DNA of 43,506 nt from Cellvibrionaceae bacterium. GTDB taxonomy: Bacteria > Pseudomonadota > Gammaproteobacteria > Pseudomonadales > Cellvibrionaceae. Shown piece by piece: positions 1 to 43,506 of this stretch. The stretch is from positions 1 through 43,506 of the forward strand of contig JAOXRV010000653.1 in the NCBI GenBank assembly GCA_025800435.1. Direction: 5' to 3'. The first letter of the stretch is position 1; every line of letters begins with the position of its first letter. The notes under the pieces were generated by a model that had not been told where the DNA came from, did not search any database, and saw only the letters and a program-made list of their open reading frames with translations. The position numbers were made by a program, and so were the translations under genes.

Positions 1-143
1 TAAATGGATACTTTTTTATGGTTAATCCTGGCTTTAAGCGTGGGAATTTAGTATTAGTTTGCTAGACTGTGCAACTACCTATGGATATGGATTTTCAATC
101 TCCAGGCTCACGTTAAGCCGCTTTCTATTACCCAGGAATACTT

Positions 144-1784
144 ATGCCCCTAGCAAACCTTCGCCCCAAGCTCGCCCTGTGTGCCCTTGCACTGGCCCTT
201 AGCTCTAGCCCTGCCGCCGCTGAACAATATTGGGTTTATAGTATGGTGGATGGGGATAACCTCTGGGATTTTAGTGCCAAGCACCTGGATAAGGTGACCC
301 GCTTTGAGCAGCTGCGCCGTATTAACAATATTCAAAGCCCCACTCAGTTGCGCCCCGGCGCCCTGATTCGGGTGCCTATGTCGTGGGTAACTTCCAACTT
401 GGTGCCGGCACGCATCCACGCCATTAAGGGCGCAGCTGAGCTGGAGCGGGCCAGTGGTGGCGAGCGTGAAGTGGTGACGGCCGCTACCGAGATTCGCCTG
501 GGTGATACCCTGCGCACTGGCGCCAACAGCAGTATTGCGGTGCGCTTTGCGGATAAGTCGGTGGTCACTATTAATGAAGACTCGGTGATTCGCTTTGATC
601 ACCTAAGTGCCCACGGCAGTACCGGTATGGTCGACTCGCGCATTAAATTATTAAAGGGCCGCCTAAGCTCTACGGTTACCCCAGCCAAGGGCCCGGGTTC
701 GCGTTTTGAAATCCACACCCCCTCCGCCATCAGTGCGGTGCGCGGTACTGCCTACCGGGCGGTGGTGGCCGAGGGCGAGGTCTCCAATATTGAAGTGGTG
801 GAGGGCAAAGTTGCCGTGGCCGGTGGCAAGGCCCAAGAGTTGGTGCCGTCGGGTTTTGGCACCCAAGTAAAAGCCGGCGCGGCGCCCACCAAGCCCAAGC
901 CTTTATTGCCCGCGCCCCAGCTGGTAGCACCGAGTAAGGCCATTCGCAAAATTAGCGAGCGTTTAAGCTGGCCAGCTGTTGCCGGTGCAAAAGCCTATCG
1001 CGGGCGCATTAGCGAGGGTGCTGATTTTACTACCGTACTGTGGCAAAAAGTGAGCGAGCAGCCAAAGTTGGCGCTGCCAGATTTACCCGATGGCGATTAT
1101 TTTTTGCGCCTGCGGGCTATTGATTCAATTGGGCTGGAAGGATTAGAGCAACAAGTGCGCTTTAGTTTGGATGCGCGCCCCCAGCCGCCGATGCCCATGC
1201 AGCCCCAAGATGACGCCTTGCTACGCGGCGATGGCCCCCAGTTAAAGTGGACAGCCTCGGCCGATGCGGAGCGTTACCAATTAGAGGTTGCCAGCGATGC
1301 ACAGTTTAAACAGTTGTTGGCAAACGAGACCTTGGCGGCAACTGAGTTTGATACCGCGAGCCTGCCCAAGTTTGGAAAATTTTACTGGCGCCTGAGCAGT
1401 ATCGCCGCCGATGGCGAGGTGGGCCCGCTGGGGGCAGTGCGGCAGTACGAGGTAAAACCCCTGCCGCCAATTCCCGAAGCTTCCGTAAGCACCGGCGACG
1501 ATGGCAAATATGTGTTGAGCTGGCCCCAGACTGGCGAGGGCGAGCGCTATCGGGTGCAATTGGCGGTGGATAAAAACTTTAAAGAGTTAGTCCTTAACGA
1601 GGTGATCGACGAAAATAGATTCGCCATGCAGCCCTATACGGCCGCCGGCCGTTATCTGCGGGTGCAAACCATCGAGGCGGATGGCTTTGAAGGTGCTTGG
1701 GGCGCCAGCCAATATATTGAGCCACTACCCGATCAGCGCCCCTGGTATTTTATTGTGGGCATGATTTTAATTGGCTTGCTGTAA
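144..1784 (+). CDS. Secreted LysM + FecR-domain protein with fibronectin-III-like C-terminal repeats
   Basis: 546-aa ORF with signal peptide (LALCALALALSSSPAAA), LysM-like segment (YSMVDGDNLWDFSAKHL...LRPGALIRVP), FecR-like core (LGDTLRTGANSSIAVRFADKSVVTINEDSVIRFD...SRFEIHTPSAISAVRGTAYRA), then repeated LxWxxxxxAxxYrxxia modules. Confidence 0.85.
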   Translation: MPLANLRPKLALCALALALSSSPAAAEQYWVYSMVDGDNLWDFSAKHLDKVTRFEQLRRINNIQSPTQLRPGALIRVPMSWVTSNLVPARIHAIKGAAELERASGGEREVVTAATEIRLGDTLRTGANSSIAVRFADKSVVTINEDSVIRFDHLSAHGSTGMVDSRIKLLKGRLSSTVTPAKGPGSRFEIHTPSAISAVRGTAYRAVVAEGEVSNIEVVEGKVAVAGGKAQELVPSGFGTQVKAGAAPTKPKPLLPAPQLVAPSKAIRKISERLSWPAVAGAKAYRGRISEGADFTTVLWQKVSEQPKLALPDLPDGDYFLRLRAIDSIGLEGLEQQVRFSLDARPQPPMPMQPQDDALLRGDGPQLKWTASADAERYQLEVASDAQFKQLLANETLAATEFDTASLPKFGKFYWRLSSIAADGEVGPLGAVRQYEVKPLPPIPEASVSTGDDGKYVLSWPQTGEGERYRVQLAVDKNFKELVLNEVIDENRFAMQPYTAAGRYLRVQTIEADGFEGAWGASQYIEPLPDQRPWYFIVGMILIGLL

Positions 1785-1796
1785 GCGGCCAAACAT

Positions 1797-4277
1797 ATGT
1801 GGCGGCATTTAACGGCAAAAGATTTCGCAGTAGTGCTGGCCCTCATGGGCTTGTTATTGGCTTTGCTCAGCGCCTTACAATACAGTGGTGTAAGCGCGCG
1901 CTTTGAAAAGCTAAGCTACGATTTATTGCTGCCCTTACAGGCCCCCAAAATGTCCGACGATATTGTAATTATCGATATCGACGATCGCAGTATTAATGAA
2001 CTGGGGCGCTGGCCCTGGTCGCGGCAGTTACACGCTCAATTACTCGATACCATTAGCCCTGCCGCCCCAAAAGCCATTGGGGTGGATTTTATTTTTTCCG
2101 AGCCCCAAAACCCAGAGGCCGATCGCGCTTTGGCTCGTGCTATTGAAAATAACGGTGATACTTTTTTAATTGCCGCCCCGGTCATGCCCGAGGCCAATAG
2201 CTTGATGGCGGAGTTGTTGCCGCTGCCGGATTTTGCAGCAGTGGCCGCTGGTATTGGCCATGTGGAAGTAGAGCTGGATATTGACGGAGTTAACCGCAAA
2301 CTGCATGTATACGGTGGTATTGGCGATGGCCGCTGGCCCTCGCTGGCCTTGGCCATGTTGCAGCACGGTGGTGATTTAAATTCAAACTTAACTGCCTTGC
2401 AGAGCAGGGCCCAAAGCGAAGAGCTTTCCACTGCATGGTTGCGCAATGGCCGCGGTTTAACCCCGTTTAGCCGCGCCGATGATCAAGCCAAACGAGTATC
2501 CTATGTGGATATTATTCGCGGCCGCGCCAACATTAAACAGCTAAAAGATAAATATGTGTTGCTGGGTGTGACCGCTACCGGTGTGGGCGATCGGATTGCC
2601 ACACCCTTATATCGCAGCCACGAACGCATGCCGGGAGTGGAGCTGCTGGCCCAGCAATTAAATGGTTTATTGCAAAACCGTATTTTGCAAACACTGCCTC
2701 AATACGCTCAGTGGCTGCTGTCGATGCTGTTGTTAGGCACTGTGGTACTGGCGATTGTGTTAAGCCCAGTTCGCTACGGTATTTGGCTGCCCTTTATTGC
2801 CGGCGCTTTTGTGTATCTGGTCTCGGCATTGTTATTAGTATTTGGGCGCTTGTGGTTTGAACCGGCGGCAACGGTTTTTTGTTTGCTGTTGGCCTGGCCG
2901 CTGTGGGCTCTGTGGCGCATTCAGACCGGGGCCATGGCTCAGCAAGAATTACAGCGGCAGCTCGAAAGCTTAAGCAGTTTTAACCCGCTGACGGGCCTGC
3001 CTAATCAAAAGGGTCTAGAGCGGGAGATCAATCGTCGCGTCGGGCAAAAAGAGTCGCCGGCGCTGGCATTGCTAATTTGTCATTTTAACTGGTCTGGCTC
3101 CACCAGCAGCCTCTACGATAAATCGGCCCTTAAGGCTATTGCAGAGCGCCTGGGCCAAATAGGCTGTGATAAATTATTTTTGGCCCACCTCAGCGGTGAT
3201 GAGTTTGCACTGTTGTTAAACGAGCGCAATATCAGCGAGGCCCGAGAATTGTCCGAGCGGGTGTTGGCCAGTTTCAATCGGCCCCTGGCCCATGGCCGGG
3301 ATAATTTGTTGCTGAGCCCTGTGATCGGTATCAGCCGCTGGCCCGAAGATGGCGGCCAGGCCGATGAAATGCTGCGCTATGCAGCCACCGCCCTGTTTAA
3401 AGCTCGCCTGGATGATAAAGCGGCCTTTTGTTTTTACAGCGAATCGGTGGGTCAGGAGGTGGATGCTCGCTATCAATTAGAGCAGGCCCTGGTGCATGCA
3501 ATTGAGCGGGTGGAATTTGAGTTGCACTTTCAGCCTCAGGTGGATGTGCGCAGCAATGGCATTGTCGGGGCCGAGGCGCTGTTGCGTTGGAATAATCCCA
3601 AGCTGGGGTTAATCAGCCCCGATAGTTTTATTCCGGTGGCGGAATACTCGCGCATGATCGGCGCGATTGGCGATTGGGTGTTAAAGAAGGCCTGTTTTGA
3701 ACTCAAGCGTCTGCGGGCACTGGGCTTTACCGATTTTCGCATGGGGGTAAATATTTCGCCCCAGCAATTTAGTTCGCCCAATTTTTGCAGCCGGGTAAAA
3801 TTAATTGTACAAGAGTTGGGCCTGCCGCCCTCGGCGCTATTGTTTGAGGTAACCGAAAAAACGCTGATGCACGACTTGGTGTTGGCACAGCGGGTAATGG
3901 GCCAGCTCAATGATTTTGGTATTGAGTTTGCCATCGATGATTTCGGCACTGGCTACTCCTCCTTGAGCCATCTGCAAAAGCTACCCTATCAATGCCTTAA
4001 AATCGATCAGTCCTTTGTGTTTGAGCTGGGCCAGAGCGCTGGCGCCCAAGAGCTGACCACCAGTATTATCGATATGGCCGCGCGCCTAAGTCTCGATGTT
4101 ATTGCCGAAGGCATTGAAGAGCCGGAACAAGAGCAAATTCTGGTAAAAATGGGCTGTCACAATATGCAAGGCTTTTTATACAGCCAGGCGCTACCCATTG
4201 ATGCATTGATCGAGCTGCTTAAGCAGCGAGAGCTGGGGCTGGCGCCTCAGCCCGAGGCAGCGCAAGAATCCGCCTAG
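1797..4277 (+). CDS. CHASE2 - GGDEF (SGDEF variant) - EAL domain protein (c-di-GMP turnover)
   Basis: 826-aa ORF; N-terminal CHASE2-like region (DDIVIIDIDDRSINELGRWPWSR), transmembrane segments, LSGDEFALLL, EAL motifs EALLRW, DDFGTGYSS, KIDQSFV, AEGIEE. Starts 12 nt after the upstream stop codon. Confidence 0.9.
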   Translation: MWRHLTAKDFAVVLALMGLLLALLSALQYSGVSARFEKLSYDLLLPLQAPKMSDDIVIIDIDDRSINELGRWPWSRQLHAQLLDTISPAAPKAIGVDFIFSEPQNPEADRALARAIENNGDTFLIAAPVMPEANSLMAELLPLPDFAAVAAGIGHVEVELDIDGVNRKLHVYGGIGDGRWPSLALAMLQHGGDLNSNLTALQSRAQSEELSTAWLRNGRGLTPFSRADDQAKRVSYVDIIRGRANIKQLKDKYVLLGVTATGVGDRIATPLYRSHERMPGVELLAQQLNGLLQNRILQTLPQYAQWLLSMLLLGTVVLAIVLSPVRYGIWLPFIAGAFVYLVSALLLVFGRLWFEPAATVFCLLLAWPLWALWRIQTGAMAQQELQRQLESLSSFNPLTGLPNQKGLEREINRRVGQKESPALALLICHFNWSGSTSSLYDKSALKAIAERLGQIGCDKLFLAHLSGDEFALLLNERNISEARELSERVLASFNRPLAHGRDNLLLSPVIGISRWPEDGGQADEMLRYAATALFKARLDDKAAFCFYSESVGQEVDARYQLEQALVHAIERVEFELHFQPQVDVRSNGIVGAEALLRWNNPKLGLISPDSFIPVAEYSRMIGAIGDWVLKKACFELKRLRALGFTDFRMGVNISPQQFSSPNFCSRVKLIVQELGLPPSALLFEVTEKTLMHDLVLAQRVMGQLNDFGIEFAIDDFGTGYSSLSHLQKLPYQCLKIDQSFVFELGQSAGAQELTTSIIDMAARLSLDVIAEGIEEPEQEQILVKMGCHNMQGFLYSQALPIDALIELLKQRELGLAPQPEAAQESA

Positions 4278-4483
4278 CAACCATAGCAAGGCAATAAGTG
4301 GCGTAATAGTGGGCTTGGCCTGTGCAGGCTTGCACATAAGTGCCCTAATCCCCACGCTTACTGGGGCTTTCGAGTTTTATCTTAGCCCTGTTGGGGCTAT
4401 AATGCGGGCGCTTTGTTGCGCGTGTTCGGGGTTCTAAATCCCACCAGCGCAGCCAGCCCAGAGCAACCTGAGAGGAATAAACC

Positions 4484-4921
4484 GTGAGTCACGCCAAAAA
4501 AGTAATTAGCCTAGTTTCTGCAGCCGCCCTGGCCGCTGCTGTTTCCGCTGTAGTATGGGCGGGTGAAGCCGACGACACCGTTAAGGCCCGAATCGCCCCA
4601 GTGGGCGAAGTGTGCATGGCCGGCGATGACTGCGCCGGAGCCCAGGCCGCTGCCCCCGCCGCTGCCGCCAGTGGCCCCCGCGCCGGTGCCGATATCTATA
4701 ACAGCGCCTGTATGGCCTGCCACACCACCGGTGCTTCCGGTGCCCCCAAAATTGGCGATGCCGCCGCTTGGGGCCCCCGTGTGGCCAAGGGTATGGATGT
4801 ACTCTACAACAGCGCCATCAACGGCTTAAATGCAGTAATGCCTGCCAAGGGCATGTGCATGGATTGTTCAGACGATGAGCTGAAAGCCACCGTTGACTAC
4901 ATGGTCGAAAACAGCAAGTAA
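4484..4921 (+). CDS. Cytochrome c5 family protein
   Basis: 145 aa, signal peptide, Ala/Pro-rich linker, haem motif CMACH, further MCMDCSDDELKATVDYM typical of c5-type cytochromes. Confidence 0.88.
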   Translation: MSHAKKVISLVSAAALAAAVSAVVWAGEADDTVKARIAPVGEVCMAGDDCAGAQAAAPAAAASGPRAGADIYNSACMACHTTGASGAPKIGDAAAWGPRVAKGMDVLYNSAINGLNAVMPAKGMCMDCSDDELKATVDYMVENSK

Positions 4922-4962
4922 TGTAGTCATTTTTGCTGAGTAAGTTCCTTTGGGAATATGAT

Positions 4963-4989
4963 AAAAAAGCCGCTATATGCGGCTTTTTT
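4963..4989 (+). terminator. Rho-independent terminator downstream of cytochrome c5 gene
   Basis: aaaaaagccgc-tata-tgcggctttttta: GC stem followed by T-tract. Confidence 0.8.
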
Positions 4990-5038
4990 ATTGCCTGACA
5001 ATTACTTAGCTGCCCAATCTAGTTTTTACTTTAAGCTA

Positions 5039-5302
5039 GGGCACCTCCGAATAACTCGGCGATGCTCAGCGGGACCCTAAAGCGTACAGCTGCAAGGCGT
5101 GCTGCGCAGTGAATGCCGGCCGCCTTTACAAGCAGCGCAACGCCGCAGATGTGCGCTTTAGGGCCCGCCCTGCGGGGCCTTGAGGCAAACGCCCTAGCGG
5201 TGTTGCTCACTCTCGACGTGCGCCCAGCATGCCTTCGAGCGAGCGCCTTGCTAGGGCGTTTGCCTCGAGGCCTGAGCGTCACCGAGTTATTCGGAGGTGC
5301 CC
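5039..5302. mobile_element. MITE-like non-autonomous element, 264 bp, TA-flanked
   Basis: Terminal inverted repeat GGGCACCTCCGAATAACTCGG...CCGAGTTATTCGGAGGTGCCC, flanked by TA on both sides (5037-5038 and 5303-5304). No long coding ORF; nested internal inverted repeats; its ends match the 26521-26614 element. Confidence 0.75.
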
Positions 5303-5681
5303 TAGATAAATCAATAGTTTAGCGATTGATTCCTAGGGTTTATTAAGTCCGCCCTGGTTAGAACAATTCGATTAGTTACGACCGGCCATTTGTCGCCCAA
5401 AACCATGCAAAAGGGTGATTAAATGCGTATGCTTGTTCCCAGACCTTGGGCTCCACCGAGGCCTTTGATGGGTCAAACCACCAGTGCATGGTAACTCCAA
5501 GTTTGGCGGCTTGCGTCGCTCGGCAGAACGGTTGCGCTGTCTTTTTTAAGATTCTAGGTTGGTGATTTGGCTTGTTAAGGCCGTGGGGCTCAGGGCCACC
5601 ATCTTTTTTATCTACTGCGCGCAGCGCGTCGGCCAATGGGGTCATAGAACAATCTTGGATGATTGTTCTATGACAGTAGGT

Positions 5682-7715
5682 TTAAAGATCGGCCAGTAGG
5701 CTGTCCAAGGTCATGCGCCCTTTGTTTTGATTGCGCACCGGGCAATGTTCGTCGAAGTTTTCCATTTCCAGCTCATCCTCAGGTAGCTCTTCTAAAAACC
5801 GCGAGCTGCTGGTGTCGATAATCTCACCGTATTGTTTACGCTTGGCCGCCATGGTGATGGTCAGTGTGCGCTGGGCGCGGGTGATGCCCACATAGCACAG
5901 GCGCCGCTCTTCTTCGACATTGTCCTCTTCGATACTCGTGCGGTGGGGCAGAATATCTTCTTCAAAGCCAAGCATAAACACATGGGGAAACTCCAGCCCC
6001 TTGGAGGCGTGCAGGGTCATCATTTGCACCTGATCAAACTCTTCCTCTTCCTCGTGGCGTTCGAGCATATCGCGCAGTATTAATTTGGCGATCGCCGCTT
6101 CCAGGCCGATGTCCTGTTCCTGCGCATCGTCTTCGCTTAGTTGGCGCTCCAGTAGATTGCGAATGGAGTCGATCAGGTACCAGACATTTTCCATGCGTTT
6201 CTCGGCTACCTTGGGGCTGCTGGCGTTTTGAACCAGCCAGCCTTCGTAGTCGATATCGCTAATCATCTCGCGCAGGGCATTGATGGGGTCGGCGCTTTCA
6301 CACTGCTGGCCAATATGCAGCAGCCACTCCCGAAAGCGGGTCAAGCGTGACAGGGTTTGTTTGGGTATCTCCCGGCTCAGGGCCAGCTCGCCACTGGCGG
6401 CAAATAAGCTGAGTTGGCGCTCGCTGGCGTAGCGGCCCAAAGCTTCTAGGGTACTGGTGCCAATCTGCCGGCGCGGGGTGTTCACCACGCGTAAAAAAGC
6501 GTTGTCGTCGTCGGGGTTAACCAGCAGCTTTAGGTAAGCCATGATGTCTTTGATTTCGGTGCGCGAGAAAAACGAGGTGCCGCCGGATATGCTATAGGGC
6601 ACCTGGGCCTGCTGCAGTTTAATTTCCATCAGTCGGGCCTGGTGATTGCCCCGGTATAAAATGGCAAAGTCTTTAAAGCTAATTTGCCGCTGTAGACGCT
6701 GGGTAATAATCTCATTGGCGACCCGCTCAGCTTCGGCTTCTTCATTGCCACAGCGCAAAATGCGAATTGGCTCGCCGTAAGATTTATCGCTCCACAGGGC
6801 CTTGTCAAACTCGTGCGGGTTGTGGGCAATTAAGTGGTTGGCGGTTTTCAAAATACGTTGGGTAGATCGGTAGTTTTGCTCCAGTTTAATCAAATGTAGA
6901 TTGGGGTAATCCTGCTTTAGCATGCCCATGTTTTCTGGGCGTGCACCGCGCCAGGCGTAAATAGACTGATCGTCATCGCCCACCACCGTCAACGCACCGC
7001 GATCGCCCACCAGTTGTTTTACCAATAAATACTGGCTGGAGTTGGTGTCTTGATACTCATCCACTAATAAGTAGCGAATTTTACGCTGCCAATTTTGTAA
7101 AATATCCGCGTGGGTGTGAAACAGTTGCACCGGTATTAAAATTAAATCGTCAAAATCAACGGCATTATAAGCTTTTAAGGCCTGGGTGTAGCGCTCGTAC
7201 ACATAGGCAATAAATTCTTCGCCCTTGCTCTGGGCGCGACTCTTGGCGTGGGCCGGGGTGACCAGATCGTTCTTCCAATTGGAAATCTGGCTTTGCACCA
7301 TGGCCAGGTGGTCACTGTCGATATCGTTTTCTTTGAGCATCAGCTCTTTCAGTAAAGCGGTAGAGTCCTCCGCATCAAAAATCGAAAAGCCCGGCTTATA
7401 GCCCAGGGTTTTACTTTCTTTGCGAATAATATTTAAACCCAGATTATGAAAGGTAGAGACGGTCAGGCCGCGTCCGGCGCCTTTGGGTAGCAGGCCACTG
7501 ACACGTTCTTTCATCTCGCGCGCGGCCTTATTGGTAAAGGTCAGGGCGGCGATATTGCGGGCGGCCAGGCCGCACTCTTCGATCAGGTAGGCGATCTTGC
7601 GGGTGATTACACTGGTTTTGCCGCTACCGGCCCCGGCCAATACTAGGGTGGGGCCGTCGATATAGAGGACAGCCTCGCGCTGGCGGGGGTTTAGGTGTTG
7701 AATCAGGGCAGACAC
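5682..7715 (-). CDS. rep: ATP-dependent DNA helicase Rep (UvrD/Rep superfamily 1)
   Basis: 677 aa; LNPRQREAVLYIDGPTLVLAGAGSGKTSVITRKIAYLI (Walker A), LLVDEYQDTNSSQY, VVGDDDQSIYAWRGA, TLHASKGLEF. Confidence 0.95.
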   Translation of the reverse strand: MSALIQHLNPRQREAVLYIDGPTLVLAGAGSGKTSVITRKIAYLIEECGLAARNIAALTFTNKAAREMKERVSGLLPKGAGRGLTVSTFHNLGLNIIRKESKTLGYKPGFSIFDAEDSTALLKELMLKENDIDSDHLAMVQSQISNWKNDLVTPAHAKSRAQSKGEEFIAYVYERYTQALKAYNAVDFDDLILIPVQLFHTHADILQNWQRKIRYLLVDEYQDTNSSQYLLVKQLVGDRGALTVVGDDDQSIYAWRGARPENMGMLKQDYPNLHLIKLEQNYRSTQRILKTANHLIAHNPHEFDKALWSDKSYGEPIRILRCGNEEAEAERVANEIITQRLQRQISFKDFAILYRGNHQARLMEIKLQQAQVPYSISGGTSFFSRTEIKDIMAYLKLLVNPDDDNAFLRVVNTPRRQIGTSTLEALGRYASERQLSLFAASGELALSREIPKQTLSRLTRFREWLLHIGQQCESADPINALREMISDIDYEGWLVQNASSPKVAEKRMENVWYLIDSIRNLLERQLSEDDAQEQDIGLEAAIAKLILRDMLERHEEEEEFDQVQMMTLHASKGLEFPHVFMLGFEEDILPHRTSIEEDNVEEERRLCYVGITRAQRTLTITMAAKRKQYGEIIDTSSSRFLEELPEDELEMENFDEHCPVRNQNKGRMTLDSLLADL

Positions 7716-7773
7716 AGTCTTGGCTTGGAGCTGTTTATGGGGTGGCTATTGTAGCCCCAATAGATCGATAAAC

Positions 7774-9270
7774 CTATAACTCCAACTCCCGATCTAAACC
7801 CCTAAAGCTCAGCGCCTCGGCAATATGGGCCGGTTCTACCAGGGCTTGGTCGTCCAGGTCGGCAATGGTGCGGGCCAGTTTTAGAATGCGGTGGTAGGCC
7901 CGGGTGGAGAAGTGCAGCTGGGCCATGGCCCGGCGCAATTGTTTAAGGGCGGCGCCACTGGCCAGGGGCTCCAGCTCTTGGTTGCGCAGTTGGGCGTTGA
8001 GCTTGCCCTGGCGCTTAAGCTGCAGGGCTTGGGCCACGAGTACTCGGGCCCTGACCTGCTCGCTGTTTTCACCCTTTGCTGTGGTAGCCAGTTCTGCTGG
8101 GGGCAAGGCTTGTACCGGCACCTGTAGGTCGATTCTATCCAGCAGTGGCCCGGAGATCTTTTGTCGATAGCGCTGTACCTGGGCCGGGCTGCAGCGGCAC
8201 TCGCGCTTGTTGCTGCCGGCGTAGCCACAGGGGCAGGGGTTCATGGCTGCAATTAATTGAAACTGGGCCGGGAACTGGGCCCGTGCCTTGGCCCGGGCAA
8301 TACTGATCTCGCCGTTTTCCAATGGCTCGCGCAGGGCCTCCAAAACACTGCGGGGAAACTCCGGCAGCTCATCCAAAAACAAAACGCCGCGGTGGGCCAG
8401 GCTGATCTCGCCGGGTTGGGGGTTGCTGCCGCCACCGACCAGGGCAATGCTAGAGGCTGAGTGGTGGGGGCTGCGAAAGGGCCGCTGGCCCCATTGGCGG
8501 GTGTCGAAAGGTTTATTACAGGAGTGAATTTTGGCCACCTCGATGGCCTCGTCGGTATCCAGAGGGCCCAGCAGGCTGGGTAGGCGCTGGGCCAGCATGG
8601 TTTTGCCGGTACCCGGCTCGCCGTAAAAAATTAGGTTGTGGTTGGCGGCGGCGCTTATTTCCAGCGCGCGCTTGGCCTGGTTTTGGCCGCGCACCTCGGC
8701 TAGGTCAAGCGTATTGGCCGGGGCGAGCAGGGGATGCTGTTCGGCGCGGCTCAGGGGGGTATTACCATTTAGGTGGGCGCAAACCTGGAGCAAATTGGCG
8801 GCCGGCAGGACGCGACAGCGGTTGCTTAGAGCCGCCTCGGCGGCACTGGCCTGGGGCAGGATCAGTTGGCGCTGGGCCAGGCCACAGCTGAGTGCTGCGC
8901 CCAGGCTGGCGGGTATCGCCCGCAGCTCGCCGGAAAGTGCAAGCTCGCCGAGAAATTCGTAGTCTGCCAGGGCGCTGTTGGGCACCTGGCCCGAGGCCGC
9001 CAAGATACCCAGGGCAATGGCCAGGTCAAAGCGGCCGCCATCTTTAGGCAGGTCGGCCGGGGCCAAGTTAATGGTGATACGACGGGGCGGGAACTCAAAG
9101 TGGCTATTGAGGATGGCGCTGCGCACCCGGTCTTTGGCTTCTTTAACGGCGGTTTCAGCCAGGCCAACAATGGTCAGCCGCGGCAGGCCGCCGGAGATAT
9201 GGGTTTCCACGGTAACCAGGGGCGCATCAATACCCAGGCGGGCACGGCTGTAGGCAATCGCCAGGGACAT
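7774..9270 (-). CDS. YifB family Mg-chelatase-like AAA ATPase
   Basis: 498 aa; VETHISGGLPRLTIVGLAETAVKEAKDRVRSAI, YGEPGTGKTMLAQRLPSLLGP, FRSPHHSASSIALVGGG, MNPCPCGY. Confidence 0.95.
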   Translation of the reverse strand: MSLAIAYSRARLGIDAPLVTVETHISGGLPRLTIVGLAETAVKEAKDRVRSAILNSHFEFPPRRITINLAPADLPKDGGRFDLAIALGILAASGQVPNSALADYEFLGELALSGELRAIPASLGAALSCGLAQRQLILPQASAAEAALSNRCRVLPAANLLQVCAHLNGNTPLSRAEQHPLLAPANTLDLAEVRGQNQAKRALEISAAANHNLIFYGEPGTGKTMLAQRLPSLLGPLDTDEAIEVAKIHSCNKPFDTRQWGQRPFRSPHHSASSIALVGGGSNPQPGEISLAHRGVLFLDELPEFPRSVLEALREPLENGEISIARAKARAQFPAQFQLIAAMNPCPCGYAGSNKRECRCSPAQVQRYRQKISGPLLDRIDLQVPVQALPPAELATTAKGENSEQVRARVLVAQALQLKRQGKLNAQLRNQELEPLASGAALKQLRRAMAQLHFSTRAYHRILKLARTIADLDDQALVEPAHIAEALSFRGLDRELEL

Positions 9271-9349
9271 CGCACAATCCTCTCAGACAGAGGCGGTGAG
9301 TCTAGCAAGCTGGCAACTGGCCCTGTATCGGGCAAAAGGGTTGGGCGCG

Positions 9350-9592
9350 CTAGGGCTGGCTGAGCTGGTCGAGCTGGGCCTGTAGCTCGGCCAGTTGCTT
9401 TTCCATTGCTTCAATTTTGCTGCGGCTGCGCTGTAGCACAATGGCCTGGGTATCAAATTCTTCACGGCTGACAAGATTGAGACGCTTAACCGCCGCTTGA
9501 ATCATCTGTTGCAGGTGGTCTTTGGGGGTGGGGCCGCTCTCGATTGCTGTGTGGATATCACTGGCGAGTTTTTGGGCGAAATCTTGCAGCAT
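9350..9592 (-). CDS. ubiK: Ubiquinone biosynthesis accessory factor UbiK (YqiC/BMFP family)
   Basis: Internal ATG of the track ORF gives MLQDFAQKLASDIHTAIESGPTPKDHLQQMIQAAVKRLNLVSREEFDTQAIVLQRSRSKIEAMEKQLAELQ, typical coiled-coil BMFP protein. Confidence 0.88.
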   Translation of the reverse strand: MLQDFAQKLASDIHTAIESGPTPKDHLQQMIQAAVKRLNLVSREEFDTQAIVLQRSRSKIEAMEKQLAELQAQLDQLSQP

Positions 9593-9713
9593 GTTGTTGG
9601 GCCTTTGTATCAGTATTTTCGGTGCAGCAATTGTAATAGATTCAACAAAAAGAACCAGACTGCACCAATTCAAGGCTTTTTTTCTTGCACTATTGTGGCG
9701 CACTGTCGAATTC

Positions 9714-9752
9714 CTGCCTTTTCGTGCACAGATTTTGTGCACGAAAAGGCAG
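9714..9752. repeat. Perfect 16-bp inverted repeat (stem-loop)
   Basis: CTGCCTTTTCGTGCAC - AGATTTT - GTGCACGAAAAGGCAG, in the divergent ubiK/torF intergenic region. Confidence 0.8.
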
Positions 9753-9826
9753 AGATTATAAGTCAATTTAGCGCTATAGCGCCTAAATGGCGGTTAATTG
9801 ACTGAAAAACCACCAAAAACAAAAGT

Positions 9827-9842
9827 TGGCCCGCTCTGTGCT
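9827..9842 (+). promoter_or_regulatory. Putative sigma-54 (-24/-12) promoter for torF-glnK-amtB
   Basis: TGGCCCGCTCTGTGCT fits the TGGCAC-N5-TTGCW layout, with GG and GC at the required spacing, upstream of a nitrogen-regulated gene set. Confidence 0.6.
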
Positions 9843-9926
9843 ATGTCCAGTGTAGGTGTTCACGTCAGGGCGTTTCTTTAAGATTGAGCCCAATAAAATT
9901 AAAAATGAAATGTTTGGAGACTAACA

Positions 9927-10640
9927 ATGAAAAAATTAATTAACTTTGCATCGATAGCAGCTCTGAGTTTTGCCGCCGCCCAGGCCGGCGCAGTCGAAAT
10001 CAGCGGCAATGTCGCCCTGACTACCGACTATAAATTCCGCGGTATTTCCCAAACCGATAATGACCCGGCTATTCAAGGCGGTTTTGATGTCGCCTTTGAC
10101 GGTGGCTTTTACGTGGGCACCTGGGCTTCTAATGTCGATTTTGCCGGCAGCCTAGAGCTGGATTACTACGCCGGCTTTGCCACCGATATCAGCGAAGGCG
10201 TGGGTATTGATGTGGGCGTTCTTTACTACGACTACCCCGGTACCGAAGGTGATGATGACTATGTTGAACTCTACGGTAGCGTTTCCTTCTCCGGCGCCAC
10301 CGTGGGCCTGAACTATTCGGATGATTACTACAATGAGACGGGAGAGTTCTTCTATCTCTATGGTGGCTATGAGTTTAGCTTGCCCGAAGACTTCAGCTTG
10401 GCGATTCACTACGGTTACAACGATTTAGATCGCAATGATGCCAATGCCAAACCCGGTGAAAATGTCTTCCTGACCAACAATGCAGACTCCTATGCGGATT
10501 ACAACATCACTATCAGCAAATCAGTGGCCGGGGTTGACCTGAGCCTGGGTTACTACGATACCGACCTCAGCACGGCTGAGTGTTCTGGTGAGAGCTGGTG
10601 TGACGGTTCGGTTATTTTTACGATAGCCAAATCTTTGTAA
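9927..10640 (+). CDS. TorF family putative porin
   Basis: 237 aa; signal peptide then VEISGNVALTTDYKFRGISQTDNDPAIQGGFDVAFDGGFYVGTWASNVDF, typical of this outer-membrane family next to glnK/amtB. Confidence 0.88.
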   Translation: MKKLINFASIAALSFAAAQAGAVEISGNVALTTDYKFRGISQTDNDPAIQGGFDVAFDGGFYVGTWASNVDFAGSLELDYYAGFATDISEGVGIDVGVLYYDYPGTEGDDDYVELYGSVSFSGATVGLNYSDDYYNETGEFFYLYGGYEFSLPEDFSLAIHYGYNDLDRNDANAKPGENVFLTNNADSYADYNITISKSVAGVDLSLGYYDTDLSTAECSGESWCDGSVIFTIAKSL

Positions 10641-10647
10641 ATGTTAG

Positions 10648-11019
<372 letters not shown>

Positions 11020-11097
11020 GCCTTAAACCCTTAATTAGCAAAGATCATTTTTAGCGGCCGACGGCCGCGATGGGATTCTTTTGTCTGGAGAAAATTG

Positions 11098-12348
11098 ATG
11101 GAAGCACAAGTTACGGAGTTAGCGTACGCCTTAGATACGTTTTACTTTCTTGTCTGTGGTGCCCTAGTTATGTGGATGGCAGCGGGTTTTGCCATGCTCG
11201 AAGCTGGCCTGGTACGGGCCAAAAACACCACTGAAATTTTAACCAAAAATGTCGCGCTGTTTGCGATTGCCTGCACTATGTACATGCTAATGGGTTACAC
11301 CATTATGTATGGTACAGCCGATTGGCTGTTGTCCGGAATAACGGGGGATGGTTTTACCGGAGCCGCCGAGCCCGCGAGCTATGCTCCGTCGGCGGATTTT
11401 TTCTTTCAGGTTGTGTTTGTGGCAACCGCTATGTCGATTGTCTCTGGTGCAGTGGCTGAGCGCATGAAACTGTGGGCCTTTTTGATCTTCGCGGTGTTTA
11501 TGACCGGCGTGATCTATCCCTTAGAAGGTTCTTGGACTTGGGGCGGCAAAGACGTCTTTGGTCTGTATAACCTGGGTGATCTGGGCTTCTCTGACTTTGC
11601 CGGTTCGGGCATTGTGCATATGGCTGGTGCAGCGGCTGCGCTGGCGGGTGTATTGGTACTGGGCCCCCGTAAAGGTAAGTATGGCCCCGGTAATATGATT
11701 ACCCCCATTCCCGGTTGTAACCTGCCACTGGCTACTTTGGGTACTTTTATCCTGTGGTTGGGCTGGTTCGGCTTTAACGGCGGCTCGGTACTGGCTACCG
11801 CCAGTGTAGAGAGCGCCAACAGTGTTGCGGTGGTATTTATGAACACCAACGCCGCCGCTGCCGGTGGTTTGATTGGCGCTCTGTTAGTGGCTCGCCTCAA
11901 GTTTGGCAAGGCCGATCTGACCATGGCCCTCAACGGTGCCCTGGCTGGCTTGGTTGCCATTACCGCTGAGCCTTCTACACCTACCCCACTGGTCGCAACC
12001 CTGTTTGGTATGGCTGGCGGTGTACTGGTTGTGTTTAGTATCCTGACCCTGGATCGCCTGAAAATTGATGATCCCGTTGGTGCTATCTCAGTACACGGTG
12101 TGGTTGGTCTGCTGGGCCTGCTGCTGGTGCCTCTGACCAACCCGCTGACTGAGGATGGCGGTGCCAGCTTTAGCGGCCAGATTATCGGTGCCCTGACCAT
12201 CTTTGGCTGGGTATTTTTGGCCAGCCTGGTGGTGTGGGTACTTATCGATAAGCTGCTGGGTGTGCGTATCAGCGAAGAAGAAGAATACGAAGGCGTGGAC
12301 CTGGTGGAATGTGGTATCGAGTCCTACCCTGAGTTCACCGTTAAATAG
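11098..12348 (+). CDS. amtB: Ammonium transporter AmtB
   Basis: About 417 aa; MWMAAGFAMLEAGLVRAKNTTEILTKN, HMAGAAAALAGVLVLGPRKGKY, WLGWFGFNGGSVL, SVHGVVGLLG. Confidence 0.95.
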   Translation: MEAQVTELAYALDTFYFLVCGALVMWMAAGFAMLEAGLVRAKNTTEILTKNVALFAIACTMYMLMGYTIMYGTADWLLSGITGDGFTGAAEPASYAPSADFFFQVVFVATAMSIVSGAVAERMKLWAFLIFAVFMTGVIYPLEGSWTWGGKDVFGLYNLGDLGFSDFAGSGIVHMAGAAAALAGVLVLGPRKGKYGPGNMITPIPGCNLPLATLGTFILWLGWFGFNGGSVLATASVESANSVAVVFMNTNAAAAGGLIGALLVARLKFGKADLTMALNGALAGLVAITAEPSTPTPLVATLFGMAGGVLVVFSILTLDRLKIDDPVGAISVHGVVGLLGLLLVPLTNPLTEDGGASFSGQIIGALTIFGWVFLASLVVWVLIDKLLGVRISEEEEYEGVDLVECGIESYPEFTVK

Positions 12349-12458
12349 CCCCACTGGGCGGCCCCAGGGTCGCCCTTGTTACAAGAGGTTGAGGGTGAGG
12401 GTGATTTTTAGCCCTATATTGTGTATCTTTGTCGCCTTAACGCGTTACCCAACTATAG

Positions 12459-12806
<348 letters not shown>

Positions 12807-12813
12807 AGTTTTT

Positions 12814-12839
12814 AAGCCCGGCATCGCCGGGCTTTTTTT
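12814..12839 (+). terminator. Rho-independent terminator after second P-II gene
   Basis: aagcccggc-atc-gccgggctttttttg. Confidence 0.85.
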
Positions 12840-13143
12840 GATCTTTCTGTTTGTTTTTCTGTTTGATTTCCCGTTCGAAAATCTCCCAAATATCCGCCTA
12901 TATTAAACGCTTGTTCCGCCTAGTTTTGCCTCGGCAAACAGTTGCCTGTGGGTACTGTTTTTATACTTGCCTAATTAATCAGTTCTCGGTCTTTCGTGTC
13001 ATTCGCGCCTAAACTGCCACCAAATTACGCAAATAGAAATTTAGGCGAAATAATTTTTTAAAAAATAAACTGGCCGCCATTGCAGTGCCTAACAGTTGGG
13101 CTATACCTAAACGGTAGGGTGCTTTCTTAGGGTGTTTTACACA

Positions 13144-13416
13144 ATGGCAACAGTGAAAGATCAAAATAAAATCAGTAACAAAGAAAAACTATTAAGCGAA
13201 GAAAAAACAACAGTGCAAACGGGACTTGAGTCACTGGCAAAACTAGATAAGGAGAATGCCTTTAGCCCCAACTGCCGAGCCGAGCTGCGCGATGAATTAG
13301 AGCGCCAGGTGGAACAATTTTTACAACAGGGTGGTGAGATCAAAAAGATTGAGCCCAATGTCATGGCCGACCCGCCCAAAAAACCGACGAGTAATTACGG
13401 CTCGCGGCCAATTTAA
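13144..13416 (+). CDS. sutA: SutA-like RNA-polymerase-associated regulator
   Basis: C-terminal half ELERQVEQFLQQGGEIKKIEPNVMADPPKKPTSNYGSRPI strongly resembles the C-terminus of Pseudomonas SutA (from memory); locus also lies near glnK/amtB as in Pseudomonas. Confidence 0.75.
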   Translation: MATVKDQNKISNKEKLLSEEKTTVQTGLESLAKLDKENAFSPNCRAELRDELERQVEQFLQQGGEIKKIEPNVMADPPKKPTSNYGSRPI

Positions 13417-13429
13417 TAACAGCACGTCG

Positions 13430-14152
13430 CTATACCCTCTGCAGCCGTTGCACGGCTGCGGGGATTTGTTTTAGTGATGTCACCTCAATAGTTGGACGGA
13501 AGTCCTGTTCTTGCCAAGTCTCCCCTTTGCGATTAAACCACAAACTGTGCATACCGATGGCATAGGCACCATATATGTCATCGTGGGGGTGGTCGCCAAT
13601 ATGCAGAGCTTGCTCCGGGCTTACTCCAAAATGATCGAGCGCCGCTTCAAACGGTGCCGCTTCGGGTTTGCCAACCCCCAGGGCTTCGGCGCTGATATGG
13701 CGGCTAAAGTAATTGTCCAGGCCCAGGCGGGTGCTGCAGGCATTGCCGTTGGTGATGGCGACCAGCGGGTACTCGGTGCTCAAGGTTTTTAATACCGCTA
13801 GGGCCGAGTCAAAATAAACCGGTTGGTGGCGCAGCACCATAAACTCAGCAAATGCCTTTTCGCTGATGGCGCTGGCCTCGGTTTCGCTGTAACCGACCTG
13901 GCCCAATAGATGCGCCAGTGAGCGGCGGCGCATGGTACCAATTTGGTGGCGCATCTGCGGCTGTTCGGCCAATATCGCCTTCCAATAGCCGAGCCGGGCT
14001 TGAAATAGGCTCATCACATCGCCGTACTGCTCGGTAAGCTTAGGGGCAATCTCTTGCAACAAACCGTAGACACCTGTCTCCGCATCCATCATTACCTGTT
14101 TGGTCGACCACAGGGTGTCGTCTAGGTCAAAGCAGATCAATTTTAACTTCAT
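13430..14152 (-). CDS. HAD family hydrolase
   Basis: From internal ATG: MKLKLICFDLDDTLWSTKQVMMDAETG...VAITNGNA...GVGKPEAAPFEAAL...HIGDHPHDDIYGA; adjacent to xerC as in Pseudomonas. Confidence 0.9.
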   Translation of the reverse strand: MKLKLICFDLDDTLWSTKQVMMDAETGVYGLLQEIAPKLTEQYGDVMSLFQARLGYWKAILAEQPQMRHQIGTMRRRSLAHLLGQVGYSETEASAISEKAFAEFMVLRHQPVYFDSALAVLKTLSTEYPLVAITNGNACSTRLGLDNYFSRHISAEALGVGKPEAAPFEAALDHFGVSPEQALHIGDHPHDDIYGAYAIGMHSLWFNRKGETWQEQDFRPTIEVTSLKQIPAAVQRLQRV

Positions 14153-14156
14153 GGGC

Positions 14157-15053
14157 TTAATCGCCGTCGTCTTGGGCCCGGGGGTGGGCTTTATCGTAAA
14201 CCTTGGCCAGGTGCTGAAAATCCAAATGAGTATAGACCTGGGTGGTGGAAATATTGGCGTGGCCCAGCAGCTCTTGTACCGCGCGTAAATCGCCGCTGGA
14301 TTCCAAAATATGGCTGGCAAATGAGTGGCGCAACATATGTGGGTGCACCTGGCTGCCCTTTTGCAAGCTCTGGGCACTAAAGCGAGCCTGAATGGCGCGG
14401 CGGCTTAAGCGTTTGCCGCGTTTGCTGATAAACAGCGCCTGCTCATGGTGTTCGGCAACGGCGCTGCGCATTTTGAGCCAGGCCTTTATCGCCGCTATGG
14501 CCTGTTGGCCCAGTGGTAATAAACGTTGTTTTTGGCCCTTGCCGGTAACCTGTACAGTGGCGGCGGCAAAATCCAAACCGCCGAGGTCGAGCGTGTGGGT
14601 CTCGGCCAGGCGCAGGCCCGAGGAGTAGATCAACTCCATAATGGCTTTATCCCGTGCGGCAATAAAATCGTCGTCGTGCTCTAGCTCTAAAAAGCTAGCC
14701 ATCTGGTCAACATCCAAAGTTTTGGGCAGGGGCTTGGGGGTTTTGGGGGCGCGTATGCCGGTGCTGGGATCGGCGTTGAGCCAACCTTGCTTAATGGCAA
14801 ATAAAAACCAGGCGCGCAGGGCCGAGAGCCAGCGTTGCAAACTGCGCCCGGCCAGGCCGCGCCGGTGCAACTGGGCCAGTGCTTGGCGAATGGCCAGGCT
14901 GTCGATATCTGCTAGGCTGTGCAACTCTCGCTGGCGGCAGAAATCCACCAGCTTATCGATATCGCGGCGGTAGCTGTCCAGGGTGTGGGGCGATACCTGG
15001 CGCACCTGTTGGAGGTAGTCGAGAAAGGCCTGGCGCTGCTTGAGTAATTGCAC
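14157..15053 (-). CDS. xerC: Tyrosine recombinase XerC (GTG start)
   Basis: VQLLKQRQAFLDYLQQVRQVSPHTLDSYRRDIDKLVDFC...SSGLRLAE...HMLRHSFASHILESSGDLRAVQELLGHANISTTQVYTHLDF. The track ORF start is upstream and overlaps the preceding gene, so GTG at 15053 is preferred. Confidence 0.93.
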   Translation of the reverse strand: MQLLKQRQAFLDYLQQVRQVSPHTLDSYRRDIDKLVDFCRQRELHSLADIDSLAIRQALAQLHRRGLAGRSLQRWLSALRAWFLFAIKQGWLNADPSTGIRAPKTPKPLPKTLDVDQMASFLELEHDDDFIAARDKAIMELIYSSGLRLAETHTLDLGGLDFAAATVQVTGKGQKQRLLPLGQQAIAAIKAWLKMRSAVAEHHEQALFISKRGKRLSRRAIQARFSAQSLQKGSQVHPHMLRHSFASHILESSGDLRAVQELLGHANISTTQVYTHLDFQHLAKVYDKAHPRAQDDGD

Positions 15054-15066
15054 ATGGCCCCCGCGG

Positions 15067-15744
15067 TTAGCCCATATGTTTGGGTATGGTACGGTTGAGC
15101 ATATCGGCAATATAAGACAGGAATAGCGTGCCCATACTGGAGCGATAGTACTCGCTATCGCGGTTGCCAACGGCCAGCAGGCCAAAGCAGTTGCCGTGAA
15201 TCAGCGGTGCAATCGCGGCAGAGCCAACCTTGGCCGCATCGTTTTCAAATAAATAGTGAACTGTGTTGCCATCGAAGTGGCCGCAGCTGGCCTTGCCGGA
15301 TTTAATTATTTTACCCAGCGGCTCGCGCGCTTCGCTCAAGCTCACCACCCGCGCTGGCCCCGCCTGCAGCTCGCTGTCATTGCTGAACAATAACAGGGTG
15401 GTGTAGTGAACTTTAAAATCACTGTTAAAGCTGTAGTACAGGGCGTCGGCCACATCACCCAGGTCTTGGGCTTCCATCAAGGCCAGTACTAGGCGTTTGG
15501 TTTTATCAAACAGCTTGTCGTTATCTCGGGCATTGTCGAGCAGATTGCTGAGACGGTGGCGCATTTCAATATTGCGCTCGCGCAGTACCGCCACCTGGCG
15601 CTCGACCAGGGAGATGGCGCTGCCACTGGCGTGGGGCAAGGTAATATCGGCCAGCAGATTGGGGTGTTGCGTAAAGAAGTCTTGGTTTTGTTTTAAAAAC
15701 TCGATCACTTCCTGCTCATCGATTGCGCTGTCGGTATCGCTCAT
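15067..15744 (-). CDS. DUF484 family protein
   Basis: 225 aa; EVIEFLKQNQDFFTQHPNLLADITLPHASGSAISLVERQVAVLRERN, between xerC and dapF as in pseudomonads. Confidence 0.92.
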   Translation of the reverse strand: MSDTDSAIDEQEVIEFLKQNQDFFTQHPNLLADITLPHASGSAISLVERQVAVLRERNIEMRHRLSNLLDNARDNDKLFDKTKRLVLALMEAQDLGDVADALYYSFNSDFKVHYTTLLLFSNDSELQAGPARVVSLSEAREPLGKIIKSGKASCGHFDGNTVHYLFENDAAKVGSAAIAPLIHGNCFGLLAVGNRDSEYYRSSMGTLFLSYIADMLNRTIPKHMG

Positions 15745-16571
15745 ATCTTAACTTGTCCGTGAAAAACTGTAGTGGCCGGCCCGCTCATAATAACGGCCTC
15801 ATCCCCACCCGGCCAGCTGATTTGCAAGCTGCCGCCGGGCAGGTTGACCTTAACTTGCTGATCCAGCAAACCCTGTATACGGCCGGCGACCACCGCCGCA
15901 CAGGCGCCGGTACCACAGGCCAGGGTTTCGCCCACACCGCGCTCGTACACGCGCAGATTAATCTCAGTGGGTGACAGCAGCTGCATAAAACCCGCGTTAA
16001 CCCGCTTGGGGAAGCGGCTGTGACCCTCTATTTGCGGGCCCCAATCTTCCACTGGAGCGGTCTCGGTATCGTCCACCAAGGTGACGGCGTGGGGGTTGCC
16101 CATGGATACCGCGCCAATATTGATATCGCCGTGTGCCAGCTGCAGTGGGTACACCGGGGCTTGATGCTCAGCGTTAAAGGGCAGGCTCACGGGGCTTAGC
16201 TCGGGGCGGCCCATATCCACACTGACATCGCCATTGGCCAATACGTTCAATACCATAATGCCGCCGGCGGTTTCGACCTTGATGCGGGCTTTGCCGGTGA
16301 GCTTGCGCTCGCGCACAAACTTGGCGAAGCAGCGGGCGCCATTGCCGCAGTTTTCCACCTCGCTGCCGTCGCAGTTAAAGATGCGGTATTTAAAATCCAC
16401 ATCCGGGCGACTCGGCAGCTCCACCATCAGCAGTTGATCGCAGCCGATACCGAAGCGGCGGTCGGCAAGCTTTTTAATTTTGTCTTTGCTCAGGCGAATG
16501 CGCTGGCTGACTGCGTCAATCATCACGAAGTCATTGCCAAGGCCGTGCATTTTAGTGAATCTCAGTCTCAC
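15741..16571 (-). CDS. dapF: Diaminopimelate epimerase
   Basis: 276 aa; MRLRFTKMHGLGNDFVMIDAV, FNCDGSEVENCGNGARCFAKFV, ERGVGETLACGTGACAAVVAG. Confidence 0.96.
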   Translation of the reverse strand: MRLRFTKMHGLGNDFVMIDAVSQRIRLSKDKIKKLADRRFGIGCDQLLMVELPSRPDVDFKYRIFNCDGSEVENCGNGARCFAKFVRERKLTGKARIKVETAGGIMVLNVLANGDVSVDMGRPELSPVSLPFNAEHQAPVYPLQLAHGDINIGAVSMGNPHAVTLVDDTETAPVEDWGPQIEGHSRFPKRVNAGFMQLLSPTEINLRVYERGVGETLACGTGACAAVVAGRIQGLLDQQVKVNLPGGSLQISWPGGDEAVIMSGPATTVFHGQVKI

Positions 16572-16589
16572 TGGGTATTCCTTTTGCCC

Positions 16590-17846
16590 TTATTGGTCCG
16601 GTAATAGCTGCTCTTGGGCAAATAACTCGGCGATTGTCTCGCGCCGGCGCACCAGGTGGGCACGCTCGCCATCGACCATTAGCTCGGCCGCCCGCGGCCG
16701 GGTATTGTAGTTAGAACTCATGGTAAAACCGTAGGCGCCGGCGGACATGACCGCTAGGTAGTCGCCGGCGGCCAGCGCAAGTTGGCGGTCTTTGGCCATA
16801 AAATCCCCAGTTTCGCACACCGGGCCCACTAAGTCCCAGCTTTGGCTGTCGCCAGCACGCGTTTGCAGGGGCAGTACCTGCTGCCAGGCCTGGTATAGAG
16901 AGGGGCGAATATTATCGTTCATGGCCGCATCGATAATGGCGAAGTTCTTGTGCCCGGTGGGTTTTAGGTATTCCACCTGGGTCAGCAGCACCCCGGCATT
17001 GGCCACAATAGAGCGGCCCGGCTCAAAAATAAGTTGCAATGGCGTCCCGCCGCGTTGGTCGAGTCGGGCTTCTACCGCGGTAACCAAATCGGCAATGGCC
17101 GGTGGCGCTTCATCTTGGTAGCGCACGCCCAGGCCGCCACCCAAGTCTAGGTGCTCTAGCTCAATGCCATCGCTCGCTAATTGATCGGTAAGGGCCAGCA
17201 GCCGCTCCAGCGCATCCAGAAAGGGGGGCAGCTCGGTCAGCTGGGAGCCGATATGACAGTCGACCCCTTTAATGGCCAGGCTCGGCAGCTCGGCTGCACG
17301 CCGGTATACGGCGGGCGCCTGCTGGATATCGATGCCGAATTTGTTCTCTTTTAGGCCGGTAGAGATATAGGGGTGGGTTTTGGCGTCTACATCTGGGTTT
17401 ACCCGCAAAGAAATAGGGGCCACGGTTCCCTGGGCCGCCGCCACTTCGGCCAACAGCTCTAACTCGCTGGCCGATTCCACATTAAAACAGTGGATGCCCA
17501 CCTCTAACGCGCGGGCCATTTCCCCGGCTTTTTTGCCAACCCCAGAGAAAACAATGCGCTCGGGCTTGCCGCCGGCGGCCAATACTCGCTCTAGCTCGCC
17601 TTCAGAGACGATATCAAAACCGGCCCCCAGTTGGGCCAGCTCGGCCAGAATGGCCAGGTTTGAGTTGGCCTTAACCGCGTAACAGGCCATGCCGCGCCCT
17701 GCCAAGGCGTCGGCATAGGCCAGGTAGTTGCGGCGAATGGTGGCCCGGCTGTAGACATAGCAGGGGGTGCCGTACTGCTCGGCAATGGCTGTTAATGAGG
17801 TTTGCTCGGCCATCAGGCCGTTGTCGCTATAGTGAAAGTCTTGCAT
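16590..17846 (-). CDS. lysA: Diaminopimelate decarboxylase
   Basis: 418 aa; YGTPCYVYSRATIRRNYLAYADAL, CYAVKANSNLAILAELAQLGAGFDIVSEGEL, HIGSQLTEL, GPVCETGDFMAKDR. Confidence 0.96.
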   Translation of the reverse strand: MQDFHYSDNGLMAEQTSLTAIAEQYGTPCYVYSRATIRRNYLAYADALAGRGMACYAVKANSNLAILAELAQLGAGFDIVSEGELERVLAAGGKPERIVFSGVGKKAGEMARALEVGIHCFNVESASELELLAEVAAAQGTVAPISLRVNPDVDAKTHPYISTGLKENKFGIDIQQAPAVYRRAAELPSLAIKGVDCHIGSQLTELPPFLDALERLLALTDQLASDGIELEHLDLGGGLGVRYQDEAPPAIADLVTAVEARLDQRGGTPLQLIFEPGRSIVANAGVLLTQVEYLKPTGHKNFAIIDAAMNDNIRPSLYQAWQQVLPLQTRAGDSQSWDLVGPVCETGDFMAKDRQLALAAGDYLAVMSAGAYGFTMSSNYNTRPRAAELMVDGERAHLVRRRETIAELFAQEQLLPDQ

Positions 17847-17884
17847 CTTGGTATTTCTTAGAATAGATGATCGGCTGAGAGAAC

Positions 17885-18025
17885 TCAGTTGGCTTTGGCT
17901 TTGGCTTGCTCGCTCTGGTCGGTCTCAGCTGTCTCTGTGGGCAGCTGCAAAGGCCCTTTTTGGCCACAGGCGCTCAGTGCCGCCATAGCGGCCAGCAGCA
18001 GGCCAACTTGGATGATGTGTTTCAT
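17885..18025 (-). CDS. lptM: LptM/LppL-like small lipoprotein
   Basis: Not in the ORF track; read by hand as MKHIIQVGLLLAAMAALSACGQKGPLQLPTETAETDQSEQAKAKAN (46 aa); lipobox LSAC followed by GQKGPLxLP; located between lysA and cyaY. Confidence 0.85.
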   Translation of the reverse strand: MKHIIQVGLLLAAMAALSACGQKGPLQLPTETAETDQSEQAKAKAN

Positions 18026-18183
18026 GGTGTACTACCTGTCTGTTAATGGGCAGAGTATACGGGAAAGGCCGTTTGGGTTAAATCCACGGCTTTGCCCAAG
18101 CAAAAAGCATGGTTTTTCAGGGGCTTGAGTAAAAGCGCTGGGGCGGCGATACTCGGGCTCAAACGGTTTATGGAACAGTTAAA

Positions 18184-18507
18184 ATGAACGAAGCAGAGTT
18201 TATGGCCCAGGCCGAAGCGACTATGATGCAATTAGAAGACGCCATCGATACTGGCGATGGGGCCCTGGACTATGAAAGCAACGGCAGCGTGCTCACCATC
18301 GAGTGTGAGGACAGTGCCACCCAGGTCATTATTTCGCGTCAACTGGCCACTCGGGAAATTTGGGTGGCGGCCAAGTCTGGCGGCTATCACCTGGGCTGGC
18401 AGGCCGGGCAGTGGCACTGTGCCAGCAGCGACGAGAGTTTGATCCAGCTATTGGAGCGAGTCCTAACTGAGCAGTCCGATGGGCCAGTTAGCTTGGGGCA
18501 TGTCTAA
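18184..18507 (+). CDS. cyaY: Frataxin-like iron donor protein CyaY
   Basis: 107 aa; MNEAEFMAQAEATMMQLEDAIDTGDGALDYESNGSVLTIECEDSATQVIISRQLATREIWVAAKSGGYHLGWQAGQW. Confidence 0.92.
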   Translation: MNEAEFMAQAEATMMQLEDAIDTGDGALDYESNGSVLTIECEDSATQVIISRQLATREIWVAAKSGGYHLGWQAGQWHCASSDESLIQLLERVLTEQSDGPVSLGHV

Positions 18508-18536
18508 AAATAAAGTATAGAGAAAGGCTTACTATA

Positions 18537-19226
18537 ATGGTGAATTATAAAGTGCAGGGCAATGTTGCTCTGATTGAAATTGATAACGGTAAGGTGAACG
18601 CCTTGTCGCCAGCGGTGATCGCTGCCTTTAACGAGTGTTTGGATAAGGCCGAGGCCGATGCTAAAGCGGTGGTGTTTACCGGCAGCCCCGGTATTCTCTC
18701 CGGCGGTTACGACTTGACGGTGATGCAACAGGGAATCGAGGCCGCGCGCGAGCTGGTCAATGCGGGCTCGTGCCTGACCCGCCGCCTGCTGGCCTTCCCC
18801 TATCCTGTGGTTGCGGCCTGTAATGGCCACGCCATCGCCAAGGGGGCATTTTTGTTATTGGCGTCCGACTACCGCATTGGGGTGGCCGGCGATTTTAAAA
18901 TCAGCCTCAACGAAGTGGCCATCGGCATGACCATGCACCATGTGGGGATTGAGTTGTGTCGGGGGCGTTTGGCACCGATGTATATAAACCGAGCAGTGAT
19001 CAATGCTGAGGTGTTTAATCCCGAGGGGGCAATTAACGCGGGCTTTTTAGATGGCACCGTGGCCGATCAGGCCGAGTTGCAAGCGGCCGCTATGGCCCAG
19101 GCCGAGCAGATGATGAGCTTGAACCTGCCCGCCTTTAAAGCCACTAAATTAAAAAGCCGGCGCCAGTGGTTGGAGAAACTCGATTGGGCCATTGCCGAAG
19201 ACTATGCGGCAAAGCCGCTACCCTAG
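18537..19226 (+). CDS. Crotonase/enoyl-CoA hydratase family protein
   Basis: 229 aa; VALIEIDNGKVNALSPAVIAAFNECL...VVFTGSPGILSGGYDL...VVAACNGHAIAKGAFLLLASDYRIG. Confidence 0.9.
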   Translation: MVNYKVQGNVALIEIDNGKVNALSPAVIAAFNECLDKAEADAKAVVFTGSPGILSGGYDLTVMQQGIEAARELVNAGSCLTRRLLAFPYPVVAACNGHAIAKGAFLLLASDYRIGVAGDFKISLNEVAIGMTMHHVGIELCRGRLAPMYINRAVINAEVFNPEGAINAGFLDGTVADQAELQAAAMAQAEQMMSLNLPAFKATKLKSRRQWLEKLDWAIAEDYAAKPLP

Positions 19227-19264
19227 GCTTTAATAGGGGCTGCATTCCGTAAGGGGGGCACGCT

Positions 19265-20500
19265 ATGAGCAAAAGGCATTTACCGGGGCGGACACTAATG
19301 TGTTTGCTGTTGGGCTTGCTTAGTGCTTGTGGTGGCCTGCCGCTGGATGCTCCGGCTGGACATCAACTGGCGGCGATTGAGAATTTTTTAGCGGCTTATC
19401 CTGGCAACCAAAAAATTACAGAAGGCCGGCGCTTTATCGAATTAAGCGATGAGATGAAGCGCTATACTGATTTTCACGTCAATCACAAGGGCCATGTTCA
19501 AACCCGGTTAAAGCAGGTGTTTCGGGCCAGTAAAAGCCCTTCTTTGGGAATAACTTATGATGCCGGTGCCCATCTCAATGCCGCTCAAGTGTTTGAGCAA
19601 GGCAAGGCCAATTGCCTGTCCTTTTCTGCCCTAATTATTGCAATGAGTCGCTACAGTGAACTGCCAGCGAGTTTTCAAGAGGTGGAGCTGCCACCTAGCT
19701 GGAGTTTGGGTAATGACGATTTATTGATGCGCTTTCGCCATGTGAATGTGGTTGTCTCGATCGGCAGGGGGCGAGAAAATATTATTGATTTCCGCATTGA
19801 TCGCTTTAGCCATTTTTATCCGCGTCGCAAGATAAGTGATCAACAGGCACTGGCATTACATTTTAACAATTTGGCCATTGAGGCCATGTTGGCGGAAGAT
19901 TGGTCACAGGTATTCAGTTATCTCAATGCAGCTAAAAAAGCTGACCCACAATCGGCCACTGTATGGGGAAATTTAGGCCTGGCTCTGCGCAGGCAAGATA
20001 AATTACAGCTGGCCGAGGCGGCCTATTTAAAGGCGCTAACCTTGCACCCTCACGACTATGGCGTGATGAATAACCTCGCCCAAGTTTACAGCAAAACCGG
20101 GCGCCCAGAATTGGCCGCGCGCTATCAACAGCGCTCGTCTCGCCACCGCCTAAACAACCCTTATTATCACTTTGCCAATGCCCGCCGCCATTACAGTGTG
20201 CAAAACTATTCCTCGGCCCTAGAGAATCTTGAACAGGCTCTTCGTCGCAAGCCCGAAGAGGGAAATTTTATGCAGCTCAAGGCCTATATTTATTGGCATA
20301 CCGACAAGCGTCAGGCGGCAGTACAATGGATGCGACAGGCCTATCGGTTGGAGCAAAATCGGCGCACCCAAAAAGCCATCAGGGCGCAGCTGGACAGCTG
20401 GCACAGTACACTTGGGCTTAAGGCGAGCGACATTGAACTAAAGGCTACACCACTTGATGGCGCGGTGCTTGAGGAAGCGCTTAATAATGAACAGGAGTAA
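19265..20500 (+). CDS. Lipoprotein with transglutaminase-like domain and TPR repeats
   Basis: 411 aa; lipobox LLSAC; GKANCLSFSALIIAM (Cys), RHVNVVV (His), IDFRID (Asp) suggest a transglutaminase-like core; C-terminal TPRs (ATVWGNLGLALRRQDKLQLAEAAYLKALTLHPHDYGVMNNLAQVYSKTGR). Confidence 0.75.
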   Translation: MSKRHLPGRTLMCLLLGLLSACGGLPLDAPAGHQLAAIENFLAAYPGNQKITEGRRFIELSDEMKRYTDFHVNHKGHVQTRLKQVFRASKSPSLGITYDAGAHLNAAQVFEQGKANCLSFSALIIAMSRYSELPASFQEVELPPSWSLGNDDLLMRFRHVNVVVSIGRGRENIIDFRIDRFSHFYPRRKISDQQALALHFNNLAIEAMLAEDWSQVFSYLNAAKKADPQSATVWGNLGLALRRQDKLQLAEAAYLKALTLHPHDYGVMNNLAQVYSKTGRPELAARYQQRSSRHRLNNPYYHFANARRHYSVQNYSSALENLEQALRRKPEEGNFMQLKAYIYWHTDKRQAAVQWMRQAYRLEQNRRTQKAIRAQLDSWHSTLGLKASDIELKATPLDGAVLEEALNNEQE

Positions 20501-20503
20501 GGC

Positions 20504-21526
20504 TTGAATTTAGAACCAAAATACTACCCCAGCCAAGCGTGGTTTAGCCTAAAAGAGGCGGATAAGCTGCGCCAGCAGTTACCGCCGCTTAGCTTGCAGG
20601 CTACTGATCTGTGGCCCGACGATGAGGCTTTGGCGCTACTGTGTCAGCGCTATTTGAGTTTTTACAATATTGATTTTTGCGAAGAGTTTGGTGCCGACAA
20701 GCTCAGCCATTACTGGGGCTATGTGGACAGCGGCGACTATCGCTTGGCCTGCCACTACTGGCGCCCAGAAAACCCCTTGGCCAGTGTTGTTTTGCTACAC
20801 GGTTACTACGACCATATGGGCATCTATCAGCACATTATCCGTTTTCTGCTGAGCAAAAATTATGCGGTGCTGGGTTTTGACTTGCCGGGTCACGGGCTCA
20901 GTTCCGGCGCGCGCGCGGCAATTCCCAGTTTTGATTGCTACAGCCAAGGCTTGGCCGATGTGCTGAGTTTTGCTGTGGATGATTTGCCAGGTTCTGTTAA
21001 TCTAATTGGCCAAAGCACCGGCTGTGCGGCCATTATGAATTATTTATTGGGCCGGCCCGCTCACTCTGTTGCCAAGGTGGTACTGTTGGCGCCACTGGTA
21101 AAGCCCATTGCCTGGAACAGTGGCCAGTGGTTGTATAAGTTATTGAGTAAAGGCCTGAACACCATGCCGCGCCGCTTTGCTGTTAACTCTCACAATGCCG
21201 AATTTATGCGGTTTTTGGCTGAGTTTGATGTGTTGCAGCCCAAACAGCTATCGGTTGAGTGGGTGGGCGCGATGAAGGCGTGGATTGATAAAATGGCCGA
21301 CCTCGGCAACGGCGAAAGCCCCAAATGCGAGCGGCCGCTATTGATTATTCAAGGCACCGACGACAAAACTGTGGATTGGGAATATAACTTGCCCCAGATC
21401 GAGCAGGTGTTTGCCAAGGTTAAAGTAGAGTTGATAGAAAACGGTCGCCACCAGCTGGTGAATGAATCCAAGCCCTATCGTGAGCAAGCCTTCGCTCTGC
21501 TGAGCCAGGCCCTGGGGTCGGATTGA
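20504..21526 (+). CDS. Alpha/beta hydrolase (monoacylglycerol-lipase-like), TTG start
   Basis: 340 aa; VVLLHGYYDHMGIYQHI, GFDLPGHGLSSG, NLIGQSTGCAAIM (GxSxG), LLIIQGTDDKTVDW. The start codon is TTG, preceded by aggag. Confidence 0.85.
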   Translation: MNLEPKYYPSQAWFSLKEADKLRQQLPPLSLQATDLWPDDEALALLCQRYLSFYNIDFCEEFGADKLSHYWGYVDSGDYRLACHYWRPENPLASVVLLHGYYDHMGIYQHIIRFLLSKNYAVLGFDLPGHGLSSGARAAIPSFDCYSQGLADVLSFAVDDLPGSVNLIGQSTGCAAIMNYLLGRPAHSVAKVVLLAPLVKPIAWNSGQWLYKLLSKGLNTMPRRFAVNSHNAEFMRFLAEFDVLQPKQLSVEWVGAMKAWIDKMADLGNGESPKCERPLLIIQGTDDKTVDWEYNLPQIEQVFAKVKVELIENGRHQLVNESKPYREQAFALLSQALGSD

Positions 21527-21623
21527 CCAAAAGGCAGGCCGTTTAAGCACTGTTTTTTTGGCCGGGCTGTTTTACTGTAGGGCTATTACTCCAACTAATA
21601 ATAACTTATAGGCAGCTAAACCA

Positions 21624-22850
21624 ATGATTGAATGGAATGAAACCCAGCGCACAGTGCAGGGCATGGTGCGAGATTTCGTCGAAAAGGAAATTGTGCCCCA
21701 TATCGATGAGTTGGAATATGGCGGCATGCCCCCCTACGATATTCTGCGCAAGTTTGTAAAAACCTTCGGCCTGGATGAAATGGCCAAGGCCAATTTTGAT
21801 AAGCAAATTGCCAAAGAAGAAGCTAAAGCCGCCGGTGCCGAACTGCCCGAAGACAGCGCTGGTGACAGCATGCGCGACCCCGGGCTCAGTCTAATTCCTA
21901 CCATTGAGATCAGCCGCCATGCCCAGGGCCTGGTAACGGCAATGGGCGTATCGATGAGCTTAACCGGCGGCGCCATTATGAGCAAAGGCACCCTAGAGCA
22001 GAAAAAGCGCTGGGCCCTGCCGCTGCTAACCTTGGACAAGGTGGGCGCCTGGGCGATAACCGAGCCCAACTCTGGTAGTGATGCCTTTGGCCAAATGAAA
22101 TCTACCGCCAGGAAGGTGGATGGCGGCTATTTGCTTAACGGCAACAAGACGTTTATTACCAATGGCCCCTTTGCGGATACCATTGTTTTTATCTGTAAAT
22201 TGGATCAGGCGGGGGTAGCGCCCAAACACCGCAAAGTGGTTTCTTTTATATTGGATTCGGGCATGCAAGGCCTGACTCAATCCGAGCCCTTTAAAAAAAT
22301 GGGCATTGGCGCTTCACCCACCGGCGAGCTTTTTTTGGATGATGTGTTTGTCGAAACCGACCGCCTATTGGGCGGCAGCGAAAGCGGCTATGGCCGCGGT
22401 GGTGCCAAGGCCACCTTTGCCCAAGAGCGCGCCGGCATCGCCGCCATGGCCCTGGGTATTATCGAGCGAGCGCTAGAACTAAGCCTAGATTACGCCAAAA
22501 ACCGTGAGCAATTTGGCCAGCCCATCGGCGAATTCCAGCTAATTCAGTTAAAACTGGCGAAGATGGAGGTGGCTCGGGCCAATGTCCAGAATATGGTGTT
22601 CCGCTATATCGAGATGTCCACTAAGGGCATCCCCATGACCATGGCCGAGGCCTCGGCGATGAAGTTTTACGCCGCCCAAGCCGCGATGGAGGTCACCACC
22701 GAGGCGGTACAAATCTTTGGCGGCAATGGCTATATGCGTGAATACCGAGTCGAGCAGCTGATGCGCGATGCCAAGATTCTACAGATCTATGGCGGCACCG
22801 ATGAAATGCAGGCCATTGCCATCGCCAAGGACCTGCTCAAACGCGCCTAA
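21624..22850 (+). CDS. Acyl-CoA dehydrogenase
   Basis: 408 aa; GAWAITEPNSGSDAFGQMKSTARKVDGGYLLNGNKTFITNGPFAD, AQERAGIAAMALGIIERAL, AVQIFGGNGYMREYRVEQLMRDAKILQIYGGTDEMQ. Confidence 0.93.
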   Translation: MIEWNETQRTVQGMVRDFVEKEIVPHIDELEYGGMPPYDILRKFVKTFGLDEMAKANFDKQIAKEEAKAAGAELPEDSAGDSMRDPGLSLIPTIEISRHAQGLVTAMGVSMSLTGGAIMSKGTLEQKKRWALPLLTLDKVGAWAITEPNSGSDAFGQMKSTARKVDGGYLLNGNKTFITNGPFADTIVFICKLDQAGVAPKHRKVVSFILDSGMQGLTQSEPFKKMGIGASPTGELFLDDVFVETDRLLGGSESGYGRGGAKATFAQERAGIAAMALGIIERALELSLDYAKNREQFGQPIGEFQLIQLKLAKMEVARANVQNMVFRYIEMSTKGIPMTMAEASAMKFYAAQAAMEVTTEAVQIFGGNGYMREYRVEQLMRDAKILQIYGGTDEMQAIAIAKDLLKRA

Positions 22851-22922
22851 GACTTTTACTGGGTGATGGGGAAATAGGGCGCTATAATGCGCCTTTTTTG
22901 TAAAGCCCCCAAAGAGGAAGTT

Positions 22923-23234
22923 ATGTCTACCTTTGAAAACGTCACCGTCGTTAAGCAGGCCAATAGTTATTTTGATGGCAATGTTACCAGCCGCGCGCTT
23001 ATCTTTGCCGATGGCAGCAAAAAGACCCTGGGTATTATGATGCCAGGCGAATACGAGTTTGGCACCGAAGCCGCCGAAATTATGGAAATTATGGCCGGCG
23101 AGCTGGAAGTATTATTGCCAGGCCAGCAGCAGTGGCAAGCGATTACAGGCGGCGAAAGCTTTGAGGTGCCGGCCAATGCTAAGTTTGGGGTTAAAGTGAA
23201 GGTTTTGACTGATTATTGTTGCTCGTATTTATAA
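22923..23234 (+). CDS. ppnP: Pyrimidine/purine nucleoside phosphorylase PpnP (DUF1255)
   Basis: MSTFENVTVVKQANSYFDGNVTSRALIFADGSKKTLGIMMPGEYEFGTEAAEIMEIMAGELEVLLPG...FEVPANAKFGVKV...DYCCSYL; start moved to internal ATG. Confidence 0.92.
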   Translation: MSTFENVTVVKQANSYFDGNVTSRALIFADGSKKTLGIMMPGEYEFGTEAAEIMEIMAGELEVLLPGQQQWQAITGGESFEVPANAKFGVKVKVLTDYCCSYL

Positions 23235-23238
23235 AAAA

Positions 23239-23258
23239 AGCACCCGTTAAGGGTGCTT
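23239..23258. terminator. Bidirectional terminator-like stem-loop
   Basis: aaaaaaagcaccc-gttaa-gggtgctt between convergent ppnP and the 23290-24048 gene. Confidence 0.65.
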
Positions 23259-23289
23259 AATTAGCTTGTATAGCTCTAGATAGGTGCTC

Positions 23290-24048
23290 TTAGTCTAGCG
23301 TCAAAAAGATCGGCATGTCTTCTTCTGCACGGTTGAAGCTGGATTCACCGGCGGGCGATAGCGTGATTAAACCACCGCTATCGGCACCAACCGGTATGAT
23401 GTGAACAGGCTTTGTCTCATCGTAATCTTCAGAGAAAATCTCCACATTAATAGGCTCGTTAAATGGTGATTTGATTGTAATAACTGCGGGCTTATCGGCG
23501 GTGCTAAAACTCATGGTGGTTGAGGTTCTGTTTTTCTCGATAACAGTCATTGCCCAGTCGGTATCAGCAGGGTGAGAATCCACAATTACAAAATTTTGGT
23601 GGGCCTCAGACCACATTAACTCGGTGGTTTGGCCTGCGGTAGGGAAGTTATTCACCGCGAATGTTGCGTCTATACCCTTTAGAAATTTGTTGGTTGGGCT
23701 GGCGACTGTAAAAGTTCTGCTGCTTACTTTTTTGTCGTCAATGTATAGGTCTATGGTGTGTTCGCCAGTACCGTATAGCCCATAAAAAATGGTTGCGGCA
23801 TAACCATTATCAGTATCGCCACATGCGCTCTTGGTGTCGCCGCGGGATCCGCCGTATGGTAACTCCAGTTCATGTTCGTCATCGACAACCATCTTGACTT
23901 GTTTGGCATCGCAGGCCCAGCCGCGAATAATTCCAATGCCACTTTGTTCTGAGTTGGCCGCGGGGCTTTCAAAGTTCTGCTGTGATAGGGCAAGGTGAGA
24001 GCTGGCTAATAGGCTAAGCAATAGGGGGTATTTAACTAGATTTTTCAT
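23290..24048 (-). CDS. Secreted protein of unknown function with GIIRGWAC domain (paralogue 1)
   Basis: 252 aa; signal peptide; FESPAANSEQSGIGIIRGWACDAKQVKMVVDDEHELELPYGGSRGDTKSACGDTDNGYAATIFYGLYGTGEHTIDLYIDDKKVSSRTFTV. Confidence 0.75.
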   Translation of the reverse strand: MKNLVKYPLLLSLLASSHLALSQQNFESPAANSEQSGIGIIRGWACDAKQVKMVVDDEHELELPYGGSRGDTKSACGDTDNGYAATIFYGLYGTGEHTIDLYIDDKKVSSRTFTVASPTNKFLKGIDATFAVNNFPTAGQTTELMWSEAHQNFVIVDSHPADTDWAMTVIEKNRTSTTMSFSTADKPAVITIKSPFNEPINVEIFSEDYDETKPVHIIPVGADSGGLITLSPAGESSFNRAEEDMPIFLTLD

Positions 24049-24057
24049 GGGGGTCTC

Positions 24058-24891
24058 CTACAGCTTTTCAGCATTAATGGTTATGGCGATGTCGCCAGTT
24101 GTACTAGAGCTGGATCGCACAAAGGTAATAGAGAAAGGACCGCTAAAGTTTCCTGTGCTGTTGTAGGAGTTGCCGGTACAAATTCTACTGCCTGAAATGT
24201 TGAGGTTCGGCAGAGAGGCGTCGCTGATGCAGAAAGTGTCGCTCGCGGTTATAGATAATCGGTAGCGTCCGTTTTGAGCAAAGGTGTGGTCAAATGTAAC
24301 CGAAGGCTGCCCGGCCGCTAAGGTGATGGTACGTGGAAAGCCAGTGGGGTCACCAGAGCCGGGGCCTGGATTTGGGCTTGGGTCTGGAGCACTTGGGCCT
24401 TTGACCAAAATAAAATTCTGCAGTGGCGTAGACCATTTAAGGCGATTATCGCTTGTGCCGCGGGGAAAATTGTTTACGGTTGCGGTTTTACTCAAGTTAA
24501 GGTTGTAAGTGGCACTTGCCGCAGCGACATGAAAAACATGGCTTGCTGATTTTTTATCATCTAAAAAAAGATCCACTTTGTGTGCACCCAAACCAAAATT
24601 GGGCCAAAACATCACCATGCCAAAGCCGTTGTCACCCTCGTTCGCACAGGTCTCAGCGGTGTCTCCACGCTGGCTGCCGCTGGGAATGTTAAAGGTGTGC
24701 TTGTCATCCACGACAATATGAACTTTTTTCGCCTCACAGGCCCAGCCGCGGATAACCCCTACGCCGCTTTCAAAACTTCGGTGGCCGGGGCTCTCTAGAT
24801 TGAATTTACCTTGAGCAAGGCTGAGGGGGCTGATACTGGCAGCACTTACAGCAATGCTAAAGGCAAGAGTTTGAGGTATGCACTTGGGCAT
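24058..24891 (-). CDS. Secreted protein of unknown function with GVIRGWAC domain and extra C-terminal domain (paralogue 2)
   Basis: From internal ATG MPKCIPQTLAFSIAVSAASISPLSLAQGKF; NLESPGHRSFESGVGVIRGWACEAKKVHIVVDDKHTFNIPSGSQRGDTAETCANEGDNGFGMVMFW; Pro-rich linker PDPSPNPGPGSGDP then a beta-rich tail. Confidence 0.75.
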   Translation of the reverse strand: MPKCIPQTLAFSIAVSAASISPLSLAQGKFNLESPGHRSFESGVGVIRGWACEAKKVHIVVDDKHTFNIPSGSQRGDTAETCANEGDNGFGMVMFWPNFGLGAHKVDLFLDDKKSASHVFHVAAASATYNLNLSKTATVNNFPRGTSDNRLKWSTPLQNFILVKGPSAPDPSPNPGPGSGDPTGFPRTITLAAGQPSVTFDHTFAQNGRYRLSITASDTFCISDASLPNLNISGSRICTGNSYNSTGNFSGPFSITFVRSSSSTTGDIAITINAEKL

Positions 24892-25128
24892 AGTGTCTCT
24901 CCTGCACAAAATATAGATGGATTTAAGGCACGACTAAAACGCCAATAAGTACTTTTTTAGTTTTACTGTGGTTGTTGCTAGTACTGGAGGCTGGGCTGAA
25001 TCTCAGCTGAGTTAGCCAGTGCTCGAATCTGTAATCTATGGATAGACCGAGTCGAGCACTATCGAGCAAAGGTAGGGATTAGATAAATAGTTGCTAGCAA
25101 GATAGTTTGGTTTGTGTTGTTTAGGCAC

Positions 25129-25161
25129 AAAAAAGCCCCGGACTAAAGTAGTGCGGGGCTT
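25129..25161 (-). terminator. Rho-independent terminator of serA
   Basis: Minus strand AAGCCCCGCACTACTTTAGTCCGGGGCTTTTTTG. Confidence 0.75.
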
Positions 25162-25182
25162 GATAAGAAGTTGGCTATGGCC

Positions 25183-26412
25183 TTAAAACAAAACCCGACA
25201 GCGCATAGTTCCTTCGATATTTTTCAGCTGCTGTAAGGCAACATCGCTGTACTCTGCATCCACATCAATGACCACATAACCAACCGACTCATTGGTTTGC
25301 AGGTATTGGCCGAGGATATTGATATTATTATCTGAGAACACCGAGTTGATGGCCGATAGCACCCCGGGTACATTGCGGTGCACGTGCAGAAGGCGGTGTA
25401 CCTCAGAGTGGCTGGGTAGGGCTACCTCGGGGAAGTTGACTGCGGTTATGGTGGTACCGTTGTCGGAGTATTTTACCAGCTTCTCGGCAACTTCCAGGCC
25501 AATATTTTCTTGCGCCTCTTGGGTGGAACCACCGATATGGGGGGTCAGTAGGGCATTGTCGATACCGCGCAGTGGGCTGATAAACTCGTCGTCGTTTCCG
25601 CGCGGCTCAACCGGGAACACATCGATGGCGGTGCCGCCGAGTTTGCCGCTGTTTAAACCTTCGGCCAGGGCGTCGATATCCACTACGGTGCCGCGCGAGG
25701 CATTGAGCAAAATGGCTTTGTCTTTCATCTGTTCGATTTGCTTGGCGCCAATCATCATCTTGGTGTCTGCGGTCTCGGGTACATGCAGGCTGACGATATC
25801 GGCTTTGGCCAACAGCGCGGGCAGGTTGCGCACCTGGCTGGCGTTGCCCAGGGGCAGCTTGTTGATGGTGTCGTAGAAGATCACATTCATGCCCAGTGAC
25901 TCGGCCAGCACGCTAACTTGGGTGCCGATGGAGCCGTAGCCGATAATGCCCAGGGTTTTGCCGCGAATCTCGTAGGAGCCAACAGCAGTTTTTTGCCAGC
26001 CGCCACGATGGCAGACGGCGTTTTTTTCGGGGATACCGCGCAGCAATAGAATCGCTTCGGCGATCACCAGCTCGGCCACCGAGCGAGTGTTGGAGTAGGG
26101 CGCGTTAAAGACCACAATGCCCAGTTCTTGGGCGGCCTTGAGGTCGACCTGATTGGTGCCAATACAAAAGCAGCCAACGGCAATTAGCTTAGGTGCGGCC
26201 TCTAGCACTTTGCGGGTCAGCTGGCTGCGCGAGCGGATGCCGACAAAGTGGGCATCGGCCAACTTTTCAATCAGTTGCTGCTCGGGCAATGCGGTTTTTA
26301 GGTATTCCACATTGGTATAGCCGGCGGCATTGAGGGTATTGATGGCGGACTGGTGCACGCCTTCGAGCAAGAGGAACTTAATCTTGCTCTTCTCCAGGGA
26401 AATACTGGCCAT
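25183..26412 (-). CDS. serA: D-3-phosphoglycerate dehydrogenase
   Basis: 409 aa; IGCFCIGTNQVDLKAAQELGIVVFNAPYSNTRSVAELVIAEAILLLRGI, GKTLGIIGYGSIGTQVSVLAESLGM, LLTPHIGGSTQEAQENIG, C-terminal ACT domain. Confidence 0.95.
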   Translation of the reverse strand: MASISLEKSKIKFLLLEGVHQSAINTLNAAGYTNVEYLKTALPEQQLIEKLADAHFVGIRSRSQLTRKVLEAAPKLIAVGCFCIGTNQVDLKAAQELGIVVFNAPYSNTRSVAELVIAEAILLLRGIPEKNAVCHRGGWQKTAVGSYEIRGKTLGIIGYGSIGTQVSVLAESLGMNVIFYDTINKLPLGNASQVRNLPALLAKADIVSLHVPETADTKMMIGAKQIEQMKDKAILLNASRGTVVDIDALAEGLNSGKLGGTAIDVFPVEPRGNDDEFISPLRGIDNALLTPHIGGSTQEAQENIGLEVAEKLVKYSDNGTTITAVNFPEVALPSHSEVHRLLHVHRNVPGVLSAINSVFSDNNINILGQYLQTNESVGYVVIDVDAEYSDVALQQLKNIEGTMRCRVLF

Positions 26413-26520
26413 GGTGGGTCTCGTCGCTATTGAGTCAATCTATATAAGCCCGCTCTCTATGGCCCATTGTCTATGGGCTGCTGTTCGAGGGGGCGGCTAT
26501 GATAGCATAAGCAGGTAATA

Positions 26521-26614
26521 GGGCACCTCTGAATAACTCGATGATGCGCAGCGCGCCTTGCAGCTGTACGCTTTAGGGTCCCGCTGAGCATCATCGAGTT
26601 ATTCAGAGGTGCCC
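26521..26614. mobile_element. MITE-like non-autonomous element, 94 bp, TA-flanked
   Basis: TIR GGGCACCTCTGAATAACTCGATGATGC...; reverse complement matches the first 70 nt of the 5039-5302 element with 4 mismatches and its last 24 nt with 2 mismatches; flanked by TA (26519-26520, 26615-26616). Confidence 0.8.
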
Positions 26615-26643
26615 TAATTCTACGTATATGGAGTTCTAAGCTT

Positions 26644-27339
26644 ATGGCCATTACTGTTCTATTGGATGACCAGCCCTTTGCCGGTGGTGATACCGGCCGG
26701 CCGGTGGGCAAAATAGTCTGCGTGGGGCGCAATTACGCCGATCACGCCGCTGAGCTTAACAATCCAGTACCCACAGAGCCCATCTTATTTATCAAGCCTG
26801 CCACTGCGCTGGCCAATATCAGCCCCTATTTTAGTATTCCGCTGGATCAAGGGGAGTGTCATATCGAAACCGAGATAGCGCTGCTGATTGGCTCGGAAAT
26901 AGCCCGGGCCACGGATTACCAAGCGCAAATGGCCATTGCAGGTATCGGCATCGGCCTGGATCTAACCCTGCGCGAGCGCCAAAGCGAGCTAAAAGCCAAG
27001 GGCCTGCCCTGGGAAAAGGCCAAAGCCTTTGATGGCAGCTGCCCTATTTCAGGGTTTATTAGCCCGGCCGACGACGAAGATTGGGAAAACCTGGATATTC
27101 GCCTAGAGCGAAACCATGCAGTGCAGCAAGCGGGCAATAGTGGCCAGATGCTAACCCCAATTTTGCCCCTAATGGGGCATATCACGGCGCACTTTACCTT
27201 GATGCCCGGGGATATTGTGCTGACCGGCACCCCGGCCGGAGTGGGGCCGCTCAGCCCCGGTGATGAGTTGACGCTCGGTCTCGGCAGCGCCGCTGGCGAT
27301 ATGGCGCTGCAGACGGAGGTGGTGGCTAAAGTACCCTAA
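26644..27339 (+). CDS. Fumarylacetoacetate hydrolase (FAH) family protein
   Basis: 231 aa; VGKIVCVGRNYADHAAELNNPVPTEPILFIKPATAL, ETEIALLIGSEI, GIGIGLDLTLRERQSELKAKGLPWEKAKAFDGSCPISGF, GDIVLTGTPAGVGPL. Confidence 0.93.
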   Translation: MAITVLLDDQPFAGGDTGRPVGKIVCVGRNYADHAAELNNPVPTEPILFIKPATALANISPYFSIPLDQGECHIETEIALLIGSEIARATDYQAQMAIAGIGIGLDLTLRERQSELKAKGLPWEKAKAFDGSCPISGFISPADDEDWENLDIRLERNHAVQQAGNSGQMLTPILPLMGHITAHFTLMPGDIVLTGTPAGVGPLSPGDELTLGLGSAAGDMALQTEVVAKVP

Positions 27340-27935
27340 GTTTGGGCGCGGATATACTCGCGGTTGGTCACTATGCCATGTAGGGGAATATCCCAATTAT
27401 CAGTCTGCAGTTCGTTTAGCTCCTGCATACTGTGGGCCACCCCGATCAAGGTGGGTGCTAGTTTTGGGTTGCCGGCCTTAAAAGAAAAGGCCCGGTCATA
27501 GTAGCCGCCGCCCATGCCAAGGCGTTCGCCGTTGCGGCAAAAGCCCACCAGCGGCAGCAGCACTAAATCTAGCCGATCCACCGCAATGGCAGGCCCGGGT
27601 TCTAGTGGTTCGGCAATGCCAAAGCGGTTGAATTGGGTTGCGGTGTCGCGCTCATAAGGCACAAATGTCATTTGCTGAAACTCGCCTACGACCGGTACAT
27701 AACAGTGTTTACCTCGGTACCAGGCGGCGTCAAAAACCGGGCTTAAATCCAGCTCACCGTCACCGGCTATATAAGCAGCAATGGTGTCGGCTTCTCTAAA
27801 CAGCGGTGATTTGAGTAAAATTTCGGCAGCTTCATCGGCGTGTTGCTGTTGTGCCGCAGGGCTGAGGTCTCTGCGTTGCTGGCGCAACTGCCGGCGCAGG
27901 CGCTTTTTTTCGTGTTCGCTGATGCGTTTAGGCAT
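27336..27935 (-). CDS. ygfA: 5-formyltetrahydrofolate cyclo-ligase
   Basis: From internal ATG at 27935: MPKRISEHEKKRLRRQLRQQRRDLSP...IAAYIAGDGELDLSPVFDAAWYRGKHCYVPVV...LPLVGFCRNGERLGMGGGYYDRAF. Confidence 0.92.
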   Translation of the reverse strand: MPKRISEHEKKRLRRQLRQQRRDLSPAAQQQHADEAAEILLKSPLFREADTIAAYIAGDGELDLSPVFDAAWYRGKHCYVPVVGEFQQMTFVPYERDTATQFNRFGIAEPLEPGPAIAVDRLDLVLLPLVGFCRNGERLGMGGGYYDRAFSFKAGNPKLAPTLIGVAHSMQELNELQTDNWDIPLHGIVTNREYIRAQT

Positions 27936-27950
27936 GGATTTACCTGTGCG

Positions 27951-28126
27951 ATAGGACCCCAGGGCGCCGCGGTCGACTTGGCCTTGAACCCGACGGCTCA
28001 AGGGGGGGATTTCTGCGTTGTATTAGGCTTTCCAGCAGGTGGACGTGCACACCAACAACGGCGAGAAAAACCCGGTTTCTTCATTATCGGCTCGAGGACT
28101 CGTCAACGGGCGAACACCTCAGGGTT
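27951..28126 (-). ncRNA. ssrS: 6S RNA
   Basis: Minus strand CCCTGAGGTGTTCGCCCGTTGACGAGTCCTCGAGCCGATAATGAAGAAACC...CCTTGAGCCGTCGGGTTCAAGGCC...GGCGCCCTGGGGTCC resembles gammaproteobacterial 6S RNA; lies between zapA and ygfA (canonical locus); TATACT -10 box just upstream (28133-28138). Ends approximate. Confidence 0.85.
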
Positions 28127-28255
28127 AGACTTAGTATAGCCTAAGCCCACTGGCTGCAAAACCAAATTGAGGTAAATGTGGGTTTGGGTGTAGGGGGAAT
28201 GATCAGCTTGGCTGACCAGTCGCCGGGCTGTACAAAAAGCCAGCGGGGTCGGTGC

Positions 28256-28552
28256 TTATTTTAGGGCTTGGTCGAGCTTGTCGGCCAGGCGCCCCAGTAA
28301 ATCTTCATCTAGCCCGGTTTCGGCCAGTTGCAATTGCTTTTGCACGCTCAGCAGCTCGTGGCTTAGGTTGAGGGCCACCATTACCGCGATACGCTCAAGG
28401 CCAATTACGGTACCGCTGCTGCGCACCTGGCGCATGCGGGTATCGAGGTTGCGGGCAGCTTGCACCAGGGCATCGCGCTCGTCCGCTGGGCAGGCGACCT
28501 GATACTCTTTATCGAGAATCTTTACATACTCTGTCTGTGCTGAATCGCTCAC
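28256..28552 (-). CDS. zapA: Cell division protein ZapA
   Basis: VSDSAQTEYVKILDKEYQVACPADERDALVQAARNLDTRMRQVRSSGTVIGLERIAVMVALNLSHELL; GTG start at 28552 preceded by AAGGAGA Shine-Dalgarno; track ORF begins upstream at 28597. Confidence 0.88.
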   Translation of the reverse strand: MSDSAQTEYVKILDKEYQVACPADERDALVQAARNLDTRMRQVRSSGTVIGLERIAVMVALNLSHELLSVQKQLQLAETGLDEDLLGRLADKLDQALK

Positions 28553-28637
28553 CGTCCGCTCTCCTTGGGCCGCCATTGGCTCGGGGTTGCTTACCAAGAT
28601 CTCTTGCCACCGTAAAAGTTCAGCCCCAGTAGGGGCA

Positions 28638-28844
28638 TTATTGGGAACTGGCCTCTAAATCCTTTAGCCGGCTGATCATTGATTCCACCCGCGTGCGTGC
28701 CAGTTCGTTTTTTTCGACCAGGCGGCCTCGCTCTTGCAACCACTGGCCCTGTTCCTGTTTTAATAAATGGTTCTCTTGCTGCAACATGCGGCAGCGCTGT
28801 ATTAACAGGTCTAGCTTTTCTTCTAATTGGTTAAGGTCTGCCAT
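28638..28844 (-). CDS. TIGR02449-like small coiled-coil protein
   Basis: 68 aa; MADLNQLEEKLDLLIQRCRMLQQENHLLKQEQGQWLQERGRLVEKNELARTRVESMISRLKDLE; directly upstream of zapA. Confidence 0.82.
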   Translation of the reverse strand: MADLNQLEEKLDLLIQRCRMLQQENHLLKQEQGQWLQERGRLVEKNELARTRVESMISRLKDLEASSQ

Positions 28845-29047
28845 AGTGCTCGCCTAGTTAAACACCGTTACTATATTGCCCCTGTTTGGGCGGGTCAATC
28901 ATTGTTAAAGCAGTTTATCAACAGTTTAGTCTAATAGTATGGAATATTGGGGTTTTTGTAATGCTTTGTGATAAGTGCACGGATTTTAGCTGGGCCCTTG
29001 GCCCAGCGTGTTAGAATAAGCCGCTTTACCCCCCAAGGATTTACGCC

Positions 29048-29611
29048 GTGCCCCTGAGTTTTGATGAATACTGCGATCTTTTTGCCCCAATTGGTGCCCT
29101 AAACAGCCCCGCCGAGCTGCACGGCATGCTCTGTGGCCGGCTCTGTGGCGGCGCCCGTCAGCAGCGGGATAAGTGGCTGAAACTGGCCTGGGAGTTTCTC
29201 GACCTGGTGGATCTGGCGCAGGTTTCTATTAGCAGCGAGCTGGAAACCGCAGTGGCCGACCTCTATACCCAAACCCTGGCCTCGCTAGAGGATGAAAACT
29301 TAAGCTTTAATCTGCTGATCCCGGCTGAGGATACCGATATGGCCCAGCGCCTAGAGGCCCTGGGGCAGTGGTGTCACGGTTTCCTTACCGGCTTCGGCAG
29401 CTCTGGCCTTGGCGGCGAGCAGAGCTTTAGCCCGGAATCTGCTGAAGCCCTGCGCGATATGGCCGCTATCGTGCAGATAGCCACCGACGAAGAAGACAGC
29501 GAACAATCCCAGGCGGATTTGTTTGAAGTGAGCGAATATGTGCGCCTGGCCGCGGTGACCTTATTTTTAGAGTTCAACAGCGCTCAAAAGCCCCCCAAAA
29601 CCCTGCATTAA
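29048..29611 (+). CDS. ygfB: YecA/YgfB family (UPF0149) protein
   Basis: 187 aa, GTG start; LNSPAELHGMLCGRLCGGA...WCHGFLTGFG...LAAVTLFLEF; immediately upstream of pepP. Confidence 0.88.
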   Translation: MPLSFDEYCDLFAPIGALNSPAELHGMLCGRLCGGARQQRDKWLKLAWEFLDLVDLAQVSISSELETAVADLYTQTLASLEDENLSFNLLIPAEDTDMAQRLEALGQWCHGFLTGFGSSGLGGEQSFSPESAEALRDMAAIVQIATDEEDSEQSQADLFEVSEYVRLAAVTLFLEFNSAQKPPKTLH

Positions 29612-29622
29612 AAAGGAAGCCT

Positions 29623-30945
29623 ATGGCAATCAAAGCTGAGGAATACGGCCGCCGGCGCCAGCGCCTGATGGAGATGATGGAGCCCAATAGCATTGCCATT
29701 ATCGCCGCCGCCACCGAGCAGCTGCGCTCTAACGATACCTATTTCCCATTTCGCCAAAACAGCGATTTTTACTACCTCAGTGGCTTTGCCGAGCCAGATG
29801 CGGTATTGGCTTTGATTCCCGGGCGCGAGCAGGGCGAGTTTGTGGTATTTTGCCGGGATAAAGACCCGGAGAAAGAAGCCTGGGACGGCTACCGCCACGG
29901 CCCCGAAGGTGTATGCCAGCAATTTGGCGCCGACGATGCCTTCCCGGTGGATGATATTGACGATATCTTGCCCGGTTTGATCGAGGGCCGCACTCGTATC
30001 TATTACGCCATGGGCCGGGATAAAGGCTTTGATCGCCAGGTGATGGATTGGGTCAACACCATTCGCAGCAACAACCACGCCGGCGCCGCCCCACCGGGGG
30101 AGTTCCAAGAGTTGGACCACCTGCTGCACGAGCTGCGCCTCTATAAAAGCGCGGCCGAAGTTAAACTGATGCACAAGGCCGCCAAGATTAGCGCCCAGGC
30201 CCATATTGAGGCCATGGGGGTATGTAAGCCAGAAATGTACGAATACCAGCTTGAAGCTACCTTGCACTACCACTTTGCCATGGCCGGGGCTCGTTGCCCA
30301 GCCTATAACACCATTGTTGGGGCCGGCGCCAACGGCTGTGTGCTGCACTATGTAGAAAACAGCAAAAAAATGAAGGCCAGCGAGTTGGTACTGATTGATG
30401 CGGGTTGTGAATACCAATACTACGCCGCGGATATTACCCGCACCTTTCCGGTTGGCGGCCGCTTTAGCCCCGAGCAAAAAGCCATTTATGAGATTGTATT
30501 AAAGGCCAATCAGGCCGCCATTGCCGAGGCGGTGCCGGGCAATCACTGGGATAAGCCCCACGAGGTTTCGGTGCGCATTATTACCGAAGGCCTGGTCGAG
30601 CTGGGCCTGCTTGAGGGCGATGTCGACCAGCTGATTGAGGCGGCGGCGTTTAGGCGGTTTTATATGCACCGGGTCGGCCACTGGCTGGGCCTGGATGTAC
30701 ACGATGTGGGCGATTACCGGGTGGATGATCAATGGCGCCTGCTGGAGCCGGGCATGGTGATGACCATTGAGCCGGGTATTTATATCGCCCCCGGCGATGA
30801 CAGTGTGGCCCCCAAATGGCGCGGTATTGGTGTGCGCATTGAAGACAATGTGGCGATCAATAAAAACGGCAATACCGTACTGACCGAGGCCGCCCCCAAA
30901 ACCGTGGCCGAGATAGAAGCTATAATGGCCGGCAATATTTTGTAA
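29623..30945 (+). CDS. pepP: Xaa-Pro aminopeptidase
   Basis: 440 aa; RRQRLMEMMEPNSIAIIAAATEQLRSNDTYFPFRQNSDFYYLSGF, VLIDAGCEYQYYAADITRTFPVGG, HRVGHWLGLDVHDVG, MVMTIEPGIYI. Confidence 0.95.
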   Translation: MAIKAEEYGRRRQRLMEMMEPNSIAIIAAATEQLRSNDTYFPFRQNSDFYYLSGFAEPDAVLALIPGREQGEFVVFCRDKDPEKEAWDGYRHGPEGVCQQFGADDAFPVDDIDDILPGLIEGRTRIYYAMGRDKGFDRQVMDWVNTIRSNNHAGAAPPGEFQELDHLLHELRLYKSAAEVKLMHKAAKISAQAHIEAMGVCKPEMYEYQLEATLHYHFAMAGARCPAYNTIVGAGANGCVLHYVENSKKMKASELVLIDAGCEYQYYAADITRTFPVGGRFSPEQKAIYEIVLKANQAAIAEAVPGNHWDKPHEVSVRIITEGLVELGLLEGDVDQLIEAAAFRRFYMHRVGHWLGLDVHDVGDYRVDDQWRLLEPGMVMTIEPGIYIAPGDDSVAPKWRGIGVRIEDNVAINKNGNTVLTEAAPKTVAEIEAIMAGNIL

Positions 30946-30954
30946 GGCGAGTTC

Positions 30955-32214
30955 ATGAGCGAAGCAAAACCCTATGATCTAGTCATTGTCGGCGGCGGTA
31001 TGGTCGGCGTTAGCCTGGCGCTGTTGCTGGCCGAACAAGCCAGTGCCTGGCGCATTGCGCTGGTCGAAACCTTTGCCATGCCCAGTGCCGAGGCAATATA
31101 CCAACCGAGCTTTGACGCCCGCACTACAGCGCTGTCCCTGGGCACCATTGAAATTCTGCAACAGCTCGGCCTGTGGGGTCAGCTCAGTGCACATCACACA
31201 CCTATCCACAAGGTTCACGTGTCCGATCGCGGCCACTTTGGCGGCAGTGAAATCTGTCGCCAGCAAGAGGGGGTCGAACTGCTGGGGGCAGTGGTGGCAA
31301 ACGCTTGGCTGGGGCGGGTTTTGCTCGGCGCCTTAAGTGCCTGCGCCGGGGTGGATATATACGCCCCGGCCACGGTGGCCAAGCTCAGCCCCAAACAGCG
31401 GGGCTCGGTATTGCAGCTGCAGCAGGGGGACGAGAGTTTTGCGCTGAGTAGCCAACTGGTGCTGCTGGCCGATGGTGGCGATTCGCCCCTAAGCCGCAGC
31501 CTGGGGCTGGAATCGGTGGTCGAGGATTATTACCAAAGCGCCATTATAGCCAATGTTGAGTTTGAACAGCCCCACAATGGCACCGCCTTTGAGCGTTTCA
31601 CAGAAGATGGGCCACTGGCCTTATTGCCCTTGGGCGAGGGGCCAAAGAGCCGTCGCTCTGCCCTGGTGTGGACCCAGCCGCGCGCCGCTACCGAGCAAAT
31701 ATTAGCGCTGGGCGAGGCGGAGTTTTTACAGCGTTTGCAACACAGTTTTGGCCAGCGCCTGGGCCGTTTTACCAAAGTGGGCGAGCGCAGCAGCTATCCC
31801 TTGCAGTTAAAAATAGCCCGCGAGCAGGTTCGCAGCGGCCTGGTTTTAATGGGCAATGCGGCCCACTATTTACACCCGGTGGCGGGCCAGGGCTTTAATT
31901 TGGCGCTGCGCGATTGTGCGGTATTGGTCGAGCAGCTCAGCGGTGCCCAGCAGCAAATTGATCGCGGTGGCGCCAATGCTCCCCAGTATTTAGGCGAGCT
32001 GTCGGTGCTACAGCAATACCTCGATAAACAACAGCTGGATCAAGATTTAACCGTGGGTTTTAGCGATAGTATTGTGCGTTTGTTCTCCAGCGCCAATAGC
32101 GCCAAGCAGGCCGGCCGTGCCCTGGGTCTATTGGGTTTAGAGCTGCTGCCCGGGGCGAAAAAAATTCTGGCCCAGCAGACCATGGGTTTGGCCGGGCGCA
32201 AGCCGCGTATTTAG
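30955..32214 (+). CDS. ubiH: 2-octaprenyl-6-methoxyphenyl hydroxylase
   Basis: 419 aa FAD monooxygenase; DLVIVGGGMVGVSLALLLA, FDARTTALS, NAAHYLHPVAGQGFNLALRD; follows pepP. Confidence 0.9.
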   Translation: MSEAKPYDLVIVGGGMVGVSLALLLAEQASAWRIALVETFAMPSAEAIYQPSFDARTTALSLGTIEILQQLGLWGQLSAHHTPIHKVHVSDRGHFGGSEICRQQEGVELLGAVVANAWLGRVLLGALSACAGVDIYAPATVAKLSPKQRGSVLQLQQGDESFALSSQLVLLADGGDSPLSRSLGLESVVEDYYQSAIIANVEFEQPHNGTAFERFTEDGPLALLPLGEGPKSRRSALVWTQPRAATEQILALGEAEFLQRLQHSFGQRLGRFTKVGERSSYPLQLKIAREQVRSGLVLMGNAAHYLHPVAGQGFNLALRDCAVLVEQLSGAQQQIDRGGANAPQYLGELSVLQQYLDKQQLDQDLTVGFSDSIVRLFSSANSAKQAGRALGLLGLELLPGAKKILAQQTMGLAGRKPRI

Positions 32215-32221
32215 GTGAAGC

Positions 32222-33454
32222 ATGCAACAAAGCAAACAATTTGATATCGCCGTGGTTGGCGCTGGTTTGGTCGGCGGCAGTGCCGCCCTGGCCCTGGCCC
32301 GGCTGGCCGGCGAGCTGAACATTGCGCTGATCGATGCCGGCACCGAGCCCCAAGCCCTGGCTGCCCACCAGTGCGCAAACCCCGAGGTGGCGGATTTCGA
32401 TCCCCGGGTGGTGGCCCTAACCCGCAGCTCGGAAGAATTTTTTCAAAGTTTGGGGGTGTGGCGAGCGGTCGCAGAAACCCGCATTGGCCCCTATACCAAT
32501 ATGGCGGTGTGGGATGGTGAAGGCACCGCCCGCATCGAGTTTGACTGCTGCGAAGTGGGCCAGCGAAACCTCGGCCATATCGTTGAAAACCGCCTGTTGG
32601 TCAGTGCCTTGTGGCAGGCTATTAGTACCCGAAAAAATATTAGTAGCCATTTAAATTGCAAGGTGGCCGAGCTACGAAGTGAAACGGATGGCCAGTATTT
32701 ATTGCTACAAGATGGACGCCAACTAAAAGCCAAACTGGTGCTGGCCTGTGATGGCGCCCACTCGCCCCTGCGCGAACAGCAGGGCTTGGCAACTCGTGAG
32801 TGGGATTACGGGCACCAGGCTATTGTCACTACGGTTAAAACCGAACGGCCCCATGGTCGGGTAGCGCGCCAGCGTTTTATGGCCACCGGGCCGCTGGCAT
32901 TTTTGCCCCTGGCCGGCGGTGTTGAAAGTGGCGAGCACTATTGCTCCATCGTCTGGTCCTGTGTGCCCGAGCTGGCCGAACAGTTGATGGCCCTGTCAGA
33001 AAAAGAGTTTAGTGTCGAGCTGGGCCGGGCATTGGAATATGAGCTTGGCGAGATTCAAGCTGTGGCCAAGCGCTTTTGCATCCCTCTGCGCCAGCGCCAC
33101 GCCAGCGAGTACATTAAACCGGGCTTTGCCCTGGCCGGCGATGCCGCCCACACCATTCACCCCTTAGCCGGACAGGGAGTAAACCTGGGCCTGCAAGATG
33201 TGATGGCCTTTGTTGAGCAGGTGGAATACGCCCAGCGTCGCGGTTTGGGGCTTGAGGATATCAGCGTGCTGCGCCGCTACCAGCGCGCCCGCCAGCGCGA
33301 TAATTTAACCATGATGGCGGCGATGGAAAGTTTTAAGCGTTTATTTGGCAGCGGTAATATCGGCCTGCGCTGGCTGCGCAATGAAGGCATGCGCCAGCTG
33401 CAAAACCTGCCCTGGTTAAAACATAAAATTATTCGCCAGGCGATGGGGCTTTGA
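32222..33454 (+). CDS. ubiI: UbiI/VisC-type FAD-dependent ubiquinone biosynthesis hydroxylase
   Basis: 410 aa; FDIAVVGAGLVGGSAALALARL, FDPRVVALT, ALAGDAAHTIHPLAGQGVNLGLQDV. Confidence 0.85.
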   Translation: MQQSKQFDIAVVGAGLVGGSAALALARLAGELNIALIDAGTEPQALAAHQCANPEVADFDPRVVALTRSSEEFFQSLGVWRAVAETRIGPYTNMAVWDGEGTARIEFDCCEVGQRNLGHIVENRLLVSALWQAISTRKNISSHLNCKVAELRSETDGQYLLLQDGRQLKAKLVLACDGAHSPLREQQGLATREWDYGHQAIVTTVKTERPHGRVARQRFMATGPLAFLPLAGGVESGEHYCSIVWSCVPELAEQLMALSEKEFSVELGRALEYELGEIQAVAKRFCIPLRQRHASEYIKPGFALAGDAAHTIHPLAGQGVNLGLQDVMAFVEQVEYAQRRGLGLEDISVLRRYQRARQRDNLTMMAAMESFKRLFGSGNIGLRWLRNEGMRQLQNLPWLKHKIIRQAMGL

Positions 33455-33474
33455 ACCAGCCATGAGTAGCGGGC

Positions 33475-34407
33475 ATGAGTAACGAGCAAGACTTGCTAAG
33501 CGCTGAGCTGGCGCAAAACTTTGAGCGATACCCAAAACAAGTGGCTCGGCTGTTTCACGGCAGGGGGCGTTTTTTTAAGGGTTTAGAGTCGCTGGTGATC
33601 GAGTGGTACCCGCCGGTTTTGCTGCTGCAGTGCTATGACGATTGCCTTAGTGATACTGCCCTGGCCGGCGTGCAGGCCTTTTTTAAGGCCCAGCCGGCGA
33701 TTGAAACTGTGGTGTTGCAAACCCGACCCTGGCCCGACTTTAGCAGCGAGATTCTATTTAGCCGGGCCGCTGAAGGTGGGCAGTTACCGATGGAGTTTGA
33801 TTGCCCCCTAAACCCTGAGTTGCAGTGCCAAATCAGCCTGGGTAAAAACCGTAACACTGGCGCTTTTCCCGATATGCGCGGTGGCTGGTATTGGCTGCGC
33901 GATCAGGCGGCCAATAAGCGCGTATTAAATTTATTTTCCTATACCGCGATTTTTTCCCTATATGCCCTGCAAGGGGGCGCCAATAAGGTGGTCAATATCG
34001 ATATGTGCGGCAGTGCCACCAAAACCGCCAAGTACAACCATGAGTTAAATGGCTTGCTCGATGAGCGGGTTTCTATTTGGAAAAAGAATATTCTTAAATC
34101 CAATAGCCAAATTGCCAAACAATCGAAGTTTGATATTGTAGTGCTGGACCCGCCGCCGTTCCACAAGGGTTCGTTTAAAGGTTGGCCCGATTATCAAAAA
34201 TTGTTGCGCCGCTGCGCCAGTTATACGCGCGTGGGCGGTACAATTTTGGCGGCGCTCAATCATCAACAGCTCACATTTTTCGAATTTGAGCGTGATATTC
34301 GAGCCACGCTCGACGACGTTAGCGCCATTACAAAGTTGAGCCTCAGCGATGAAATTAAAGAGTTAGAGCAAGACAAGGGCTTAAAGCTCGCCTTAATTCG
34401 CCTATAG
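33475..34407 (+). CDS. Class I SAM-dependent methyltransferase (RlmI/RlmK-like)
   Basis: 310 aa; GAFPDMRGGWYWLRDQAANKRVLNLFSYTAIFSLYALQGGANKVVNIDMCGSATKTAKYNHELNGL, DIVVLDPPPFHKGSFKGWPDYQKLLRR. Confidence 0.85.
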   Translation: MSNEQDLLSAELAQNFERYPKQVARLFHGRGRFFKGLESLVIEWYPPVLLLQCYDDCLSDTALAGVQAFFKAQPAIETVVLQTRPWPDFSSEILFSRAAEGGQLPMEFDCPLNPELQCQISLGKNRNTGAFPDMRGGWYWLRDQAANKRVLNLFSYTAIFSLYALQGGANKVVNIDMCGSATKTAKYNHELNGLLDERVSIWKKNILKSNSQIAKQSKFDIVVLDPPPFHKGSFKGWPDYQKLLRRCASYTRVGGTILAALNHQQLTFFEFERDIRATLDDVSAITKLSLSDEIKELEQDKGLKLALIRL

Positions 34408-34493
34408 CGCCGGCTTTTTCTAATACTTAGCGCGCTCCTGCCACATTTAAATAATACGATAATATTTATTTCATCGACGTTCTCATGAACTGA

Positions 34494-34515
34494 GAGCTAT
34501 TCAGAGGTGCGCTAG
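34494..34515. repeat. Degenerate end of the MITE-like family
   Basis: gagctattcagaggtgcgct vs family right end gagttattcagaggtgccct (18/20 by eye). Confidence 0.5.
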
Positions 34516-34785
34516 CTTTCTTGGCATTGATGGCAGGGTGCCATAAGTCAATACTAAGCGTCACGAGAAACTTCAATTTTTCTAGCGTTTAGACCAGATA
34601 CCGAATCAACTTAAAACTTCTTTAGCACTTAAGGTTAGGTTGCGTTTTAGCCCTGTCAATACGATAAGCCCAATTTGATCGCCTGTATTAGCGGCTTATA
34701 GTTTTTGCTTTACTCCTGGCAGTAGAATGGCTTAGCTTTTTTTCTATTAAATGGCAATAGCGCAATTATTTTTAGGGAGACTCAT

Positions 34786-37700
34786 ATGACCATCACTCTG
34801 CAAGTGTTTACCGCCACTGACACCGACCGCAAGGTTGATCTGCAAAACCAAAGCGTATACGCCGGCGCCAGCTATGAATTTTCAGGCACTGCTGAGCCAG
34901 GCGGCCAGGTAAAAATTTTTGATACAGATAATCTGTTCGCAGTAGCAGATGTGGCTGCCGATGGTAGCTGGAGTCATCAAGTTGATAGCATTAAACCGGG
35001 GGGGCACGAATTTACGGCCGCAGCCTATGATAGCAATGCTTCACTTGTCGGGCGCAGTGAGTCTTTTGCGCTAACGGCTGAAACCGTCGCGGCGCCTAAA
35101 CCGGTTGAGTTGTCCAACTATGCCAACTACCTGGGCGATGCAGGGTCAGAGTCGGTTAGTGGCAAAAATGCCGAGAATATTGATTTGGGTGAGGGCGATA
35201 ATTCTCTTAGTCTCAGCGGTTATGTGTACGACATCATTGCCGGTGCAGGCGACGATGTGGTTAATGTGGGCTCGGTGCACTGGAGCTATTCCAGCAACCC
35301 CGGTGTTCACCTGGGTGGCGGTAACAACACCTTTAGCAGCGACGGTATGATGCAAAGCCAAATTTTTGAAACCGGTGATGGCAACGATAATGTCACTATT
35401 GGTGGTGCATTCGGCTACAGCAGATATTACCTAAGCGACGCCGACTTTGGTGCGGGTAACGACACTCTGACCCTTAGCAGCAACCGTTATGCGGATATCG
35501 ACATGGGTGACGGTGACGATACCGTGACTAAAGGCGATACCGATAGTCGATCTAGCTTTCACTATGGCGAGCTAGATATGGGTGAGGGTAATAATACCGT
35601 TGATCTGAGCGGCTATATTTTCGGTGATATCAAAACCGGCAGCGGTAATGACAGCATTGTGCTCGCTGCTGACGTCTATTCCAATGTCGATGCTGGTGCT
35701 GGCAATAACTCGATCAATATATCGGGAACTATGAACGGTGAGCTAACTGTGGGTGACGGCAATGATAATATTGTCATTGATGGAAAAATCGGCAACCTTT
35801 CAGTGGGCGGGGGTGATAACACCATCGACGTAAGCGAAGTCAGTCATATTTCAGCCGGTGCAGGTAACGATACTGTCAAAGTCGGTCAGACGCGTTACGA
35901 AAGCGTCGATTCAGTCAACTTGGGTGATGGCGATAATACCCTGAAAAGTAGCGGTATTGTGGAGGAATATCACGGCGGAGATGGCAACGATACTATTGAT
36001 GCTTACGCAGTTTATGCGGCTAATTTGGGTGATGGCGATAACTCCCTCAGCCTCAGTGGTTACGCCTATGACATTATTGCCGGTGCTGGTGACGATGTGA
36101 TTGAGGTGGACTCAATATGTTGGAGCTATTCCAGTAACCCAGGTGTTGACCTGGGTGACGGTGATAACACCTTTGTCAGCGAAGGGCGGGTTAACAGCGA
36201 ATATTTTAAAACCGGTGATGGTAACGATAATGTCACTATTGGTGGTGCATTCGGCTACAGCAGATATTACCTAAGCGACGCCGACTTTGGTGCGGGTAAC
36301 GACACCCTGACCCTTAGCAGCAACCGTTATGCGGATATCGACATGGGTGACGGTGACGATACCTTTAAATCTGTTTCAACCCCCAGGAATTATCATCATG
36401 GTGATGTCGATATGGGTGAAGGCGATAATGAGGTAGTAATTTCGAACGGCCAAATTCATGGGGGTATAACAGCCGGAGAGGGTGATGACACGGTTTATGT
36501 TGGCGGCTCCATGACGGGTGATATTAATGTCAGTGGCGGCGACAATAAAGTCGTGGTAGCAAATATTTCCGGTAATGTTACCAGCGGTGACGGCGATGAT
36601 GTGGTTGGTGTTGTAGATTTGCTTAGCGGTTTGTTGGACACGGGTGACGGCAATGATACGGTTTTGGCCAATAGCCTTGACTATGGTGCACAGATAAATC
36701 TGGGTAGTGGCAGTGACGAGCTGGAACTGTCGAATAGTGGATACGGTGTCGTAAATGGTGGTGATGGCATCGATACCCTGCGGCTTAATGATGTCAGCTT
36801 AGCCCAGTGGAATGCGAATAGCGGTGATATTCAAAATCGGGTTTCGGGGTTTGAGGTGGTGATATTGGCCGATAATCTTGTGGTGTCTTCACCAACACCC
36901 AAGGTCAGTTTTTATCGCGCTGTACAGGCTGATGGTAGCTTGACAGGGTTTAGTGGCACTAATATGCCCGTTGCCGTTATTGGTATCTTATCGAACCGAC
37001 TGCAGTACAATCAGGCAATTGAAATTAGCACCGATGGTGGTTTGATTTGGGACGAAGTTGAAGTTGATGGACTTCAATGGCGTTTTGATAATGACAGTGA
37101 ACAAAATGGCAGCTTTAGCTACCAGATTCGTATTGTCGAGGGCGACGAGCAACTTGGAGAGCTCGTTGAGCAGCAGGTAATAATTGAAACTGTGATCCAT
37201 GAAACCTCAGGTGCAGATGAGCTAGTCACTGTTAAACCCCAGGGTGATACTAACAATAATGATTCCGAAGCCAATGACTCAGTAGCTGACGATATTGACA
37301 AGGTTCAAGTGGAAGCATCAGCAGATGCACAAGGCGATAGACCCGATGGTGCTGAATTAGCGCAAGATACAACATCGAATACAACGGTGCTTAATACTCA
37401 AGCTAATCGTGGCCCTAGTATTGAATCCATTGAAGATAATGTGGGTGTTATTCAGGGGGAGCTCGAAAACGGCGGCCATACGGATGATGACATACCAGCC
37501 TTAAGCGGCACGGTCGGAGCCTTCGAGCAGGTCGAAATTTATGATAACGGTGTTTTGACCGGCACCGTGTTTGCAAATTCACAGGGTGCTTGGCGCTATT
37601 CTCCGACCACAGCGCTGCCCGAGGGCGAACACAAATTTAATATTGTGGTTATTGATCTCGATGGCAATCGCAGTGAGCCAAGCGAAGAATTTAATATAGT

Positions 37701-39582
37701 TGTCGATCGCACGGCGGAGGTTGTCACTGACTTTCGGGCGCTGGATGATGTCGGTGCCCAAGTGGGCCTGATTGGCCAGGGTGAAACTACGGATGATCAA
37801 CAGCCTACCATTCGAGGTGGCGGCTCAGTCGGTGCCAAGGTAGAAATTTACGATAATGGAACCCTACTTGGCGCCACAATTGTGGATGCAAACGGCGAGT
37901 GGGAGTTTAGCTCTGTGTTGGCGCTCGGTGAGCATCGCCTGGTGGCTTATCATACCGACTTGGCTGGTAACACTGGCCCGGCCTCGGAAGAGCTTTACTT
38001 TATTGTCGGGCTGGATAATGCTGAGCCGGTGGCTGGGGTAACAATCCTGGATGGTGGTGACGAGCACTTGTCGTCGATAGAACTCAGCGCCAAAGTGGGC
38101 GTTGAAATCGAGTTGAGTGATGACATTAAAGTGGGTGACCGGGTTGATGTGGATGTCAACGGTGATGGTATCGCCGATGGCAGCTATACAGTCACTGGCG
38201 ACGATATCGGCAAGGTGATTCAGGTTGATATCGACGGCAGTGAATACGCAATCGCTAATGATAACTCGGTAACCGCCACCGCCGTTGTGGTTAATGAAAA
38301 TGGGCTGGCCAGTGATGGTGTAAGCGATAGCAGTAACACCGGCCCGCGCGGGCTCGCCGGTATTGAAGCGACCAATTTGCAAGATGCAAGTTATACCCAT
38401 TACCAATACTGGTATGTGGGCCAAAAAAGATACGAGTCGGGCGGTGATAGCGGTGAAGCCGGTCGCGCCGCTGTTGCTGTTGATCAGCTAATTGCCGATG
38501 GCTCAGAAGAGCTGGTGTTGGGTTTGCGCGGCCTGCCGGATCATTGGTTCGTAACCGATTTGGCCGGCAATCGGGCAGATTTTGTCAATGGTTACGCTGA
38601 TGTGTCTAAGCTTAACTACGCTGGCGACTTTTACTTCCACTCGGAAATTGGTCTGTCCCCCTACAACCCAGGCTCAACACCCCCACCTGAAGTCGATACT
38701 TCTGAGTACCATAAATTAATTGCCTCTGAATTGGATTCAGCCAGTTTCACAGTGACATTTGAAGCCCAAACCCGGGATGTTGTGACTGGCCAGTTATCAG
38801 CCAAGCTAAGCGCCGAGTTTGAAATGGGTCAGGTAACTACTCTTCAGCTGTCCTATTGGGCCAGCCCCTTAATCCTCGACCTAGATGGCGATGGGGTAGA
38901 AACAGCCGGCCTAGCCGAGGGCGTGCAATTTGATATTGACGCCGACGGCAGTGACGATCGTATTGGCTGGGTGGGCAGCGATGATGCATTGTTGGTGCGC
39001 GATCTGAACGGCAATGGTTTGATCGATAACGGCGCTGAGCTATTTGGGGATTCAAGCGTAACCTCAAGTGGACGGGCCGAACACGGCTTTGCCGCCCTGG
39101 CCGATTTGGATAGCAATGCCGATGGGGTGTTTGACAGCAGTGACACCACTTACCATGAGTTGCAGATTTGGCAGGACCGCAATAGCGACGGCATTAGCCA
39201 GGCCAATGAGCTGACCGGCCTGGCGCAAGTGGGGGTGGCCTCGATTGATTTGACCGCCACGGAGATTGCTGAATACAGCAATGGTAACAAGCATGGTCTG
39301 CGTGCTAGCTGGACCGATAACAGCGGCCAACAGCACCAGATCGACGATGTGTGGTTTGCAATGGCCCCGAGCGCTGCTGCCAGCCCCGCGCTGGAAGATT
39401 TACTGGTGCCGAACGAGGCCAGCTTGGATGGCTTGTTACCAGTCACCCAGATCGCTAATGGCGCCGCTATTTCAACCATTACAACAACTGCAAGCAGCCA
39501 GGCAGACTCTGCGGTGCTGGCAAGCTTGGATAATCTGCGCTTAGCTCACACGATCGAGCTTGAAACCAGCCAGGGCGTATAG
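34786..39582 (+). CDS. Large RTX-like/calcium-binding repeat protein with Ig-like domains
   Basis: 1598 aa; about 27 repeats with GxGx(D/N)(N/D) core from residue ~130 to ~680; Ig-like modules (DDIPALSGTVGAFEQVEIYDNGVLTGTVFANSQGAWRYSP...; DDQQPTIRGGGSVGAKVEIYDNGTLLG...); C-terminal SPLILDLDGDGVETAG...DLNGNGLIDNGAELFGD. No obvious Sec signal peptide. Confidence 0.88.
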   Translation: MTITLQVFTATDTDRKVDLQNQSVYAGASYEFSGTAEPGGQVKIFDTDNLFAVADVAADGSWSHQVDSIKPGGHEFTAAAYDSNASLVGRSESFALTAETVAAPKPVELSNYANYLGDAGSESVSGKNAENIDLGEGDNSLSLSGYVYDIIAGAGDDVVNVGSVHWSYSSNPGVHLGGGNNTFSSDGMMQSQIFETGDGNDNVTIGGAFGYSRYYLSDADFGAGNDTLTLSSNRYADIDMGDGDDTVTKGDTDSRSSFHYGELDMGEGNNTVDLSGYIFGDIKTGSGNDSIVLAADVYSNVDAGAGNNSINISGTMNGELTVGDGNDNIVIDGKIGNLSVGGGDNTIDVSEVSHISAGAGNDTVKVGQTRYESVDSVNLGDGDNTLKSSGIVEEYHGGDGNDTIDAYAVYAANLGDGDNSLSLSGYAYDIIAGAGDDVIEVDSICWSYSSNPGVDLGDGDNTFVSEGRVNSEYFKTGDGNDNVTIGGAFGYSRYYLSDADFGAGNDTLTLSSNRYADIDMGDGDDTFKSVSTPRNYHHGDVDMGEGDNEVVISNGQIHGGITAGEGDDTVYVGGSMTGDINVSGGDNKVVVANISGNVTSGDGDDVVGVVDLLSGLLDTGDGNDTVLANSLDYGAQINLGSGSDELELSNSGYGVVNGGDGIDTLRLNDVSLAQWNANSGDIQNRVSGFEVVILADNLVVSSPTPKVSFYRAVQADGSLTGFSGTNMPVAVIGILSNRLQYNQAIEISTDGGLIWDEVEVDGLQWRFDNDSEQNGSFSYQIRIVEGDEQLGELVEQQVIIETVIHETSGADELVTVKPQGDTNNNDSEANDSVADDIDKVQVEASADAQGDRPDGAELAQDTTSNTTVLNTQANRGPSIESIEDNVGVIQGELENGGHTDDDIPALSGTVGAFEQVEIYDNGVLTGTVFANSQGAWRYSPTTALPEGEHKFNIVVIDLDGNRSEPSEEFNIVVDRTAEVVTDFRALDDVGAQVGLIGQGETTDDQQPTIRGGGSVGAKVEIYDNGTLLGATIVDANGEWEFSSVLALGEHRLVAYHTDLAGNTGPASEELYFIVGLDNAEPVAGVTILDGGDEHLSSIELSAKVGVEIELSDDIKVGDRVDVDVNGDGIADGSYTVTGDDIGKVIQVDIDGSEYAIANDNSVTATAVVVNENGLASDGVSDSSNTGPRGLAGIEATNLQDASYTHYQYWYVGQKRYESGGDSGEAGRAAVAVDQLIADGSEELVLGLRGLPDHWFVTDLAGNRADFVNGYADVSKLNYAGDFYFHSEIGLSPYNPGSTPPPEVDTSEYHKLIASELDSASFTVTFEAQTRDVVTGQLSAKLSAEFEMGQVTTLQLSYWASPLILDLDGDGVETAGLAEGVQFDIDADGSDDRIGWVGSDDALLVRDLNGNGLIDNGAELFGDSSVTSSGRAEHGFAALADLDSNADGVFDSSDTTYHELQIWQDRNSDGISQANELTGLAQVGVASIDLTATEIAEYSNGNKHGLRASWTDNSGQQHQIDDVWFAMAPSAAASPALEDLLVPNEASLDGLLPVTQIANGAAISTITTTASSQADSAVLASLDNLRLAHTIELETSQGV
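35369..35523 (+). repeat. Near-identical internal direct repeat, copy 1
   Basis: 155 nt; identical to 36209-36363 except 2 positions (35382, 35466). Confidence 0.9.
36209..36363 (+). repeat. Near-identical internal direct repeat, copy 2
   Basis: 155 nt; offset from copy 1 exactly 840 bp. Confidence 0.9.
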
Positions 39583-39593
39583 CCCTAGTTAAT

Positions 39594-39624
39594 CACCCAA
39601 GCGCCTGTTTAGGGCGCTTGGGTG
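39594..39624. terminator. Stem-loop between the convergent repeat-protein gene and NRAMP-like gene
   Basis: CACCCAAGCGCC-TGTTTA-GGGCGCTTGGGTG; strong stem but no clear T-tract. Confidence 0.55.
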
Positions 39625-39634
39625 TTGGCTGAGT

Positions 39635-39656
39635 GAGTTGTTCAGAGGTACCCTAG
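39635..39656. repeat. Degenerate end of the MITE-like family overlapping the NRAMP-like stop codon
   Basis: gagttgttcagaggtaccctag vs family end gagttattcagaggtgccct-TA. Confidence 0.5.
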
Positions 39657-40855
39657 AACAGCACCCACAATTTATATAACCCCAGCGCGCAGACCACCGC
39701 GACCACCATAAGCCCTAATAAATTGGCGAGCCAGCCATTGCGATATTGCCCCAGCAGCTTTTGCTGATTAACCGCAATTAATAAAAACACGGCAATCAGC
39801 GGCAGTAACAGGCCATTAGCCGCCTGAGCGAAAATAATAGCGGCCAGTGGTTTGCTGCCGGCGATTGCAAAGCCGGCGCCACTGACCAGTACCGCCAACC
39901 ACACCAGCCGAAAAATTGGGCTGCTAAAACTGATCTTCCAACCCATCGCACCACATACCGCATAAGCCGCGGCTAAAGGCGCGGTAATCGCACTGGTAAG
40001 ACCGGCGGCGAACATACCGGCGGCAAAGCAGTATTTGGCGGCGGGGCCCAGCAGCGGCTCCAGTTGTTGGGCCAGCTTGCTGGGGCTAAAGCTTTCGGCC
40101 TGGCCAAAAAAAGCGGTCGCCGCAGTGGCCACAATGGCCAGGGTGATCAAACCGCCAAAACCGATGGATAGGCCCGTATCCCAGCGGCTGTGGCTGAGGG
40201 CTTCATCAATATTGTCGTTGCCTGCTTCTGGGTAGCGTTGGCAGACGCTGCTGGCGTGCAGAAATAAATTATAGGGCACCACCGTGGTACCAATTAGGGC
40301 GATCACCAATAAGGTGCTGCCCTCAGGTAGGCTTGGGGTAAATAAGCCGCTGAATATGCCGCTCCAATCAGGCTGTATCCACAGCAGGGTGGCTAAAAAC
40401 ACCAGACTCATCAACAACACCAAGCCAATTAATACCCGCTCCAGTAACCGGTATTTGCCACTGGCCAATAAGCCCAGGGCCAGGGCCGCAATAATGGCCG
40501 CCGCCGTGCCACTGGATATATCTAATACTGCGCTGATACCGAGACCAGCGCCGGCAATATTGCCGGTTTCATAGGCTGCGTTACCAATGCCGATGGCCGC
40601 CACGATTAGGGCGATGGCCAGTTTTTGCAGTAGCGGTTTATCAAAACTTTCGCGCACCGCTTCGGCCAAGCCTTTGCCGGTGGCCAGTCCTAAGCGTGCG
40701 GCCATCTCTTGCAGCACAATGGTGGCGATTACTGAAAACAGCAAAGCCCACAGCAGGGTAAAGCCAAAGCCGGCGCCGGCCTTGCTGGCGGTGGCGACGG
40801 TACCGGGGCCGATAAAGGCAGCGGCGACAAGCAGGCCGGGGCCGAGTTTTTTCAC
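39653..40855 (-). CDS. NRAMP-family-like transporter lacking canonical metal-site residues
   Basis: 400 aa multi-TM; TM1 AAAFIGPGTVATASKAGAGFGFTLLWALLFSVIATIVLQEMAARLG and TM6 LIGTTVVPYNLFLHASSVCQR align to NRAMP TM1 (DPGN) and TM6 (MPHN) regions. Confidence 0.85.
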   Translation of the reverse strand: MKKLGPGLLVAAAFIGPGTVATASKAGAGFGFTLLWALLFSVIATIVLQEMAARLGLATGKGLAEAVRESFDKPLLQKLAIALIVAAIGIGNAAYETGNIAGAGLGISAVLDISSGTAAAIIAALALGLLASGKYRLLERVLIGLVLLMSLVFLATLLWIQPDWSGIFSGLFTPSLPEGSTLLVIALIGTTVVPYNLFLHASSVCQRYPEAGNDNIDEALSHSRWDTGLSIGFGGLITLAIVATAATAFFGQAESFSPSKLAQQLEPLLGPAAKYCFAAGMFAAGLTSAITAPLAAAYAVCGAMGWKISFSSPIFRLVWLAVLVSGAGFAIAGSKPLAAIIFAQAANGLLLPLIAVFLLIAVNQQKLLGQYRNGWLANLLGLMVVAVVCALGLYKLWVLF

Positions 40856-40858
40856 AGT

Positions 40859-41581
40859 TTAATCCTTATTCGTGCGCATAAATACCGAGCGCAGCCAGCC
40901 CCAAAAACTATTGCCGTGCATTACATAGCGGTCTAGATCCTGCTGGTTTTGCACATAGTGTTCGCCATCGGTGAACATTAGCTCGCGCTTTAACATGCGC
41001 CGTTTTGGGTCTAGGGTTTTAATAATTTTTGCGGGGTTACCGCCGACCACGCTATTGGCGGGTACATCTTTAACCACCACCGCACCGGCGGCCACCACCG
41101 AGTTTTCACCGATGGTAACACCCTTGCCGACTTTGGCGCCGTGGCCAATCCAGACATTGTCTTCTAACACGATGGGCTTGCTACAGCGAAACGGGCGCAG
41201 TCGATTATAGAGCCCGTGCCAGTCGCTATCGGCAATATAGCAGTCGGCGGCAAACATACAGTTATCGCCAATTTCGATGCTGGCAGCGGAGGTAATGGTG
41301 GTGCCGGGCGATAATAAACAATAGCTGCCAATGGTGATGCGGCCGTCGAGGTTTTTACCGCTCCAGGTGGTTAGCCGCACTGGCTTATATTTAGAGCTGA
41401 TAATATGGGGGTAATCGCCAATCTTAATTTGGCGGCCGAACACCTCTACTGTCTGGGGCTGTAAAATTGCCGGGGTGGTGCCCATGGCATCAAACTGGGG
41501 GCGCAAAAAGCGCTCTATCCACCAGCCTTGGTATTTGCTGATCCAGTATTTTACCCAAAAGGGTCGGTGTTCCCGGCGCAT
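40859..41581 (-). CDS. Left-handed beta-helix (hexapeptide) acyltransferase, WcaF-like
   Basis: 240 aa; [42 protein letters not shown]...[52 protein letters not shown]. Confidence 0.88.
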
Positions 41582-41583
41582 AG

Positions 41584-42417
41584 TTATTCCTTATTATCAG
41601 TTTGGCCAAAGTTGCGGCGAAAGGGGGCCAGCAGCAGCTGATCCAAGCGGGATTGTTTTTTCTCGCGCATATATTCTAAACCAATACGGTGCTGTTTGAG
41701 TTGCTCGGGGCTGAGCAAGCGGGCGGTGCCAAAGATATGGTCGTAAATCGACAGGGCGGTACCGTAGTTGCTATCGGTATAGTATACCTCGTCAAAGTGG
41801 TGAACACGGTGAAAATTGGGGGTCGCCAGTACCGGTCGCAAAATCTTATCCAGCCATTCGGGCAGCAGGGTATTGGAGTGGTTAAAGGCAATCAAAAACA
41901 AGCGCAGTAAGGGATACCAAATAGAAGCCATTAACGGCACCCCCGCCGCCACAAATAGGGGGGCGGCGATAAAACTGATGCTAATGCTCTCGATCGGATG
42001 GTGGCGGTGGGCGGTACTGGCATCGATACGGGTATCCGAGTGGTGTACCGCGTGCAGGCGCCACAGGGGCTTCCATTTATGGGCCAGTATATGCATCAAG
42101 TAGTCCACCAACTCCATCAGCAAAATACCGGGAATAAAATAATAAGCCCAGTGATAGTCCATTGAAGCCAGTGGCGGTGACCAGGGGATTACATTGCTAA
42201 GAGCCTCGCTCCAGGGATCTAATATTTCTGACAATACCCAGATAGACAGGCCAATACTGATAAAAGTTAGGCCGAAGTTGCCTAGCCAGCGTTGCCACTG
42301 CAAACCGTCCAGGGTAGAGGTCTTATTAATATCATCCCAAATAAGCAGTAATAAAATGCTCAATAGGGTGCAGACAAACATCACTTCATGTTGGTTAACA
42401 TAGATATAATCTGACAT
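41584..42417 (-). CDS. Sterol desaturase/fatty acid hydroxylase superfamily membrane protein
   Basis: 277 aa; His-box pattern [35 protein letters not shown]...[21 protein letters not shown]; multiple TMs. Confidence 0.9.
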
Positions 42418-42601
42418 CTTTCGAGTCTCGAATTAAAGCACACGCCAATCTTGGCAGATTGACCTCTATTTGGCCATGGAATGGATCACTTAGCGGTCAA
42501 TTGAGCCCAATAAATAGCCTTGGCTAAAGCTTGCATGGCTTGGCATAAGCGGCTTTAATGCGCGTCTATTTAAATGGCCGCAGCCGCGAGGAGCAATAAG
42601 C

Positions 42602-43219
42602 ATGTCCATCCAGTTACCCATTGATATCGACTCCGTTAAGGGCTTTCTCGCCGCGGATGAGGGCGAGGCTTTATACCAATACGCCCAGGCGGCAGCCGAA
42701 CTCGGCCCGCTATTAGAAGTGGGCAGCTACTGTGGTAAGTCCACGGTTTATCTGGGCGCTGCCTGCCGAGATAAGAACTCGGTGGTGTATGCGGTCGATC
42801 ACCATCGCGGCAGCGAAGAGCACCAACTGGGTGAGGAGTACCACGACCCGGATTTATACGATGCCAGTGTCGAATTAATGGATAGCTTTAAGGCCTTTCG
42901 CACCACCATGCGCCGGGCCGGTTTAGAGGATACGGTGGTGCCGGTAGTGGCCAGCTCGGGCCTGGCCTCGCGCCACTGGCACACGCCCTTGGGCATGGTG
43001 TTTATCGATGGCGGCCACAGTGAAGAGGCGGCTCAAACCGATTACCGCAGCTGGGTCAGCCATATTGTACCCGGCGGTATCCTCGCCATTCACGATATCT
43101 TCCCCAACCCCGCCGATGGCGGTCAGGCCCCTTATAATATTTGGAAGCTGGCCAAGGCTTCGGGCTTGTTCGAAGAACTGCCGACGGTAAATACACTGGG
43201 TTTATTTCGACGTAAATAA
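42602..43219 (+). CDS. Class I SAM-dependent methyltransferase (Methyltransf_24-like)
   Basis: 205 aa; GPLLEVGSYCGKSTVYLGAACRDKNSVVYAVDHHRGSEEHQ...GMVFIDGGHSEEAAQTDYRSWVSHIVPGGILAIHDIF. Confidence 0.85.
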   Translation: MSIQLPIDIDSVKGFLAADEGEALYQYAQAAAELGPLLEVGSYCGKSTVYLGAACRDKNSVVYAVDHHRGSEEHQLGEEYHDPDLYDASVELMDSFKAFRTTMRRAGLEDTVVPVVASSGLASRHWHTPLGMVFIDGGHSEEAAQTDYRSWVSHIVPGGILAIHDIFPNPADGGQAPYNIWKLAKASGLFEELPTVNTLGLFRRK

Positions 43220-43283
43220 CAGCCTGGCTATAACTGAAAAAACTACTACCTACATGTACGGATGTAAAGTCAGGCTAATTGCA

Positions 43284-43395
43284 GAGCCTTGAGGTGGGTA
43301 AGGGGTTCTGGGGGCTTGGGAGCCAGGGATGGCGGACGAGAGCTCCAGGGATGGATTTATGCGTCCCCCAGAACCCCTTACCCACTTCAAGGCTC
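43284..43395. repeat. Long inverted repeat element (~30-bp arms, ~52-nt centre)
   Basis: GAGCCTTGAGGTGGGTAAGGGGTTCTGGGG (43284-43313) and CCCCAGAACCCCTTACCCACTTCAAGGCTC (43366-43395) are reverse complements with one mismatch. Confidence 0.85.
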
Positions 43396-43416
43396 GGACC
43401 GAAGCCACCTTACAAC

Positions 43417-43456
43417 AAACCAACAAACCAACAAACCAACAAACCAACAAACCAAC
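43417..43456. repeat. 8-bp tandem repeat (AAACCAAC)x5
   Basis: Five perfect copies of AAACCAAC with partial units at both ends. Confidence 0.9.
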
Positions 43457-43506
43457 AAAGAAAACAAAAGTGATACCATAGAAACTATGGATTCCCTCAC
43501 CCTCAC

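What the first reader, a model, noticed from the sequence alone, without database searches (positions are those of the whole stretch)
39653..40855. NRAMP-like transporter with all canonical metal-binding motif residues replaced
NRAMP transporters coordinate Mn/Fe with Asp and Asn of TM1 DPGN and Met of TM6 MPH, with a nearby His linked to proton coupling. Aligning by eye, this protein has IGPGTVATASKAGA in place of (V)DPGNFATNIAAGA and VVPYNLFLH in place of VMPHNLYLH: D->G, N->T, M->V, H->Y. The fold signature remains (GPG kink, NLFLH). The substrate is therefore unlikely to be classical Mn2+/Fe2+, or the mechanism differs.
Basis: partly seen in the sequence, partly recalled or inferred. Interest (0 to 1): 0.6.

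Follow-up and report, generated by a model that had tools for sequence, protein, structure and literature searches.

The report
NRAMP-like transporter probably importing 5-oxoproline
This bacterium carries a protein shaped like a metal importer but without the metal-binding residues; its relatives across bacteria and salt-loving archaea sit beside enzymes that break down 5-oxoproline (pyroglutamate), so it probably imports that small molecule rather than manganese or iron.

Summary
An intact 400-codon gene (39653-40855, minus strand) encodes a PF01566/NRAMP protein with G16-P17-G18-T19 for DPGN and V193-P194-Y195 for MPH; N99 also replaces the TM3 glutamate. This is no local oddity. In 103 aligned clade members (bacteria and haloarchaea), GPG, N99, T190, T191, V193, Y195, N196 and Q344 are invariant, and at least 589 genome stretches encode relatives. 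The clade forms its own branch, apart from canonical MntH, the NRMT Mg transporter and the YcsG/PxpT group. Replaced-motif 'Nramp-related' groups are already described (PMC12873925), so the kind is known. New here: the clade repeatedly sits next to one of two unrelated 5-oxoprolinase-type enzymes, PxpABC or a HyuA-HyuB protein (28 of 80 GTDB loci; 8 of 16 sampled Pseudomonadota members; 3 of 4 haloarchaeal plasmid copies; 0 of 11 MntH controls). The window's genome has pxpABC on another contig. Best explanation: a 5-oxoproline importer, converging with or anciently related to PxpT. Caveats: no transport data; the window gene lies in a sub-branch without operon linkage; HyuAB enzymes act on several cyclic amides; Mn import has been claimed for YcsG and MumT.

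The parts
39653..40855 (-). Gene of the NRAMP-related transporter, 400 aa, GTG start
   Evidence: Intact ORF; PF01566 325 bits; orthologues 75-77% identical over all 400 residues; AF2 model pLDDT 88.7
40799..40810 (-). TM1 unwound segment G16-P17-G18-T19 in place of DPGN
   Evidence: Site table: GPG in 103/103 clade members, T (97) or S (6); helix break at residues 15-16 in the model
40559..40561 (-). TM3 N99, in place of the TM3 glutamate (DraNramp E134)
   Evidence: 103/103 Asn; also Asn in the YcsG-like group
40268..40288 (-). TM6 unwound segment T190-T191-V192-V193-P194-Y195-N196 in place of A-T-V-M-P-H-V/N
   Evidence: T190, T191, V193, Y195, N196 invariant in 103; helix break at 192-193
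40256..40258 (-). H200, aligned with DraNramp H237, retained
   Evidence: 97/103 His
39812..39826 (-). TM10 Q344...N347-G348 (DraNramp Q378, L381, C382)
   Evidence: Q 103/103, N 102/103, G 97/103
40863..40867 (-). AAGGA, likely ribosome-binding site 7 bases before the GTG start, inside the end of the upstream gene
   Evidence: Sequence read directly
40859..41581 (-). Upstream co-directional gene, hexapeptide acyltransferase, 3 bases before the transporter; not seen beside the transporter in the other fetched loci of the genus

Best explanation
The protein is a LeuT-fold inner-membrane importer of the PF01566 superfamily whose clade has given up the metal site and most likely carries 5-oxoproline (pyroglutamate), delivering it to a cytoplasmic 5-oxoprolinase that makes glutamate. 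Shown here: the fold, the replaced site, the clade and its fixed residues, and the operon linkage of clade members to PxpABC and to HyuA-HyuB enzymes. Inferred: that the carboxylate of 5-oxoproline is held by backbone amides of the unwound GPG of TM1 (as the GSG/GxG of APC amino-acid carriers does; established knowledge, not computed here), that N99, T190/T191, Y195 and Q344 line the pocket, and that the window protein shares the substrate of its operon-linked relatives. Coupling ion unknown.
For: 1) Operon linkage to PxpABC: in 23 of 80 GTDB loci the order is transporter-pxpA-pxpB-pxpC, in L097 pxpA-x-transporter-pxpB-pxpC, and in L042 pxpABC follow about 2 kb downstream; the families were confirmed on representatives. 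2) Linkage to an unrelated enzyme, HyuA-HyuB (hydantoinase/oxoprolinase): L078, L079, L102, L110, L117, L119, L120, G010, G021, and HyuA+HyuB in three haloarchaea; in Haloarcula hispanica a Glu/Leu/Phe/Val dehydrogenase lies close by. 3) Of 11 checked transporter genomes without pxpA, 10 have a Hydantoinase_B protein (pxpA status for nine of them, not searched for G142 and G405). 4) 43 of 50 transporter genomes without adjacent pxpABC have pxpA elsewhere or not directly adjacent; the window's genome has pxpABC plus two D-glutamate cyclases on contig C37. 5) 0 of 11 MntH control loci show either enzyme in 1.5 kb flanks. 6) The distant YcsG/PxpT group, needed for growth on 5-oxoproline, shares G56-P57-G58, N134, T228, Y232 and N381-G382 with this clade. 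7) DraNramp D56G has no Mn transport.
Against: The window gene itself is not beside a 5-oxoprolinase and lies in a 20-row sub-branch with no linkage. pxpA is common anyway: 24 of 45 relatives without the transporter have it, and the association there is weak (Fisher p 0.056). HyuA-HyuB enzymes also act on N-methylhydantoin, caprolactam and others; the closest solved one is an N-methylhydantoinase, so those operons alone do not name the substrate. L045's genome (1.9 Mb, MAG) has neither enzyme. No assay exists for this clade.
Confidence: 0.66

Rival explanations
1. It imports a divalent metal (Mn2+ or Mg2+) through a rebuilt site, and the 5-oxoprolinase operons merely need the metal, as proposed for MumT with urea carboxylase and for MntG/YcsG.
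For: Overexpressed YcsG raises cell Mn (PMC10448178); the mumT deletion lowers it (PMC5050338); it is the only NRAMP match above the family cut-off in the genome.
Against: No acidic or soft side chain remains at the canonical ligand positions; D56G abolishes Mn transport in DraNramp; EleNRMT, which carries Mg2+, keeps and needs the Asp; PxpT is required for growth on 5-oxoproline; the metal idea does not predict linkage to two unrelated enzymes sharing a lactam-type substrate.
Confidence: 0.14
2. It imports a small cyclic amide or amino acid other than L-5-oxoproline (5-oxo-D-proline, a hydantoin, proline-like lactams), with substrate varying between sub-branches.
For: HyuA-HyuB enzymes cover several cyclic amides; two D-glutamate cyclases flank pxpABC in the window's genome; the window's sub-branch has no linkage.
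Against: PxpABC, the ATP-dependent 5-oxoprolinase, is the commonest partner, and the binding-site residues do not vary between pxp-linked, HyuAB-linked and unlinked members.
Confidence: 0.17
3. A transporter relic or non-transporting sensor without substrate.
For: All canonical side-chain ligands on TM1 and TM6 are gone.
Against: Intact frame, strong conservation of pocket residues over bacteria and archaea, confident full-length fold with both helix breaks.
Confidence: 0.03

Closest known systems
Uncharacterised 'Nramp-related' G-motif groups of Ray, Berry and Gaudet 2026 (PMC12873925)
   Same: PF01566 proteins without DPGN/MPH and without the proton path; that paper already describes them as a paraphyletic, diverse set
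   Different: Which of their groups holds this clade could not be checked (figure not held); they name a substrate only for NRMT-like and, hypothetically, MntG
PxpT / YcsG (MntG) / PxpG
   Same: PF01566, linked to pxpABC, G-P-G at the Asp site, Asn on TM3, Tyr at the TM6 His position
   Different: Only 20-23% identity (reference group taken from annotated pxp operons), GPGF and GTxGGY instead of GPGT and TTVVPY, own branch; sisterhood not rejected (AU p 0.16)
EleNRMT (Mg2+ carrier, PDB 7qia)
   Same: 30% identity, Thr at A227, Gln at Q378, N-G after it
   Different: EleNRMT keeps Asp on TM1 and Glu on TM3; here Gly and Asn
Canonical MntH/SLC11 (DraNramp, BfraNramp)
   Same: Fold (TM-score mostly 0.85-0.9), H237 and Q378
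   Different: D56, N59, M230, H232, E134 and the TM3/TM9 charges all replaced or not conserved

Membership tests
PF01566 Nramp superfamily | Profile match over the whole length and LeuT fold with broken TM1 and TM6 | tested here: met
   325 bits against 29.8; Foldseek best hits all NRAMP; breaks at 15-16 and 192-193
Canonical SLC11/MntH metal transporters | DPGN on TM1 and A..MPH on TM6 | tested here: not met
   GPGT and TTVVPY; MntH model 202.6 bits against cut-off 430
Canonical SLC11/MntH metal transporters | Proton path: TM3 E124, D131, E134; TM9 R352, R353 | tested here: not met
   Mostly I/V, E/Q, N and non-conserved residues in the clade
NRMT Mg2+ transporters | DxxG on TM1 and TxxA/T on TM6 | tested here: not met
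   GxxT and TxxV
YcsG/MntG/PxpT group | Falls in one clade with pxp-linked YcsG-like proteins | tested here: inconclusive
   Separate branch in both trees (98/98 and 96/95), union not rejected (p 0.16); reference group chosen by operon, not by a verified YcsG sequence
YcsG/MntG/PxpT group | Operon with pxpABC | tested here: not met
   Met for many clade members, not for the window gene, whose genome has pxpABC on contig C37
5-oxoproline transporters (function) | Transport of 5-oxoproline | not testable with these tools
   Needs an assay

The most novel reading that the evidence does not exclude
A second, separate NRAMP-related clade, spread over Bacteria and haloarchaea and annotated today as 'divalent metal transporter', is an organic-acid (5-oxoproline) carrier that partners with two unrelated 5-oxoprolinases; metal transport in NRAMPs would then be one derived use of a superfamily in which GPG-type amino-acid-like carriers are common or ancestral.
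Probability: 0.45. Interest if true: 0.72.

Novelty: new variant of a known kind. Interest (0 to 1): 0.52.

Why it matters
Hundreds of genomes carry this protein, and copies in public records are named 'Nramp family divalent metal transporter' (the window protein passes NCBIfam NF037982). If the prediction holds, that name is wrong for the clade, and the clade gives a clean comparison, on one fold, of how an organic-acid site and a metal site interconvert. It would also bear directly on the open dispute whether YcsG/PxpT-type NRAMPs carry manganese or 5-oxoproline, because the two groups share the same replaced residues.

Tried and rejected
Reading the window's own neighbours as a clue: the acyltransferase and fatty-acid hydroxylase upstream are not beside the transporter in the other fetched loci of the genus. 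G049 first seemed to have both enzymes flanking the transporter; the 1270-aa neighbour is a DUF11 protein, so only pxpABC counts. Presence of pxpA in relatives as proof: too weak alone (p 0.056). Using B. subtilis YcsG itself: its sequence could not be obtained (the YcsG-FabL model is not in the sequence set), so YcsG-like proteins from annotated pxp operons stood in. The paper on the discovery of PxpABC is not held.

Full report
Observation. The gene at 39653-40855 (minus strand) is an intact 400-codon frame starting with GTG, preceded by AAGGA and separated by three bases from the stop of an upstream hexapeptide acyltransferase. It matches PF01566 over its full length (325 bits) and falls far below the curated MntH cut-off (202.6 against 430) while passing the broad 'Nramp family divalent metal transporter' model (125.6 against 50). 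Sequence comparison with solved structures gives only NRAMPs (profile).

Site by site. With DraNramp numbering (window residue in brackets): D56 is Gly (16), P57 and G58 are kept, N59 is Thr (19), E134 is Asn (99), A227 is Thr (190), M230 is Val (193), H232 is Tyr (195), H237 is kept (His 200), and Q378 is kept (Gln 344), followed by N347-G348. The proton-path charges of TM3 and TM9 are not conserved.

How widespread. Plasmids of Haloferax, Haloarcula and other haloarchaea carry 46-50% identical copies. Across 103 aligned clade members G56, P57, G58, N134, T227, T228, V230, Y232, N233 and Q378 never vary. Such invariance argues for a defined substrate site, not decay.

Position in the family. 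In a 74-row tree the clade is one branch (98/98), as is the YcsG-like group (100/100); canonical NRAMPs and EleNRMT form another branch. A smaller tree gives 96/95 for the clade; a union with the YcsG-like group is not rejected (AU p 0.16). Identity is about 28% to MntH, 30% to EleNRMT and 20-23% to YcsG-like proteins. Replaced-motif groups are already known: a 2026 preprint describes a paraphyletic, diverse set of Nramp-related proteins lacking both motif and proton path, some called G-motif groups, with MntG in G-motif 3 and the rest uncharacterised apart from NRMT (PMC12873925).

Genomic context. ORF clustering around the 80 loci showed three genes recurring directly downstream. They are homologues of pxpA, pxpB and pxpC; the families were confirmed on representatives and by similarity for the rest. 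In 23 loci the order is transporter-A-B-C, L097 has A-x-transporter-B-C, and L042 has A, B and C about 2 kb downstream. Three further loci (L078, L079, L102) instead have a fused 1230-1251-aa HyuA-HyuB protein of the hydantoinase/oxoprolinase family, and their genomes lack pxpA. Among 16 clade members from an even sample of 398 genomes of the phylum, four adjoin HyuAB and four adjoin pxpAB; none of 11 MntH controls does. Three of four haloarchaeal copies are followed at once by HyuA and HyuB. On a quick tree the states pxp, HyuAB and none need nine changes, which suggests that the partner enzyme was swapped repeatedly.

The window's own genome. pxpABC lies on contig C37 between two D-glutamate cyclase genes. 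The transporter is not linked to it, and all 20 members of its sub-branch on that tree are unlinked. Of 50 genomes whose transporter is not followed directly by pxpABC, 43 have pxpA; of 11 transporter genomes checked because pxpA was absent or not adjacent, ten have Hydantoinase_B. pxpA is, however, present in 24 of 45 relatives without the transporter (p 0.056), so co-occurrence is only supporting.

Structure. An AlphaFold2 model from 47 clade sequences (pLDDT 88.7, pTM 0.88) breaks TM1 at residues 15-16 and TM6 at 192-193. Its best matches are NRAMPs (TM-score mostly 0.85-0.9), with APC amino-acid carriers (ApcT, AdiC) and the hydantoin carrier Mhp1 as more distant hits. Coordinates could not be inspected, so pocket statements are inference.

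Mechanism. DraNramp D56G has no Mn transport (PMC13060092), and EleNRMT needs its Asp (PMC8806188). PxpT is required for growth of C. glutamicum on 5-oxoproline (PMC13274462); YcsG and MumT have been reported as Mn importers, so the question is disputed for the neighbouring group. The clade here shares G-P-G, the TM3 Asn, the TM6 Tyr and N-G with the YcsG-like group although otherwise very distant. The simplest account is that these residues form part of a 5-oxoproline site, whether by descent or convergence. Linkage to two unrelated enzyme types that open lactam-like rings points to the small molecule, not to a metal.

Verdict. A real and conserved feature of a known kind of protein (Nramp-related), in a clade for which the searched literature showed no proposed substrate. 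Predicted 5-oxoproline importer, confidence about two in three for the window protein.

Noticed in passing
34786-39582 (+): 1598-aa repeat-rich protein with bacterial Ig-like (Big_13) and bacterial antifreeze-protein repeat (AFP_2) matches and many GDGND-type repeats, convergent with the transporter gene.
   Followed up: partly
L169 (own genome, contig C37), 324-4437: pxpABC lies between two different D-glutamate cyclase genes (PF07286 and PF14336), suggesting that D-glutamate is funnelled through 5-oxoproline.
   Followed up: no
L190, L191, L192, L193: Haloarchaeal copies have Gly at the TM6 proline (DraNramp P231) and a CopG-type regulator just upstream of the transporter.
   Followed up: no
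L126, L127: Another replaced-motif group (LGPGS on TM1; ATTLPPNT on TM6) in genomes of the same order, about 33% identical to the window protein; in L126's genome it lies beside a glutathione S-transferase gene.
   Followed up: partly
L082, L091, L094, L096, L099, L103, L104, L106, L107: A conserved gene of about 370 aa without assigned family here precedes the transporter-pxpABC operon in Flavobacteriaceae (cluster 14).
   Followed up: no
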